Shown in pieces: positions 1 to 64,000 of a stretch of 64,000 nt of DNA. Each line of letters opens with the position of its first letter. Position 1 is the first letter of the stretch. Both the position numbers and the translations under genes were made by a program. The notes under the pieces are model-generated. The model was not told the DNA's origin and did no database searches. It was given only the letters and a program-made list of their open reading frames with translations. Origin of the DNA: Pseudoxanthomonas sp. PXM01 (lineage in GTDB: Bacteria; Pseudomonadota; Gammaproteobacteria; Xanthomonadales; Xanthomonadaceae); the NCBI RefSeq assembly GCF_014851815.1, contig NZ_JACVAJ010000002.1, forward strand, positions 248,001 through 312,000. Direction: 5' to 3'.

Positions 1-48
1 AACCCCTGAAGCGGATGCTCACGATGCCGTCCTTGTCGTTCGATGATG

Positions 49-540
49 TCAACGCGCGTCCGGCGCCGGGACCGGCGGCGCGAAAAGACCCTTCTGGCTA
101 TCCGCGAATGCGTAGCCGACCCTGCCGCCCTTCTGCGCAGCATGCACGCGCAGCACCAGCCAGTACCCGCCCAGCGACGCCGGCCCCTGCGTGGGAATCC
201 TGAGGGTCGACGCCCCGGGGGACGCGGACTCGCCGGCCTTCAGCGTGGTCCTGTAGTCGATCGTGGACGAGCACGTCCCCAGGCTCCAGACCTCCACGGA
301 TTTCTGGTACGCCAGGCACACGCTGTAGCCCACGATCCAGCGCCCGTCGGGCGAGTCGGCGTTGGCGGTCAGGGTGACGTCGTCGAGCGCGATGGTGATG
401 TCGCGCGCGGACACGGCCAGCGTGCCGGCCGCGGTGGCGCCGACACCCCAGTCGTCGCTGTTCGGCGCGAACGCGACCGGCGTCGCGCCCGCACTCGCAC
501 TCGCCTGCAGCAGGGCAACAAGGAACACGCTACTGATCAT
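49..540 (-). CDS. Predicted secreted protein, unknown function
   Basis: 163 residues. I start it at the ATG at 540 because a GGAGAG ribosome site lies just upstream and the protein then opens with a plausible signal peptide (MISSVFLVALLQASASAG, cleavage near residue 18-20). The open frame continues upstream to 633 without a better start. The mature part is small, rich in Ser, Ala and Gly, and has two cysteines (in SVCLAY and LGTCSS) that could form a disulfide. I do not recognise a family. It is the last of four small leftward genes that all encode exported or membrane products. Confidence 0.6.
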   Translation of the reverse strand: MISSVFLVALLQASASAGATPVAFAPNSDDWGVGATAAGTLAVSARDITIALDDVTLTANADSPDGRWIVGYSVCLAYQKSVEVWSLGTCSSTIDYRTTLKAGESASPGASTLRIPTQGPASLGGYWLVLRVHAAQKGGRVGYAFADSQKGLFAPPVPAPDAR

Positions 541-634
541 CTGCGCACTCTCCAGAAACCGGTGGGACGACAGGCACGAGGACGGAAGGAACGGCCACAC
601 GCCGGATGACCCCGCACGCCGCACGAGCGACACG

Positions 635-910
635 TCACCTGCGAACCCGCAAGGCGATCATGAGCACCATCAAGGACAGGCCGAGCGCCACCCACACCAG
701 ACCGAAGACCAGGTTATACAGCGGCTGGCCGAAGAGTGTCAGCAGCGCTTGATCCAGGCCGCACGTGCGACCGCATGGCCCCGTCCCGTCGGGGCGCAGA
801 AGCAGCATGACGGACCCGTAGCCCACCATCACGAGACCCAGGAAAACACCGAACGCGACAACGGCGCGCGGCGGTTGCTTTCGCATGGCCTTGGAGGATG
901 TCTTCCGCAT
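635..910 (-). CDS. Small predicted membrane protein
   Basis: 91 residues from the ATG at 910 (an in-frame ATG at 886 is an equally possible start). Two hydrophobic segments are visible: AVVAFGVFLGLVMVGYGSVML and, near the C-terminus, LVFGLVWVALGLSLMVLMIAL, followed by a basic RVRR end. A loop between them holds two cysteines (GPCGRTCG). No family is recognised. It starts 5 bases after the stop of the next upstream gene, so the two are probably co-transcribed. Confidence 0.5.
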   Translation of the reverse strand: MRKTSSKAMRKQPPRAVVAFGVFLGLVMVGYGSVMLLLRPDGTGPCGRTCGLDQALLTLFGQPLYNLVFGLVWVALGLSLMVLMIALRVRR

Positions 911-915
911 GCCGT

Positions 916-1317
916 TCAGCGCGGGTCCGATCCGTGAAGCGGATCCGGCGTAAGGCGGTCGGGCGGCTCCCCACTCCGCTTCACCGAAATCACTGCGAAG
1001 AGGAACGACAGGCTGAGCCACAGGATGAGCAGCGACTCGCACACGCGTCCGATTTCATGCGTGTACCCCATGGCAGCAAGCACTGCCGCGGCGTTGCTGC
1101 CGTCTGTCCCCGCCGGGACCGGCGGAGGCGTGCCGAACAGGAACACGTCCAACCACGTCACGATGGATTCGCTCCAGACAGCCCATATCGCGATCGCGGC
1201 CATGCAGGCGACCAGCGCGCCACCCGCGTATCTGCCGGCGCGCCAGGCAAGCAACAGAAGGCCCGCGAGCGCCGCCAGCCATCCCGCGTTCTGGGCCATC
1301 GTCAGTGCCAGTTGCAT
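916..1317 (-). CDS. Small predicted membrane protein
   Basis: 133 residues starting at an ATG preceded by an AGGAGCG ribosome site. Three hydrophobic stretches are visible (around residues 10-25, 32-50 and 92-112), so it is probably an inner-membrane protein with three helices. No catalytic motif or family is recognised. It sits between two other small membrane genes on the same strand with short gaps, suggesting one transcript. Confidence 0.6.
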   Translation of the reverse strand: MQLALTMAQNAGWLAALAGLLLLAWRAGRYAGGALVACMAAIAIWAVWSESIVTWLDVFLFGTPPPVPAGTDGSNAAAVLAAMGYTHEIGRVCESLLILWLSLSFLFAVISVKRSGEPPDRLTPDPLHGSDPR

Positions 1318-1349
1318 GCGACGCTCCTATCCGACCTGATGCCTGAGCC

Positions 1350-1628
1350 CTAGAACCGCCACGGCTGCGGATGCAGGAAGGGTTGCGCGATCATCAGCGC
1401 CCACAGCAGCAAGGCCGCGACGAGCGCCAGCTTCGCCGTAGGGCTCCGATAGGAGTCGGTGGCGGCCAGCAGCAGGAAGGACAGCGGCGCCAGCACATCC
1501 ATGGCCAGCTGCAGCGGGTGGCGAAGGTTGAGCGATATCGCCAGGTAGATCGGCACGAGTGCGATGCAGAAATACGCCCCCCGGGCGAGTGGCGATATGC
1601 GCGAGGAAGGCCGGGATTGCTGCGTCAT
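1350..1628 (-). CDS. Small predicted membrane protein
   Basis: 92 residues from the ATG at 1628. This start has a GGAG site upstream and drops a non-conserved-looking N-terminal extension that would reach 1712. The chain has hydrophobic segments near residues 17-33, 40-54 and 65-80 with short polar loops and ends in QPWRF. Function is unknown. It is probably the first gene of the leftward run of four small genes, and a repeat element lies directly upstream. Confidence 0.55.
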   Translation of the reverse strand: MTQQSRPSSRISPLARGAYFCIALVPIYLAISLNLRHPLQLAMDVLAPLSFLLLAATDSYRSPTAKLALVAALLLWALMIAQPFLHPQPWRF

Positions 1629-1731
1629 GCCCCTGCTCCATGTCCGTGTGGAAACGTTCGCGATGCGTCCGGGTACCCGCGTGACGTTCAAGGCGCCCCG
1701 TGATCCGATCATACCCGGCCCGCGGCCACCC

Positions 1732-1860
1732 GTAGGGCGGGCTCAAGCCCGCCGTCGCACGACGTCACCTCGCGTGGAAAGCGGCGAACATGGACTCCCG
1801 CGGGGTCCAATCCATCCAACGGCGCCTGCCGGCACGACGGCGGGCTTGAGCCCGCCCTAC
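1732..1860. repeat. REP-like palindromic element, copy 1
   Basis: A 129-bp unit bounded by inverted arms: GTAGGGCGGGCTCAAGCCCG at the left and its near-complement at the right, ending in GCCCGCCCTAC. Each arm is itself palindromic (GGGCTCAAGCCC / GGGCTTGAGCCC). The interior shares wording with the copies at 2270 and 2398 (for example GGAAAGCGGCGAACA). The GTAG start resembles the GTAG-type REP elements of Stenotrophomonas. Confidence 0.85.
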
Positions 1861-1863
1861 GCG

Positions 1864-2217
1864 CTAGTCGATGTAGGCCTGCTCGGCAGAGACGACGCGT
1901 CCGTCCTTCGCCTTGACCATGCACAGGAATCGCGACAACGGCGGCATGCCCACGTACATGATGGCGAGCGTGTCGAAGCCGCCCGACGATGACCAGCGGG
2001 CGCTGCGCGTGCTGGCACCGTCCTCGAGCGCCCGCTCGACCAGCGGCGCTGCGTCCGCACCGGGAAGGATCGACGCGCACATGGCCGCCGCCTTCCGCGA
2101 GGCCACGCGGTCGGCATATAGGCCGTAGGCGGAAAACACGGCAAACAGAACGACCAGCGCAAGCGCGATCTTGCCGAGCCCGACGACCAGGCTTCTCAGG
2201 AACTTGAGGAATGGCAT
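1864..2217 (-). CDS. Small membrane-anchored protein, unknown function
   Basis: 117 residues. The N-terminus is basic, followed by one strong hydrophobic segment (LGKIALALVVLFAVFSAYGLY, about residues 14-34), then a soluble domain of about 80 residues that probably lies in the periplasm. The soluble part contains two cysteines (AAAMCASI and SRFLCMVK). No family is recognised. The gene is flanked on both sides by copies of the same palindromic repeat, the 3' one ending only 4 bases from its stop codon. Confidence 0.6.
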   Translation of the reverse strand: MPFLKFLRSLVVGLGKIALALVVLFAVFSAYGLYADRVASRKAAAMCASILPGADAAPLVERALEDGASTRSARWSSSGGFDTLAIMYVGMPPLSRFLCMVKAKDGRVVSAEQAYID

Positions 2218-2269
2218 CGACGCCGCACCAGGTGTAGGACGAGACGTCAGCCTACGCGATGCCTGCTCC

Positions 2270-2397
2270 GTAGGGCGGGCTCAAGCCCGCCGTCGCACGC
2301 CATCACGTCGCGCGGAAAGCAGCGAACACGGGTCCCCGCGGGGTCCAACCACACGACGCCTGCCGGCATCAGGACGGCGGGCTTGAGCCCGCCCTAC
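2270..2397. repeat. REP-like palindromic element, copy 2
   Basis: A 128-bp unit with the same inverted arms and the same orientation as the copy at 1732-1860. The central part is well conserved, including the GGGTCC segment and the CCTGCCGGCA segment. It abuts copy 3 directly. Confidence 0.85.
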
Positions 2398-2509
2398 GTG
2401 GCCGTCGCACGACATCACGTCGCACGGAAAGCGGCGAACACGGGTTCCCGCGTGATCCATCCACACGACACCTGCCGGCAGCAGGACGGCGGGCTTGGGC
2501 CCGCCCTGC
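2398..2509. repeat. REP-like palindromic element, copy 3 (left arm lost)
   Basis: A 112-bp unit directly following copy 2. It keeps the interior and the right arm (GGCGGGCTTGGGCCCGCC) but its left palindromic arm is reduced to the first few bases, so it looks like a tandem duplication with a deletion or decay. It ends 14 bases before the chemotaxis gene's stop codon and may act as an RNA hairpin at the end of that transcript. Confidence 0.8.
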
Positions 2510-2523
2510 GTGCGTGCGCTGCC

Positions 2524-4287
2524 TTACGCGTGGAAGCGCTCCACCGCTTCCAGCAGCTGCGCGGCCTGGTCCTGCAGGCTGTGCGCGGCGGCGGAGGCTT
2601 CCTCCACCAGGGCGGCGTTCTGCTGGGTGTTGTGGTCGATGTGGTTGATGGTCTGGTTGACCTGGTCCAGCGCGAGGCTCTGCTCCTGCGAGGCCTGGCT
2701 GATCTGGCCGATCAGCGCGCTCACCCGCGCCACGCTGGCGACGATCTCTTCCATGTTGGCGCCGGCGTCCTCCACCTGGCGGCTGCCCGCTTCCACCCGC
2801 GCCAGCGAATCGCCGATCAGCTGCTTGATCTCGCGCGCCGCACCGCCGCAGCGCTGCGCCAGCGAGCGCACTTCGCTCGCCACCACCGCGAATCCCCTGC
2901 CCTGCTCGCCCGCACGCGCCGCTTCGACGGCGGCGTTGAGCGCCAGGATGTTGGTCTGGAAGGCGATGCCGTCGATCACGCCGATGATGTCGGCGATACG
3001 CCGCGACGAGGCGTTGATCTGCGCCATGGTGTCCACCACGCCGTGCACCACCTGCCCGCCGCGTGCGGCGACATCGGTCGCGCCCACCGCCAGATCGGCG
3101 GCCATGCGGGCATTGTCGGCGGTGTGGCGCACGGTCGCGCTCAGCTCGGCCACCGACGAGGCGGTTTCCTCCACCGACGCGGCCTGCTGTTCGGTGCGCA
3201 CGGACAGGTCGCTGTTGCCCGCGGCGATATCGCGCACGCCGGCATTGACCACTTCGGCCGCACCGTGGATGTCGCCTACCAGGCTGCCCATCATCTCGAC
3301 CAGCGCATTGATGCCCTGGCACAGCTCGGCCACCGCGCCGTCCTTGTCGCGGGTCGGCACGCGCGCGGTCAGGTCGCCCGACTGCGCCGCCTGCACCACC
3401 TGCCGGCTCTGCGCCAGCGCGGCCTGCATGGCCAGCGTGGCGCGCACCTGCGCGGTCACGTCGGTGGCGTACTTGACCACCTTCACCGGGCGCCCGGAAG
3501 CGTCGAAGATCGGGTTGTACGAGGCCTGGATCCAGATCTCGCGCCCGCCCTTGCCATGGCGCAGGTACTGGCCGGCGTCGTACTCGCCGCGGCCCAGCTT
3601 CTGCCAGAACGCACGGTATTCGGCGCTGTCGCGGTACGCCGCGTCGGCGAACATGGAATGGTGCCGGCCCTGCACTTCCTCCAGCGTGTAGCCCATCGCA
3701 TCGAGGAAATTCCGGTTGGCCGACAGGATGGTGCCGGCCAGGTCGAATTCGATCACCGCCTGCGACTTGCCGATCGCCGCCAGCTGACCGGCGTAATCGG
3801 CGGCCTGCAGCCTCTCGCGGGTGATGTCGGTGGCGAACTTGATGACCTTGTACGGTTTCCCGTGCGGGTCGAACACGGGGTTGTACGAGGCCTGGATCCA
3901 GACCTCGCGCCCGCCCTTGCCGAGGCGCCGGTACTGGCCTTCGTCGAATTCGCCGCGCCCCAGCCGCGCCCAGAAGTCGCGGTAGTCCGCACTCGCCGCG
4001 TAGTCGCCGTCGACGAACATGCGGTGGTGCCGGCCGACGATCTCCGGCAGCGTGTAGCCCAGGGCGCCGAGGAAGTTGGCGTTGGCCGTCAGGATGTTGC
4101 CGGCCAGGTCGAACTCGATGACGGCCTGCACCTTGTGCAGCGCATCCACCTGCGCCTGCAGTTCGGCCAGCCGCTGCCCTTCCTTCGCCGATACCCGCTG
4201 TCCGCCGCCGGCCAGCCGGGCGACCCACGAGCGCCACTCGAAGGCGGGTCGGGCGTGGTCGGGCGAGAAGGTGGCGGCAGTGGTCAT
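2524..4287 (-). CDS. Soluble methyl-accepting chemotaxis protein with two PAS domains
   Basis: 587 residues. PAS 1 is at about 52-155 and PAS 2 at about 174-277. The two are near-duplicates (both contain [12 protein letters not shown] or [12 protein letters not shown]). A short linker, then the MCP signalling domain (about 340-585) with the conserved hairpin tip around residues 439-480, including [18 protein letters not shown] and [16 protein letters not shown] see no transmembrane segment, so it should be cytoplasmic like BdlA or Aer-type energy sensors, reading redox, oxygen or a small ligand through PAS. No CheR-binding pentapeptide is seen at the C-terminus. AGGAG lies upstream of the ATG. 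No che genes are nearby, so it must feed a chemosensory pathway encoded elsewhere. Confidence 0.93.
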
Positions 4288-4606
4288 GGTGATGCTCCTG
4301 GGTGTGTTCGCGATGGCGTACCCGGTCGGATCGACGGGGTGGCTGGCGCTGCGCCGGCGCGCTCACATCGATCGCACCGCACCTGCATAACGGCCCTGCG
4401 CACCCTGCCTTGAGGGCGCGATACGCCGACCGGGCAGGTAAATGCATATCCGTGACAAACCTCTGTTTTTCCGCTGTTTCGCGGTGCTAACGCATGGTGA
4501 GCAGCCCTTACGCGCGATACGCGACAACAACGCAGGCCTCGCCTCCACGCGATGCAAACATGTCCGGCGCGAGGATGGCCGCATGTCGCACTGACAGGAT
4601 GTTGGC
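4288..4606. other. Divergent intergenic region
   Basis: About 320 bases between the leftward chemotaxis gene and the rightward diguanylate cyclase gene. It should carry both promoters. The stretch around 4440-4500 is visibly richer in A and T than its surroundings. I could not pick out a convincing -35/-10 pair, sigma-54 box or riboswitch. Confidence 0.4.
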
Positions 4607-6502
4607 ATGTCCACGTGGCCTCGCAGGACGGGAGGGTCGGACATCGTCCTGGTCGCCTTGCTGATGGTGGCGGGTGCCTGGTTGTCGATCCGCTGGGCCG
4701 TCGGGCCCGGCGCGCTGCCGGCCGTGTGGATGCCGGCCGGCCTGCTGTGCGCGTGGCTGCTGGTGCGGCCCCGCGACACGTGGTGGCGCTACGGGGTCGC
4801 CGGCCTGGCGGCGGATGCCGCGGGCCAATGGCTGGCCGGCACGCCGACCGCCATCGCGCTGCCGCTGGCCCTCTGCCATCTGTTCGAATCGTTCTGCGTC
4901 GCGTTCTTCATCCGCCGCAGCATTCCCGACATCAGCGATCCGCGGCACTGGGTGCATCTGGGCGGCGTCGCCACCGCCAGTACCGTCATCGCCTGCGCGA
5001 TCTCGGGGGCGGTGGTGTCGCAACTGGCCCGCCTGGTGCCCGGCGCGGATCCGCTGATGACGTTCGCCCCGTGGTACGGCGCGCATGTACTGGGCCTGGT
5101 GATCGTGGGCACCACCGCGCTGGTCGTCCATGTGGAAGGCCTGCGCTCGCTCGCACCGCCGGGCCGGCGCATCGGCTTCCTGCTGGGCATGGCGCTGGTG
5201 GCGTTGATGGCCGGACTGGCGTTCTCGACCCACTACGCGCTGCTCTTCGTCACCTATCCGCCGGTGCTGTTCGCAGCGTTCCGCCACCGCTTCGGCGGCG
5301 TCGCGGTCGGCGTGTCGCTGCTCGCCGTCATCGGCGTAGGGTTCACCGCCGCGGGCCATGGCCCGCTCGCGGACCTGCCCGCGCTGGACGATGCCTGGCG
5401 CACGGTGCTGCTGCAGCTGTATCTCGCCGGTGCCTGCCTCATCACCCTGCCGGTGGTGCTGGCGATGGCCGAGCGCGACCGCCTGACCGCGCGCGTGCGC
5501 GACAGCGAGCAGCGCTACCGGCTGCTGGCCGACTTCTCCGGCGACCTGGTGGTGCGGCTGGATGCGGCCGGCGAGCGGACCTACGTGTCGCCGTCGTCGC
5601 GCGAAATGCTGGGCTGGGCGCCCGAGGAAATGCTGGGCACGCGCTGGGACCTGCTGCATCCCGACGACCGCGAGGCGCAACGGCAGGCGATGCTGGAAGT
5701 CGTCGCCTCCGGCCTGCCGCAGACGCACCGCTACCGCGTGCGCCATCGCGATGGCCGCTACGTGTGGACGGAAGTGGTGATGCGCTCGGCGCCGCGCGAC
5801 GGCGGCGATGGCGCGCGCGACCTGATCCTGTCCGGGCGCGACATCAGCAAGCGCGTCGCCGCCGAACAGGCGTTGGAGGCCAGCCGGCAGGAACTGCAGC
5901 GGCTTTCGATGATCGATGCGCTCACCGGCATCGCCAACCGGCGCCAGCTGGAACACCGCCTGTCGCTGTCGATCTCGCGGCTGGGCGAGGAAGGCAGCGC
6001 GATGGCGCTGTTCTTCCTCGATATCGACTACTTCAAGGGCATCAACGACACCCATGGCCATACCAGTGGCGACGGCGTGATCCGCACCTTCGCCCAGCGG
6101 CTGCAGACGCACGCCGGCACCGACGCGCTGGTGGTCCGGCTGGGCGGCGACGAGTTCGTCATCCTGCTGGATGGCGACGTGACGCTGGCGTCCGCCACCA
6201 AGGTCGCGCGCAAGCTGCTGGTGGCGGTGCGGGCGCCCATGCGCATCGGCAACACCACGCTCACCGTGACCACCAGCATCGGCGTCGCGTTCACCGCCGG
6301 GCCAGCCAGCGAGGACGACCTGTTGGCGGCGGCGGACGAAGCCCTGTACAAAGCCAAGCAGAAGGGGCGCGACCGGTACGAGGTCGCGGTCGTCGCGGTG
6401 GGGGGCGACCCTGGCGGGAGGGGACACGGGACGGCCGCGCCGGCCAGCGACGATCCGTCGCGCGCCGGCCGCGGACGCCGCAGCAGATGGGGGACCGGAT
6501 GA
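4607..6502 (+). CDS. Membrane diguanylate cyclase, MASE1-PAS-GGDEF
   Basis: 631 residues. The N-terminal 290 residues form a MASE1-like integral membrane sensor with about eight hydrophobic helices and the typical VWMPAGL wording. A PAS domain follows (about 300-415) and then a GGDEF domain (about 430-590). The active-site motif is intact (RLGGDEFVIL, GGDEF at 513-517), so it should make cyclic di-GMP from two GTP at the inner membrane. The four residues at the usual inhibitory RxxD position read GTDA, so product feedback inhibition is probably absent. The tail after residue 590 is low-complexity (Gly, Arg, Ala). Its stop overlaps the start of the following EAL gene (ATGA). Confidence 0.92.
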   Translation: MSTWPRRTGGSDIVLVALLMVAGAWLSIRWAVGPGALPAVWMPAGLLCAWLLVRPRDTWWRYGVAGLAADAAGQWLAGTPTAIALPLALCHLFESFCVAFFIRRSIPDISDPRHWVHLGGVATASTVIACAISGAVVSQLARLVPGADPLMTFAPWYGAHVLGLVIVGTTALVVHVEGLRSLAPPGRRIGFLLGMALVALMAGLAFSTHYALLFVTYPPVLFAAFRHRFGGVAVGVSLLAVIGVGFTAAGHGPLADLPALDDAWRTVLLQLYLAGACLITLPVVLAMAERDRLTARVRDSEQRYRLLADFSGDLVVRLDAAGERTYVSPSSREMLGWAPEEMLGTRWDLLHPDDREAQRQAMLEVVASGLPQTHRYRVRHRDGRYVWTEVVMRSAPRDGGDGARDLILSGRDISKRVAAEQALEASRQELQRLSMIDALTGIANRRQLEHRLSLSISRLGEEGSAMALFFLDIDYFKGINDTHGHTSGDGVIRTFAQRLQTHAGTDALVVRLGGDEFVILLDGDVTLASATKVARKLLVAVRAPMRIGNTTLTVTTSIGVAFTAGPASEDDLLAAADEALYKAKQKGRDRYEVAVVAVGGDPGGRGHGTAAPASDDPSRAGRGRRSRWGTG

Positions 6503-9465
6503 AGGCAGCAGCATCGGACGCCGCCACGGCACGCACCACGTTCGTGCGCTGGATCGGCATCTGGCTGGGGATCGTGATCAGCGCCGGCCTGCTGTTCACT
6601 ATCTTCCTGGACCGTTCGGCGAGAACCGACGCCGCCCGCCGCCAGAGCATGGCGGTGACGATGGGCGTGGACCGGCTGCTGCATTTCGAGATCCGCAACC
6701 TGGAACGCGCCATGCGCGGCATGGCCACCATCGCGGACGGTTACGCCAACGACCACGAGGACCGGAGCCGCTGGGACCTGCCCGGCGAGATCCGCGGCGT
6801 CGTCTCCCGCCATGCGGAACTGCAGGACATCGACCTGTACGACCGGGACGGCCGCGCGATCTACCGCGGCGTCAGCGCCTACGGGCAGGACACCCTGCTG
6901 CTCGACATCCAGCGTGCGCCGCCGCGTGCGCTCAACGTCGGCCGGCTGATCGTCGAAGGACGTGCGGAGCCCATCGTGCCGCTGATGCTGCGCACGCCGG
7001 AAGGCCACTGGCTGGTGGCGCGCCTGCGCACGGCCGAGCTGCAGCGGATGCTGGAAGACCTGGATGTCGGCAAGGAAGGCAGCGTCGGCATCCTCAGCCA
7101 CGACGGCATCGTGCTGGCGCGACGCGGCGCCAGCGGGGCGCACGTGGGGCGGCAGGTCCCGGTGCCCGCCGGCCTGGCATCGGGCGAGACCTCGCAGGTG
7201 GATGTGGTCAGCCGGCTGGACGGCGTGGAGCGCTTCGCGAGTTTCGCCGGCACCAGCGGCTATCCGTTCGTGGTGGCCGCCGGCATCTCGAAACGCGAGG
7301 CGCTGGCGCCGTGGCGGAACTACGCGGTGACCGCCATCGTGCTGCTGGCGCTGTACTGGCTGGGCACGCTCTACCTGATGCGCAGGACCGCCAGTTCGGA
7401 GTCCGCGCGCGACCTCGCCCACGACGAACTGCAGCGGCACGCGGACTGGCTGGCCAAGGCGCAGGAGGCCTCGCAGGCCGGCGTGTGGGCGATGGAACAG
7501 GACAGCGACCGCGTGCGCGCCTCGGCGCATGCCGCGCGCCTGTTCGGCTTCCCGCCGGTGCCCGGCATGCTGCCGCTGGGCGAGTTCTTCGCGCGGATGC
7601 ACGACGACGACCGCGCGCGCGTTGAGCAGGCCTTCGCGGCGTCATGGGAGAACGGCACGCCGTTCCATGCCGAGTACCGCATCCTCCTGCCGGATGGCCG
7701 GCAGCGCTGGATCGACGCCAAGGGCGCGCCGGCCCACGACCCGGGCCAGGTGCCGCGCATGAGCGGCACCATCGTCGATGTCAGCGAGCGCCGCGACCAG
7801 CAGGAACAGCTGGCGCGGGCGGAAGCCCAGTTCCGCGAGCTGTTCGAACTGAACCCGCTGCCGTTCTGGGTCTACGACGTGCACACCCTGCGCTTCCTGG
7901 CGGTGAACGGCACGGCGATCCGCCGCTACGGTTACTCGCGCGAGGAATTCCTCGGCATGACCATCCTGCAGATCCGTCCGCCGGAGGAACACGCCGCGGT
8001 GCTGGCGAGCGTCGAGGAGGCCACCGAACCCGACGATGGGTTGCGTGTGTGGCTGCACGCCACGCGCAGCGGCAAGCGCATCCACGTGCGCATCCACAGC
8101 AGCCGCATCCGCTTCGACGGGCACGATGCGCGCCTGGTGCTGGCGGAGGATGTCAGCGAGCGGGTCGCCTACGAGTACGACCTGGCCTGGCGCGCGGCGC
8201 ACGACGAGAACACCGGCCTGCTCAACCAGCGCACGTTCGTGGAGCGGGTGGAGCAGTTGACGCGGCACGATCCCGAGGCCACGTACGCGGTGGTGTACGT
8301 GCAGCTGCGCGACCTGGAGCTGGTGTCGCCGATGTTCGGGCGGCGCACGCGCGACGAGATCATCGCCGCCATCGCGCGCCGCATCGCCGCGACGGACGGC
8401 GGGGCCGGCCCGGTGGCCTACGTGCCGGCCGATGCCTTCCTGATCGCAGTGCCGCAGGCCGCGCAGTGGGATCGCGTGGTCGACGACCTGCACGCGCTGT
8501 TCGCCGCGCCGGTGGTGTCGGAGACCGGCAGCCACCGGGTGGAAGCCTGGATCGGCGTGGCGTTCCAGCAGCAGCCCGAGCAGAGCGGCGAAGAGGTCAT
8601 CGGCCACGCCGCGCTGGCGGCGCTGCAGGCGCGCACCGAGAACGTGCCGACGATGCACTACACGGACCTGCTGGCGGAAAAGGCGAGCGCGCGCATGGCG
8701 ATCGTCGGCCGGCTGCGGCATGCGCTGGCGAACGGGGAATTCGAGCTGTTCTTCCAGCCGATCCAGCGCATGCGCGACGGCACGGTGGTGTCCGCCGAGG
8801 CGTTGCTGCGCTGGCGCACGCCGGACGGTTACGTGCCGCCGTCGAGCTTCATTCCGCTGAGCGAGGAATCGGGGCTGATCGTCCCGATCGGCGAATGGGT
8901 CATCGAGCAGGCGGCGAAGGCGCAGGCGCGGCTGGTCGCGGCGGGTTTTCCGCAGGTCGCGGTGGCGATCAATGTATCCGCGGTGCAGTTCATGTCGGGC
9001 GCGGTACCACGGCAGATCCGCGAGGCGGCGCGGCGTCATGGGCTGGCGCGCGGTGCGCTGCATGTGGAGCTGACGGAAAGCGCGATGCTGCGGCGGCCGG
9101 ATGCGGCGAAGTTCGCGATGGAGGAGTTGCAGCAGGACGGGGTGTGCGTGTCGATCGACGATTTCGGCACCGGTTTCTCCAGCATGGCCTACCTGCGCGA
9201 CCTGTCGCTGGACCACCTGAAGATCGACCGCAGCTTCGTCGACCACGTGGACCAGGACCCGCGCAATGCGTCGATCTGCCGGGCGCTGATCGCGCTGGGC
9301 AAGGGCCTGGAACTGAGCATCGTGGCCGAAGGCGTGGAGCGCGCGGAGGAGCTGGCCTGGCTGTCCACCCACGGCGTGGAACAGGTGCAGGGCTACTACA
9401 TCGCCCGCCCCGTGCCGCTGGAGGCGTTCATCGCGTGGCTGGAGGCGCCGGTGGAATCGCGGTGA
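6499..9465 (+). CDS. Cyclic di-GMP phosphodiesterase, sensor-PAS-PAS-GGDEF(degenerate)-EAL
   Basis: 988 residues from the ATG that overlaps the upstream stop (ATGA); the open frame runs far upstream but that is overlap with the cyclase gene. One helix at about 17-38, a periplasmic sensing domain (about 40-270, probably of the Cache type), a second helix (about 276-294), PAS domains at about 320-432 and 440-560, a GGDEF-like domain at 565-725 and an EAL domain at 735-980. The GGDEF motif is replaced by PADAF, so no cyclase activity is expected. The EAL motifs are intact: EALLR at 767-771, NVSAVQF, ELTES, IDDFGTGFSS, LKIDRSFV and AEGVE. It should hydrolyse cyclic di-GMP. Co-translation with a cyclase suggests an opposed enzyme pair controlling one local pool. 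Confidence 0.93.
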   Translation: MKAAASDAATARTTFVRWIGIWLGIVISAGLLFTIFLDRSARTDAARRQSMAVTMGVDRLLHFEIRNLERAMRGMATIADGYANDHEDRSRWDLPGEIRGVVSRHAELQDIDLYDRDGRAIYRGVSAYGQDTLLLDIQRAPPRALNVGRLIVEGRAEPIVPLMLRTPEGHWLVARLRTAELQRMLEDLDVGKEGSVGILSHDGIVLARRGASGAHVGRQVPVPAGLASGETSQVDVVSRLDGVERFASFAGTSGYPFVVAAGISKREALAPWRNYAVTAIVLLALYWLGTLYLMRRTASSESARDLAHDELQRHADWLAKAQEASQAGVWAMEQDSDRVRASAHAARLFGFPPVPGMLPLGEFFARMHDDDRARVEQAFAASWENGTPFHAEYRILLPDGRQRWIDAKGAPAHDPGQVPRMSGTIVDVSERRDQQEQLARAEAQFRELFELNPLPFWVYDVHTLRFLAVNGTAIRRYGYSREEFLGMTILQIRPPEEHAAVLASVEEATEPDDGLRVWLHATRSGKRIHVRIHSSRIRFDGHDARLVLAEDVSERVAYEYDLAWRAAHDENTGLLNQRTFVERVEQLTRHDPEATYAVVYVQLRDLELVSPMFGRRTRDEIIAAIARRIAATDGGAGPVAYVPADAFLIAVPQAAQWDRVVDDLHALFAAPVVSETGSHRVEAWIGVAFQQQPEQSGEEVIGHAALAALQARTENVPTMHYTDLLAEKASARMAIVGRLRHALANGEFELFFQPIQRMRDGTVVSAEALLRWRTPDGYVPPSSFIPLSEESGLIVPIGEWVIEQAAKAQARLVAAGFPQVAVAINVSAVQFMSGAVPRQIREAARRHGLARGALHVELTESAMLRRPDAAKFAMEELQQDGVCVSIDDFGTGFSSMAYLRDLSLDHLKIDRSFVDHVDQDPRNASICRALIALGKGLELSIVAEGVERAEELAWLSTHGVEQVQGYYIARPVPLEAFIAWLEAPVESR

Positions 9466-9500
9466 GGGGTCGCCTCAGGCCGGTGTCCCCGTCGCACGCC

Positions 9501-10742
9501 TCACGTGGAGCGTCCCATCTTGACCAGCGATCTGAGCCACGGCGTTTCTGTCGCCAGTTGATCGTCGGGGGTGAACCACAGGCATCCCATCTTCTGCCAT
9601 GCCAGGAGATCCAGCACGTCGTCGTTCGGACGCGTCGGCAACAGCACCGCGAGCCGAGGACGCTGTTCGGGAAAACGGAAGGAATAGGCATACAGCTGCC
9701 CTATCGCCATTCTGACCTGCGCTTCGTGGTCGCTGCTCTTGACCTCGATCAGCAGGTCCCTCCCGCCCACGCCCTTCTCCACCAGCACGTCGTACCTGGC
9801 GTCCCTGTTCCTGCCTTCAAGCAGTTCGAAACGGCCGCGCCACAAGCGCTCGAGACGATTCGTCATCGTGTTGTGCTGTTGACGGGCCTTGATGTCTGAC
9901 GCCTGTGCGACGCGTTTGACATCTTCTTCGTCCTTGAGCGGCAGTTTGGATCCTTCCACCGGCTTGGTGACCAGCACGGATCCCTCGGCCAGCGGGCGCG
10001 CGCGGTTCCGTTTCCCCAGCGCATCATCCCTGTCTGTCACCACCTGTTCCAGGTTCGCCTGATCCAGGTCCACAGCGTCGTGAATGGTGCCGGTGCCGTA
10101 CTGGCTGACCATCACCCAGTACTGCTCTTCCAGAGCCGAGTTGCCTGCGCCGTGGCGCGCCAGCAATGCCTTGATACCGTCCCGGCCATTGATGATGGGG
10201 AATCGTCCGCGGGGATCGAGCGAGAACAGCAAGGGCGTCAGCAGGAACGCCGGATTCATCTCCCGGCTCCCGCTGGGGTCCGGGATGGGAGGCAGCGCGT
10301 CGATGCGCGACGCCAGCTTCGCGCCATCCTTGTCGCTGTCCAGTGTCCTGGCCTTGCGTACCAGCGACCTGATCTCGGCGAGGTTCCTGCGTATCCAGGG
10401 CAGTGCGCTTTTCCTGTAGGCACTGTAGAAGTTGGTGAATCCGGTGTCCTGCCTGACAAGAGCAGGCAGATCCCGCGACCCGATGATTGCTCCGATGTGC
10501 TTCGCGGCATCGGCCAAGGTGGAGTCCTTGGCCAGCTGAGGGAATACATGCCGTAGCCCCGGTAGCTTCGCGCTGGCGACATAGCCAGCCCGCTCGCCGT
10601 CGGAGCTGCGTGTAATCCAGGTGAGCTGACAGAGCCCGTAAATCTGTTCGGCCGTGGGTGTGCCCTGCGCCAGCAGGTGCTTCGCGAAAACACCTATCAG
10701 CCTCTGGGTACGGCGCTGCCGCTCCTTCCATTCCTCTGCCAT
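9501..10742 (-). CDS. Unknown protein with C-terminal PD-(D/E)XK-like nuclease domain
   Basis: 413 residues from the ATG at 10742, which has an AGGAGAG site; the open frame extends upstream to 10916 without support. The N-terminal 270 residues match no family I recognise. Residues 295-365 look like a PD-(D/E)XK nuclease core: D318 in ARYDVLVE, E333 and K335 in LLIEVKSS, and a following helix GQLYAYSF with a conserved Gln. Proteins of this kind include restriction-like and repair nucleases. It lies at the left edge of a nuclease-rich region, which fits a defence role, but the specific function is not known. The cyclase/EAL pair converges on it with a 35-base gap. Confidence 0.65.
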   Translation of the reverse strand: MAEEWKERQRRTQRLIGVFAKHLLAQGTPTAEQIYGLCQLTWITRSSDGERAGYVASAKLPGLRHVFPQLAKDSTLADAAKHIGAIIGSRDLPALVRQDTGFTNFYSAYRKSALPWIRRNLAEIRSLVRKARTLDSDKDGAKLASRIDALPPIPDPSGSREMNPAFLLTPLLFSLDPRGRFPIINGRDGIKALLARHGAGNSALEEQYWVMVSQYGTGTIHDAVDLDQANLEQVVTDRDDALGKRNRARPLAEGSVLVTKPVEGSKLPLKDEEDVKRVAQASDIKARQQHNTMTNRLERLWRGRFELLEGRNRDARYDVLVEKGVGGRDLLIEVKSSDHEAQVRMAIGQLYAYSFRFPEQRPRLAVLLPTRPNDDVLDLLAWQKMGCLWFTPDDQLATETPWLRSLVKMGRST

Positions 10743-10790
10743 GCCGCTCTCCTGTCGGGTCTGCTGTAAGGGTCCGCGATGGGAGGACAT

Positions 10791-10822
10791 CAAACAAGAA
10801 GGCCCCGCGATGCGGGGCCTTC
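10791..10822 (-). terminator. Rho-independent terminator (leftward)
   Basis: Perfect stem AGGCCCCGC / GCGGGGCCT with a short loop (10800-10820), followed in the leftward direction by TCTTGTTTG. It ends the gene at 10843-11316. Confidence 0.8.
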
Positions 10823-10842
10823 GTCGTTCGGAACAGGGAGGC

Positions 10843-11316
10843 TCAGACCTTCGGCGGCGGCGTTCCGGCGATCGGGCGGCGGCGGCTGAAGCGCGAGGCC
10901 AATTCGCGGCGCGCATCGTCCACTGCCTGGTCCTTGCCGGCGACTTTCAGCACGCCGTAGACCTCAAGGGCGGCGGCCATCAGGTCGCTTCCGAGCGCGA
11001 GTTCGGTGTCGAGCATGCGCTGCACGAGGTGGGCGAGCCGTGCCACGCGCGGTCGCAGCACGCTAAGGGCCAGGTGATCCTGGCGGAAGGCGTCGATGTC
11101 GAAGTCGCGCGGCATCACGCCGGCATGCAGTTGGGCCACTTCCAGCGCCTTGTCGCAGAAGGCGCGCGACTTCGTCCCCATCTTCACCAGGTCCTGGCGT
11201 TCGTCGACGGTGAGGCCGATGAGGAGATCGAGGTCGGCTTCGAGGGCATTCAATGAGCCGTCGATGCGTTCCACGCGATCGGCGTCGAAGGTCATGCTGA
11301 TGCGGTTCTGTGTCAT
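10843..11316 (-). CDS. Conserved hypothetical protein
   Basis: 157 residues, mostly helical and charged, no signal peptide. Wording such as GLTVDERQDLVKMGTKSRAFCDKAL and LDTELALGSDLMAAALEVYGVLK recalls a family of small bacterial proteins of unknown function that I have seen in many genomes. No catalytic motif is evident. It has its own terminator downstream and lies just outside the tandem repeat array. Confidence 0.7.
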   Translation of the reverse strand: MTQNRISMTFDADRVERIDGSLNALEADLDLLIGLTVDERQDLVKMGTKSRAFCDKALEVAQLHAGVMPRDFDIDAFRQDHLALSVLRPRVARLAHLVQRMLDTELALGSDLMAAALEVYGVLKVAGKDQAVDDARRELASRFSRRRPIAGTPPPKV

Positions 11317-11414
11317 GTGATTGCGTCCTTTCCGTGGTACCGGCCGGGTCCGGCCGGCACCCGCAGCCTACCCCCGCACACCCCCGCCGCGACCTGTCAC
11401 TTTGCAAGTGAAGT

Positions 11415-11700
11415 AGTTCTCACACTACGGAGTTCGATTGGACGAAAAACATGGACGCGATACCGAAAAACTTCCGGCGATGGAGGAAAAACTCCCAGCG
11501 CTGACCGTTAGTGTGAGAAGAAACACCGAAAAACATGCAACGTTCCACCTAAAACTTCCAACGTTGACCGCTAGTGTGAGAAGAGAGGACGGAAAACTCG
11601 GAACGTTGGACCTAAAACTTCCAACGTCGGATGTTAGTGAGAGAAGAGAGAAGCAAAAACTTGGAACATTGGATGTTTGTGTGAGAAGAGGTGTTCTCCT
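11415..11700. repeat. 63-bp tandem repeat array
   Basis: Three adjacent units of exactly 63 bp (anchors at 11492, 11555 and 11618) plus a partial, deleted fourth unit and a degenerate leader. Each unit carries a TAGTGTGAGAAG block (11509, 11571, 11634 as TAGTGAGAGAAG, and about 11678), and the same block appears inverted at 11416 as TTCTCACACTA. In unit 2, TCCAACGTT (11557-11565) pairs with AACGTTGGA (11602-11610), giving a 9-bp stem. The array is A-rich and unlike the neighbouring genes. Both strands are open across it, but a period of 63 (a multiple of three) makes that uninformative. There are no unique spacers, so it is not a CRISPR array. Confidence 0.85.
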
Positions 11701-11716
11701 CAGCGAAACAGTCCCA

Positions 11717-12595
11717 TCAGTTGTCGTTGAGCCCATTGGGCGCGCGGGTGTGCAGTCGCTCCTTCCATGAACTTTCGACCGCAACCACATCCGGCATCTC
11801 CGTGTCCGGAGACACGCGCTGCAGGATGCTGAAGACAAAATTCGTCGGGTCCAGTCCTCGCAGGAGCCGGTTGCCGCCATGCCCGGAGTCGGCATAGTTC
11901 AACCAGCGGCCCAGCAGGTTCTCGCCGCCGGCCGCAGAACCGACGTAGCGCTTGCCCGACGCGCGATCGAAGATCAGATACACGCCCCGCCACTGGGAGA
12001 GCATGACCCGCCAACTGGCAGGCACCAGGGGCAACTGACTCCAATCGATCACCAGCGACTGCCAGTCGGGCATCGGCGGCACCAGCAGGCTCTCTTCATG
12101 GATGGCATGCACCGGGATCCGGTTCCTGTCCGACCAGCGCCACCAGGAGCGCTCGATGCCCGGCCACTGGACTACCAATCTTCCTTTCCATACCGACATG
12201 ACATCCGTCTGCACCAGATCGAACCACTGCGAATGGTCGCGCTCCTGGGGCCCGCGCGTTCCGAGACTGCGCAGTTCCGCATTACCGGGAATCTTCCAGA
12301 AGTCGCGTGTCGACACCGTTTTTGATCCGGCGACGCCATACAGTCCGACGAACACAGCTCGGCCCGCTTCGTGACCGATGAAGGAAGCCAGATAGCGCGC
12401 CCGCGACAGCGCCTTCTCGACGACAGGGCCGTGGTTTTGCTGGTAAGCATTGAACACGCTGTGACGCTCTGCTGCGAGCCAAGGAAGCACCTTGCGCAGC
12501 TCCCGCTCGGTCGGACGGTGCCGCATGACGAGCACCTCATCAGGGCGGATACCTGCCTTCGCAAGAAGATCGTTGAGTTCGAACACGCCTGACAT
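11717..12595 (-). CDS. GIY-YIG nuclease-domain protein
   Basis: 292 residues. The C-terminal 95 residues form a GIY-YIG nuclease domain: GVYLIF (204-209, the GIY strand), KRYVGSA (215-221, the YIG strand), R230, a glutamate in VAVESSWKERL (E274) and a terminal Asn near 290. These are the expected catalytic positions for metal-dependent DNA cleavage. The N-terminal 190 residues are a separate domain I do not recognise, with many Trp and Arg residues, and may bind DNA or a modified base. The gene is divergent from the MazG/helicase operon, with 124 bases between them, and its 3' end abuts the tandem repeat array. A modification-dependent restriction or defence role is an inference. Confidence 0.8.
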   Translation of the reverse strand: MSGVFELNDLLAKAGIRPDEVLVMRHRPTERELRKVLPWLAAERHSVFNAYQQNHGPVVEKALSRARYLASFIGHEAGRAVFVGLYGVAGSKTVSTRDFWKIPGNAELRSLGTRGPQERDHSQWFDLVQTDVMSVWKGRLVVQWPGIERSWWRWSDRNRIPVHAIHEESLLVPPMPDWQSLVIDWSQLPLVPASWRVMLSQWRGVYLIFDRASGKRYVGSAAGGENLLGRWLNYADSGHGGNRLLRGLDPTNFVFSILQRVSPDTEMPDVVAVESSWKERLHTRAPNGLNDN

Positions 12596-12641
12596 AGAGC
12601 GTTATCCAGGAGAGAGGCGTCGCGGGCGACAAAGCGTCCCC

Positions 12642-12679
12642 GGCAGCCCCACGACGCGTGGCTGCCGTCGCCATATACT
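12642..12679 (+). promoter_or_regulatory. Candidate promoter and operator of the MazG/helicase operon
   Basis: A TATACT hexamer at 12674-12679 lies 40 bases before the start codon and could be a -10 box. Just upstream, GGCAGCCCCACG and CGTGGCTGCC (12642-12665) form an imperfect inverted repeat covering the expected -35 position, so a repressor could bind there. No good -35 hexamer is visible. Confidence 0.35.
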
Positions 12680-12719
12680 CACATTTCAGGGGAGCAAAAA
12701 GACTGAGGAAGGGGTGGAC

Positions 12720-13070
12720 ATGAGCAACGAGGTGCAGGCGCTGCAAACCGCCCTTCGCCAGTTTGCGGAGGAACGGGACTGGGGTCAGTTCCATACCCCC
12801 AGGAATCTGGCGGCTTCCTTGTCCATCGAGGCCGCCGAGGTGCTGGAGCATTTCCAGTGGCTGACCGACCAGCAGAGCCAGGATCTTTCCCCGGAGCAAC
12901 GGGAGAAGGTGGCGCTCGAGATCGCCGATGTCCTGCTCTACCTGCTGCAACTGTCCGACAAGCTCCAGATCGATCCGGTAGAGGCCGCCCAGCGGAAGCT
13001 GGCGTTGAACGCCGCCAAGTACCCGGTCGAGAAAGCCAAGGGCAGCAGCAAGAAGTACACGGAACTCTGA
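12720..13070 (+). CDS. MazG/dCTPase-like nucleotide pyrophosphohydrolase
   Basis: 116 residues from the ATG at 12720, with GAGGAAGGGG upstream; the longer open frame from 12492 is rejected. All-alpha NTP pyrophosphatase fold with the metal-binding pattern ExxE...ExxD: E37 and E40 in SIEAAEVLE, E67 and D70 in ALEIADVLLY. FHTPRNLAASL and EHFQW are closer to the RS21-C6/DCTPP1 (dCTP pyrophosphatase) branch than to housekeeping MazG. It would hydrolyse an NTP or dNTP to the monophosphate and pyrophosphate. It is the first gene of a four-gene operon, 25 bases before the helicase gene. Nucleotide depletion is a known antiviral tactic, but that role here is inferred from context only. Confidence 0.85.
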   Translation: MSNEVQALQTALRQFAEERDWGQFHTPRNLAASLSIEAAEVLEHFQWLTDQQSQDLSPEQREKVALEIADVLLYLLQLSDKLQIDPVEAAQRKLALNAAKYPVEKAKGSSKKYTEL

Positions 13071-13095
13071 CCGCACCGCCAAGGGGAAGGCACGC

Positions 13096-14946
13096 GTGAT
13101 CGTTTACCAAGCGACAAAGACCACGTTCCTAGACGACAACGACAACCGGAACATCGAGGACGTCATCAATGCGGCCTACGTCCAGAAGACGGGTCGATAC
13201 GCGTCCGATGCCGAGTTCAAGTCGTGGGCTGCCTCACTGCGCGAGATGTCGCGGGTTCTTCGCGACCCGCAGATTCCCGACGACATCGGCGTCGGCATTG
13301 AGTTCGGCATCCCGCAGACGGCCATGCGCATCGACTTCATCCTGTCTGGCGCGGACGATACGGGAACGCCCCATGTCGTGATCGTCGAACTAAAGCAGTG
13401 GTCGACCTCGAAGCTCAGCGACAAGGATGGCCTCATCGTCGCCAATCGCGGCGGGCGATCCGAGACGGAAGGCCCCCACCCCAGCTACCAGGCCTGGTCG
13501 TACGCGGCCCTGCTCAACGGCTTCAACGAGGCTGTGTACGAATCAGGCACCGCCCTTCGTCCCTGCGCTTATCTGCACAACTATCGGGATGACGGCATCA
13601 TCCGCGATGCGCGCTATACCCCCTATCTCGACAAGGCACCGGTCTTCCTGAAGGGCGAGGAAGAGCTGAAGCTGCTACGCGACTTCATCAAGAAGCACGT
13701 CAGGAAGGGCGACAAGGGCGAACTGCTCTACAAGATCGAGAACGGCCGCATCCGACCCTCCAAGATGCTGGCCGATAGCCTGGGGAAGATGCTCAAGGGC
13801 AATCAGGAGTTCATCCTGATCGATGACCAGAAGGTCGTTTACGAGACCTGTCTGGCACGGGCCGAACAGGCCAGCGAGACACGAAAGCAAGTCGTCATCG
13901 TCAAGGGTGGCCCCGGCACCGGCAAGTCGGTGGTGGCCGTCAACCTGCTGGTGGCCCTGACGAAGCGCGGGCAGGTCACCAAGTACGTTTCCAAGAACGC
14001 AGCACCCCGTGCCGTCTATGCCAATAAGCTGGCGGGCCAGGTGCGGAGAGTGGAAGTCAGCAATATGTTCTCTGGCTCCGGGGGCTTCCACGAAGCCACG
14101 CCGAACACGTTCGACACGCTGGTCGTCGACGAGGCCCACCGACTCAACGCAAAGAGCGGCTTGTACGGAAACCTGGGCGAGAACCAGGTCATGGAGCTTA
14201 TCCGCAGTGCCAAGTGCACCATCTTCTTCGTGGACGACGATCAGATCGTCACACTGGCCGACATCGGCCACACGAAGGAATTGATCCACTGGGCAAACGC
14301 CGCTGGCGCCGACATCACAACGCTGGAGCTCAGTTCTCAGTTCCGCTGCAACGGCTCAGATGGCTACGTTGCATGGCTGGACAACTGGCTCGGTATCCGC
14401 GAGACCGCCAACACCGACTTCGATCGCGACAGTTTCGACTTCCGGATCGTGGACTCCCCGGTGGAGCTACACGACCTGATCCGCGAGAAGAACAAGATCA
14501 ACAACAAGTCCCGGGTCGTCGCAGGCTACTGCTGGGACTGGAAGAGCAAGAAGGATCCCAACGCCTACGACATCGAGATTCCGGAGTTTGGCTACCGGGC
14601 GCAGTGGAATTTAAGCGTGGATGGCAGCTTGTGGATCACCGCCGAAAACTCTGTTGAGCAGGTTGGGTGTATTCATACCTGCCAAGGATTAGAGCTGGAC
14701 TACGTGGGAGTGATCATCGGCCCGGACTTGGCGCACCACAACGGCCACCTAGTTGCTCACCCGTCCAAGCGCTCAAAGCATGACCGCTCGATTCGAGGCT
14801 ACAAGTCGAAAGCTAAGAAGGACGCCACCATGGAGAGTCGCGCGGACATCATTGTCAGAAACACCTATAAGACGCTAATGACGCGCGGCATAAAAGGCTG
14901 CTTTGTCTATGTAGACCGGGTACACAATGGTCAACAACATGATTAA
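13096..14946 (+). CDS. PD-(D/E)XK nuclease-like / DUF2075 helicase fusion
   Basis: 616 residues from a GTG start preceded by AAGGGGAAGG. The N-terminal 160 residues look like a PD-(D/E)XK nuclease: D80 in MRIDFILSG, E98 and K100 in VVIVELKQWS, and Q132 in YQAWSYA. The rest is a DUF2075 (Schlafen group 3-type) DNA/RNA helicase domain: Walker A GGPGTGKS (271-278), DEAHR (345-349), FFVDDDQIV, LSSQFRCNG, and the C-terminal motif CQGLELDYVGVIIG. It should be an ATP-driven enzyme on nucleic acid with its own cutting domain. The gene is GC-rich up to about 14600 and then becomes much richer in A+T, matching the two genes downstream. It overlaps the next gene by 20 bases. Confidence 0.85.
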   Translation: MIVYQATKTTFLDDNDNRNIEDVINAAYVQKTGRYASDAEFKSWAASLREMSRVLRDPQIPDDIGVGIEFGIPQTAMRIDFILSGADDTGTPHVVIVELKQWSTSKLSDKDGLIVANRGGRSETEGPHPSYQAWSYAALLNGFNEAVYESGTALRPCAYLHNYRDDGIIRDARYTPYLDKAPVFLKGEEELKLLRDFIKKHVRKGDKGELLYKIENGRIRPSKMLADSLGKMLKGNQEFILIDDQKVVYETCLARAEQASETRKQVVIVKGGPGTGKSVVAVNLLVALTKRGQVTKYVSKNAAPRAVYANKLAGQVRRVEVSNMFSGSGGFHEATPNTFDTLVVDEAHRLNAKSGLYGNLGENQVMELIRSAKCTIFFVDDDQIVTLADIGHTKELIHWANAAGADITTLELSSQFRCNGSDGYVAWLDNWLGIRETANTDFDRDSFDFRIVDSPVELHDLIREKNKINNKSRVVAGYCWDWKSKKDPNAYDIEIPEFGYRAQWNLSVDGSLWITAENSVEQVGCIHTCQGLELDYVGVIIGPDLAHHNGHLVAHPSKRSKHDRSIRGYKSKAKKDATMESRADIIVRNTYKTLMTRGIKGCFVYVDRVHNGQQHD

Positions 14947-16501
14947 CTTTCAAGTGTTTGGCATCCAAGAGCGGCCATCCAACAACACAATAAACACAGT
15001 TAGGCTGTCAGCAAACAACTGGGATGACTACTCTTTCAAAACACTCTTCAACTCTTCCATCATTGAATCTTCGGGAGTTCTTACCGATCTGGGATCGGTA
15101 AAGATTGGTTTCGTTGGCCAACCCACTGGCTGGACGCTGCAGAACATCCCACGAAATTTTTTTGAGCTCCCAGACGGCTGGTTCTCGCTCGGCCAGAGCC
15201 CCGATTACTACCAAGCCATCATGAGCCTCAGCGAGCCAGATAGGCTCAATTACTTGCGATCAATGAGAGACGTAGTTTTCAATCCCCACATCCTTGAAAC
15301 GATAGAGAATGAGCAGGTATTCAATAGCTCTCTAACAAGAAATATAAGCACACCACTTATTCGTGGACAATTCACAAGAATTGTCCAAGGATTTGCATCA
15401 CTTACCGAGTTCAATTTCTTGTACGCGAGGCCGCAAAGCGAAAGAAAGTCTGGCGTTAACCTAAGTTTTAAAGTTGAAGTTGGATCAAAGCCTTCAACAA
15501 ACATACACGTACTCATCGGACGAAACGGAGTCGGCAAGACGACCATCCTGAATGAAATGATATCGGCCGCAATCGAGCCTAGTTCTCCGGATGGCCCTGG
15601 CCGCTTCTACGAGAACAACGGCATCTTCGGAGTGAGCGAGCTTCCTCCGGACTACTTCAGCGGCGCCGTCTCGGTGTCATTCAGTGCTTTTGACCCCTTC
15701 ACGCCTCCACCAGATAGAAGCGATATCGGGCATGGCCCTAGCTACTGTTACATCGGAATGAAGCAAATGCGCGCAGGCGTCGCGAGCCCAGCCGAGATGC
15801 CACCCAAGACCAGTCGGCAGCTCGTAAATGACCTTGTACTCAGCACTAAGGCGTGCCTAAGCCAATCTGAGCGCAGAAGCCGCTGGGAGAGAGCCATACG
15901 CCGCCTTGAATCGGATTCAAACTTCGCCGATATGGAGTTGGGAAGAATCGCGTCGAACTGGACTGCCGATGATGACTCTAATGAGCGAATAGTTCGCTCA
16001 TTCGCTGAGCGGATGAGCTCTGGTCACGCGGTAGTCCTACTGACCATAAGTCGCCTTATCGAAAAAGTTGAAGAGAAAACCCTGGTTCTTATGGACGAAC
16101 CAGAGAGCCATCTACATCCACCGCTGCTATCCGCTTTCACGAGAGCCCTTTCTGAACTTCTACATGACAGAAACGGAGTGGCGATCATCGCCACTCACTC
16201 ACCAGTAATTCTCCAAGAAGTCCCAAGGTCCTGCGTATGGAAGCTAGATCGAAGGCGGACAAGCGGCCGCAGCGATCGACCAGAGACAGAGACATTTGGC
16301 GAGAACGTCGGAACCCTGACAAAAGAAGTGTTTGGGCTAGAAGTACAGAAGTCTGGCTTTCATGCAGTCCTTACCGACGAAGTCGCTCAAGGAAAGACTT
16401 TTGATCAAATTATGACCGAGTACAAGAATCAGCTCGGAACTGAGGCGACAGCTGTTCTTCTTGCTCTCATTAGAAATCGCGACAACGGTGGCTTCCAGTG
16501 A
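14927..16501 (+). CDS. AAA/ABC-type ATPase, Septu PtuA-like
   Basis: 524 residues (an ATG at 14939 is an alternative start). Walker A GRNGVGKTT (198-206), a signature-like RMSSGHAVVLL (362-371), Walker B LVLMDEPESHLHPP (387-399) and switch histidine in IIATHSPVI (420-428). This is the SMC/RecF-like overcoming-lysogenization type of ATPase used in several defence systems. Walker A is unusually far from the N-terminus: the first 190 residues have no motif I recognise and could be a sensor or an assembly domain. The gene overlaps both its neighbours (20 bases and GTGA). With the HNH gene it resembles the PtuA-PtuB pair of Septu. Base composition is low in GC (25 of 60 in the line starting 15001, by hand count). 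Confidence 0.8.
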   Translation: MVNNMINFQVFGIQERPSNNTINTVRLSANNWDDYSFKTLFNSSIIESSGVLTDLGSVKIGFVGQPTGWTLQNIPRNFFELPDGWFSLGQSPDYYQAIMSLSEPDRLNYLRSMRDVVFNPHILETIENEQVFNSSLTRNISTPLIRGQFTRIVQGFASLTEFNFLYARPQSERKSGVNLSFKVEVGSKPSTNIHVLIGRNGVGKTTILNEMISAAIEPSSPDGPGRFYENNGIFGVSELPPDYFSGAVSVSFSAFDPFTPPPDRSDIGHGPSYCYIGMKQMRAGVASPAEMPPKTSRQLVNDLVLSTKACLSQSERRSRWERAIRRLESDSNFADMELGRIASNWTADDDSNERIVRSFAERMSSGHAVVLLTISRLIEKVEEKTLVLMDEPESHLHPPLLSAFTRALSELLHDRNGVAIIATHSPVILQEVPRSCVWKLDRRRTSGRSDRPETETFGENVGTLTKEVFGLEVQKSGFHAVLTDEVAQGKTFDQIMTEYKNQLGTEATAVLLALIRNRDNGGFQ

Positions 16502-17349
16502 AGCTTCTTCAACCCCCCATCGTCCCTCAGATTGAAATTTTTGATGCATGCAAGAGTTCTGTAACCGACGCCTCATTCACGGCCCGACTAGAGGAATTGC
16601 GACCATATGTACCCCAAATCTCTAACCACTACGCACAACATGCCTCAACAGACTCACTGCACACACTAGTTTCGGCACATCACGGACACCCGGAACAAGT
16701 CATTAGCATCAACCTTACTAAGGGCGACTTAACCAGCCTGTACGAAAAGCACATGGTTAGCAGGTCTCCGGGCAGGGCACATTACGACAATCTATTGCTT
16801 TCAGCGCCGCTTTCGAAGTGCCCGTATTGTGGCTTTGGACAAGTTTCAACCCTCGATCATTTTGCTTCAAAATCAAGGTACCCGCTTTACTCCATAGAAG
16901 CACGCAACCTCGTTCCAGCATGCGCAGACTGCAACAAACTACTCGGTAGCGCTCCGATCACCGAAGACTCGCCGTTCCCCCATCCATATTTTGGAGACCC
17001 AAGAATCGAACGTGATACTTGGCTTCATGCAAGCATTGCTTGCACATCACCAACTACCGTCAGCTATTTCGTGGCATCGCCTGAGACTTGGGACGACCAA
17101 CTAAGGCTAAGTATTGGAAATTACTTCAATGACCTTCAGTTGAAACGAAGATTCGCTATTGAGGGCAACTCAGCCATTGTTGAAATTAGCGACACACTGA
17201 GATTGATGGCCAACTTGGAGGATCGAATTCTTCATCTTAGGTCTATGGCAGCCGTCGATACTTCTCGCAGACGGAATTCCTGGCGAGCAGCCCTGTCAAG
17301 GGCGCTCGCCATTTCACTTCCATATGTCAATGGTGGGTACCTCCAATAG
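16498..17349 (+). CDS. HNH endonuclease, Septu PtuB-like
   Basis: 283 residues from a GTG that overlaps the upstream stop (GTGA). The nuclease core lies at about 105-165: CPYCG (108-112), TLDHFASKSRYP with D120-H121, then NLVPACADCN (137-146) giving the second Cys pair and the HNH Asn. This zinc-ribbon HNH layout is the one seen in PtuB and in nuclease effectors of retron Ec78-like systems. The C-terminal 110 residues are unassigned. Translation coupling to the ATPase suggests the two act as a complex in which the ATPase controls DNA cleavage. The gene ends just before a hairpin, and the core-like region resumes beyond it. Confidence 0.85.
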   Translation: MKLLQPPIVPQIEIFDACKSSVTDASFTARLEELRPYVPQISNHYAQHASTDSLHTLVSAHHGHPEQVISINLTKGDLTSLYEKHMVSRSPGRAHYDNLLLSAPLSKCPYCGFGQVSTLDHFASKSRYPLYSIEARNLVPACADCNKLLGSAPITEDSPFPHPYFGDPRIERDTWLHASIACTSPTTVSYFVASPETWDDQLRLSIGNYFNDLQLKRRFAIEGNSAIVEISDTLRLMANLEDRILHLRSMAAVDTSRRRNSWRAALSRALAISLPYVNGGYLQ

Positions 17350-17363
17350 ATTGCTGGGATGAA

Positions 17364-17380
17364 GGGGGCACGGTGCCCCC
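17364..17380. terminator. Hairpin between convergent genes
   Basis: GGGGGCAC and GTGCCCCC form a strong stem between the rightward HNH gene and the leftward MipA gene. There is no clear T-run on either strand, so termination strength is uncertain. Confidence 0.5.
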
Positions 17381-17403
17381 GCCCCATAATCGAGGCTTGC
17401 CCC

Positions 17404-18201
17404 TCAGAACCCCCGCGACAACCCGATGAAGATCGACGCGGTGCTGTCGGTGTCCCGCTCCAGCAGCGGGCTGTCGGACAGCTCGTCGGGCAGGCGGCTG
17501 TACTTGGCGAAGCTCATGATCGACCACTTCTCGCCGATCGGGCGGAAGTAGCTGAAGCCGATGTGCGGCACCGTCACCGCATCCGGCTTGTAGTTCACCA
17601 CCCCGCGCGCCACCTCCTCCTTCAGCGTGCCGTAGTAGTAATTGGCCAGATCGTCCGACTGCCAGGTCACGCCCACCTGCGGCGTCAGCTGCCCCTTGCC
17701 GATCTGGAACGGATACCCGTACTGCAGCGACAGCTCCTGGCCCTCGCTGGTGCCCGTCGCATCGGCCAGCAGCTCCACGTCCAGTTCGCCACCGCGGCCC
17801 TTCCACTTCGCCGCCATGCCCACGTCGAACCCCTTGTCGCGGTCTTCCAGCTGACGGTAGTCGATGCCGTTGCGCGCCAGCTCGACGCGGCCCAGATCCT
17901 TCACGTCGAACCCGTCGAAGCGGAACTTGCCGATCGCCGCCAGCTCGAACGCATCGTTGTCGATGAACTTCCAGCCGGCGGTGATGCCCTGGAAGAAGAA
18001 CCGCTCGCCGTTGTACGTCACCAGCGGGATCGGCATCACGTCCGAACCCTCACCCGCGTACTGGCCGTTCTTGATCATCGCGCCCAGCCCCACGCTCCAG
18101 CGCGGGGGACCGCCTTCGGGAGGACCGTCGCCATCGCCGGCCTGGGCGAACGCGACGGACGACATGCCGGACAGCAGCACGGACAACAGGAGCTTCTTCA
18201 T
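17404..18201 (-). CDS. MipA/OmpV family outer-membrane protein
   Basis: 265 residues from the ATG at 18201. Signal peptide MKKLLLSVLLSGMSSVAFA with cleavage before QAGDG. The mature chain has alternating hydrophobic strands rich in aromatic residues and ends in aromatic Phe (FIGLSRGF), as expected for an outer-membrane beta barrel. The WSVGLGAMIKNGQYAG opening and repeated tyrosine/glycine strands fit MipA/OmpV, a family linked to murein enzyme scaffolding or to small-molecule uptake. The two-component system lies just upstream on the same strand but beyond a terminator, so control by it is possible but not shown. Confidence 0.88.
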   Translation of the reverse strand: MKKLLLSVLLSGMSSVAFAQAGDGDGPPEGGPPRWSVGLGAMIKNGQYAGEGSDVMPIPLVTYNGERFFFQGITAGWKFIDNDAFELAAIGKFRFDGFDVKDLGRVELARNGIDYRQLEDRDKGFDVGMAAKWKGRGGELDVELLADATGTSEGQELSLQYGYPFQIGKGQLTPQVGVTWQSDDLANYYYGTLKEEVARGVVNYKPDAVTVPHIGFSYFRPIGEKWSIMSFAKYSRLPDELSDSPLLERDTDSTASIFIGLSRGF

Positions 18202-18417
18202 GGGATGCAGGACCTCGTCTTGGGTGGGATGGGGCGTCCGCGTGGGGGAACCTGCGCGCGAAAACGCAGGGTGCGAACGTCCAACCCAGAATGGCGAGGC
18301 GATGTCGCTGCAATGTCGTACCTGGCGGCGCGGCGCTGAACGGATCCTGTCGCCCGCCCCTGCCCCACCCGCCGCGTCACCGCACCGACGTGCGAACGCG
18401 AAGCGCGCAGAAACGAC

Positions 18418-18444
18418 AACGCCTGCCGACAACGCGGCAGGCGT
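18418..18444 (-). terminator. Terminator after the two-component system (leftward)
   Basis: Stem ACGCCTGCCG / CGGCAGGCGT around a short loop, followed leftward by TGTCGTTTCTG. It lies 24 bases past the kinase stop codon. Confidence 0.65.
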
Positions 18445-18467
18445 CGATGCGGGTCGGAAGCGTGGGC

Positions 18468-19799
18468 CTACAGCGGGATGACGCTGGCCGACACGTCCAG
18501 GTGCGCGCGCGTGCCGGCGACGGTGCCGGCGTCGATGGCCAGGCGCCAGCCGAAGCGTTCGCAGATGCGGCCGATCAGGAACAGGCCCAGCCCCTGCCCG
18601 CGCGTGGGTGCTGCATGGCGCAGGCTCTCGCGGTAACGGCGCGCGGCTTCGACCGGATTGAAGCCGCTGCCCGAATCGACCACCGCGATGACGCCGTGCG
18701 ACAGCGTCACCTCCACATAGCCGGCCTCGGTGTTCTCGATGGCATTGCGGATCAGGTTGCTGACCGCGATGCGCACCATCGCTTCCGGCGCGGCCAGATA
18801 GGTCGGCGGCAGCTCGCCCACGCGCAGCTGCGCACCCCGCCCTGCCAGCAGATGCTCGTGGTCCTCGACGATCCGCGGCAGGCACTCGTGCAACGCCGTG
18901 ACCTCGGCGGGCTCGCTGCCGTTCTCCGGCTCGCGCGCCAGGTACAGCAGCGCCACCATGGTTTCGGACAGGCCTTCCACCGCATGTTCAATGCGCGCCA
19001 GCGCCGGCTGCGAGGTGTCTGGCAGCGACATCTGCTTGAGCACGTCGACCGCCCCGGCGATCACCGCGATGGGCGTGCGGAACTCGTGGCTGGCCTGGTC
19101 GAGCAGGCTGCGCTCGCGTTCGATGAACTGGCCCACGCGCTCCAGGTGCACGTTGCTGGCCTGCGCGATGACCTGGATCTCCTCGCGCAGGTAGGTGGTC
19201 GGCAAGCGTGCCGTGCTGTCGCGCGGATCGATGGCCTGCATGCGGTCGGCCAGGTCGCGGACCGGGCGCACCAGGTTCGCGTGCAGCCAGGCGATCACCG
19301 CCCAGATCATCAGCGCGAACGACAACGCCCACATCAGGCTCCACCACGACGTGCGGTTCTGCTGGTCCTCGATCGGCCCGATGTCGAGTTCGGTCACCAG
19401 CCGGCCCGGCGGCAGGTCGACGACCACCGCATGGAAACTGCCGTGGCCATCGAAGCCTTCGAGCTCGGTGAAATTGCGGAAGCCGTTCTCGGTGGAGTAT
19501 TCGCCCGGCGGCAGGTCGGCCAGGTAGTCCGGCGCCGAGGTTGGCGCACCGGGCGCGATGTACCACGAGCGCACCAACCCCTCCTGCGGCAGCGCGTCGC
19601 CCGCGCGCACCCGCGCCGCGTGCTCGTCCGACACTTCACGCAGCAGGTCGGCCCAGTAGCGGTGCTCGATCAGGCCCTGGCTGCTGAAGTTCTGGAACGT
19701 CAGCGAGGTCATCATGATCAGTCCAAACACGACCAGCGCGACGGTGATGCCGCCGTGCACGCCGCGCGGCTTGAGGAGGCGGGCGAAGAGACTATTCAA
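18468..19799 (-). CDS. Two-component sensor histidine kinase
   Basis: 443 residues if translation starts at the TTG at 19799, whose codon overlaps the regulator's stop region; the only upstream ATG (19871) would overlap the regulator by 80 bases. Helix 1 at about 17-34, a periplasmic sensing region of about 115 residues, helix 2 at about 153-173, a HAMP-like linker, then the dimerisation helix with the phospho-accepting histidine in QASHEFRTPIAV (about 238). The ATP-binding domain has an N box (NLIRNAIENTEAG), G1 (VVDSGSGFN) and G2 (GQGLGLFLI). It should phosphorylate the response regulator encoded directly upstream. The stimulus is unknown. Confidence 0.9.
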   Translation of the reverse strand: MNSLFARLLKPRGVHGGITVALVVFGLIMMTSLTFQNFSSQGLIEHRYWADLLREVSDEHAARVRAGDALPQEGLVRSWYIAPGAPTSAPDYLADLPPGEYSTENGFRNFTELEGFDGHGSFHAVVVDLPPGRLVTELDIGPIEDQQNRTSWWSLMWALSFALMIWAVIAWLHANLVRPVRDLADRMQAIDPRDSTARLPTTYLREEIQVIAQASNVHLERVGQFIERERSLLDQASHEFRTPIAVIAGAVDVLKQMSLPDTSQPALARIEHAVEGLSETMVALLYLAREPENGSEPAEVTALHECLPRIVEDHEHLLAGRGAQLRVGELPPTYLAAPEAMVRIAVSNLIRNAIENTEAGYVEVTLSHGVIAVVDSGSGFNPVEAARRYRESLRHAAPTRGQGLGLFLIGRICERFGWRLAIDAGTVAGTRAHLDVSASVIPL

Positions 19800-20487
19800 G
19801 CACGCACAACCGGTAGCCGGTGCCGGGCACCGTATGCAGCAGCGTGGTTTCCGGCGCCTGTTCCAGTGCACGCCGCAGCACGTACATGTGCGAGCGCAAC
19901 AGGTCGGTGCCGGGCACCTCGTCGCCCCACGCCGCGCGTTCCAGCTTTGCCCGCGACACCACCTGCGGGCTCTCGCGCATCAGCAGTTCCAGCAGGCGCC
20001 GGCCGGTGCGGGTCAGCACGATGCGGCGATCACCGCGCTGGATCTCCATCGTGCCCATGTGGAACTGCAGGTCGCCGACGCTCAGCACATCGTCCGGTGC
20101 GGCCGACTGGCGCAGGCGCGCCACCAGCGAGCGCAGCCGCACTTCGATCTCGGGCAGCGCCACCGGCTTGACCAGGTAGTCGTCCAGGCCGGACTCGAAG
20201 CCGTCGATCTTGTCCGACAACTGGTCGCGCGCGGTCAGCATGATCACCGGCACCTTCTTCTTCGCCTCGCCGCGCAGGCGGCGCAGCACGGTCAGGCCGT
20301 CCAGGCGCGGCAGGTTCCAGTCCAGCACGATGGCGTCGTAATCCTTCGAGGCCGCCAGGTGCAGGCCGGACAGGCCATCGGGCGCGGCATCCAGGTTGTG
20401 GCCGCAGCCTTCCAGGTAGTCGTAGAGGTTGGCCGCGAGCTGCGCGTTGTCCTCGATGATCAGGATCGACAGGGAGTCCCTGCTCAT
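19792..20487 (-). CDS. OmpR-type response regulator
   Basis: 231 residues from the ATG at 20487; the frame runs on to 20568 but the receiver domain begins right after this start (MSRDSLSILIIEDN). Receiver domain with acidic pocket ED, phospho-acceptor D56 (IVLDWNLP), and K108 (DYLVKPVAL). The C-terminal winged-helix domain (about 130-231) has the wording expected for DNA binding (LLELLMRESPQVVSRAKLERAAWG, RSHMYVLRRAL). It overlaps the kinase gene, forming a two-gene unit. Confidence 0.93.
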   Translation of the reverse strand: MSRDSLSILIIEDNAQLAANLYDYLEGCGHNLDAAPDGLSGLHLAASKDYDAIVLDWNLPRLDGLTVLRRLRGEAKKKVPVIMLTARDQLSDKIDGFESGLDDYLVKPVALPEIEVRLRSLVARLRQSAAPDDVLSVGDLQFHMGTMEIQRGDRRIVLTRTGRRLLELLMRESPQVVSRAKLERAAWGDEVPGTDLLRSHMYVLRRALEQAPETTLLHTVPGTGYRLCVLE

Positions 20488-20531
20488 GGATCGTGCGCCT
20501 CGGGATGGGCGGGCAGAAAGTCGCGCATGGA

Positions 20532-21517
20532 TCAGTACACCGCCGCGAGGTCCGCGCGCTCGATCCACTGTAGCACGGCGAAAACGGGCAGGAAGGCGAG
20601 CAGCAGGAGCATCGCGTTCAACGAATACTTCAGCAGCACGTACAGGCCGCGATGCCGCGCTTTCAGCACGACGGCGCGCCTGCGCAGCGGCGCGACCGCG
20701 GCGAACACGGCGGTCAGCGCGCCGCGCCGGTCCTCACCGGTATTGGGCACGGCCAGCGCGCGCGCCAGCTGCGAGTACAGCCGGTTGAACGCACGACCGA
20801 GCGGATTCATCGGCCGCTCCACGTCGCACATCAGGATCAGCCGCAGCGTGTCGGTGTCGTTGCGTGCGTAGTGCGGATAGGTTTCGTCGAACACGAAGTC
20901 ACGTCCGTCGCGCCACGACAGCGCCTGCCCGTCCACGTTGATGAAGCAGGCATCGTCGTTCGGCGTGACCAGGCCCAGGTGGTAGCGAACGAACACGCCA
21001 GCGGATCCGAGTGCAGCGTCAGTTCCGCACCCGGCGGCAGCACCGAGAACATCGCCGCGCGGATGCCCGGCACCTGCGCCAGCAGCCACAGCGTTTCCGG
21101 GCACAGCCGCTGTGCGGAGGCGTGCGGCGTGCCGTACCAGCGCAGGTAGAACTTGCGCCAGCCGCGCTTGTAGAACGTGCGGAAGCCGAGGTCGTGGTAG
21201 CCGGCCGAGCCGGGCTGGCTGGTCGCCTCCAGCGCGCCGCTGGCGTACAGCGCCAACGCCTCGCTGCGGATGCGCGGCCAGTGCGCACGCAGGATGGAGA
21301 TGCCATCCAGGTACGCGCTGTCGATCACCGGCCGCCGCGCGGCGCGGTGCGTGGCCAGGTACAGCAGGCAGTTGAGCGGCGCGAACACCGGCCAGCTCTT
21401 GCGCAGGTATTCGCCGAAGCCGGCGTAGCGCAGGCGGCCGCGCCAGCGGTAGACGTAGGCGATGGAGGCCACCGCATAGGCGCCGATCACGGCCAGCGCG
21501 AACGTGCTGACGTTCAT
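20532..21517 (-). pseudogene. lpxO: LpxO-like aspartyl/asparaginyl beta-hydroxylase, frameshifted
   Basis: Two overlapping frames together make one protein of about 328 residues. The upstream frame starts at 21517 (MNVSTFALAVIGAYAVASIAYV, a membrane anchor) and runs well through FSVLPPGAELTLHSDPLA. The second frame picks up with VRYHLGLVTPNDDACFINVDG and continues to a C-terminal hydrophobic end. The expected family wording is HxDPxxxSxRYHLGL, so one base is missing near 20986-20997. Total length is 986 bases, one short of a multiple of three. LpxO hydroxylates the lipid A 2-position acyl chain in an iron and 2-oxoglutarate-dependent reaction; the iron ligands (H of HSDP, H of YPHYARND) fall on both sides of the break. 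It could be a real mutation or a sequencing error. Confidence 0.8.
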
Positions 21518-21614
21518 GACAGATCCCCGAGGTAAAAAGGCGCGGACGGGGGCGCTTGCCTGACCCCCGCCGCGCAAGAAGGACCTGCCCCGATGCGCGT
21601 CCCGCCCATCGTCT

Positions 21615-24600
21615 TCATGCGCCCGCCTCCACCGCCGCCGCGTCCGCGGGACGACGCGCGGCGACCGCACGACGCACGCTGCCGAGGGCGTCGTCGACCA
21701 GGCTGTAGACCACCGGCACCACCAGCAGGCACAGCACGGTGGAGGTGATCAGCCCACCGATGACGACGATCGCCATCGGCGCACGGAAACTCGGATCGGC
21801 GCCGATGCCGAGCGCGACCGGCAGCATGCCGGCACCCATCGCGAGCGTGGTCATCACAATGGGACGCGCGCGCTTGCGGCAAGCATCGACGATGGCATCG
21901 CCGAGCACCATGCCGTGGTCGCGGCGCGCGATGACGATGTAGTCCACCAGGAGGATCGAATTCTTGGTGGTGATGCCCATCAGCATGATCAGCCCGATCA
22001 TCGACGGCATCGACAGCGAGGCGCCGGTCAGGAACAGCGCCAGGAACGCGCCGGGAATCGCCAGCACCAGCGCCACCAGCACGGTCAGCGGCTGGGCGAA
22101 ATCCTTCAGCAGCAGCACCAGCACCGCGTAGACGCAGAAGATGCCGGCCAGCATCGCCACGGCGAACCCGACCACCAGTTCGCCCATCACTTCGGCCTCG
22201 CCGGTGGCGGCATGGGCCACGCCACGCGGCAGGTTGCGCAGGCTGGGCAGCTTGTCGGCGGCGGCTTCGACATCGCCCAGCGGCTGCCCGTTGAGCTCGA
22301 CCGCGAACTCGACGTTGCGCATGCGGTCGTAGCGTGTCAGCTCCGACGGGCCGGTCAGCAGCTGCAGGTCGGCAACGCTCTCCAGCGGCACCGGGCCGCG
22401 CGCACCGGGCACCGGCAGGCGGCGCAGCATGTCGAGGTCGTCGCGGCCGCGGTCGGCCAGCCGCACCACCACCGGCACCTGCCGCTCGCTGAGGTTCAAC
22501 TTGGCCAGGTCCTGGCGATAGTCGCCGGCGGTGGCGATGCGCAGCGTTTCGGCGATGGCGGCGGAGGTCACGCCGAGGTCGGCGGCGCGGGCGAAGTCGG
22601 GCCGCACCACCAGCTCTGGACGCACCAGGCTGGCCGACGAGGTCACCGCGCCGACGCCGGGAATACCGCGCAGTTCGCGTTCGACCACGGCGGCATGGCG
22701 CGCGAGCGCGGCGCCGTCCTCCGAGGTCAGCACCAGTTCGTAGCCCTCGTCGTCGCCACCGCCGACGCGGATGCGCGCGCCGGGCAGGTCGAGCAGATCC
22801 TCGCGCAGGCGCGCTTCGATCTGCTGCCGCGTGCGGTCGCGCTCGCCGCGCGGCGCCAGGTTGGCAGTGAGCGTGGCGCGGGTGACGGTGCCGGGCTGCG
22901 CGTCCTCGCCGGGTTCGCCGCCGCCCGTGCTCGCGCCGATGGCGGTGTAGACCGAGACCACCTCGGCATGCGCGGCGATCAGGTCGCGGGCACGTTCGGC
23001 CAGTGCGCGCGTGTCCTGCAGCGTGCTGCCCGGGGGCAGCGTCAGCGTCACCTGCGCCTGGTCGCCGTCGTCGGCGGGAATGAATTCGCCTGGCAGCAGC
23101 GCGGCGACGCCGAGCCCGGAGACCACCAGCAGCGCCGCCGCCGCGGCGGTCGCCGCGCGATGACGCAGGCAGAGCCCGACCAGATCCAGATAACGCGCCA
23201 GCCAGCGCGGCGGCGCGTGCACCTTCTTCGGCGCCTTCAGCAGGTAGGCCGCCATGGTCGGGGTCAGCATGCGCGCCACCACCAGCGAGAAGAACACCGC
23301 CACCGCCGCGGTCCAGCCGAACTGCACGAAGTACATGCCGACCTCGCCGCCCATCAGCGAGGTGGGCAGGAACACCGCGATCAGGGTGAACGTGGTGGCC
23401 ACCACCGCCAGCCCGATCTCGTCGGCGGCTTCGGTGGCCGCACGCATCGGCGTCTTGCCCATCAGCAGGTGGCGCTCGATGTTCTCGATCTCGACGATGG
23501 CGTCGTCGACCAGCACGCCGACCACCAGCGACAGCGACAGCAGCGACACCGTGTTGAGGCTGAAGCCCATCAGGTGCATCACCGCGAAGGTCGGGATGGC
23601 CGACAGCGGCAGCGCCACCGCGGCGATCAGCGTGGCGCGGCCATCGCGCAGGAAGCAGAACACCACCAGCACCGCCAGTGCGGCGCCTTCGTACAGCAGC
23701 ATCATCGAGCCGTGGTAGTTCTCGGCGATGGGCGTGACGTGGTCGACCGCCTCGGCGAAGACGATCTCCGGATGCGCGGTGCGCAGTTCGTCGATCACCG
23801 CACGCGAGGCCTCGGCGACATCCAGTTCGCCGGCACCGCGCGAGCGCAGCACGTCGAAGGCGACCACCGGACGCCCGTCCATCAGCGCCATCGAGCGCGG
23901 CTCGGCGACGGTGTCGGACACGTCCGCGACCTGGTCCACGCGCAGGCGGCGACCGTCGCTCAGCGACACGTCCAGCCGCGCGATGTCCTGCGCCGCCTCG
24001 ACCGTGGCGATGGTGCGCACGGACTGCTCCGCACCGCCGACATCGATGCGGCCGCCGGAGGCTTCCTGTTGCAGCTCGCGCAGCTGCCGCGACAGATCGG
24101 CGGCGGTGGCGTTGAACGCCAGCAGGCGCACCGGATCGAGTTCGACGCGGACTTCGCGGTCGACGCCACCGACGCGCGAGACCGCGCCGACACCGGGCAC
24201 GGCCAGCAGCTTCTTGCTGACCTGGCTGTCGACGAACCACGACAGCGCCTCGTCGTCGCGCGTGGCCGAGGACACGGTGTAGGTCAGCACCGGCGCCGCG
24301 GCCAGTTCGCGCTTCCTGATGATCGGGTCCTGCAGGTCCGCGGGCAGATGGGCGCGGGTGGCGGAGACGGCGTCGCGCACGTCGTCCATTGCCTCCTGCA
24401 CCGGCTTGCCGACCTGGAACTCGGCGGTGATCGTGGCGGCGCCGTCGGTCAGCGTGGTGACGATGTGCTTCAGGCCCTGCACGTTGGCCAGCGAGTCCTC
24501 GATCCGGCGCGCGACATCGTTCTCCAGTTGCGCGGGCGAGGCGCCGGGCAGCGCGGCCGTCACCGTGATGACCGGGAAGTCGATGTCGGGGAAGTTCTGC

Positions 24601-24707
24601 ACCTTCATCGCCAGGAAGCCGCCGATGCCGGCCAGCGTCAGCAGGATGAAGAGCAGCGTGGTGGCGACCGGGTTGTGGATCGACCAGGTGGAGACGTTGA
24701 GGTTCAC
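21615..24707 (-). CDS. RND multidrug efflux permease
   Basis: 1030 residues, the usual length for an inner-membrane HAE1-type RND transporter. Helix 1 is at the N-terminus (NPVATTLLFILLTLAGIGGFL); the conserved charged pair of helix 4 is present (VVGVLVDDAIVEIENIERH, D401-D402), and LTPTMAAYLL and the duplicated second half with GAFLALFLTGASLSMPSMIG are visible. It should export drugs or other amphiphiles using proton flow, as a trimer. Its start overlaps the stop of the adaptor gene (ATGA). No outer-membrane channel gene accompanies it, so it must use a TolC-like partner from elsewhere. Confidence 0.94.
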   Translation of the reverse strand: MNLNVSTWSIHNPVATTLLFILLTLAGIGGFLAMKVQNFPDIDFPVITVTAALPGASPAQLENDVARRIEDSLANVQGLKHIVTTLTDGAATITAEFQVGKPVQEAMDDVRDAVSATRAHLPADLQDPIIRKRELAAAPVLTYTVSSATRDDEALSWFVDSQVSKKLLAVPGVGAVSRVGGVDREVRVELDPVRLLAFNATAADLSRQLRELQQEASGGRIDVGGAEQSVRTIATVEAAQDIARLDVSLSDGRRLRVDQVADVSDTVAEPRSMALMDGRPVVAFDVLRSRGAGELDVAEASRAVIDELRTAHPEIVFAEAVDHVTPIAENYHGSMMLLYEGAALAVLVVFCFLRDGRATLIAAVALPLSAIPTFAVMHLMGFSLNTVSLLSLSLVVGVLVDDAIVEIENIERHLLMGKTPMRAATEAADEIGLAVVATTFTLIAVFLPTSLMGGEVGMYFVQFGWTAAVAVFFSLVVARMLTPTMAAYLLKAPKKVHAPPRWLARYLDLVGLCLRHRAATAAAAALLVVSGLGVAALLPGEFIPADDGDQAQVTLTLPPGSTLQDTRALAERARDLIAAHAEVVSVYTAIGASTGGGEPGEDAQPGTVTRATLTANLAPRGERDRTRQQIEARLREDLLDLPGARIRVGGGDDEGYELVLTSEDGAALARHAAVVERELRGIPGVGAVTSSASLVRPELVVRPDFARAADLGVTSAAIAETLRIATAGDYRQDLAKLNLSERQVPVVVRLADRGRDDLDMLRRLPVPGARGPVPLESVADLQLLTGPSELTRYDRMRNVEFAVELNGQPLGDVEAAADKLPSLRNLPRGVAHAATGEAEVMGELVVGFAVAMLAGIFCVYAVLVLLLKDFAQPLTVLVALVLAIPGAFLALFLTGASLSMPSMIGLIMLMGITTKNSILLVDYIVIARRDHGMVLGDAIVDACRKRARPIVMTTLAMGAGMLPVALGIGADPSFRAPMAIVVIGGLITSTVLCLLVVPVVYSLVDDALGSVRRAVAARRPADAAAVEAGA

Positions 24708-25867
24708 AGGGCGCTCCGCGCCAGCGCTTCGGCGTTCGCGCGCGACGCGCGGGACACGCGCGCATCGGCGGCATCCGGCGCCGCGTCGACCACGCGCACG
24801 GTGTCGCCTTCGCTGAGGAAGCCCAGGCCGGTGGCGATTACCGCATCGGTGGCCGCCAGGCCGGAGACGATCTCGATGCGGTCACCGATGCGGCGTCCCA
24901 CCGCGACCTTCTTCGCGACCACGTCCGACGCCGGACCGACGCGCATCACGTAGTGGAAGCCGTCGCGCAGCAGCACGGCGCCCTGCGGCAGCGTCAGCGT
25001 GGCGGCCTCGCGCACGTCGATGTGGCCGGTGACGAACGCGCCGGCACGCAGCGCGTCGTGGCGCGGCAGGTCGACGTAGACCAGACCGCTGCGGGTCTGC
25101 GTGTCGATGTCGGGCGCGATCATCCGCAGCGTGCCGCGCACCTCGTCGTGTCCGGGCAGGCGGATCCGCACGTCCTGGCCCACGGCGAGCGCGTCGAGAT
25201 CGGCGACGGCGACCGCGGCGCGCCATTCCAGCCGGCCGTCCTTGATCATGCGGAACAGCTCCTGCCCCGCCGGCACCACCGCGCCGACGGTGGCGCTGCG
25301 CACGGTGACGATGCCGTCGGCGGGCGCGAGCACACGCGTCTGCGCCAGTCGCTTGCGCTGGCGTTGCTCGGTGGCGCGCGCCGCCTGCAGCCGCGCCTGC
25401 GCCACCGCGGAGGCGGCGACATATTGCTCGACCTGCTGCCTGGACATCGCGCCGGAGCCGTCGAGCAGCGTCGCGCGCCGTGCATTGCCGGCCGCCTCCA
25501 GCGACTGGGCCTGCGCGACGGCGACGGCCGCGACGGCTTCGTCCACATCGGCCTCCACCAGCGCGGGATCGAACGTCGCCAGGATCTGGCCGCGACGGAC
25601 GCGGTCGCCGACGTTGACGCGCACCTCGGTCAGGCGCAGCGCATCGGTATCGGCGCCGATGCTGGCTTCCTGCCAGGCGGCGATGCTGCCGCTGGCCGGC
25701 ACGCGCACGGGCAGCGTGTCGATGCTGGGTCGGGTCAGGCTGACCGACAGCACCGGCGCGGGGTCGGCCGGTGCCGCCGAGGCGTCATCGCGGCCGACAC
25801 CGAGGGCGATCAGGACGACCGCGACGACGGCCACGACCAGGATGAGAGCGATGCGACCGCGCTTCAT
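24704..25867 (-). CDS. RND efflux periplasmic adaptor (membrane fusion protein)
   Basis: 387 residues. One N-terminal membrane anchor (ALILVVAVVAVVLIALGVG) without a lipobox, then split biotinyl-lipoyl halves (ADTDALRLTEVRVNVGDRVRRGQ and LAPADGIVTVRSATVGAVVPAG) flanking a coiled-coil hairpin rich in Ala, Gln and Arg (about residues 105-175), and a beta-barrel and membrane-proximal domain. It links the inner-membrane permease to an outer-membrane channel. It is the first gene of a two-gene operon with the permease, with GAGGAAT upstream of its ATG. Confidence 0.93.
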   Translation of the reverse strand: MKRGRIALILVVAVVAVVLIALGVGRDDASAAPADPAPVLSVSLTRPSIDTLPVRVPASGSIAAWQEASIGADTDALRLTEVRVNVGDRVRRGQILATFDPALVEADVDEAVAAVAVAQAQSLEAAGNARRATLLDGSGAMSRQQVEQYVAASAVAQARLQAARATEQRQRKRLAQTRVLAPADGIVTVRSATVGAVVPAGQELFRMIKDGRLEWRAAVAVADLDALAVGQDVRIRLPGHDEVRGTLRMIAPDIDTQTRSGLVYVDLPRHDALRAGAFVTGHIDVREAATLTLPQGAVLLRDGFHYVMRVGPASDVVAKKVAVGRRIGDRIEIVSGLAATDAVIATGLGFLSEGDTVRVVDAAPDAADARVSRASRANAEALARSAL

Positions 25868-26005
25868 GGGGAAGGAATTCCTCGGACTCCGGTTCCACAG
25901 CGCGCATCGACGCGCCGCGGCAGCACGCGGAATGGCGTGTGCGCGGCGGATGATGGAGGGGGGATGTCGTGGGAATGTCGCGCGGTGCGACGACGCGACG
26001 CAGGC

Positions 26006-26311
26006 TCAGTCGCGCAGCGTCAGCGTGGGATTCTCATCGATGGTGCCGTCTTCGTTGACCACGACGAAGCGGTCGCCTGCGCGGTTGAACAGCACGGGGA
26101 TCGGCGTCTTGAACAGCGGACGACGGACGAACTTCAGGTGCCAGTGGAAGGTTTCCATCGTCTGCACGGTGGCCTGCTGCTCCGGCGTGAGGCCTGCGAG
26201 CAGCGTGGCGTCGTCCATCGCCCGGGCGTCCTTGCGGCGCTCGGGCGTGCGGGGGGCGGTGCCGGCGGTATCCGGCTCGGAGGGGTCGCGGGGGCGTTGC
26301 GGATCCGACAT
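26006..26311 (-). CDS. Small paralogue family protein 1 of 3, unknown function
   Basis: 101 residues from the ATG at 26311, with AGGAGCC upstream. The N-terminal half is polar and variable. The C-terminal half is the shared family domain: LTPEQQATVQTMETFHWHLKFVRRPLF, then IPVLFNR and VVVNEDGTIDENPTLTLR. It looks like a small alpha-plus-beta domain without a catalytic motif. Two further copies of the family follow directly upstream on the same strand. No signal peptide. Confidence 0.7.
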   Translation of the reverse strand: MSDPQRPRDPSEPDTAGTAPRTPERRKDARAMDDATLLAGLTPEQQATVQTMETFHWHLKFVRRPLFKTPIPVLFNRAGDRFVVVNEDGTIDENPTLTLRD

Positions 26312-26446
26312 CCGGTGGGGGGCTCCTGATGGCGTGGACGAACACGCGCGCCACCGGCGCACGCAGGGTTACACCCTGTATCGGCCGACAGGAACAAAAC
26401 GTGAGGGCGGAGATGCGACAGCTAGGTCCGGTTCAGCGACGCGGCA

Positions 26447-26764
26447 TCAGACCCGCAGTTGCAGCGTGGGTTGTTCGTTGAGCGTGCCGTCTTCCTCGAT
26501 GACCACGTAGCGCGTGTCCTCGCGGTCGAACAGCACCGGAATGGGCGCCTGGAACAGCGGGCGACGCACGAAGGCCAGCCGCCACTGGAAGATTTCCAGG
26601 GCTTCCAGCGTCATCAGCTGCGCAGGCGTCAGGCCCGTGCGCAACGCATCGGTGTCCGGCGCCGGCACGGCCTTGCGGCGTTCGGCGGGGGTGGACGCCT
26701 TCGCCGGCGCGGGCGAAGACCAGGGGCCGGTGATGACGGCGGCTCGGGCGGCACTACGGTACAT
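26447..26764 (-). CDS. Small paralogue family protein 2 of 3, unknown function
   Basis: 105 residues from the ATG at 26764 (GGAG 8 bases upstream); an alternative start at 26794 adds 10 residues. It shares LTPAQLMTLEALEIFQWRLAFVRRPLF, IPVLFDR and YVVIEEDGTLNEQPTLQLR with its neighbours. The linker before the domain differs fully, so only the 55-residue C-terminal part is conserved between copies. Confidence 0.7.
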   Translation of the reverse strand: MYRSAARAAVITGPWSSPAPAKASTPAERRKAVPAPDTDALRTGLTPAQLMTLEALEIFQWRLAFVRRPLFQAPIPVLFDREDTRYVVIEEDGTLNEQPTLQLRV

Positions 26765-26884
26765 GGGGGAAACTCCAACGATGGCTGGCGACACCTGGTA
26801 TCCGTAACGGCCGCGGACGGCCGCTATTTAGGGTCGTGATGACGATGCAAGACGTGTGCCGGACCCGCAGGTCGGCGAATGCGC

Positions 26885-27193
26885 TCATTGGCGCAAGGTC
26901 AGCGTGGGGTGTTCGTCGATGCTGCCGTCTTCGCGGATCACCACGTAACGGGTCCCGGTGCGGTTGAACAGCACCGGGATGGCGGCCTTGAACACGGGCC
27001 AGCGCACGAATCCCAGGCGCCACTGGAAGCTTTCCATCGTCTCCAGCGTATCGAGTTGCGCGCGCGACAGGCCCGAACGCAGGGCGATGGGGTCGTTCGC
27101 AGACGTGTCGTCGCGACGATCGAGGAGGGTGGCCGCGGTCGCGGCATCCTCCGTCTCCAGGTCGTCGTGCGCGCGGTCGTTGGGGTCGAGCAT
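26885..27193 (-). CDS. Small paralogue family protein 3 of 3, unknown function
   Basis: 102 residues from the ATG at 27193, with GGAG upstream; the open frame to 27745 is antisense to purA and is rejected. The N-terminal half is acidic (DRAHDDLETEDAATAATLLDRRDD). The shared domain reads LSRAQLDTLETMESFQWRLGFVRWPVF, IPVLFNR and YVVIREDGSIDEHPTLTLR. Gaps of about 120-135 bases between the three genes suggest separate promoters or spaced co-transcription. Confidence 0.7.
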   Translation of the reverse strand: MLDPNDRAHDDLETEDAATAATLLDRRDDTSANDPIALRSGLSRAQLDTLETMESFQWRLGFVRWPVFKAAIPVLFNRTGTRYVVIREDGSIDEHPTLTLRQ

Positions 27194-27319
27194 GGGAATG
27201 GCTCCATGGAAAACAGGCGCGCGCACGCACGGACGGCACGGAGCGGCCGACGCAGGCACAACCAGGGAAAGGGATCTCCAGCGGCGTGGCGCCGCTTCAC
27301 GCGGCCCGCCATCGATGCA

Positions 27320-27347
27320 TAAAAAAAGCCCCGCATCCGCGGGGCTT
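27320..27347 (-). terminator. purA terminator (leftward)
   Basis: Stem AAGCCCCGC / GCGGGGCTT followed in the leftward direction by a run of seven T residues. It is a strong intrinsic terminator 89 bases past the purA stop. Confidence 0.9.
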
Positions 27348-27435
27348 CCTTTCAATGCGGCGTGCATCCGTGCACCCCTGTTATGTCGCGTTGCCACGCG
27401 GCGACAGGACACCCTGCGCCCGGACGTACGCTCGG

Positions 27436-28902
<1,467 letters not shown>

Positions 28903-29062
28903 TTATCCGGGTTTATGGGGACGGGGGCTACCCTGGGCGGCCCGGGCTGGCGGCCTGGGCGTTCAGGAAGGAGGTGGGAGGCGGCCCCTCATCGGCCCGT
29001 GTATCCGGTCCGGGGCGGGCTCTTCGGATGCCCCCTCCCGTGAACGGAGAAAGGAGAACAGC

Positions 29063-29458
29063 CTAGCCCCCATCTCCCCTTCTCCCTGCGAAGCGGGGAG
29101 AAGGTGCCGAAGGCGGATGAGGGGCGAGCGCGGTGGTGATCGCCATCAGTACCGCATCCGTTTCACGCAGTACCACATCGTTCCAGAATCGCAGGACCTC
29201 AAAGCCTTCTCGTCGCAGGCGGGCGGTACGCAGTACGTCGTGTCGAATCTGCTCCAGATGCTGGCTGCCATCCAGCTCGATCACCAGGCCTGCTTCCGGA
29301 CAAGCGAAGTCGGCGAAATACGGGCCGATGCGATATTGGCGTCGGAACTTCCATCCCAGCAGGCGCCGATTGCGCAACTGCCACCACAACACCCTTTCGG
29401 CTTCCGTCTGTTCCTGACGCAGGTAACGCTCGCGTTCGTGGTCCAAGGTGCTTCGCAT
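29063..29458 (-). CDS. DUF559 (VSR-like) endonuclease-domain protein
   Basis: 131 residues. The single domain matches DUF559, related to very-short-patch-repair endonucleases: EAERVLWWQLRNRRLLGWKFRRQ, then DFACPEAGLVIELDGSQH with the acidic metal-binding residues, and GFEVLRFWNDVVL. DNA nicking is expected from the family but is unproven. The last 20 residues (PHPPSAPSPRFAGRRGDGG) are encoded by a repeat element, so the natural domain ends at about residue 110. The gene interrupts the otherwise conserved yjeT-purA junction. Confidence 0.85.
   Translation of the reverse strand: MRSTLDHERERYLRQEQTEAERVLWWQLRNRRLLGWKFRRQYRIGPYFADFACPEAGLVIELDGSQHLEQIRHDVLRTARLRREGFEVLRFWNDVVLRETDAVLMAITTALAPHPPSAPSPRFAGRRGDGG
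29079..29124. repeat. Two-hairpin repeat, copy A (inside DUF559 3' end)
   Basis: Contains CTTCTCCC...GGGGAGAAG and GCCGAAGGC hairpins followed by GGATGAGGGG. It is an inverted copy of the element at 29547-29595. Confidence 0.8.
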
Positions 29459-29546
29459 GTGGCGGTCTCCGACGGATGGAGAACAGCCTGGCTTTTACGC
29501 ATCGCGAGGGGGATCGGATAAAGGCATGGAGACGGATAGGAAAGCA

Positions 29547-29595
29547 CCCCTCATCCGCCCTTCGGGCACCTTCTCCCCGCTTCGCAGGGAGAAGG
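29547..29595. repeat. Two-hairpin repeat, copy B
   Basis: Inverted copy of 29079-29124: CCCCTCATCC, then GCCCTTCGGGC, then CCTTCTCCCC...GGGAGAAGG. The small hairpin has one extra base pair relative to copy A (GCCCTTCGGGC against GCCTTCGGC), a paired change that keeps the fold. Confidence 0.8.
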
Positions 29596-29637
29596 AATAC
29601 GGGTTTCGTGTCAGCGGACGGTGTTGTTCAACGAGCC

Positions 29638-29823
29638 TCAGTGCTTCACCCACCACAGCAGCGTCAACCCGAAGATCAGGATGAAACCGCCCACCGCGCG
29701 CACCTGGCCGTCGGACATCCGCAGCAGTTGCACGACAGCACGCTTCCAACTGGCCGGGATGGCGAACAGCACCAGGCCTTCGAGGATGGCGACCAGGCAG
29801 AGGGCGGACCAGAGTTCGGACAT
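29638..29823 (-). CDS. yjeT: DUF2065 (YjeT) family membrane protein
   Basis: 61 residues from the ATG at 29823. Two hydrophobic helices (LWSALCLVAILEGLVLFAIP and VRAVGGFILIFGLTLLWWV) with a short basic loop, the size and layout of YjeT. Function unknown. It follows hflC on the same strand, as in enterobacteria and pseudomonads, and is probably in the hflK-hflC transcript. Confidence 0.85.
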   Translation of the reverse strand: MSELWSALCLVAILEGLVLFAIPASWKRAVVQLLRMSDGQVRAVGGFILIFGLTLLWWVKH

Positions 29824-29919
29824 GAGTGGGGTTCCGGGCGTGCCAGCAAACGGCGAGGCGATGAAGACAGGAGGCTGAAACGGCACCGGCCGCCTCGTGG
29901 GCGGCCGGTGCGGGACTGC

Positions 29920-30783
29920 TCAGCGATCGCTGCGCATGTACTGGAGGAACGGATCGTCCTTGTCCAGCACGATCACGCCCTGTCCGTCCTTGAACGAGGT
30001 GCGGTAGGCCTCGAGGCTGCGCTGGAAGGCGTAGAACGACGCATCGCGGCCGGCGGCGGCACCGTAGATGCGGGCGGCTTCGGCATCGCCTTCGCCGCGC
30101 AGCTTCTGCGCATCGCGCTCGGCCTCGGCCAGCAGCACCGCGACATCGCGGTTGGCCTGCGCCTCGACGATGCGCGCCTGCTCCGCGCCCTGCGCGCGCA
30201 ACGCGCTGGCCACCTGCGTGCGCTCGGCGCGCATGCGGTTGTAGACCTGGTCGATGACTTCGCTGTCGGTCGGCAGGTCGATCTGCTTGAAGCGGATATC
30301 GACCACCTGCATGCCCAGGTTCTTGGCGCCGGCGTTGATGCCCGGCAGCTGCTTCTCGATCAGCTCGTTGCGGTTGCCCGACACCAGCTGGGTCAACGTG
30401 CGCGAGTTGATCTCGTTGCGCAGCGATTCCTTGATGATCGGCGCCAGGCGCTCGGTGGCCAGTTCGGCCTGGCCGCCGGTCGCGCGGTAGAAATCCGCCG
30501 CGTTGACGATGAAGCCGATGGCGATGAAGTCGACGCTGACGTCCTTGCGCTCGGAGGTGAGCGAACGCTCGGGCGGGAACTCGTTGGCGGTGAAGCGGCG
30601 GTCGAAGACGCGCGCGGTTTCCACCAGCGGCAGCTTGAAATGCAGGCCGGGGCCGATCTCGCTGCGCACCACGCGGCCGAGGTTAAGCACCAGGCCCACC
30701 TGCCCTTCGCGCACGACGTACACCGAACCCATCAGGCCCAGCAGCACGGCCACGAGAATGCCGACGATCAGGGAATTCCTCAT
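29920..30783 (-). CDS. hflC: HflC, protease modulator
   Basis: 287 residues. N-terminal helix (SLIVGILVAVLLGLMGSVYVV), then an SPFH/prohibitin domain (EGQVGLVLNLGRVV, GPGLHFKLPLVETARVFDRR) and a coiled coil (VASALRAQGAEQARIVEAQANRDVAVLLAEAERDAQKLRGEGDAEA in part). With HflK it forms the periplasm-facing cage around FtsH that limits its protease activity. Its start overlaps the hflK stop (ATGA); ftsH itself lies about 8 kb away in this window. Confidence 0.96.
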   Translation of the reverse strand: MRNSLIVGILVAVLLGLMGSVYVVREGQVGLVLNLGRVVRSEIGPGLHFKLPLVETARVFDRRFTANEFPPERSLTSERKDVSVDFIAIGFIVNAADFYRATGGQAELATERLAPIIKESLRNEINSRTLTQLVSGNRNELIEKQLPGINAGAKNLGMQVVDIRFKQIDLPTDSEVIDQVYNRMRAERTQVASALRAQGAEQARIVEAQANRDVAVLLAEAERDAQKLRGEGDAEAARIYGAAAGRDASFYAFQRSLEAYRTSFKDGQGVIVLDKDDPFLQYMRSDR

Positions 30784-31904
30784 GGCTGCGCCTCCTCACG
30801 GCCGGCCGGGCGTGGGCTACGCGCCGAATTGCGGGAACTGGTCGGGGTGCTCTCCACCTGCGGCAGCACCTGGGTGGGCAGGACGCCCGCCGGCGGCTGC
30901 GTCGGTGCCGGGGCATTGCCCATCGGCACGTACAGCACCTGGCGGCTATCGCTGCCGACGATCTTGCGGTTGCCGGCCAGCACTTCCTGCACGGTATCCA
31001 GCCACAGGCGCTTGCGGGTGACTTCCGGGGCGTTGCGGTACTCGTCCAGCAGCAGGCTGAAGCGGGTCGCGTCACCGGTCGCCTTGGCGATGGCGGCGGT
31101 CTTGTAGCCTTCGGCCTGCGTGCGGATCTGCTGCGCGTCGCCGCGCGCCTCCGGCACGATGCGGGCCGCGACGGCACGCGCCTGCGACACCAGGCGCTCG
31201 TTTTCCTGCTGGGCGCTGTTGACCTCGTCGAACGCCGGCTTGACGGCTTCCGGCGGACGCGCGTCCTGCAGGCTCAGTTCGGTGACGACCAGGCCGGTGC
31301 GGTAGGCCTCGAGCGAGGCCTGCAGCGCGGTACCGGCGGTGGCGGACAGCGGACCACGGTTGTTCAGTGCGGCGTCGAGGTCGGAGCGGCCGATCACTTC
31401 GCGCACGGCGCTCTGGGCGGTCTGTTCCAGCACGCGGGTGGCGTCGGTGGTACCGAACAGGAACAGCTTGGGGTCGCCGACGCGGTACTGCACGTTGAAC
31501 GATACGGTGATGATGTTCTCGTCGCGCGTCAGCACCGGCAGGCTGTTGCTGAAGGTGCGCACGCCGGTGGCGTTGACCTTGGTGACGCTCTCGATCGGCC
31601 AGGGGAACTTGAAGTTCGGGCCCGGCTGCATGGTGCGCGCGTACTGGCCGAAGCGCAGTACGACGCCACGGTCCTGTTCGCCGATCAGCTGGAAGCTGGA
31701 GAACAGCACCAGCAGGCCGATACCAAGCAGTACCCAGCGCAGCGGATTGCCACCGCCGCCGACACCGCCGAACAGGCTGCGCAGACGTTCGATCACGTCA
31801 CCGATGCCACCGCCTCCCTGCGGGTTGCGCGGCTTCCAACTGTTGTTCCGGTTGCCGTTGTTGCCAGATCCGCCGCTGCCGCTGCCAGGGGTGTTCCAGG
31901 CCAT
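30780..31904 (-). CDS. hflK: HflK, protease modulator
   Basis: 374 residues from the ATG at 31904, with GGAG 6 bases upstream; a GTG at 31910 is an alternative. The N-terminus is rich in Gly, Asn and Ser (SGSGGSGNNGNRNNSWKPRN), as usual for HflK. One helix (LRWVLLGIGLLVLFSSF), then the SPFH domain (QDRGVVLRFGQYARTMQPGP, FKFPWPIESV) and a coiled coil near 230-290. The C-terminus is a Pro/Thr/Ser-rich tail. Partner of HflC in controlling FtsH. Confidence 0.96.
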   Translation of the reverse strand: MAWNTPGSGSGGSGNNGNRNNSWKPRNPQGGGGIGDVIERLRSLFGGVGGGGNPLRWVLLGIGLLVLFSSFQLIGEQDRGVVLRFGQYARTMQPGPNFKFPWPIESVTKVNATGVRTFSNSLPVLTRDENIITVSFNVQYRVGDPKLFLFGTTDATRVLEQTAQSAVREVIGRSDLDAALNNRGPLSATAGTALQASLEAYRTGLVVTELSLQDARPPEAVKPAFDEVNSAQQENERLVSQARAVAARIVPEARGDAQQIRTQAEGYKTAAIAKATGDATRFSLLLDEYRNAPEVTRKRLWLDTVQEVLAGNRKIVGSDSRQVLYVPMGNAPAPTQPPAGVLPTQVLPQVESTPTSSRNSARSPRPAGREEAQP

Positions 31905-32022
31905 GCCCACTCCATTCTGAAAGATTCGCGCGGCCGGGGCCGGCGCAGGTTTCGATTCTACTAGATAGGGGCGGCCTGGCCGGGAGGCAAGGCCGGGAGG
32001 TCATGCCTGCGACGCCCTGTCC

Positions 32023-32109
32023 TGTGGGAGCGACGTAAGTCGCGAACGGGCCGTGCATGCGGCGCCCAGCTTGCCCGGCAAAAGATTCGCGACTTACGTC
32101 GCTCCCACA
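32023..32109. repeat. Long inverted repeat with 23-bp arms
   Basis: TGTGGGAGCGACGTAAGTCG (continuing to 32045) and its perfect complement at 32087-32109 flank a 41-base centre. It lies in the 231-base gap between hflX and hflK. It could act as a transcript end or boundary of hflX, or be a mobile palindromic repeat. Confidence 0.9.
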
Positions 32110-32135
32110 CCTACCCCCCGTCGCTGACTCCGCTC

Positions 32136-33476
32136 CTACTGCCACTCCTCCCGTTCCGCCTGCGGCAGCAGGGCTTCCAGCGGATGCCCGCCGGCCTGCG
32201 AGGCCAGGCGCTGGGCGTCGGCCAAGGCGAGGTCGACGGTGACGCGCCAGCCGTTTTCTTCGAAATCCTCGGCCAGCACGGCGCCCAGTGCATGCAGGCG
32301 CGAACGCAGGCGCGCGGAGTTCGCCGGCAGGTGCAGTTCGCCGCGCACGCGCTGGAAGCCCAGCCGCTGCGCCAGCGCACCCTTCAGCAGGTCGATGCCG
32401 ACGCCATCGCGCGCGGACAGCCACACGCGCTCGCGGCCCATGCCGGCACTGGGCGCCTCGCCTTCGTCGACGCCGGGATCGGGCTGGTCGTGCCGCGGAG
32501 CGGCGCCGTCGATACGGTCGATCTTGTTGAAGACCAGCATCTGCGGCAGGTCGCCGGCGCCGATCTCCTGCAGTACCTCGTCGACCTGCGCGATGCGTTC
32601 CTCGCGGTGCGGGTCGGCCGCATCGATGACGTGCAGCAGCAGGTCGGCTTCGCGCGCCTCGCTCAGCGTGGAGCGGAAGGCCGCGACCAGTTCGTGCGGC
32701 AGATCGCGCACGAAGCCGACGGTGTCGGCCAGCACCACCGCTCCGCCGGGCAGGTCGATGCGGCGCACGGTCGGGTCCAGCGTGGCGAACAGCTGGTCGG
32801 CCGCGTAGGCCTCGGCACCGGTCAGCACATTGAACAGCGTGGACTTGCCGGCGTTGGTGTAGCCGACCAGGGCCACGCGCGGCAGCTCGCTGCGCACGCG
32901 GGCGCGGCGCATCTGCGTGCGCTGCACTTCGACTTTCTCCAGCCGCTTCTGCAGCTGCTCGACCCGCTTCTGCAGCAGGCGGCGGTCGGTTTCCAACTGC
33001 GTTTCGCCGGGACCGCGCAGGCCGATGGAGCCGCCGCGCTGGCGCTCCAGGTGGGTCCAGCCGCGCACCAGGCGCGTGGCCATGTGCCGCAGCTGCGCCA
33101 GTTCTACCTGCAGCTTGCCTTCGTGGCTGCGCGCGCGCTGGGCGAAGATGTCGAGGATCAACCCGGTGCGATCCAGCACGCGACGCTGCAGGAGTTTTTC
33201 CAGATTGCGTTCCTGGCCCGGCGACAGCGCGAAATTGACCAGGATCAGGTCGGCGCCGGTGGCATCGGCGGCCGCCTTCACTTCCTCCAGCTTGCCGCTG
33301 CCGATCAGCGTGGAGGGATTGGGGCGATCAATGCGCGCGGTGAGCAGCGCGGCGATGGTGGCGCCGGCCGAGCGCGCCAGGTCGCTGAATTCCTCGGTGA
33401 TGCCGTCGTCGGGACGGCCGCCGGCATGCGGCTGGATCAGCAGCGCATGCTCGCCCTTGCGGGATCTTTCAAACAA
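32136..33476 (-). CDS. hflX: HflX, ribosome-associated GTPase
   Basis: 446 residues from a TTG start; no in-frame ATG or GTG fits the family N-terminus (MFERSRKGEHALLIQP). HflX-specific N-terminal domain and coiled coil (about 140-195), then the G domain: G1 VGYTNAGKSTLFN, G3 DTVGFVRDLP, G4 NKID, and a C-terminal extension. It rescues stalled or damaged ribosomes by splitting subunits. It sits 34 bases past hfq, as in the classic cluster. An insert before G5 is rich in Asp and Pro (HDQPDPGVDEGEAP). Confidence 0.95.
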   Translation of the reverse strand: MFERSRKGEHALLIQPHAGGRPDDGITEEFSDLARSAGATIAALLTARIDRPNPSTLIGSGKLEEVKAAADATGADLILVNFALSPGQERNLEKLLQRRVLDRTGLILDIFAQRARSHEGKLQVELAQLRHMATRLVRGWTHLERQRGGSIGLRGPGETQLETDRRLLQKRVEQLQKRLEKVEVQRTQMRRARVRSELPRVALVGYTNAGKSTLFNVLTGAEAYAADQLFATLDPTVRRIDLPGGAVVLADTVGFVRDLPHELVAAFRSTLSEAREADLLLHVIDAADPHREERIAQVDEVLQEIGAGDLPQMLVFNKIDRIDGAAPRHDQPDPGVDEGEAPSAGMGRERVWLSARDGVGIDLLKGALAQRLGFQRVRGELHLPANSARLRSRLHALGAVLAEDFEENGWRVTVDLALADAQRLASQAGGHPLEALLPQAEREEWQ

Positions 33477-33510
33477 TGGGGTCGTGCCTCTTCAAGCGAG
33501 GCACGCATTA

Positions 33511-33789
33511 TCACGCGGTTTCGTCTTCGCCGCCTTCCGCGTCCTCGTCACCCTGCTGCACGTAGCCGCCACCCGGACCCACGCGCACGTTGCGTGCCGG
33601 CACCACGGTGGAAATGGCGTGCTTGTAGACCATCTGGCTGACCGTGTTGCGCAGCAGGACCACGAACTGGTCGAAGGATTCGATGGTGCCCTGCAGCTTG
33701 ATGCCGTTGACCAGGTAGACCGACACCGGGACGCGCTCGCGCCGCAGTGCATTCAGGAAAGGATCCTGCAGGGATTGCCCCTTGGACAT
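33511..33789 (-). CDS. hfq: RNA chaperone Hfq
   Basis: 92 residues from the ATG at 33789 with GGGAG upstream. Sm1 motif region [20 protein letters not shown] and Sm2 motif [16 protein letters not shown] with the proximal-face YKHAI sequence. A short acidic C-terminal tail ([15 protein letters not shown]) follows. It forms a hexamer that pairs small RNAs with mRNAs. Genes miaA and hflX flank it in the normal order. Confidence 0.98.
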
Positions 33790-33955
33790 GACGTACTCCC
33801 GCCTTGCGTTCTTATAGGTATGTAGTGGTGCCGTGCCGGGCCGACGACCTGCTCCCCTGTCGTCCCGGAACCCCGATGTTACACAACATCGGCCCGGCGG
33901 GGCGTTGCCAAGTCCGGCATCTGGTCCCAATTCCGCAGAATCCGGCCCGAACGGC

Positions 33956-34912
33956 TCACGATCGCGGCAAAAACAGCGCTAGCGCATCGTCCAGGGCGGC
34001 GTGATCGGTGGCGGGATCGAACCAGCGCGCGTCCAGCCCGCCCCGCAACCAGGTCAGCTGACGCTTGGCGAGCTGGCGCGTGGCGGCGATGGCACGCTCG
34101 CGGAACGCCGCCGCGTCACCCTGCCCGTCCAGGAACTCCCAGGCCTGGCGATAGCCCACGGCGCGCACCGCGGGCAGGTCGAGCGGCGCGACCACGGCCT
34201 GCATGCCGGGCAGCGCGCGCAGGCGACGGACTTCGTCGAGGAAGCCCTGTTCGAGCATCAGGTCGAAACGGCGTGCGATACGGTCATGCAGCACGGCCCG
34301 GTCGCCGGGCGCCAGCACCAGCTTCATCACCCGGAACGGCAGGCGTGCGCCGCGCGACTCTCGCTGCCACTGGCTGATCGGCGTGCCGGTCAGCCGATAC
34401 ACCTCCAGCGCCCGCTGGATGCGCTGGGGATCGGTGGCATGGATGCGGGCCGCGGCCGCAGGATCGACCTGGGCCAGCTCAGCATGTAGCGCAGGCCAGC
34501 CGCGGGTCGCCGCCTGCACGGCAAGGTCGGCGCGCACGGCAGTGTCCGCCGCCGGCATCGCCGCCAACCCCTCGAGCAGGGCCTGGAAATAGAGGCCGGT
34601 GCCGCCCGCCAGGATGGGCAGACGGCCACGCGCAGCGATGTCGTCCAGTGCACGCCGTGCGTCCTGCGCGAACTCGGCAGCGGAGTACGCCTGCCAGGGT
34701 TCGCGCACGTCGAGCAGATGGTGCGACACGCGGGCCTGCTCGGCGGCGGTCGGCTTGGCAGCCCCGATATCCAGGCCGCGATAGACCAGCGCCGAATCCA
34801 CGCTGACGATTTCGCCGCCGAAACGTTCGGCCACCTCCAGTGCGAACGCCGTCTTGCCCGAGGCGGTCGGACCCATGATGGCGATGGCAGGCGGACGAAG
34901 GTCGAGTGGCAT
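33956..34912 (-). CDS. miaA: tRNA dimethylallyltransferase
   Basis: 318 residues from the ATG at 34912 (an ATG at 34927 is possible; the frame to 35005 is not supported). P-loop GPTASGKT near the N-terminus, [31 protein letters not shown] and the tRNA-binding segment are present. It adds a dimethylallyl group to A37 of tRNAs reading codons that begin with U. It heads the leftward miaA-hfq-hflX cluster. Confidence 0.96.
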
Positions 34913-35401
34913 GCGGCATTCTCGCATCCCCTTCGGGGTGTGCCGTGCAAGGCCCGCGTCACCTTGTCGCACATTCGCCTCCCCGCGTTGCGCCAGTGCG
35001 ACCACGCCTCACCGGGAGCGCGGTGGAATCACCGGAACATCCTGTTGTCATGCGGGCGACGCACGATCCGCACAGGTGACTGGCTTAATGCAGTGTGAGG
35101 ACGCGCAGCCCTGCAATCGAACTGTCGTCGCACTACCGGGATGCCTGTGTCGATTAAGTGTGGCGCAGTACTCGATATCGAAAACTGCGTCTGGCTATTT
35201 CCATGAACCCGGATATCCTTCCATCGCGCGTGAAGGGTCCGATGTTTGGATTTCTCCACACGGATCGACGGGGGCGCCCTGCGGGGTGCGTGACGATCCG
35301 CCGCATACCCACCGCATGAGACCTGCATCTCCGGCGTGCCGCATGGCATGGCCGCGGACGCTGGAGGCATGCACGTCATTCCCCCGAAGACGCACATCCG
35401 C
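34913..35401. other. Intergenic region, divergent
   Basis: About 490 bases between leftward miaA and a rightward lipoprotein gene. The middle (35080-35230) is richer in A and T and includes a TCGATATCGA palindrome at about 35173, so promoters probably lie here. I see no gene, RNA or convincing promoter pair. Confidence 0.4.
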
Positions 35402-37843
35402 ATGATCCGAAATGCCCTCGGCACTCTCCGTATCCCTTCCCTGGCTCTGGGATTCGGCCTTCTGCTGTCCGCCTGCGACGGTAGCCAGTCCTCCCTCGAG
35501 GATGCATCGGCCGTCACCGCCGACAGCGCCGCCCTGACCTCACCGGCGCCTGCCGCGCGGGTGACCGCATCGGCCGTCGCGGCCGCCGCGGTGGAATCCT
35601 CGGCAGTGTCCACACCCGTCATGTTCGTCACCCAGGTGCCGACCGCGGGCGCCGACCGCTTCTCCAGCCGTCTTGCCGCGTTCGCCAACCATATGGGCGA
35701 CCTCGGCTCTGCGCCCCGTGGCGGCGACCTGATGATCCGCTACCCGGACGGTTCGCTGCGCAACCTGACGAAGGAAGCCGGCTACGGCATGGAAGGCCAG
35801 CAGGGCGCCAACGCGATCGCCGTGCGCGAACCCACCGTGCACTGGGATGGCCGCAAGGCGGTCTTCAGCATGGTGGTCGGAGCGCCGACGCGCCAGTACG
35901 GCACGGTCAACGTCAAGTGGCAGCTGTACGAGGTGACCAACCTCGCCCAGGGCCAGACGGCCGTGATCACCAAGGTGGCCAACCAGCCCACCGGCTACAA
36001 CAACATCTCGCCGCTCTACAGCAGCGACGACCGCATCCTGTTCACCTCCGACCGCCCCCGCAGCGGCGAGGCGCATTTGTATCCGCAGCTGGACGAGTAC
36101 GAGAGCACGCCCACCGTCGTCGGCATCTACAGCCTCACGCCGTCCACCGGCGAACTGCGCCTGCTCAACCATGCCCCGAGCGGCGCGTTCTCGCCGACCA
36201 TCGACAGCTATGGCCGCGTGATCTTCACCCGCTGGGACCACCTGCAGCGCGACCAGCAGGCGGACGCCGGCAGTTTCGGCGACTTCAACTACGCCAGCGA
36301 AGCCGTGGGCGCGGCCAATGTCGGGCGCCAGGCGGAAGTCTTCCCCGAGTCCCGCAATGGCATGACGTCGGCGGCCTACGGCCGTATCAACGGATTCACC
36401 TTCAACCTGTTCTCTCCCTGGCAGATGAACCAGGACGGCACCGAAGAGCTGACGCTCAACCATATCGGCCGGCAGGAGTTGTCGTTCGGCTATCTGACGC
36501 GCTCGTTCGCCACCGATTCGGCGCTGTCCGACAACACGAACACCTCGATCATCGCCAACAAGAAGTACATCCGCAACGACGGCGGCATCTTCCAGATCCG
36601 CGAAGATCCTCGCACGCCGGGCACGTACTACGGCATCTATGCGCGCGAGTTCGGCTCGATGACCAGCGACCAGATCGTGCGCTTCACCGGTGCGCCCACG
36701 TTGAACGCCGAGCAGATGAAGGTCGAAGACGCTTCGCCCGCCGCGGTCAACAACAGCCTGTCCGGCGGCCGGTTCCGCAATCCGCTGCCGACCAGCACCG
36801 GCCACATGGTGTCCACCTACACGGCCAGCGCGACCACCGGCAACAACACCTCGTTCCGCCTGTACCAGCTGCGCACGGACGCCTCCGGCATGCTGATCGC
36901 CGGCAGCCCGCTGACGCCCGGCATCAGCAAGTCCATCACCTGGTGGAATCCCGACTCGCTGTCGTCCTTCAACGGCGTGCTGTGGGAACTGGAGGCCGTC
37001 GAGGTGGTGGCGCGTACGCGTCCGACCGGAAGCGCCGCCGCCGCTGCGCTGGAAGCGCCGGAGCGCGCGGTGCTGGCCGAAGAGCAGGTCAACGAGGCGG
37101 CCCTGCGCCAGTGGCTGAAGACCAACAATCTGTCGCTGATCGTCACCCGCAACCAGACCAGCCGCGATCGCGGCGACACGCAGCAGCCGTTCAACCTGCA
37201 GGTCCCCGGCGGTGCGAAGACCGCCAAGGCCAGCGGGCGCGTCTACGACATCTCCCACTACCAGGTCCTGCAGGGCAACCAAGTCCGCGCCTACAGCAAC
37301 TTCAACAGCGGCCGCCGGGTGATCGCGCAGCCGATGGCGGCGAACAGCAACAATGTCGCCAACCCCAGCGGTCCGGCGGGCAGCGTGAAGATCGCCGCGG
37401 ACGGCTCGACGGCCGTGTTCGTGCCGGCCAATCGCGCGCTGACCTGGCAGACCACGGATGCCAACGGCGAAGCGATCGTGCGCGAGCGCGTGTGGGTGAC
37501 GATGCAGCCCGGCGAAATCCGCACCTGCGCCGGCTGCCATGGCGAGAACAGCGTGAACCAGGCCAACGGCGCGGAAGCCACCAACAAGCCTGAGGCCCTG
37601 CGTGCGCTGCTGCGGCAGTGGAAGCAGGCGACGGGCGGCAGCCCGACGCTCGTCAACGGCTCGCAGCCGCTGACCCCGACCCGCAGCACGAGCGCGACGT
37701 CGCAGCCGGTCGCGGCCGGCAGCGCCGCCGTCACCCCGACGGTGTCCACGTTGTCCACGTCGGTCATCGAACAGACGCGTCCGCTGTCCCGCGGTACCGC
37801 CGGCACGCCGCAGCGCACCGCCCGCGCAAGCCTGACCCGCTGA
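35402..37843 (+). CDS. Large lipoprotein with PD40-like repeats and a c-type haem motif
   Basis: 813 residues from the ATG at 35402, chosen because it gives a lipoprotein signal (LALGFGLLLSAC, lipid Cys at 25); starts at 35336 and 35369 are upstream alternatives. The body looks like a beta-propeller of WD40/TolB-type repeats (ISPLYSSDDRILFTSDRP, FSPTIDSYGRVIFTRWDH). Near the C-terminus GEIRTCAGCHGEN carries a CxxCH haem-binding motif (709-713). A Ser/Thr-rich tail follows. The combination recalls hydrazine-synthase-alpha-like proteins found in many bacteria that do no anammox, so a redox role in the envelope is only an inference. It has its own terminator. Confidence 0.75.
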   Translation: MIRNALGTLRIPSLALGFGLLLSACDGSQSSLEDASAVTADSAALTSPAPAARVTASAVAAAAVESSAVSTPVMFVTQVPTAGADRFSSRLAAFANHMGDLGSAPRGGDLMIRYPDGSLRNLTKEAGYGMEGQQGANAIAVREPTVHWDGRKAVFSMVVGAPTRQYGTVNVKWQLYEVTNLAQGQTAVITKVANQPTGYNNISPLYSSDDRILFTSDRPRSGEAHLYPQLDEYESTPTVVGIYSLTPSTGELRLLNHAPSGAFSPTIDSYGRVIFTRWDHLQRDQQADAGSFGDFNYASEAVGAANVGRQAEVFPESRNGMTSAAYGRINGFTFNLFSPWQMNQDGTEELTLNHIGRQELSFGYLTRSFATDSALSDNTNTSIIANKKYIRNDGGIFQIREDPRTPGTYYGIYAREFGSMTSDQIVRFTGAPTLNAEQMKVEDASPAAVNNSLSGGRFRNPLPTSTGHMVSTYTASATTGNNTSFRLYQLRTDASGMLIAGSPLTPGISKSITWWNPDSLSSFNGVLWELEAVEVVARTRPTGSAAAAALEAPERAVLAEEQVNEAALRQWLKTNNLSLIVTRNQTSRDRGDTQQPFNLQVPGGAKTAKASGRVYDISHYQVLQGNQVRAYSNFNSGRRVIAQPMAANSNNVANPSGPAGSVKIAADGSTAVFVPANRALTWQTTDANGEAIVRERVWVTMQPGEIRTCAGCHGENSVNQANGAEATNKPEALRALLRQWKQATGGSPTLVNGSQPLTPTRSTSATSQPVAAGSAAVTPTVSTLSTSVIEQTRPLSRGTAGTPQRTARASLTR

Positions 37844-37881
37844 TCGGTACCCGGCGCTTGTCGCCGGGGATGTCCCACCCT

Positions 37882-37915
37882 ACCCGCCAGCGGCGCATGC
37901 CCTGGCGGGTTTTTG
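37882..37915 (+). terminator. Rho-independent terminator (rightward)
   Basis: ACCCGCCAG pairs with CTGGCGGGT around a 10-base loop, followed by TTTTGTT. It closes the lipoprotein gene. Confidence 0.88.
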
Positions 37916-37926
37916 TTGGGCGGCTT

Positions 37927-38826
37927 TCAGTCGTCGTCGGGCCAGCGGATCGTTGGCGCGGCGGTCGCCTGCCGCGGTAGCGGCACCGCGGCGACGGCGC
38001 TCCAGACCTTCAGTGCGTCCACCGTCGCAGCCACGTCATGCACGCGCACGATGCGGGCGCCGCGTTGCGCGGCGATCAGGTGGGCGGCCACGGAGCCGGA
38101 TACCCGCGCCGCCGGCATGTCGCGGCCGGTGAGCTGGCCGATGCTGCGCTTGCGCGACAGACCAGCCAACACCGGCACCCCCAGTTCGACGAAGCGCTCC
38201 AGCTGCGCGAGTAACTGCAGGTTGTGTGCGGTGTCCTTGCCGAAGCCGAAACCCGGGTCGACGACGATGCGCTTCTTCGGAATACCCGCCATCTCGGCGG
38301 CGAAGATGCGCTCGGCGAGGAAACGGTGGACCTCGCCGACGACGTCACCGTACTCCGGCGCGACCTGCATCGAACGTGGCTCGCCCTGCATGTGCATCAG
38401 CACCACCGGCACACCGAGCGCGGCCGCCGCGTCGAGCGCGCCCTCGCGGCGCAGCGCACAGACATCGTTGATCATGCCTGCGCCCGCCTCCACGGCGGCG
38501 CGCATCACCTCGGGCTTGTAGGTGTCGATGCTGATCGGCACGGCCACGCGCGCAGCGAGCTGCTCGATGACCGGAACCACGCGGCGCAGTTCCTCTTCCA
38601 GCGATACCTCGTCAGCACCCGGCCGCGTCGACTCGCCGCCGATGTCGAGCAGGTCGGCGCCCTCCTCCACCAAAGCCAGCGCATGCGCGATGGCGGCGTC
38701 GGTGGTGTCGTACGCACCGCCATCGGAAAACGAATCCGGGGTGACGTTGACGATGCCCATGACCTGCGGGCGATCCAGCTTCAGCACACGACCACCGCAG
38801 TCCAGCACAGGGGTGGTATCGAACAT
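37927..38826 (-). CDS. folP: Dihydropteroate synthase
   Basis: 299 residues from the ATG at 38826, which overlaps the upstream stop (ATGA). Conserved loops: MGIVNVTPDSFSDGG, LLDIGGESTRPGA, PISIDTYKPEV, INDVCALR, VVDPGFGFGKD and the terminal RVHDVAATVDALKVW. It joins p-aminobenzoate to the pterin in folate synthesis and is the sulfonamide target. The gene follows ftsH as in many proteobacteria, with a small gene between. Confidence 0.96.
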   Translation of the reverse strand: MFDTTPVLDCGGRVLKLDRPQVMGIVNVTPDSFSDGGAYDTTDAAIAHALALVEEGADLLDIGGESTRPGADEVSLEEELRRVVPVIEQLAARVAVPISIDTYKPEVMRAAVEAGAGMINDVCALRREGALDAAAALGVPVVLMHMQGEPRSMQVAPEYGDVVGEVHRFLAERIFAAEMAGIPKKRIVVDPGFGFGKDTAHNLQLLAQLERFVELGVPVLAGLSRKRSIGQLTGRDMPAARVSGSVAAHLIAAQRGARIVRVHDVAATVDALKVWSAVAAVPLPRQATAAPTIRWPDDD

Positions 38827-39023
38827 CACTTCTTCCCCTTCGGGTCGTCGTCGCGCGAGACCGCGCCCGAGCTGACGGCGAACGCGACGCCCAGGCCAAG
38901 GCCGATGGCGATGCCCGCACCGAGGTTGTCCATCGCTGTGCCGATCGCGATACCGATCGCGACGCCCGCGCCAATGCCGACCGGCAGCATCGGATACTTC
39001 GGACGCTTGTCGTTGTCTGCCAT
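38826..39023 (-). CDS. Small glycine-zipper membrane protein
   Basis: 65 residues. The middle is a glycine-rich hydrophobic hairpin (GIGAGVAIGIAIGTAMDNLGAGIAIGLGLGVAFAV in part), with charged ends (MADNDKRPKYP and SRDDDPKGKK). The glycine spacing suggests two packed helices in a membrane. Function unknown. It is translationally coupled to folP and follows the ftsH terminator. Confidence 0.75.
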   Translation of the reverse strand: MADNDKRPKYPMLPVGIGAGVAIGIAIGTAMDNLGAGIAIGLGLGVAFAVSSGAVSRDDDPKGKK

Positions 39024-39041
39024 GGAACCCCGCGCAAAGAA

Positions 39042-39067
39042 AAAGGCCAGACATCAGTCTGGCCTTT
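39042..39067 (-). terminator. ftsH terminator (leftward)
   Basis: AAAGGCCAGAC pairs with GTCTGGCCTTT around ATCA, followed leftward by TTCTTTG. It lies between ftsH and the small glycine-zipper gene. Confidence 0.85.
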
Positions 39068-39090
39068 CATCAGCGCACTGGCAACGCGCC

Positions 39091-41028
<1,938 letters not shown>

Positions 41029-41071
41029 CGGCTCCGCTGTTCCTCTTTGCTCATTCGCACGTTACGCCACC

Positions 41072-41704
41072 TTACTTGATCTGGGTCCGCTTGCCCTGTC
41101 CCAGGGCGTACACCTCGGGAGAGCGCTTGCGGGACGCGTCCGGCTTGCGGATCGCCACCTTGTCATAGCGGCGGCGAAGCTCGCGGATGTAGTCGTCGGA
41201 GCCGGCGCCCTGGAACAACTTGATCAGGAACGCTCCGCCCGGCTTCAGGTGGCTGTCGGCGAACTCCATCGCCAACTCCGCCAGGTGCATCATCCGTGGC
41301 TGGTCCACCGCATCCACACCACTCTTATTGGGGGCCATATCCGACAGCACAAGGTCCACGCGTGCCCCGTCCAGCATCGCCTCCAGTTGGGATAGGACGC
41401 TGTCCTCCCTGAAATCCCCATGAAGGAACTCCACCCCGGCCAGCGGCGGCATGTCCAGGATGTCCATCGCCACCACCCGCCCGCTGTCGCCCAGCGCCTG
41501 CCGGACGAACTGCGACCAGCCACCCGGCGCCGCACCCAGGTCGACCACGACCATGCCCGGCTTGAGCAGGCGGTCGCGCTCCAGCAGTTCCTCCAGCTTG
41601 TAGGCCGCACGGGACCGGAGGCCCTCGGCCTGGGCCTTCTTCACGTAAGGATCGGAGAAGTGTTCCTTGAGCCAGCGCTGGCTGCTCTTGCTGCGGGTGG
41701 CCAT
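41072..41704 (-). CDS. rlmE: 23S rRNA (U2552-2'-O)-methyltransferase
   Basis: 210 residues from the ATG at 41704, matching the usual length; the frame extends to 41767. SAM-binding motif VVDLGAAPGGWSQ, LSDMAPNKSG, and the K-D-K-E tetrad positions (K in RAAYKLEELL, D in LSDMAPN, K in FLIKLFQG, E in SPEVYALG). It methylates U2552 of 23S rRNA, aiding late 50S assembly. Pairing with ftsH is the standard heat-shock operon layout. Confidence 0.95.
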   Translation of the reverse strand: MATRSKSSQRWLKEHFSDPYVKKAQAEGLRSRAAYKLEELLERDRLLKPGMVVVDLGAAPGGWSQFVRQALGDSGRVVAMDILDMPPLAGVEFLHGDFREDSVLSQLEAMLDGARVDLVLSDMAPNKSGVDAVDQPRMMHLAELAMEFADSHLKPGGAFLIKLFQGAGSDDYIRELRRRYDKVAIRKPDASRKRSPEVYALGQGKRTQIK

Positions 41705-41805
41705 GTCGGCGAGGTCTCCGGGCACGCTGCGACGGGAGCCGCCGGAGCCGTTCGTGGGGGCTGCCATGATACCCTGATCCCCCTTTTCGACCCGTACCGT
41801 GCCGC

Positions 41806-42111
41806 ATGCCTGTAGTCCTGACCGCTGCCCAGACCCGTTTCCTGCGCGGCCAGGCCCACGACCTGAAGGCGCTGCTGCAGATCGGCAACAAGGGCATCAC
41901 GCAGGCCTTCATCGCCGAGCTGGACGCCGTGCTGGAGCAGCACGAACTGGTCAAGGTCAAGGTCGCCGGCGAAGACCGAGAGGCACGCGACGCCATGATC
42001 GGGGAACTGGCCGACCAGGCCGATGCCGCCCTCGTGCAGCGGATCGGGCATACCGCCGTGCTGTACCGTCCCAGCAAGGAACGCCGGCAGATCGTGCTGC
42101 CGCGCGGCTGA
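41806..42111 (+). CDS. yhbY: YhbY-type RNA-binding protein (CRM domain)
   Basis: 101 residues. Single CRM domain: LTAAQTRFLRGQAHDLKALLQIGNKGIT with the GNKG loop, HELVKVKVAG, and GHTAVLYRPSKERRQIVLPR. YhbY associates with pre-50S ribosomal particles. It is divergent from rlmE, about 100 bases away, as in many gammaproteobacteria. Confidence 0.94.
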   Translation: MPVVLTAAQTRFLRGQAHDLKALLQIGNKGITQAFIAELDAVLEQHELVKVKVAGEDREARDAMIGELADQADAALVQRIGHTAVLYRPSKERRQIVLPRG

Positions 42112-42134
42112 GCCCGGCGCGCAGGCCGCCCGCC

Positions 42135-42512
42135 ATGCAGTTGAACCACGAGCTTCCCGACTACGCCTTCACCCTGCGGTCCGCAGACGGACAGGTCGCA
42201 CGGGTGAACGACCGGACGCTGGCAGCCAGCTTCATACTCTCGCCGCAGCAGCTCATCGAGACCTGGCCGGTCCAGGACAGCGCTGCGCTGACCCCGGACG
42301 ATCTGGCCCCGCTGCTCGACCTGCAACCGGAAGTGATCCTGCTGGGAACAGGCGAACGCCAGATCTTCCCGCCTGCCGCCGTGATGGCCGCCTGCCTTCG
42401 CCGGGGCGTGGGCCTCGAAGTCATGACCAATGCGGCCGCCGCCCGCACGTTCAACGTACTGGCCAGTGAGTCGCGCAAGGTTGTGGCCGGATTCCTGCTG
42501 GCGCCACGCTGA
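42135..42512 (+). CDS. Mth938-like domain (DUF498) protein
   Basis: 125 residues from the ATG at 42135. The wording PEVILLGTGERQIFPP, GVGLEVMTNAAAARTFNVLASE and VVAGFLLAPR is typical of the Mth938/NDUFAF3-like family. The biochemical function in bacteria is not established. It follows yhbY by 23 bases and is likely in one transcript with it. Confidence 0.9.
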   Translation: MQLNHELPDYAFTLRSADGQVARVNDRTLAASFILSPQQLIETWPVQDSAALTPDDLAPLLDLQPEVILLGTGERQIFPPAAVMAACLRRGVGLEVMTNAAAARTFNVLASESRKVVAGFLLAPR

Positions 42513-42528
42513 CCATCGCGGCGTGACG

Positions 42529-43149
42529 ATGCGGCGCCTGCTCCTGCTGCTCATCGTCCTGTCCACCACCGCCTGCGCCCCTGTTCTGCCGGATGCCACC
42601 CAGCGTTACGAGGCGTGGCGACGCAGCAGCGACGCCGAGGCATTGGACGACTACGAACGCATGCTGGCCCGGGCCGGTGTCGGCGGGGTGGTTCCGATGT
42701 CTGCCCTGTTGCGGTCCAACCGTCGTTGGCGCATGTGCGGCCCCGAGTTCCTGCTACCACCACGCGAGCATGCGAGTGGGATCGTGCCTACGCTGCGCCT
42801 GGTCGCGCAGCTGGAGCGCATGGGTATCGTCGAGGGCGGCAACGTGCGCTCTGGCTACCGTTCTGCCGAAGTGAACCAGTGCGCCGGCGGGAGCACCCGC
42901 AGCCGGCACTTGCGCAACAACGCCCTGGATTTCGACCTGGCCGACGACACGCGCACCGAGGTGCTATGCGACTTCTGGCGCAAGCAGGGTCCTTCGCTGC
43001 ACATGGGGCTGGGCTTCTACACGCCGACGAGGATCCACATCGACACCGCCGGCCACCGTACATGGGGTACGGACTACCGCAGAGGTACCTCGCTGTGCGT
43101 CAGGCCCCAGGATCGCACCGGGAGCCCCGCCAGCGGACGGCTCCCCTAA
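42529..43149 (+). CDS. Predicted M15-type peptidase lipoprotein
   Basis: 206 residues from the ATG at 42529 (a GTG two codons earlier is possible). Lipoprotein signal LLLLLIVLSTTAC. The middle has SRHLRNNALDFDLAD (the HxxxxxxD zinc pattern of VanY/M15 D-Ala-D-Ala peptidases) and RIHIDTAGHRTWG (the second metal site), so it probably cuts cell-wall peptides at the outer membrane. RSGYRSAEVNQCAGGS precedes the first motif as in this family. It closes the rightward yhbY group. Confidence 0.78.
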   Translation: MRRLLLLLIVLSTTACAPVLPDATQRYEAWRRSSDAEALDDYERMLARAGVGGVVPMSALLRSNRRWRMCGPEFLLPPREHASGIVPTLRLVAQLERMGIVEGGNVRSGYRSAEVNQCAGGSTRSRHLRNNALDFDLADDTRTEVLCDFWRKQGPSLHMGLGFYTPTRIHIDTAGHRTWGTDYRRGTSLCVRPQDRTGSPASGRLP

Positions 43150-43173
43150 CGCCCCACCCACACGTCATGCCGC

Positions 43174-43974
43174 TCAGCGCGCCGGCAGGTACAGCAGCGG
43201 ATCCACCGGCTTGCCGTTGTGGCGGATCTCGAAGTGCAGCATCTCGCGCGACGCGCCGCTGCTGCCCATCTCCGCGATCTGCTGCCCGGCCTTGACGCTC
43301 TGGCCTTCGTTCACCAGTCGCTTGCGGTTGTGGCCATACGCCGACAACCAGGCCTCGCTGTGCTTGACGATGATCAGCTCCCCGTAGCCCACCAGGCCTG
43401 CGCCGGAATACACCACGACGCCGTCCGCCGCGGCGCGCACCGCCTGTCCGCTGCTGCCGGCGATGTCGACGCCCTGCTTGGTGGCGTCGCCCGCGACATA
43501 GCGGCCGATCAGATGACCGTCGGCCGGCCAGCGCCAGGAGAATCCGCTGCTTGCGGGCGCCGGCGTGGTGGCCGGGCGCGTGACCGTTGCCGGAGGCGGC
43601 GTCGGCCTCGTGGTCGTGCCGGTGGCTGGCTTCGTCGGCGTGGTGGCGGTGTTCGCCGTAGGGCGGCTGCCGCTGCTGCCCGGAAACAGCTTGAGCGACT
43701 GGCCGGGATAGATGGTGTACGGCGCCGCCAGGTTGTTCCAGCGGGCCAGGTCGTTGACGTCCACGCCGTTGCGGAACGCGATCCCGTAGAGCGTGTCGCC
43801 GCGCTGCACACGCACCGTGGCGCCGGGCTTGCCCTGGGATGTCTGCCGCATCGGCGGCGACGATCCGGAAGGTTCACGGACCACCGTAGTGGAGCAGGCG
43901 CCGAGCACCGCCATGGCGATGCCGATCAGGAAGGCGCGCGTGATGCGATGGCCGGAGCGGAGCGTCGTGGTCAT
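43174..43974 (-). CDS. nlpD: NlpD-like LysM/M23 lipoprotein, amidase activator
   Basis: 266 residues from the ATG at 43974. Lipobox VLGAC. LysM domain (VQRGDTLYGIAFRNGVDVNDLARWNNL...IYPGQSLKLF), a Thr/Pro-rich linker, then an M23/LytM domain (about 165-262). The expected first zinc ligand (HxxxD) is absent: the sequence reads KQGVDIAG, while the HFEIR end is kept. A degenerate site is the mark of NlpD/EnvC-type proteins that activate cell-wall amidases instead of cutting. The surE-pcm-(exoD)-nlpD order supports this. No rpoS follows in the usual place. Confidence 0.9.
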   Translation of the reverse strand: MTTTLRSGHRITRAFLIGIAMAVLGACSTTVVREPSGSSPPMRQTSQGKPGATVRVQRGDTLYGIAFRNGVDVNDLARWNNLAAPYTIYPGQSLKLFPGSSGSRPTANTATTPTKPATGTTTRPTPPPATVTRPATTPAPASSGFSWRWPADGHLIGRYVAGDATKQGVDIAGSSGQAVRAAADGVVVYSGAGLVGYGELIIVKHSEAWLSAYGHNRKRLVNEGQSVKAGQQIAEMGSSGASREMLHFEIRHNGKPVDPLLYLPAR

Positions 43975-44013
43975 GCGTTCGGTCGTTTCCTCAACAAGGC
44001 GGAACCGCAAGGC

Positions 44014-44679
44014 TCAACCGGTCAGTCGCTGGAACAGCTCGCGGGCGGCGACACCGCCGCCGCCGATCAGCACGCTGAAGTAGATGATCGTGCCGATGTT
44101 GGCCAGGTGGCCCAGCAGGATCGCCCCCCCGTCGCGCTGGATGAAGCCGATGGCATACAGCAGCAGCGCCAAGGCTGGCAGGGTGTTGCTGAATGGCACG
44201 AATCCGAACGGCGCCATCAACAGCAGCGCCGCGAGGATGAAAGCCAGGTTGTTGATGACGCCCTGCCCTGGACCGTCGACGAAGAAACGCAGCCGGTGCG
44301 GGCGACTGATCTTCTCCATGCGACGCACCCAGACCAGGCCCGCCGTCAGCCCCGGACGCAGGCGATCGGCCGGCAAGGCCTTGTCCTTGATCCGCTGCGG
44401 CAACCACAGCGGCCGGTTGAACAGGCGACTGACGCCGACCAGCAGGATGGCCGCACCGAACACCGTGCTCACGCCAGGGATCGAGACCGGGATCAGGAAC
44501 ACCAGCGTCAGCAGGATGGTCAGCAGCAGCAGACCTTCGTCGCTGAAGACATCCAGCAGTTCACCCAGGCTCAACTTGTCAGGCGGCAGCCGTTCGATGA
44601 TGCCGGCCACCTGCTCGCCCAGCGAGACAGCGCTGTTGGGAAGCCCATCGTGTTGCGGGGAATTCGTCACGTCGTTCAA
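44014..44679 (-). CDS. ExoD-family membrane protein
   Basis: 221 residues with four to five hydrophobic helices, including [20 protein letters not shown] and [19 protein letters not shown]. It matches the exopolysaccharide synthesis ExoD family; the role in this genus is not known. Its start overlaps the pcm stop (ATGA), so it belongs to the surE-pcm transcript. Confidence 0.85.
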
Positions 44680-45353
44680 TCCAGCGTGCCGGACAGCAGC
44701 GGCACGAACACCACCGGCGCCAGCGTGGTTTCCTCGACGCTGCCATCAGCGCGCTTCACCAGCCGCACCAGCGACTGCGAGCCGCTGCCGCCGACGGGCG
44801 CGACGAGTTGCCCGCCGACAGCGAGCTGTTCCACCAGCACCGGCACCAGCGCCGGCGCGGCCGCGGTGACGATGATGGCGTCGTAAGGGCCATGCTCGGC
44901 CCAGCCGATGCGACCGTCGTCGTGCTTGCTGCGCACGTTCATGCCCATCTGGCGCAGCCGTTTGCGGGCCTGCCGCAGCAGGTCGCCGATGCGCTCGACG
45001 GTGTAGACCTCCAGCCCCAGCACGGCCAGCACCGCGGCCTGGTAACCCGAGCCCGTGCCGATCTCCAGCACCTTCCTGGGTTCCGTCTCCAGCAGCACCT
45101 CGGTCATCCGCGCCACCACCCAGGGCTGCGAGATGGTCTGGCTGTGCCCGATCGGCAGTGCGGTGTCTTCGTACGCGCGCGTGGCGAGCGCTTCGTCGAC
45201 GAACAGGTGTCGCGGCAGCGTGCGAATGGCATTGAGCACGCGCTCGTCGGCGATGCCTGACTCACGGAGGCGCTCGACCAGACGATCGCGCACACGCTGC
45301 GAGGTCATGCCCATGCCTACCGCCTCGGGCTGCAACCGCAACCGTGGCGTCAT
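44676..45353 (-). CDS. pcm: Protein-L-isoaspartate O-methyltransferase
   Basis: 225 residues. The family motifs [59 protein letters not shown] and [11 protein letters not shown] are all intact. It uses SAM to repair isoaspartyl damage in aged proteins. It overlaps surE by four bases, the usual arrangement. Confidence 0.96.
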
Positions 45354-46129
45354 GCCGAGCCCTCGAGCGCGGCGGTCAGGCCACCGACCCAGCCCGCCAC
45401 CTTTTCCAGCGCCTGGTAGCGGGTCAGGTCGACGTGGATGGGCGTGATCGAGATGTGGCCGGTGCGCACCGCATGGAAGTCGGTGCCCGGCCCCGCATCC
45501 TGCTCACGCCCGGCCGGACCGATCCAGTACACCGTGTGGCCACGCGGATCCGGTTGCGGAACGCAGGGCTCTGACCGGTGCCGGTTGCCAAGACGCGTGA
45601 CCTCGAAGCCGCGCACGTCGGCCCATGCCAAGTCCGGCACGTTGACGTTGAGGATGGTGTCGGCCGGCAGTGGATCGGCCTTCAGTCGCGCCACGATCTC
45701 CACGGCGGCGCGCGCTGCGGTTTCGTAGTGCTTCGCATCGTGGTTCTTGGTAACCAGCGACATCGCCACCGCCGGCAGCCCCAGGAAGCGGCCTTCCATC
45801 GCCGCGGACACGGTGCCGGAATAGATGACGTCGTCGCCCAGGTTCGCGGTGTTGTTGATGCCCGACACCACGATGTCCGGCTCGAACTCCAGCATGCCGG
45901 TCAATGCCAGGTGCACGCAGTCGGTCGGTGTGCCGGCGATGCTGCAGGTGTAGTGATCGATGCGCTTCAGCCGGATCGGCAGGTCGAGCGTCAGCGAGTT
46001 GCTGGCACCGGAGCGGTCGCGGTCGGGCGCGACCACGTACACTTCATGGCCCGCGCTGCGCAGGCCCTCTGCCAGGATTCGGATGCCGGGGGCGTCGACG
46101 CCGTCGTCGTTGCTGACCAGTACGCGCAT
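45350..46129 (-). CDS. surE: 5'/3'-nucleotidase SurE
   Basis: 259 residues from the ATG at 46129. [16 protein letters not shown] carries the catalytic DD pair; [15 protein letters not shown] and [27 protein letters not shown] are intact. It is a metal-dependent nucleoside monophosphate phosphatase. It heads the leftward surE-pcm-exoD-nlpD set, divergent from the Smr gene with an 89-base gap. Confidence 0.97.
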
Positions 46130-46218
46130 GGGTTTCCTCGAGAACGGCCCCATGATACCGGAACCGCGCCGAGGCTTCCCGCGCTTGCGTCATGTCGCGA
46201 TGCCGCTACGCTGAGGGC

Positions 46219-46761
46219 ATGTCCCGCTCCATGCCGCCCGATGACGATGACGCCGCGCTGTTCCGCGACGCGATAGGCGACGTGCGCAGGCTGCAGGAGG
46301 CGCCCCCGCCGCCGCGCAAGGCACCACCCCGGCCAGCCGCGCGCATGGCCGATCGAGACGAACACGATGCGCGCAGCGAGTTCCAGCGTGGCCTGGATGC
46401 GCTGGATCCGCACGCGGCTGGCGACGTCCTGAGCTATCGCCGCGAAGCGCTGTCGCCGCGCGCCTTCCAGCGCCTCAAGCGCGGACAGTTCTCGGTGCAG
46501 GACGAACTGGACCTGCACGGCGCAACAGCCCTGCAGGCGGAAGGATTGCTGCGGCGGTTCCTCGCGGACGCGCATGCGCACGACCATGGCTGCGTGCGTG
46601 TGATCCACGGCAAGGGGCAGCGGTCGGGGAGCGAGGCGCCGGCGTTGAAGAACCTGGTCGACCGGATGCTGCGTCAGCGTTCCGACGTGATGGCCTTCCA
46701 CTCGGCACCGCCCACGCAGGGCGGCACGGGCGCGGTGCTGGTGCTGCTGGCGCACCGCTGA
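46219..46761 (+). CDS. Smr/MutS2-domain protein
   Basis: 180 residues from the ATG at 46219 (46231 possible). The N-terminal 85 residues are Pro/Asp/Arg-rich and probably disordered. The C-terminal Smr domain has the DELDLHGATALQAEGLL and CVRVIHGKGQRSG motifs. Proteins of this type (SmrA/SmrB) cut nucleic acids; E. coli SmrB cleaves mRNA at collided ribosomes. Whether this one does so is not shown by sequence. Confidence 0.9.
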   Translation: MSRSMPPDDDDAALFRDAIGDVRRLQEAPPPPRKAPPRPAARMADRDEHDARSEFQRGLDALDPHAAGDVLSYRREALSPRAFQRLKRGQFSVQDELDLHGATALQAEGLLRRFLADAHAHDHGCVRVIHGKGQRSGSEAPALKNLVDRMLRQRSDVMAFHSAPPTQGGTGAVLVLLAHR

Positions 46762-46806
46762 CGCGGTCGCGGCCTGCGTTGGACCGCGCCCGCGACGCCA
46801 GCGTGT

Positions 46807-47031
46807 CTACTGCTGGCTGCCGGCTTTTTCTTCGATGCGGGGCGGATTGACCCACGTCAGCTGGATGCCGCGCCGCTTGGCGATGCGCTCCACATAGGCG
46901 ATGTACTGCTGCTCGGCGGTCAGCGTGCGCTGCTCCGGCGGCGGTGCGGAGGCCGCTCCGCCCGTGCTGGCGCACGCAGCGAGCAGGCCACAGGTGGAAA
47001 CGACGACGGCAAGACGCATCACGACGTTCAT
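46807..47031 (-). CDS. Small lipoprotein
   Basis: 74 residues from the ATG at 47031, with GGAGG 7 bases upstream. Lipobox LLAAC, a Pro/Ala-rich linker, then a helix (EQQYIAYVERIAKRRGIQLTWVNPP) and a short charged tail. Function unknown. It follows truD by 115 bases on the same strand and converges with the Smr gene. Confidence 0.75.
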   Translation of the reverse strand: MNVVMRLAVVVSTCGLLAACASTGGAASAPPPEQRTLTAEQQYIAYVERIAKRRGIQLTWVNPPRIEEKAGSQQ

Positions 47032-47146
47032 GGCGATCCCTCCGACACAGGGGAAGATGGTCCGACCTCGCCGATGCACTTCGAAGAAGGCCACGCGGCG
47101 GGCCTGATCTCGCTTATACGCCTGCGGTGGGACGCTTCCAGTGCCG

Positions 47147-48202
47147 TCAGCGGTGTTCCGACGGACGGTCGCCCTGCGATGCGTCGGCAACCTCTCCCAG
47201 CTCGTGCAGCACCGCGGTGGCGTAGCTTCCCGGCGGCAGCGAGAACACCAGGCGCAGCGCATCGGGCGACAGCCACGACCACGCCAGCCCGTCGGGCCGG
47301 AGGCGCAGCGCACGGCGCTCCTGCCGCAACCCTTCCCGCTCAAGCCCCTGCCGCAACGCCAGTGCATCGTCATCCTGCAGCGCGAGCACCTCGCGCTCGC
47401 GGGCGACTGCCTGCGTGCGCGGTTCCCCGGCACCCCATAGAGGTCCGGTGGGATGAATGTCGAAGTCTTCGAGTCGCTGCGCCAGTTGCTCGCTCCACGG
47501 TTCGGGCCCGAACACGCTGCGGCTGCCCGCGAGCATCCAGACCTCGCCGTCGATGCCACGATTCCAGCTGCCATCGGCCAGCCGCGCGGCCAGTACCCGG
47601 TTGAACAGCTCCGATCGCGCGGCCGATATCAGCAACGAGCGCTGCTCGCGCCGCACGCGCCGTCCCGCGAACATCGCCAGTGCGGCCGCCACGTTGCCGC
47701 CGTCGCGCCCGAAGCGCTGTTCGCCGAACCAGTTCGGCAGGCCATGTGCGGCGATATCGCGCAACCGCGCCTCGATGGTTCCGGCATCGCCTTCCATGCC
47801 CCGCAGCACCAGTTCGAACCGATTGCCGGCAAGCGCGCCGCGCGGCAGCTTGCGCGAATGCCAGGTCGACGCCAGCACCGTCAGGTCATCGGAAACGAGC
47901 GTTGCCAGATCCGGGGCCACCTTGCGCGGGAAGTGCACGCTGAACCGTTGCCGGGTGACCGCATGGCGATCCTTGAGGCCGGCATAGCCCACGCCCATCT
48001 CGGTGATCCCCGCCCACGCGGCGATGCGCTTGGCAGCGAATGCCGTATTCATGCCTCGCTTCTCGACAGTCAGCAGCAGGTGCTCGCCTTCGCCGGAAGG
48101 TTCGAAGCCGGGCAACTCCTCGACGACGAAGTCTTCCGGCACGCTGCGTATGCGTGCGGAGAGGACCGGCGCGCCGAACGCACGCGGCAACGCCTCGCTC
48201 AT
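47147..48202 (-). CDS. truD: tRNA pseudouridine(13) synthase
   Basis: 351 residues from the ATG at 48202 that overlaps the ispF stop (ATGA); the longer frame to 48541 is rejected. Catalytic motif [14 protein letters not shown] with D78, [23 protein letters not shown] and [14 protein letters not shown] are all present. It makes pseudouridine 13 in tRNA-Glu. It is the sixth gene of the tightly packed kdsA-eno-ftsB-ispD-ispF-truD run. Confidence 0.96.
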
Positions 48203-48690
48203 GCGCGTACCAGCAACACCACGGCCTGTGCCGCGATGCCTTCGCCCCGCCCGGTAAAACCCAGTTTTTCCGTCGTGGTCGCCTTGATGCTCACCGCATC
48301 CTGATCGATGCGCAGGTCCTCGGCCACGCAGGCGCGCATGGCGTCGGCGTGGGGCCCGACTTTCGGCCGCTCGCAGATCACGGTGACATCGACATTGCCA
48401 ACCCGCCAGCCACGCTCGCCGATCAGCGCGTCGCAATGACGGACGAAGGCTCGGCTGTCTGCACCCTTCCAGCGATCGTCGGACGGCGGGAAGTGCCGTC
48501 CGATGTCGCCCAGCGCCAGCGCACCCAGCATCGCATCGCACAACGCGTGCAGCACGACGTCACCGTCGCTGTGCGCCAGCACGCCACGCTCGTGCGGAAC
48601 GCGTACGCCGCCCAGCATGATGTGGTCGCCGTCGCCGAAGGCGTGCACGTCGAAGCCCTGGCCGATGCGGATGTTCAATGGGTTGGACAT
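48199..48690 (-). CDS. ispF: 2-C-methyl-D-erythritol 2,4-cyclodiphosphate synthase
   Basis: 163 residues. [16 protein letters not shown] provides the DxH zinc ligands, [23 protein letters not shown] the third, and [24 protein letters not shown] the C-terminal signature. Fifth step of the MEP isoprenoid pathway. It follows ispD with an 18-base gap. Confidence 0.97.
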
Positions 48691-48708
48691 GCTTCTTCCG
48701 TTAGCGCG

Positions 48709-49404
48709 TCAGCGGGTCCGCTGCGCACGTTCATAGGCGAACCGCGCCAGGTCCGCCGGCGTGGTGATCTTGAAGTTGCTTTCGGAGCCTTCCACCAGCA
48801 AGGGGCGCAGGCCCAGGCGCTCCATCGCCATCGCCTCGTCGGTGACCTCGACGCCGTCGGCGGTCGCGGCTTCCAGCGCGCGGGTCAACTGCAGGCGGCG
48901 GAAAAGTTGCGGCGTGAAGGCGCGCCACAGCCGCTCGCGCGGCTCGGTGCCGTCGATGCCGCCATCGTCGCCGGCACGTTTCAGGGTGTCGCGGACCGGG
49001 GCGGCGAGGATCGCGCCGACCGGATCGTTGCGACCGCGCTCCAGCAGCTGGGACAGGTCCGTCAGCGACAGATTCGGACGTGCCGCATCGTGCACCAGCA
49101 CGAAGTCGTCCGCGCGCACGTGCTCGGGCAGTGCGCGCAGGCCGGCCAGCACGGACGCCGCCCGGGTCGCGCCACCCACACAGACCTGCACGGGCTTGTC
49201 GGCGAATGACACCCAGCCGGGCCAGTCGGGATCGTTCTCCGATACCGGCACGACCGCACCTTCCACCGCATCATGCGCGAACAGCGCCGACAGGGTGTGC
49301 GCGATCAACAGCGCGCCGTCCACCATCAGATACTGTTTGGGGAGTTCAGCGCCGAAGCGGGTGCCACGTCCCGCCGCGGGCACGACGGCCCAGATACGGG
49401 CCAT
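48709..49404 (-). CDS. ispD: 2-C-methyl-D-erythritol 4-phosphate cytidylyltransferase
   Basis: 231 residues from the ATG at 49404, overlapping the ftsB stop (ATGA). [20 protein letters not shown] is the CTP-binding loop; [13 protein letters not shown] and [14 protein letters not shown] are typical. It joins CMP to MEP in the isoprenoid pathway, directly before ispF's step. Confidence 0.97.
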
Positions 49405-49748
49405 CAGGGTGCAGGCTCTGCGACATCGCTGTCGCCGCCGTCTTCGCTGGCGGCGGCCACCGGAGGGACCGGTTCGACCACGCGGTAGAACTTCTCGCCC
49501 GGCTTGATCATGCCCAGTTCGCTGCGCGCGCGTTCCTCCACCGCCGACTCGCCGGATTTGAGGTCCTCGACTTCGGCGGCCAGGGCGTCGTTGCGTTCCT
49601 GCAGGCCCGCGTTCTCGCGTTTCTGCACCTCGACCTGCTGCTCCAGCGCGACGACCTGGCCCGAACTGCCGACGCCGAACCAGAACTTGTACTGCAGCCA
49701 TCCCAGCAGCAGTACCAGCACCAGCAGGAGCCAGGGCGCCTTGCGCAT
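49404..49748 (-). CDS. ftsB: Cell division protein FtsB
   Basis: 114 residues. Short cytoplasmic end, one helix ([20 protein letters not shown]), then a periplasmic coiled coil ([33 protein letters not shown] in part) with the [20 protein letters not shown] motif of FtsB. It forms the FtsQLB complex that gates septal wall synthesis. The C-terminal tail of about 25 residues is acidic and Pro-rich. It lies 3 bases after eno. Confidence 0.95.
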
Positions 49749-49751
49749 GGA

Positions 49752-51050
<1,299 letters not shown>

Positions 51051-51055
51051 TCAGC

Positions 51056-51889
51056 TCAGAGAGTGGATTCGAGGAAACCGTTCTTCTTGGTAATGCTGTC
51101 CAGCGCCAGCAACGTTTCCAGCAGCGCTTCCATCTTGTCCAGCGGCCATGCGTTCGGGCCATCGGACAGCGCCTTGGCCGGATCCGGGTGGGTCTCGGCG
51201 AACAGGCCTGCGACGCCGACCGCGACGGCCGCACGCGCCAGCACCGGCACGAACTCGCGCTGGCCGCCGGAGCTGCTGCCCTGCCCGCCCGGCAACTGCA
51301 CCGAATGGGTCGCGTCGAACACCACCGGGCAGCCGGTATCGCGCATCACGCTCAGCGAGCGCATGTCGCTGACCAGGTTGTTGTAGCCGAACGAGGCGCC
51401 ACGTTCGCAAACCATGATGTCCTGGTTGCCGGTGGCCTTGGCCTTCTCGACGACCGGCTTCATGTCCCATGGCGACAGGAACTGGCCCTTCTTGATGTTG
51501 ACCGGCTTGCCGGCCGAGCAGACCTTCTTGATGAAGTCGGTCTGGCGCACCAGGAACGCCGGCGTCTGCAGCACGTCGACCACGGCGGCGACTTCGTCCA
51601 TCGGCGTGTATTCGTGTACATCGGTGAGGACCGGTACGCCGACCTGCTTCTTCACCGCGTCGAGCACTTTCAGGCCTTCTTCCATGCCGGGACCGCGGAA
51701 ACTGGTGCCGGAGGTGCGATTGGCCTTGTCGAAGCTGGACTTGAAGATGAAGTTCATTCCCAGCTTGCCGGTGATTTCCTTCAGGCGGCCGGCGACGTCG
51801 ATCTGCAACTGCATCGACTCGATCACGCAGGGGCCGGCGATCAGGAACAGGGGCTGGTCCAGGCCGACGTCAAAACCACAGAGCTTCAT
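51056..51889 (-). CDS. kdsA: 3-deoxy-8-phosphooctulonate (KDO-8-P) synthase
   Basis: 277 residues. [70 protein letters not shown] and [15 protein letters not shown] match the family throughout. It makes KDO-8-phosphate from PEP and arabinose-5-phosphate for the lipopolysaccharide core. The gene follows pyrG, whose product CTP activates KDO. Confidence 0.98.
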
Positions 51890-51942
51890 TCCTCAACTCC
51901 TTCGTTGCGGGCGCCGCATACCGCGGCGCCGATGCATGACAG

Positions 51943-53685
<1,743 letters not shown>

Positions 53686-53744
53686 TCAGTGGCCTTGTCG
53701 CCGAAAACCCTTGTACCGCAAGGCTTCCAGCGGACCTCCGGGAC

Positions 53745-53999
53745 TCAGGGCTTGCGCTCTTCTTCCTCGTCACCGGCCTTCTTCTGCTGACCCTCGGCGG
53801 CCTTGCGCTGCTTGGCGGCGGCCTCGTTGGCCGCGCGACGGCGCGCCTTGGCCTCGGGATCGGAAGGATCACTGGTCTGGGACTGGTCCTGCTTCGGCTT
53901 GTCGGCATCGTTGCCGGTCCGGGACTGGGCGAAGGCCTGGACCGCGAACAGCGCAGCCACGGTGGCGGCGGACAGCAGCAACAGGTTGCGGGACTTCAT
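53745..53999 (-). CDS. Small exported charged protein
   Basis: 84 residues from the ATG at 53999, with GAGGAG upstream. Signal peptide MKSRNLLLLSAATVAALFAVQAFA then QSRTG. The mature part is almost wholly hydrophilic (Lys, Glu, Asp, Gln, Ala), with a long RRRAANEAAAKQRKAAEGQQKKAG helix-like stretch. Probably a periplasmic disordered or helical protein; function unknown. Confidence 0.7.
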   Translation of the reverse strand: MKSRNLLLLSAATVAALFAVQAFAQSRTGNDADKPKQDQSQTSDPSDPEAKARRRAANEAAAKQRKAAEGQQKKAGDEEEERKP

Positions 54000-54161
54000 G
54001 GCGATGCTCCTCGAGGATGATGGAAACATGGGGCGCCGGTCGGCGCATTCCAAGGGCATCCCTGTCCACGCGCGCAGTTTCAGGCTGTGCGACTGAACAT
54101 GGCAAAAATCCGGCCCAGGCGGCACACTGCCGCACCCTTCGATTCCGACAGAGGACGTCGC

Positions 54162-54875
54162 ATGCGCTTCTCCCTCCGGCTGCTCGCCACCCCCCTCGTC
54201 GTTCTGGCCCTGCTGCCCGCGGCGGCATGGGCGCAGCGCGCGCCGCTCCCCTTGAAGGACATCCGTCTGGACCAGATGGCGCAGGACACCCAGCGCACCA
54301 AGATCGACGACGACACCATCGAACTGGTCTGGCTGATCCCGTCGCTCTACTGGCAGGTGTCCGCAACCCAGCAGCAGGAGCTGAGCGAGGGCGACAGGAA
54401 GCGCTTCCTGGGGCAGCTGGACGACTACCTGCTGATCGCCGCCGTGCGCGGCAAAGTCGGCCTGATGGGCATCGACGAGTTCGCGGGTTCGGACGCACTG
54501 CTGGAAGACCTCCGCATCGTCGACGCCGCGGGCACCTCGTATTCCCCCCTTTCGCCGGCGCGCATTCCGTCGCAACTGAAGAACCTGCTCGCCGTGTTGC
54601 GACCGGTGATGGCCAACATGCTTGGCCCGATGGGCGACAACATGCACTTCGCTGTATTCAATGCGCGCGACGCCAAGGGCAAGCAACTGTTCGACCCTCT
54701 GGTGGACGGCCGTCTTCAGGTGCGCACCGCGAACAACAGCTACCCGTTCCGCGCGCCGCTGGGCAGCGTGCTGCCGCCCCAGCACGACCCGAAGACCGGT
54801 GAAAGCTTCCCCGGCGACTATCACTACAATCCCTACACCGGCGGAGCCCTGCAGGACTCCGCGCAGCCCCGCTGA
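54162..54875 (+). CDS. Exported protein of unknown function
   Basis: 237 residues from the ATG at 54162 with GAGG upstream. Signal peptide LLATPLVVLALLPAAAWA then QRAPLPLKDIRLDQMAQ. The mature protein is soluble, with VGLMGIDEFAGSDALLEDLRIVDAAGTSY and a NARDAKGKQLFDPLVDGRL segment. No family is recognised. It ends 15 bases before parE and is probably co-transcribed with it, and it is divergent from the small exported-protein gene at 53999. Confidence 0.75.
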   Translation: MRFSLRLLATPLVVLALLPAAAWAQRAPLPLKDIRLDQMAQDTQRTKIDDDTIELVWLIPSLYWQVSATQQQELSEGDRKRFLGQLDDYLLIAAVRGKVGLMGIDEFAGSDALLEDLRIVDAAGTSYSPLSPARIPSQLKNLLAVLRPVMANMLGPMGDNMHFAVFNARDAKGKQLFDPLVDGRLQVRTANNSYPFRAPLGSVLPPQHDPKTGESFPGDYHYNPYTGGALQDSAQPR

Positions 54876-54890
54876 GAACACGCACGCACC

Positions 54891-56780
54891 ATGAGCAGCC
54901 GCTACAACGCCGCCGACATCGAAGTCCTTTCCGGCCTTGACCCCGTCAAGCGCCGGCCCGGCATGTACACCGACACCGCGCGCCCCAACCATCTGGCGCA
55001 GGAAGTCATCGACAACGCGGTGGACGAGGCGCTGGCCGGGCACGCCGGCAGCATCGAGGTCACTTTGTACAAGGATGGCAGCTGCGAAGTCAGCGATGAC
55101 GGCCGCGGCATGCCGGTCGACATCCATCCCGAGGAAAAGATTCCGGGCGTCGAATTGATCCTCACCCGCCTGCATGCGGGTGGCAAGTTCAGCAACAAGA
55201 ACTACACGTTCTCCGGCGGCCTGCATGGCGTGGGTGTCAGCGTGGTCAACGCGCTGTCCACACTGGTGGAAGTGCACATCAAGCGCGAAGGCAGCGAGCA
55301 CCGCATCACCTTCCGCAACGGCGACCGCGCCACGCCGCTGGAAGTGGTCGGCAGCGTCGGCAAGAAGAATACCGGCACGCGCGTGCGCTTCTGGGCCGAT
55401 CCCAAGTACTTCGACACGCCGAAATTCAACGTGCGCGCGCTCAGGCACCTGCTGCGCGCCAAGGCCGTGCTATGCCCGGGCCTGAACGTCACCCTGTTCG
55501 ACGAAGCCACGGGCGAGCGCGACAGCTGGCACTACGAGGACGGCCTGCGCGACTACCTGCGCGGCGAGATGGCCGGCCGCGAGCTGTTGCCGCCGGAGCT
55601 GTTCGTCGGCCAGCTGAAGAAGGACAGCGAGGTCGTCGACTGGGCCGTGGCCTGGGTGCCGGAAGGCGAGCTGGTGCAGGAAAGCTACGTCAACCTGATT
55701 CCCACCGCCCAGCACGGCACGCACGTCAACGGCCTGCGCAGTGGCCTGACCGATGCGCTGCGCGAGTTCTGCGACTTCCGCAACCTGCTGCCGCGCGGCG
55801 TGAAGCTGGCACCGGAAGACGTGTGGGACCGCGTGACCTTCGTGCTGTCACTGAAGATGACCGACCCGCAGTTCAGCGGCCAGACCAAGGAACGCCTGTC
55901 CTCGCGCCAGGCCGCGGGCTTCATCGAGGGCGCCGCACACGATGCCTTCAGCCTGTGGCTGAACCAGCACGTCGACCTCGGCGAGAAGATCGCGCAGATC
56001 GCCATCGAACGCGCCAGCGCGCGCCTGAAGACGGAAAAGCAGGTCGTCCGCAAGAAAGTCACCCAAGGCCCCGCCCTGCCCGGCAAACTGGCCGACTGCA
56101 TCAGCCAGGACCTGTCGCGCACCGAGCTGTTCCTGGTCGAAGGCGATTCGGCGGGCGGCAGCGCCAAGCAAGCGCGCGACAAGGATTTCCAGGCGATCCT
56201 GCCGCTGCGCGGCAAGATCCTCAACACCTGGGAAGTCGCCAGCACGTCGGTGCTCGCCTCCGATGAAGTCCACAACCTTGCCATCGCGATCGGCTGCGAT
56301 CCAGGCAAGGACGACATCAGCGGACTGCGCTACGGCAAGGTCGTCATCCTCGCCGACGCGGACTCCGACGGCCTGCATATCGCTACGCTGCTGACGGCCC
56401 TGTTCCTGCGCCATTTCCCTGCGCTGGTGAATGCAGGCCACGTGTTCGTCGCGATGCCGCCGCTGTTCCGCGTCGACGTGGGCAAGCAGGTGTTCTACGC
56501 GCTGGACGAGGAAGAAAAGCGCCTGCTGCTGGAGAAGATCGAGCGCGAGAAGATCCGTGGCCAGGTCAACGTCACCCGCTTCAAAGGCCTGGGTGAAATG
56601 AACCCGTCCCAGTTGCGCGAGTCGACCATCCATCCCGATACCCGTCGCCTGGTTCAGCTGACGGTGGACGACGAGCCGCAGACGCGCGGCCTGATGGACA
56701 TGCTGCTGGCGAAGAAGCGTGCGTCGGACCGCAAGGCGTGGCTGGAGACGAAGGGCGACCTGGCTTCATTGGAAGCCTGA
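54891..56780 (+). CDS. parE: DNA topoisomerase IV subunit B
   Basis: 629 residues. GHKL ATPase: QEVIDNAVDEALAG (catalytic Glu), VSDDGRGMPVDIHP, and the lid GGKFSNKNYTFSGGLHGVGVSVVNAL in part. Toprim domain: LVEGDSAGGSAKQARD, PLRGKILNTWEVAS (the ParE-type quinolone-resistance region) and ILADADSDGLHI. Length and these motifs place it with ParE instead of GyrB (which is about 800 residues). With ParC, encoded elsewhere, it decatenates daughter chromosomes. Confidence 0.97.
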   Translation: MSSRYNAADIEVLSGLDPVKRRPGMYTDTARPNHLAQEVIDNAVDEALAGHAGSIEVTLYKDGSCEVSDDGRGMPVDIHPEEKIPGVELILTRLHAGGKFSNKNYTFSGGLHGVGVSVVNALSTLVEVHIKREGSEHRITFRNGDRATPLEVVGSVGKKNTGTRVRFWADPKYFDTPKFNVRALRHLLRAKAVLCPGLNVTLFDEATGERDSWHYEDGLRDYLRGEMAGRELLPPELFVGQLKKDSEVVDWAVAWVPEGELVQESYVNLIPTAQHGTHVNGLRSGLTDALREFCDFRNLLPRGVKLAPEDVWDRVTFVLSLKMTDPQFSGQTKERLSSRQAAGFIEGAAHDAFSLWLNQHVDLGEKIAQIAIERASARLKTEKQVVRKKVTQGPALPGKLADCISQDLSRTELFLVEGDSAGGSAKQARDKDFQAILPLRGKILNTWEVASTSVLASDEVHNLAIAIGCDPGKDDISGLRYGKVVILADADSDGLHIATLLTALFLRHFPALVNAGHVFVAMPPLFRVDVGKQVFYALDEEEKRLLLEKIEREKIRGQVNVTRFKGLGEMNPSQLRESTIHPDTRRLVQLTVDDEPQTRGLMDMLLAKKRASDRKAWLETKGDLASLEA

Positions 56781-56893
56781 TAGCGGAAATCCGTTGCATG
56801 GGGCCGTTGCGACGGCCTCATCATGACAGGATCGGATTCTTCGCGAGGCGCGGTTGAACGCGTCGTTCACTTCCCCGATGCGATAACCGGCGC

Positions 56894-58030
56894 ATGGCAA
56901 CGGATCGCGACGCGCACCCCTATACCTTCGGGCTGGAAGAGGAGTACTTCCTCGTCCGCCGCAACGGCCGTCGCCTGCGGCATATGCCGCGGCGATTCTT
57001 CAGTGATTGCCGCGAAGCGCTGGGCGAGCGCTTCGGCAGCGAGATGCTGCAGACCCAGGTGGAAGTGCAGACCGGCGTGCACGACGACACGCGAGCCGCC
57101 GAAACCGACCTGCGCACGCTGCGTCGTACCGTCGGCGAGATCGCGCATCGGCATGGGCTCGGCATCCTGTCGGCCGGCACGCATCCCTCGGCGCAATGGC
57201 GCGGACAGCGCAGCACGGACAAGCCCCACTACGACCAGGTGATGGGCGAGCTGCAGATGCTGGGCCAGCGCAACTTGCTGTGCGGCCTGCATGTGCATGT
57301 GCAGCCAGCCGATCCCGGCCAGCGTGTTGCCCTGATGGCGCGCATGCAACCGTTCCTTCCGCTGCTGCTGGCGCTCAGTACGTCGTCTCCCTTCTGGATG
57401 GGGCATGCCACCGGCCTGATGGGCTACCGGCAGACGGCCTACCAGGAGATCCCGCGCACCGGACTGCCGCCGCTGTTCCGCAACCAGGCCGAGTACGACC
57501 ACTACGTGCAGCGCATGGTCGACGGCCGCGCGATCAAGGATGCGAGCTTCCTCTGGTGGGCGCTGCGACCGTCGCTCGCGTTTCCCACGCTGGAGCTGCG
57601 CGTCACCGACGCCTGTACGGACCTGTGCGACGCATTGGCCATCGCGCAGATCTACCGTTGCCTGGTGCGGCACCTCGAGCGCAGGCCCACGCTGTATGCC
57701 GACCTGCAGGCGGGCGACCAGGCGATCGTGGCGGAGAACCTGTGGCGGGCGCAGCGTTATGGATTCGATGCCGGGCTGATCGACCTGGGCAGCCGTCGCC
57801 TGGTGTCAGTGCGCGAGATGCTGGAGAACACGCTGGAGGCGCTGGACGACGACATCCGCGCGCTCGACTGCACGCTGCAGGTCGAGCGGGTATGGAAGAT
57901 CCTGGAGAATGGCACCAGCGCGCACGGACAGCTGGAGCGGTATCGCGCATGCAGGCAGGCTGGCGAAAGCCACGCCGACGCGTTGTCGCAGGTGGTGCAG
58001 TGGCTTGCCGACGCGAGCGTGGTCGCCTGA
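56894..58030 (+). CDS. YbdK-type carboxylate-amine ligase
   Basis: 378 residues. YTFGLEEEYFLV opens the glutamate-cysteine-ligase-2 fold; TQVEVQTGVHDD, GLGILSAGTHPSAQW, LLCGLHVHVQPAD and FPTLELRVTDACTDL are family motifs. E. coli YbdK has weak glutamate-cysteine ligase activity, but the natural substrate of this branch is not known. It lies 113 bases past parE; a GGCCGTTGCGACGGCC hairpin at 56802-56817 may mark the end of the parE transcript. Confidence 0.88.
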   Translation: MATDRDAHPYTFGLEEEYFLVRRNGRRLRHMPRRFFSDCREALGERFGSEMLQTQVEVQTGVHDDTRAAETDLRTLRRTVGEIAHRHGLGILSAGTHPSAQWRGQRSTDKPHYDQVMGELQMLGQRNLLCGLHVHVQPADPGQRVALMARMQPFLPLLLALSTSSPFWMGHATGLMGYRQTAYQEIPRTGLPPLFRNQAEYDHYVQRMVDGRAIKDASFLWWALRPSLAFPTLELRVTDACTDLCDALAIAQIYRCLVRHLERRPTLYADLQAGDQAIVAENLWRAQRYGFDAGLIDLGSRRLVSVREMLENTLEALDDDIRALDCTLQVERVWKILENGTSAHGQLERYRACRQAGESHADALSQVVQWLADASVVA

Positions 58031-58038
58031 CCGGCCGG

Positions 58039-59022
58039 TCAGCGCGCGATGGTCTTCTGCTGCGAGACCACGAACACGCCCGCCATCACCAGCACGGTGC
58101 CCGCGACCTGCCAGGGGCCCATCGGCTCTCCGAGCAGCAGCAGGCTGAGTACGATGGTCGACACGGGGCCGATCATGCCGACCTGCGCGGCGAGCGCGGA
58201 GCCGATGCGCGCCACGGCCATCATCACGGCCAGCACCGGGAGTACCGTGCACAGCGTGCCGTTGACCAGCGACAGCGCGTAGACCTCCCAAGGCAGCACC
58301 ATCGCCTGCATCGGGCGCAGCACCACGAACTGCAGCAGGCACAGTACGCTGGCCACGCTGCTGGCGTACGCGGTCAGCCGCACCGCGCCCACGCGTGCGA
58401 CCAGTTCGCCACTGCCCACGAGATAGAGCGCATAGGCCAAGGCGCTACCGAAGACCAGCACAGCGCCCAGCAGAATGTTCGATCCGCCTGCTTGCAGATC
58501 GTGGCCGAAGGCCAACGCCACGCCCGCATAACTGACCAGTAGCGCGATCGCCTGGCGGCGCGAGATGCGTTTGCCGAACGCCAGCCAGCCGATCAGTGCC
58601 ACCAGCGTCGGAGTCAGATAGAGGATCAGCCGCTCCAGCGTGGCGGTGATGTAGGCCAGGCCCGCGAAATCGAGGAAGCTCGCGAGGTAGTAGCCGAGGA
58701 AACCCAGCAGCAGGATCCGCACGCGGTCCGCGTTCGACAACGGCGCGCTGCGGCGGGCGGCCCAGAACCCCATCAGCAGGAAGAACGGAAAGGCCACCAG
58801 CATGCGTAGCGCCAACAACGTGACCGCATCGGTGCCGTACCGGTAACCGAGCTTGACGATGATCGCCTTGCCCGAAAACGCGATGGCGCCCAACGCCGCG
58901 AGCACCAGGCCGGAGCGGCTGACCATCTGCAGGACCGGCCGCGACGCAGGCGCATCTACCGCTTCGGCCGGCGCCACGTCCAGCGGCTGCGCCAGTTCGT
59001 CTTCCGCCTGCGGGCGCGTCAT
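58039..59022 (-). CDS. EamA/DMT-family transporter
   Basis: 327 residues with about ten hydrophobic helices in two EamA repeats; the second begins near SNILLGAVLVFGSALAYALYLV. LGFLGYYLASFLDFAGLAYITATLERLILYLTPTLVALIGWL is typical of DMT permeases. It probably exports a small metabolite, possibly an amino acid; the substrate cannot be read from sequence. An N-terminal polar stretch of about 30 residues precedes helix 1. Confidence 0.9.
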   Translation of the reverse strand: MTRPQAEDELAQPLDVAPAEAVDAPASRPVLQMVSRSGLVLAALGAIAFSGKAIIVKLGYRYGTDAVTLLALRMLVAFPFFLLMGFWAARRSAPLSNADRVRILLLGFLGYYLASFLDFAGLAYITATLERLILYLTPTLVALIGWLAFGKRISRRQAIALLVSYAGVALAFGHDLQAGGSNILLGAVLVFGSALAYALYLVGSGELVARVGAVRLTAYASSVASVLCLLQFVVLRPMQAMVLPWEVYALSLVNGTLCTVLPVLAVMMAVARIGSALAAQVGMIGPVSTIVLSLLLLGEPMGPWQVAGTVLVMAGVFVVSQQKTIAR

Positions 59023-59032
59023 TGCGGCGACA

Positions 59033-59809
59033 TCAGGCCAGCGTGCATTCCAGCAGGCGCCGGATCAGCACCTGGGTACGCGCTGCGCGGTCCGGCACGT
59101 ACGCGAACGTGTCCTCGTCCATGTAGTTGAGTTGGGCGAGCTCCAGCTGCACGGCCTGGATACCACGTTCGACATCGGCGTAGTGACGGGTGATGTAACC
59201 ACCACGGAAGCGTCCGTTGACCACGGAACTGAAGTCCGTCTGCGAGGCCAGCACGTCTTCCAGCGCCTGCTGCAGCGCGGGCGAGCAGCTCGCACCGGCC
59301 GCCGTGCCCAGATTGAAATCCGGCAGGCGACCATCGAACAGGAACGGCACCACGCTGCGGATCGAGTGACCCTCCCACAGCACTGCACGCCCATGCACGT
59401 CATGGATGCGCGCCAGTTCTTCCTGCAGCGCGCGGTGGTACGGCCGCCAGTAGGTGTCCACGCGCGACGCGATATCGTCGGGTGTCGGCTCCCGTCCCGG
59501 CAGATACACGGGATCGCCACTGAAGCGCACGATCGGGCACAGGCCAGTGGTGTTCTGGCCCGGATACAGCGAGACGTCGTCTTCCGGCCGGTTCAAGTCG
59601 ACCACGTAGCGCGAGTACGCGGGCACGATGATCGAGGCGCCCAGCTGGCGCGCGAAGTCGTACAGCTCGGCGACATGCCAGTCGGTATCCGGCACGCGCC
59701 GCGCCTCCGGCGTCAGGCGCGCCGCGATGTGGTCAGGCACCGACGTGCCGTTGTGCGGCAGGCTGATGAACAGCGGCGCCGTGCCGCGATGCAGGGTGAA
59801 GGTCTCCAT
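59033..59809 (-). CDS. hutG: N-formylglutamate amidohydrolase
   Basis: 258 residues from the ATG at 59809, where the family usually begins; a GTG at 59848 overlaps the gor stop (GTGA) and is an alternative coupled start. PLFISLPHNGTSVPDHI, DTDWHVAELYDFA, YVVDLNRPEDDVSLYPGQNTTGLC and LWEGHSIRSVVPF are family motifs. It hydrolyses N-formylglutamate, the last step of one histidine degradation route. No other hut genes are nearby. It ends 10 bases before the DMT gene's start codon. Confidence 0.92.
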   Translation of the reverse strand: METFTLHRGTAPLFISLPHNGTSVPDHIAARLTPEARRVPDTDWHVAELYDFARQLGASIIVPAYSRYVVDLNRPEDDVSLYPGQNTTGLCPIVRFSGDPVYLPGREPTPDDIASRVDTYWRPYHRALQEELARIHDVHGRAVLWEGHSIRSVVPFLFDGRLPDFNLGTAAGASCSPALQQALEDVLASQTDFSSVVNGRFRGGYITRHYADVERGIQAVQLELAQLNYMDEDTFAYVPDRAARTQVLIRRLLECTLA

Positions 59810-59844
59810 GCCGCCATTGTATCGCCGTGCCCACAGAAGCCGGC

Positions 59845-61200
59845 TCACCGCATCAGCACGACTTCCTCGGCGCTGGTCGGGTGAATGGCGACGGTATCGT
59901 GCAGGTCGGCCAGGGTGATGCCCTTCTTCAGCGCCACCGCGAAGCCCTGGAGCATCTCGTCCGCGCCCTCGCCCAGCAGATGCAGACCGACGACACGCTT
60001 GTCCGCGCCTACCAGGACCAGCTTGAACAGGCTGCGCTGGGGCGAATCGGCCAATGCATGCAGCATGGGGCGGAAGCGCGCGGTCAGCACATGGACGTCA
60101 TCGCCGTGGCGCTCGCGCGCCTCGGCCTCGGTCAGGCCTACCTGTCCGACCGGCGGGTGCGAGAACACCACGGTCGGGATCTGCGTGTAGTCCAACCGGG
60201 CGTCGGCCTGCCCGCCGAACAGCCGATCCATCAACCGGCGCGCCGCCGCGATGGCGACCGGCGTCAACGCCGCCTGCCCGGTGACGTCGCCGACGGCATG
60301 GACACCGGCAACGCAGGTGTCCTGGCGTGCATCCACCTGCACGAAACCCTTCGGGTCCAGCGCCACGCCGGCGGCCTCCAGTCCCATGTCTTGGGTCGAT
60401 GCGCGACGCCCGGTGGCGAAGATCACCGTGTCGAAACGTCCCGTCCGCGTGCCGTCCTCCGCCAGCAACACCACGCCGTCGTCCGGGGCGCGCTCCAGCG
60501 CGGCCACCGCATGACCGAAATGCAGCCGCACACCGTGTTGGCGCATGTCGGCGACCAGTTCGTCGGTAATCTGCGTGTCGAAGCCGTCCAGCACGCGCGG
60601 CCCGCGCACGAACATCTCCACCTGGCTGCCCAGCGCCTGCAGCACGCCCGCCAGCTCGACCGCGACGTAACCGCCGCCGATGATCGCCACGCGTGCGGGC
60701 GCGGCACACAGGTTGAAAAAATCGTCGGACACCTTGCCCAGTTCGGCACCGGGGATATCCGGGCGTACCGGGTGCCCGCCGGTGGCGATCAGCAGATGCC
60801 TGGCGGTGAGCGGAACGCCGTCCGCATTGACCACGGTGTTCGCATCCAGCAGTCGTCCGCGGCACGGCATCAGTACGACGCCGCTCTCGTCCAGCCGCTT
60901 CATGTAGCTGGCATGGATGCCGGCGATGTAGCGCTGGCGATGGACGATGAACTCCTTCCAGTCCAGCGTGGGCGGTGACGTGTCGAAGCCCAGCGACGAC
61001 GCCAGCGCGATCTTCTGCGACAGCTCCGCCGCCAGCCACATCGCCTTCTTCGGCACGCAGCCGACGTTGACGCAGGTGCCGCCGAGCTCTTTCGGCTCCA
61101 GCAACGCCACCTTCGCGCCGTACGACGCCGCGCGGAATGCACCGGCCAGGCCGCCCGAGCCGCCGCCGATCACGATGAGGTCGAACGCCTGGGGTTTCAT
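59845..61200 (-). CDS. gor: Glutathione-disulfide reductase
   Basis: 451 residues from the ATG at 61200, overlapping the upstream stop (ATGA). FAD site IVIGGGSGGLAGAFRAASYG, redox pair GGTCVNVGCVPKK (C43 and C48), NADPH site VAIIGGGYVAVELAGVLQ, AVGDVTGQAALTPVAIAAAR, and the C-terminal AIHPTSAEEVVLMR with the catalytic His. It keeps glutathione reduced using NADPH. Close relatives include other class I disulfide reductases, but these motifs fit GorA best. Confidence 0.95.
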   Translation of the reverse strand: MKPQAFDLIVIGGGSGGLAGAFRAASYGAKVALLEPKELGGTCVNVGCVPKKAMWLAAELSQKIALASSLGFDTSPPTLDWKEFIVHRQRYIAGIHASYMKRLDESGVVLMPCRGRLLDANTVVNADGVPLTARHLLIATGGHPVRPDIPGAELGKVSDDFFNLCAAPARVAIIGGGYVAVELAGVLQALGSQVEMFVRGPRVLDGFDTQITDELVADMRQHGVRLHFGHAVAALERAPDDGVVLLAEDGTRTGRFDTVIFATGRRASTQDMGLEAAGVALDPKGFVQVDARQDTCVAGVHAVGDVTGQAALTPVAIAAARRLMDRLFGGQADARLDYTQIPTVVFSHPPVGQVGLTEAEARERHGDDVHVLTARFRPMLHALADSPQRSLFKLVLVGADKRVVGLHLLGEGADEMLQGFAVALKKGITLADLHDTVAIHPTSAEEVVLMR

Positions 61201-62447
61201 GCGAATCGCTCCGGTCGGTACGGCGAAGGATCGAAGGCCGGTGTGCGGCCCGTCATCAGGTCGGCCATCAGCTGGCCGGTCGCGCTGCTCATGCTGATGC
61301 CGAGCATCCCGTGACCCGCGGCCATCCAGACATGCGCGTGGCCCGGCGCACGCCCCAACAGAGGAAGATCGTCCCACGTCATCGGTCGCCAGCCACACCA
61401 GCGCTCGTGCACTTCGCTGCCGACGGGTTCGCGCAGGAACTCGCGCGCACCCCGTTCCAGCGCGGCCAGCCGTGTTTCGTTGAGCGTGTCGTCATGGCCG
61501 GAGAACTCCATCGTGCTGCCGAGCCGGAATCCGCTCTCCCACACCGTCACGCACACGGAACGATCCTTCAGCACCATCGGGTGCCGCGGCACCACCGCCG
61601 GGCGCGAATACGTGATCGAGTAGCCCTTGCCCGGCTGGATCGGCGCGCGCAGGCCGAGCTTGCGTGCGAAATCGGGTGTCCAGGCGCCCAGCGCGATCAC
61701 CGCATCGCGGCCTTCGCGCGGACCCTGCTCCGTCGTCAGCCGCACGCCGGCCGCGGCCGTCTCCAGGCGATCCACGCGGCAGTGCTCTTCGATGACGCCG
61801 CCGCGCTCGCGCACCACGCGCGCGAGTTCGGCCACGTAGCGATCGGGCCGCAGGCGGGCATCGCCGGGGAAGCGGATCGCGCCGGTGATACCGGGCAGCA
61901 TCGCAGGCTCTTCAAGCAGGTAGGCGGTGCCGTCGAACACCTGCGTCGCGATGCCGAATTCCGCCAGCACCTTCGCTTCGTCCACGTACTGCTGAAACTT
62001 GCGCGGATCGCGGAACACGTAATCGAGTCCTTCTTCCTCGAATTCGCACGCCAACCGATATCGCCCAACCCAATCGGACAGCCGCGTTCGCGAATCATTG
62101 AGCAGCGCCGCCCGCGCCTGCGTGCTCTGCCGCCAGTCGCGCGCATTGCAGCGTGCAGCGAAACGCAGCAACCAGTGCCACAGGGCCGGGTCGACGCGGG
62201 GCTTGAGGTAGAGCGGCGCGTCCGGGGTGAACATCCAGCGCAGCGCCTGCGCCACCACGCCTGGCGCCGCGAGTGGCGGCGCGTGGCTGGGCGTGATGGT
62301 GCCGCAGTTCCCATGGGAGGCACCGTCGCCCACGGCGCCGGCGTCGAGCACACGTACACCGCGTCCGGCTTCGAGCAGCGCCAGTGCGGTCGCCAGGCCG
62401 ATGGCGCCACCGCCGATGATGAGGACGTCGTCGTGGGGAGAAGTCAC
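61197..62447 (-). CDS. FAD-dependent D-amino-acid dehydrogenase/oxidase
   Basis: 416 residues. N-terminal Rossmann FAD motif VLIIGGGAIGLATALALLEAG, then GDGASHGNCGTITPSHAPPL, and near the end RWCGWRPMTWDDLPLLGRAP and AAGHGMLGISMSSATGQLMADL. These place it in the DadA-like family, which oxidises D-amino acids or 4-hydroxy-D-proline; the substrate is not certain. No racemase or epimerase gene is adjacent. It is coupled to gor by a four-base overlap. Confidence 0.88.
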   Translation of the reverse strand: MTSPHDDVLIIGGGAIGLATALALLEAGRGVRVLDAGAVGDGASHGNCGTITPSHAPPLAAPGVVAQALRWMFTPDAPLYLKPRVDPALWHWLLRFAARCNARDWRQSTQARAALLNDSRTRLSDWVGRYRLACEFEEEGLDYVFRDPRKFQQYVDEAKVLAEFGIATQVFDGTAYLLEEPAMLPGITGAIRFPGDARLRPDRYVAELARVVRERGGVIEEHCRVDRLETAAAGVRLTTEQGPREGRDAVIALGAWTPDFARKLGLRAPIQPGKGYSITYSRPAVVPRHPMVLKDRSVCVTVWESGFRLGSTMEFSGHDDTLNETRLAALERGAREFLREPVGSEVHERWCGWRPMTWDDLPLLGRAPGHAHVWMAAGHGMLGISMSSATGQLMADLMTGRTPAFDPSPYRPERFA

Positions 62448-62521
62448 CCCGGTAGTTTAGGGCCTGTCACCGCTCTTGACCCCTGACCTGGATCAAAGAG
62501 CGATGACGCGCCCTGGCCGGA

Positions 62522-63769
62522 TCACGCCGTGCGCAGCCGCAGCGGTTGCGGCTTCAGATACGTCGCCGACCGCCACAGCCATTCCATCGGACCGAACCGG
62601 AATCGCGCCAGCCACAGATGGCTCACCAGCACCTGCAGGCCGAACAGCGCCAATGCGAACACCGGCTGCCAGGCGCGCGGCAACTGCTCGAAATAGCCCA
62701 GCCCGTAGCCGTAGAAGATCCAGGTGCAGACCAGCGACTGCATCAGGTAGTTGGTCAGCGCCATCCGCCCTGCCGGCGCCAGTGCGGACAGCGGCCGCCG
62801 CCACAGGGGAGAGCCCAGCGCGCGTACTACCCAGGCCGCGTAGCCCAGGCACATCAGCAGGTTTGCCGTCATCTGCAGCGCGAAGGCGGTGGCGATGCGC
62901 AGGTCGAACGAAGCGAAGTCCATCGTCGGTTCCAGCGCCACCGACCCCAGCATCGCCAGCAGGCCAACCGGCAAGGCCACCCAGCGCAGGCCCGCATACA
63001 GGCGCGGGAACTCCTGCGGACGCGCGATCGCGCCACTGCGCACGAACCAGGCGCCGATCAGGAACATGCCGAATACGATGAAACCGAACATGGTGATGTT
63101 GCTGAGTGCCATCCCTGTACTCTTCAGGCGCTGCAGCGTGGCCTCGGCGTAGGTGCCGCTGCCGTAGGCGGTCCGCTCGGCCTCGATCAGCACCTGCATC
63201 TGCTTGCCGATCTCGCCCATCATCTTGTCCCATCCCTCGGTGCCGCCCATCAGCGACCCCATCGCCCCCATCAGGTACATGAACCCGATCGGCATCACGT
63301 AGGCCACCAGTCCCATCCCCACATACCAGCGGTATGGCAACGTGCGGAACGCCAGCAGCAGGAACGAGCACAGCGCGTACATCATCAGGATGTCGCCCGC
63401 CCAGATGAAAAGCGCGTGGATCACGCCGATGCAGAGCAGCACCAGTCCGCGGCGCCAGTACACGCCGGCGAACGGGCGCCCCGCCTGCTCGGCGCGCTGC
63501 GACATCACGGCGAACCCCATGCCGAACAGCAGCGAGAACAGCGTATAGAACTTGCCCTGCACCAGCACGTAGATAAGCAGGTCGACAGTGCGGTCCATGC
63601 CGGTGAGCGCCGGATCCAACCCGCTGCCGGAGGCCATCACCGGCCCCACGAAACCTTCCAGGTTCATCAGCAGGATGCCCAGCAGCGCGAATCCACGCAG
63701 GACGTCCATCGCTTCTATGCGTTCGGTCACCGCGATCGGTGCCAGGTTCTCCGTGATCGTCGCCGTCAT
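62522..63769 (-). CDS. DUF418 (YeiB-like) membrane protein
   Basis: 415 residues with about ten hydrophobic helices. It opens with RIEAMDVLRGFALLGILLMNLEGF, the family start, and has PAGRMALTNYLMQSLVCTWIFYGYGLGYF and QVLVSHLWLARFRFGPMEWLWRSATY of the C-terminal DUF418 region. The function of the family is not known; links to acyltransferase-like membrane proteins have been suggested by fold. It appears monocistronic, with slyD and its terminator upstream. Confidence 0.92.
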   Translation of the reverse strand: MTATITENLAPIAVTERIEAMDVLRGFALLGILLMNLEGFVGPVMASGSGLDPALTGMDRTVDLLIYVLVQGKFYTLFSLLFGMGFAVMSQRAEQAGRPFAGVYWRRGLVLLCIGVIHALFIWAGDILMMYALCSFLLLAFRTLPYRWYVGMGLVAYVMPIGFMYLMGAMGSLMGGTEGWDKMMGEIGKQMQVLIEAERTAYGSGTYAEATLQRLKSTGMALSNITMFGFIVFGMFLIGAWFVRSGAIARPQEFPRLYAGLRWVALPVGLLAMLGSVALEPTMDFASFDLRIATAFALQMTANLLMCLGYAAWVVRALGSPLWRRPLSALAPAGRMALTNYLMQSLVCTWIFYGYGLGYFEQLPRAWQPVFALALFGLQVLVSHLWLARFRFGPMEWLWRSATYLKPQPLRLRTA

Positions 63770-63830
63770 TCCTTTCCCCCGAGTTGGTCCGTCCGATTAG
63801 ACCACGTGTGCTGCCGCCTCCTGCGTGCCA

Positions 63831-63858
63831 AAAGAAACGGCCCGCTTGCGCGGGCCGT
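63831..63858 (-). terminator. slyD terminator (leftward)
   Basis: ACGGCCCGC pairs with GCGGGCCGT around TTGC, followed leftward by TTCTTTTGG. It lies 25 bases past the slyD stop. Confidence 0.88.
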
Positions 63859-63882
63859 CCGGATCACACGATGTCGTGCGGC

Positions 63883-64000
63883 TCAGTGGTGGTGGCCACC
63901 GTCGCCGTGCACGTGGCCGTGCTCGAGTTCTTCGGCGCTGGCTTCGCGCACTTCCACGATCTCCACGTCGAAGTGCAGATCCTTGCCGGCCATCGGGTGG
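63883..64000 (-). CDS. slyD: SlyD-type FKBP peptidyl-prolyl isomerase, C-terminal fragment
   Basis: Only the last 39 codons are in the window; the 5' part lies beyond the right edge. The fragment reads [20 protein letters not shown], the end of the FKBP fold, then a His-rich tail ([13 protein letters not shown]). Such tails bind nickel in SlyD, which is a folding helper and metallochaperone. The frame is open to the edge. Confidence 0.88.

Follow-up and report, generated by a model that had tools for sequence, protein, structure and literature searches.

The tandem array that lies between a gene for a 157-aa protein and a GIY-YIG gene in Pseudoxanthomonas sp. PXM01 poses two questions, namely what such an array does and with which of its neighbours it works. 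We analysed it within a stretch of 64,000 nt (the window) and compared it with arrays of the same kind in other genomes. The original prediction described 63-bp repeats with internal stems and offered three readings, a structured RNA, a protein-binding array or a site recognised by one of the adjacent nucleases.

The array is built of 21-nt units

Tandem Repeats Finder places a repeat of period 63 at 11488-11673 of the window with 3.0 copies and 78% matches, and a separate repeat search of the window also returned a 63-nt repeat in three copies. The 63-bp repeats originally described are therefore real, their true unit however is 21 bp, 63 being three units, and twelve such units make up the array (Table 1). 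Lag identity within it is 0.64 at 63, 0.47 at 42 and 0.43 at 21. In the palindrome-type units an A-rich linker leads into arms that form an imperfect palindrome centred on an AACGTT core, and the period of 63 bp corresponds for the most part to two of these plus one unit carrying the TTAGTGTGAGAAGA block. GC content is 0.47 in the array and 0.62 in window positions 9001-14000.

The block that had been seen to recur within the array and to stand inverted at its left end does so, with TAGTGTGAGAAG present exactly at 11509 and 11572, with one mismatch at 11635 and 11677, and inverted with one mismatch at the gene-proximal edge (11416-11427). Allowing up to two mismatches it occurs 7 times in the window against a chance mean of 1.52, a count of at least 7 being reached in 1/100 shuffles. 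Both arms of the proposed 9-bp stem also exist (TCCAACGTT at 11557-11565 and AACGTTGGA at 11602-11610), but they bring no unusual fold with them (RNA z of -0.74 on the plus strand and -1.52 on the minus strand). Elsewhere in the window, at 2289-2512, there is a 112-bp repeat in two copies with 90% matches and a REP-like palindrome inside it.

Table 1 Features of the array locus in window coordinates
Feature	Position	Strand	Remarks
157-aa gene, proposed array partner	10843..11316	-	uncatalogued family, KMG[DT]KS-like motif
TGTGAGA element	11418..11424	-	gene-proximal array edge, within the inverted block; 108 nt upstream of the 157-aa start codon
Array, twelve 21-nt units	11445..11696	+	palindrome-type units and TTAGTGTGAGAAGA-carrying units
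TTAGTGTGAGAAGA-block unit	11508..11528	+	same unit type again at 11571, 11634 and 11676
GIY-YIG gene	11717..12595	-	PADLOC UzuA (E 7e-79); neighbour, judged outside the system

Arrays adjoin genes of an uncatalogued family

The 157-aa protein has no credible family in Pfam, NCBIfam, PADLOC or PHROGs (0 families in PADLOC), no transposase or Rep family match in the family searches and nothing credible in a PDB sequence search, and a structure model built from two sequences is helical but of low confidence (pLDDT 52). The gene is under purifying selection, with a median dN/dS of 0.27 over 55 pairs. At E 1e-20 its relatives amount to 51 matches in 20/38 Pseudoxanthomonas genomes. There were 0 phage relatives among 50,697 records, none in viral contigs and 1 among 72,556 plasmid records; the homologue carried on a plasmid of Thiodictyon lacks an array within its gaps, and a Bacteroidota homologue used as query gave no plasmid match. 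A literature search that covered few subscription papers returned no account of these arrays or of the 157-aa protein.

An array with a period of 21 or 22 nt adjoins 46 of 50 family gene copies, upstream in 39 and downstream in 7, the 50 copies comprising 48 of the 51 Pseudoxanthomonas family matches and 2 from Bacteroidota that were found through their arrays. Expressed over testable copies the upstream array is present in 39/49, mostly 200-400 nt before the start codon, and with periods of 21, 42 and 63 only, 33/49 are positive upstream and 9/49 downstream. Ordinary ORFs treated alike gave 5/42 upstream, 5/42 downstream and 8/42 on either side, and 25/199 random windows carried an array signal, both kinds of control having been drawn from array loci. 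Among the four copies without an array two are truncated genes (L242, L248), one lies at a contig end (L264) and one scored 0.536 against a cut-off of 0.55 (L255). Nearly every intact Pseudoxanthomonas family gene tested thus has an adjoining array, and the partner of the array seems to be the 157-aa gene and not the GIY-YIG gene. This GC-rich neighbour had been given no role in the three readings of the original prediction.

Orthologues of the window gene have a 21-nt array upstream in 11/12 cases, the twelfth (G023) being a gene truncated at its start; eight of these 11 cis arrays use the words of the window, and three (G008, G001 and G029) use GCCTGACGCGTCAGGC and GGCTCAACACACACTAAGCC in the same layout. 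Paralogues of the window gene also have adjoining arrays, with other words again. In two Bacteroidota genomes, G100 and G1126, an array lies beside a homologue of 31-34% identity, although as both were found through their arrays they carry no information on the pairing rate in that phylum. A family gene was present at 2/10 Bacteroidota array loci read, several of which are at contig ends. In another Bacteroidota genome, G889, two loci (L220 and L226) have 21-nt arrays apparently made of several half-unit words in both orientations, and no family gene was found within about 3 kb of either.

As the array is downstream in 7 copies a promoter role cannot hold generally. A TGTKAGA sequence is located 82-115 nt before the start in 21/49 gene copies compared with 113/2000 random windows, which may mark a promoter or anchor element that family genes have in common, and a search for a sigma-70-like promoter near the window array found none.

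Array words follow the protein subfamily

Comparison of 7-mers, with L242, L248, L264 and L271 left out, shows that the arrays of paralogues in one genome have a fraction of 0.026 in common, at the background of 0.028, whereas arrays of proteins at least 70% identical have 0.141. Array words agree with protein subfamily with a Mantel r of 0.69, a value reached in 0 of 2000 permutations. On these sequence comparisons array words follow the protein subfamily and not the genome, an agreement that is in part common descent. In some arrays the palindrome has changed, with for example GGTGTCGCGACACC where the AACGTT core would stand, and linker and register are retained.

Words of the window subfamily are also carried by arrays dispersed through the genome. 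Such arrays were detected in 13/13 genomes that have the window gene (two of these as fragments only) and in 1/25 without it (G027), a co-occurrence with a Fisher value of 2.6e-9 which is uncorrected for kinship and is no clean probability, since the genomes are related and the searches used the same words. Ten dispersed arrays were compared in genomes where the cis array uses these words too. Three of them best match their own cis array (G017 0.52, G028 0.50, G037 0.41), and the dispersed arrays of PXM01 and G021 and a second one of G017 have no clear best match to theirs. Several genomes misfit a simple word-by-word recognition: in G029, G008 and G001 the dispersed arrays use AACGTT words and the cis array is worded differently, and G027, which also has dispersed arrays, lacks a close orthologue of the window gene. 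In Bacteroidota G100 three other arrays, two of them at contig ends, have 0.43-0.58 of their 7-mers in common with the array beside the gene, compared with at most 0.14 between G100 arrays and those of other genomes. One array of 24 units in G028 (L162, 2323-2820) unites both word sets of the window locus, its first part being composed of AACGTT/TTCTTCTC words and its second of GCCTGGCGCGAGAGGC/GGCTCAACACAC words.

Dispersed arrays and their distribution

PXM01 itself has four further arrays of the window type, C4:654k, C4:896k, C4:242k and a degenerate one at C6:152k; an additional match at C4:1894713 (L048) was judged by eye to be chance. Searching 100 genomes with array model R1 at E 1e-4 gave matches in 8, PXM01 included, every one a Pseudoxanthomonas, model R2 at E 0.01 matched 13/38 Pseudoxanthomonas genomes, and the exact TTAGTGTGAGAAGA block pattern was found in 13/100 genomes, that is 13/38 within the genus and 0/62 outside it. 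Combining the three, the search of related genomes that the original prediction had called for locates arrays in 14/38 Pseudoxanthomonas genomes, with array lengths of ~120-500 nt.

Beyond the genus, R2 surveys matched 2/395 genomes of the phylum Bacteroidota and 5/295 of the order of G100. In the class to which PXM01 belongs 2/369 matched, PXM01 and a second gammaproteobacterium (G823, L214) whose match is a coding coiled-coil heptad repeat and no array of the present kind. A pattern scan of genome contigs returned 24 stretches, with arrays in three Pseudoxanthomonas and one Prolixibacteraceae, the remaining 20 being considered chance after model search, and the block pattern had no exact match in viral contigs.

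The dispersed arrays have varied neighbour genes and lie in tandem, divergent and convergent settings (by eye), and three of those in PXM01 are kept at orthologous sites in two or three other species. By eye we also noted ORFs resembling REP-associated tyrosine transposases (RAYTs) at L046 1345-1941, L077 1644-2174 and L049 4173-4466, such ORFs being close to at least two dispersed array positions, and REP-like palindromes flank several arrays.

A gene with adjacent repeats and dispersed relatives is also what RAYT/REP systems present: one account (PMC3733652) describes a RAYT gene flanked by palindromic repeats with more repeats dispersed in intergenic DNA. The small protein might in the same way be a selfish element that multiplies its cognate array across the genome. 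The array beside the gene, the dispersed copies with related words and the co-occurrence of 13/13 against 1/25 are in keeping with this. We nonetheless consider it unlikely, in that two or three other species have three of the dispersed arrays at the orthologous site, few arrays are found per genome, the protein matches no transposase family and relatives in phage number 0 in 50,697 records. The present units differ from REPs too, having no constant GTAG/CGTC tag (by eye) and a strict register of 21 or 22 bp, and the 157-aa protein differs from RAYTs in having no transposase match.

Register and helical spacing

A length of 21 or 22 bp is equal to two turns of B-DNA at about 10.5 bp per turn. 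Successive occurrences of the same motif within arrays (AACGTT, GAGAAGA, TCTTCTC or TCGCGA) are spaced by multiples of 21 in 168/168 cases, a count that is not blind given that the arrays were found with period-21 models; the block-pattern search, which is free of any period, gave 30/30. A slip of 1 nt was seen by eye in L083. When periods 17-26 were compared, 21 scored best in 43/49 arrays (L242 among them at noise level) and 22 in L244 and in L272-L275, L267 giving no clear period. L272-L275 form one orthologous subfamily, and their period of 22 is not what a codon-based cause would give. L244 and L267 show 43 and 65, possibly from mixed 21/22 units.

A/T phasing was rejected as the dominant harmonic, the best harmonic being 5 or 6 of 21 in 36/51 arrays and 2 in 2/51. 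Modelled curvature lies above the control median in 49/49 arrays when compared with column-permuted controls and reaches p<0.05 in 22/49, with A-tracts as such also raising it. Against dinucleotide shuffles z is above 2 in 45/51 arrays, a value inflated by the tandem structure, for which reason the column-permuted control was used. Three loci with no usable range (L047, L168 and L170) are absent from the frame, covariation, spacing, phasing, curvature and unit-divergence sets, L212 and L213 are absent also from the covariation, spacing and unit-divergence sets, and the window copy is absent from the unit-divergence set.

Could the arrays be neutral minisatellites, functionless 21-bp repeats grown by slippage or unequal exchange in intergenic refuges and beside the gene by descent? 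They resemble bacterial VNTR minisatellites in their tandem units and in differences of unit number, which varies between orthologous arrays of different species (by eye, with one genome per species), the dispersed arrays stand beside unrelated genes in all orientations, and homogenisation would keep any tandem register. The units are however diverged, with a difference of 18% between a unit and its closest match up to four units away (458 units), and hold the register nonetheless in 168/168 spacings. Unlike VNTRs the arrays are tied to one gene family, 46/50 gene copies being paired against 8/42 control ORFs, with different words, and the period is 21 or 22 in lineages whose words are unrelated. 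On this evidence a neutral origin is quite improbable.

Folding and reading frames

Structured RNA, in the form of transcribed tandem hairpins bound by the protein as a leader or small RNA, was among the readings of the original prediction. Across arrays there are grounds for it, with one strand or both reaching a fold z below -3 in 11/14 arrays compared with 1/28 flanking control stretches, and with the outer palindrome arms pairing above shuffled (97 vs 72 for 7/20 and 102 vs 86 for 8/19, of 162). The window array on the other hand folds like its shuffles, and nothing reached the Rfam gathering score in window 11200-11900 or in five other array loci (two sub-threshold matches there). The inner arms display no covariation, so that hairpin covariation was set aside as proof of RNA or cruciform. 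Both strands fold well in 7/14 arrays, as expected of palindromes, the others favouring one strand, and hairpins need no rigid register. The reading is not supported for the window array, and for the arrays at large we regard it as decidedly unlikely.

That the 21-nt unit is 7 codons of a protein-coding repeat is very improbable. The window array has no stop in the frame of the ORF at 11438-11770, and among the cis arrays with the same words 6/8 are open in the corresponding frame (the window copy, L084, L085, L087, L159 and L164), so that openness alone leaves coding possible there. L088 and L167 however have one stop each, the best frame in the A-linker orientation is open in 22/45 arrays (frames of mixed arrays being not strictly comparable), the conserved unit columns 11-16 are the palindrome core and not codon positions, and the period is 22 in four arrays.

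The neighbouring defence genes

Window positions 11717-17346 hold a defence island with UzuA (GIY-YIG), a MazG-like gene, a Schlafen-group-3 helicase, a PtuA/PDC-M01A-like ATPase and a PDC-M01B-like HNH gene. The original prediction proposed to check whether the repeat tracks the GIY-YIG or MazG-helicase genes, and such a link was not borne out in 55 array loci of about 3-8 kb each: the GIY-YIG gene adjoins the array only in PXM01, G017 and G008, hence beside 3/11 orthologous cis arrays and no dispersed array, and of MazG there is no more than an edge fragment, in PXM01 and G008. In G017 and G008 UzuA is at the same place as in PXM01, and the UzuA-side flank of the array may be an insertion hotspot. 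The cis locus of G022 has distant matches of PtuA-like (25% identity) and HNH (38%) type, which added to the GIY-YIG loci puts defence-type genes near 4/11 cis arrays. That the array serves as target or anti-target for the defence nucleases next to it (the UzuA GIY-YIG or the PDC-M01B-like HNH), the nuclease-site reading first proposed, is scarcely credible when such genes, present beyond the array in these three loci and as distant matches in the fourth, are absent from the other 7 cis loci and from the dispersed array loci read.

A putative two-part system

Of the three readings first offered, the evidence from sequence best favours a protein-binding array. We propose a two-part system made up of the ~157-aa protein and of sites two helical turns apart, with the array as its cis-acting DNA element, an explanation to which we give about even weight for and against. 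Spacing is conserved while words differ between paralogues, and the retention of 21 or 22 bp through a full change of words suggests that the sites must share one face of the helix, as in cooperative binding or wrapping. The 157-aa gene is the natural candidate for the binding protein through its adjacency, purifying selection, helical (low-confidence) model and change in step with the words. We infer that protein and array bind, and observe directly their pairing in the genome and the two-turn register.

Binding of the units along one helix face would be by the protein itself or by a partner that changes specificity in step with it, and could lead to a wrapped or filamentous assembly on the array. 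Such assembly on the cis array may control the promoter of the 157-aa gene itself, and the dispersed arrays might offer the protein architectural or anchoring sites.

Plasmid replication iterons are likewise direct repeats of about two helical turns and are bound by a Rep protein; the present system differs in its chromosomal and dispersed arrays and in the 157-aa protein, which matches no Rep family. By way of likeness rather than membership, the system would work most like ParR/parC, in which, according to one account (PMC5016525), each iteron takes one ParR dimer, the DNA is wrapped by ParR into a superhelix and the complex represses its promoter. ParR/parC and TubR/tubC share with the present system tandem repeats upstream of a small-protein gene (here in 39/49 copies). 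The family loci in contrast to ParR/parC are chromosomal, with several paralogues per genome, dispersed arrays and a binding that here we infer. Clustering of ORFs of at least 70 aa within about 1.5 kb revealed no neighbour, and so no motor gene of the ParM/TubZ type, recurring in at least 3 subfamilies, the one large extra cluster being the antisense of the family gene itself (59/62).

The analysis points to the pairing of the 157-aa family with private two-turn DNA sites as undescribed. A further, more speculative and on balance doubtful extension is that small helical proteins each with a private chain of two-turn sites constitute mutually orthogonal systems of chromosomal addressing or anchoring. 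If true, the words could be replaced wholesale at one locus, satellite arrays would carry the same kind of address, and the whole would correspond to a motorless ParR/parC on the chromosome. The pairing with arrays gives an uncatalogued 157-aa family its first testable function and explains intergenic repeats otherwise dismissed as minisatellites or called repeat ORFs, and the paralogous pairs, in which protein and words change together, are a possible system for how DNA-binding specificity is rewritten.
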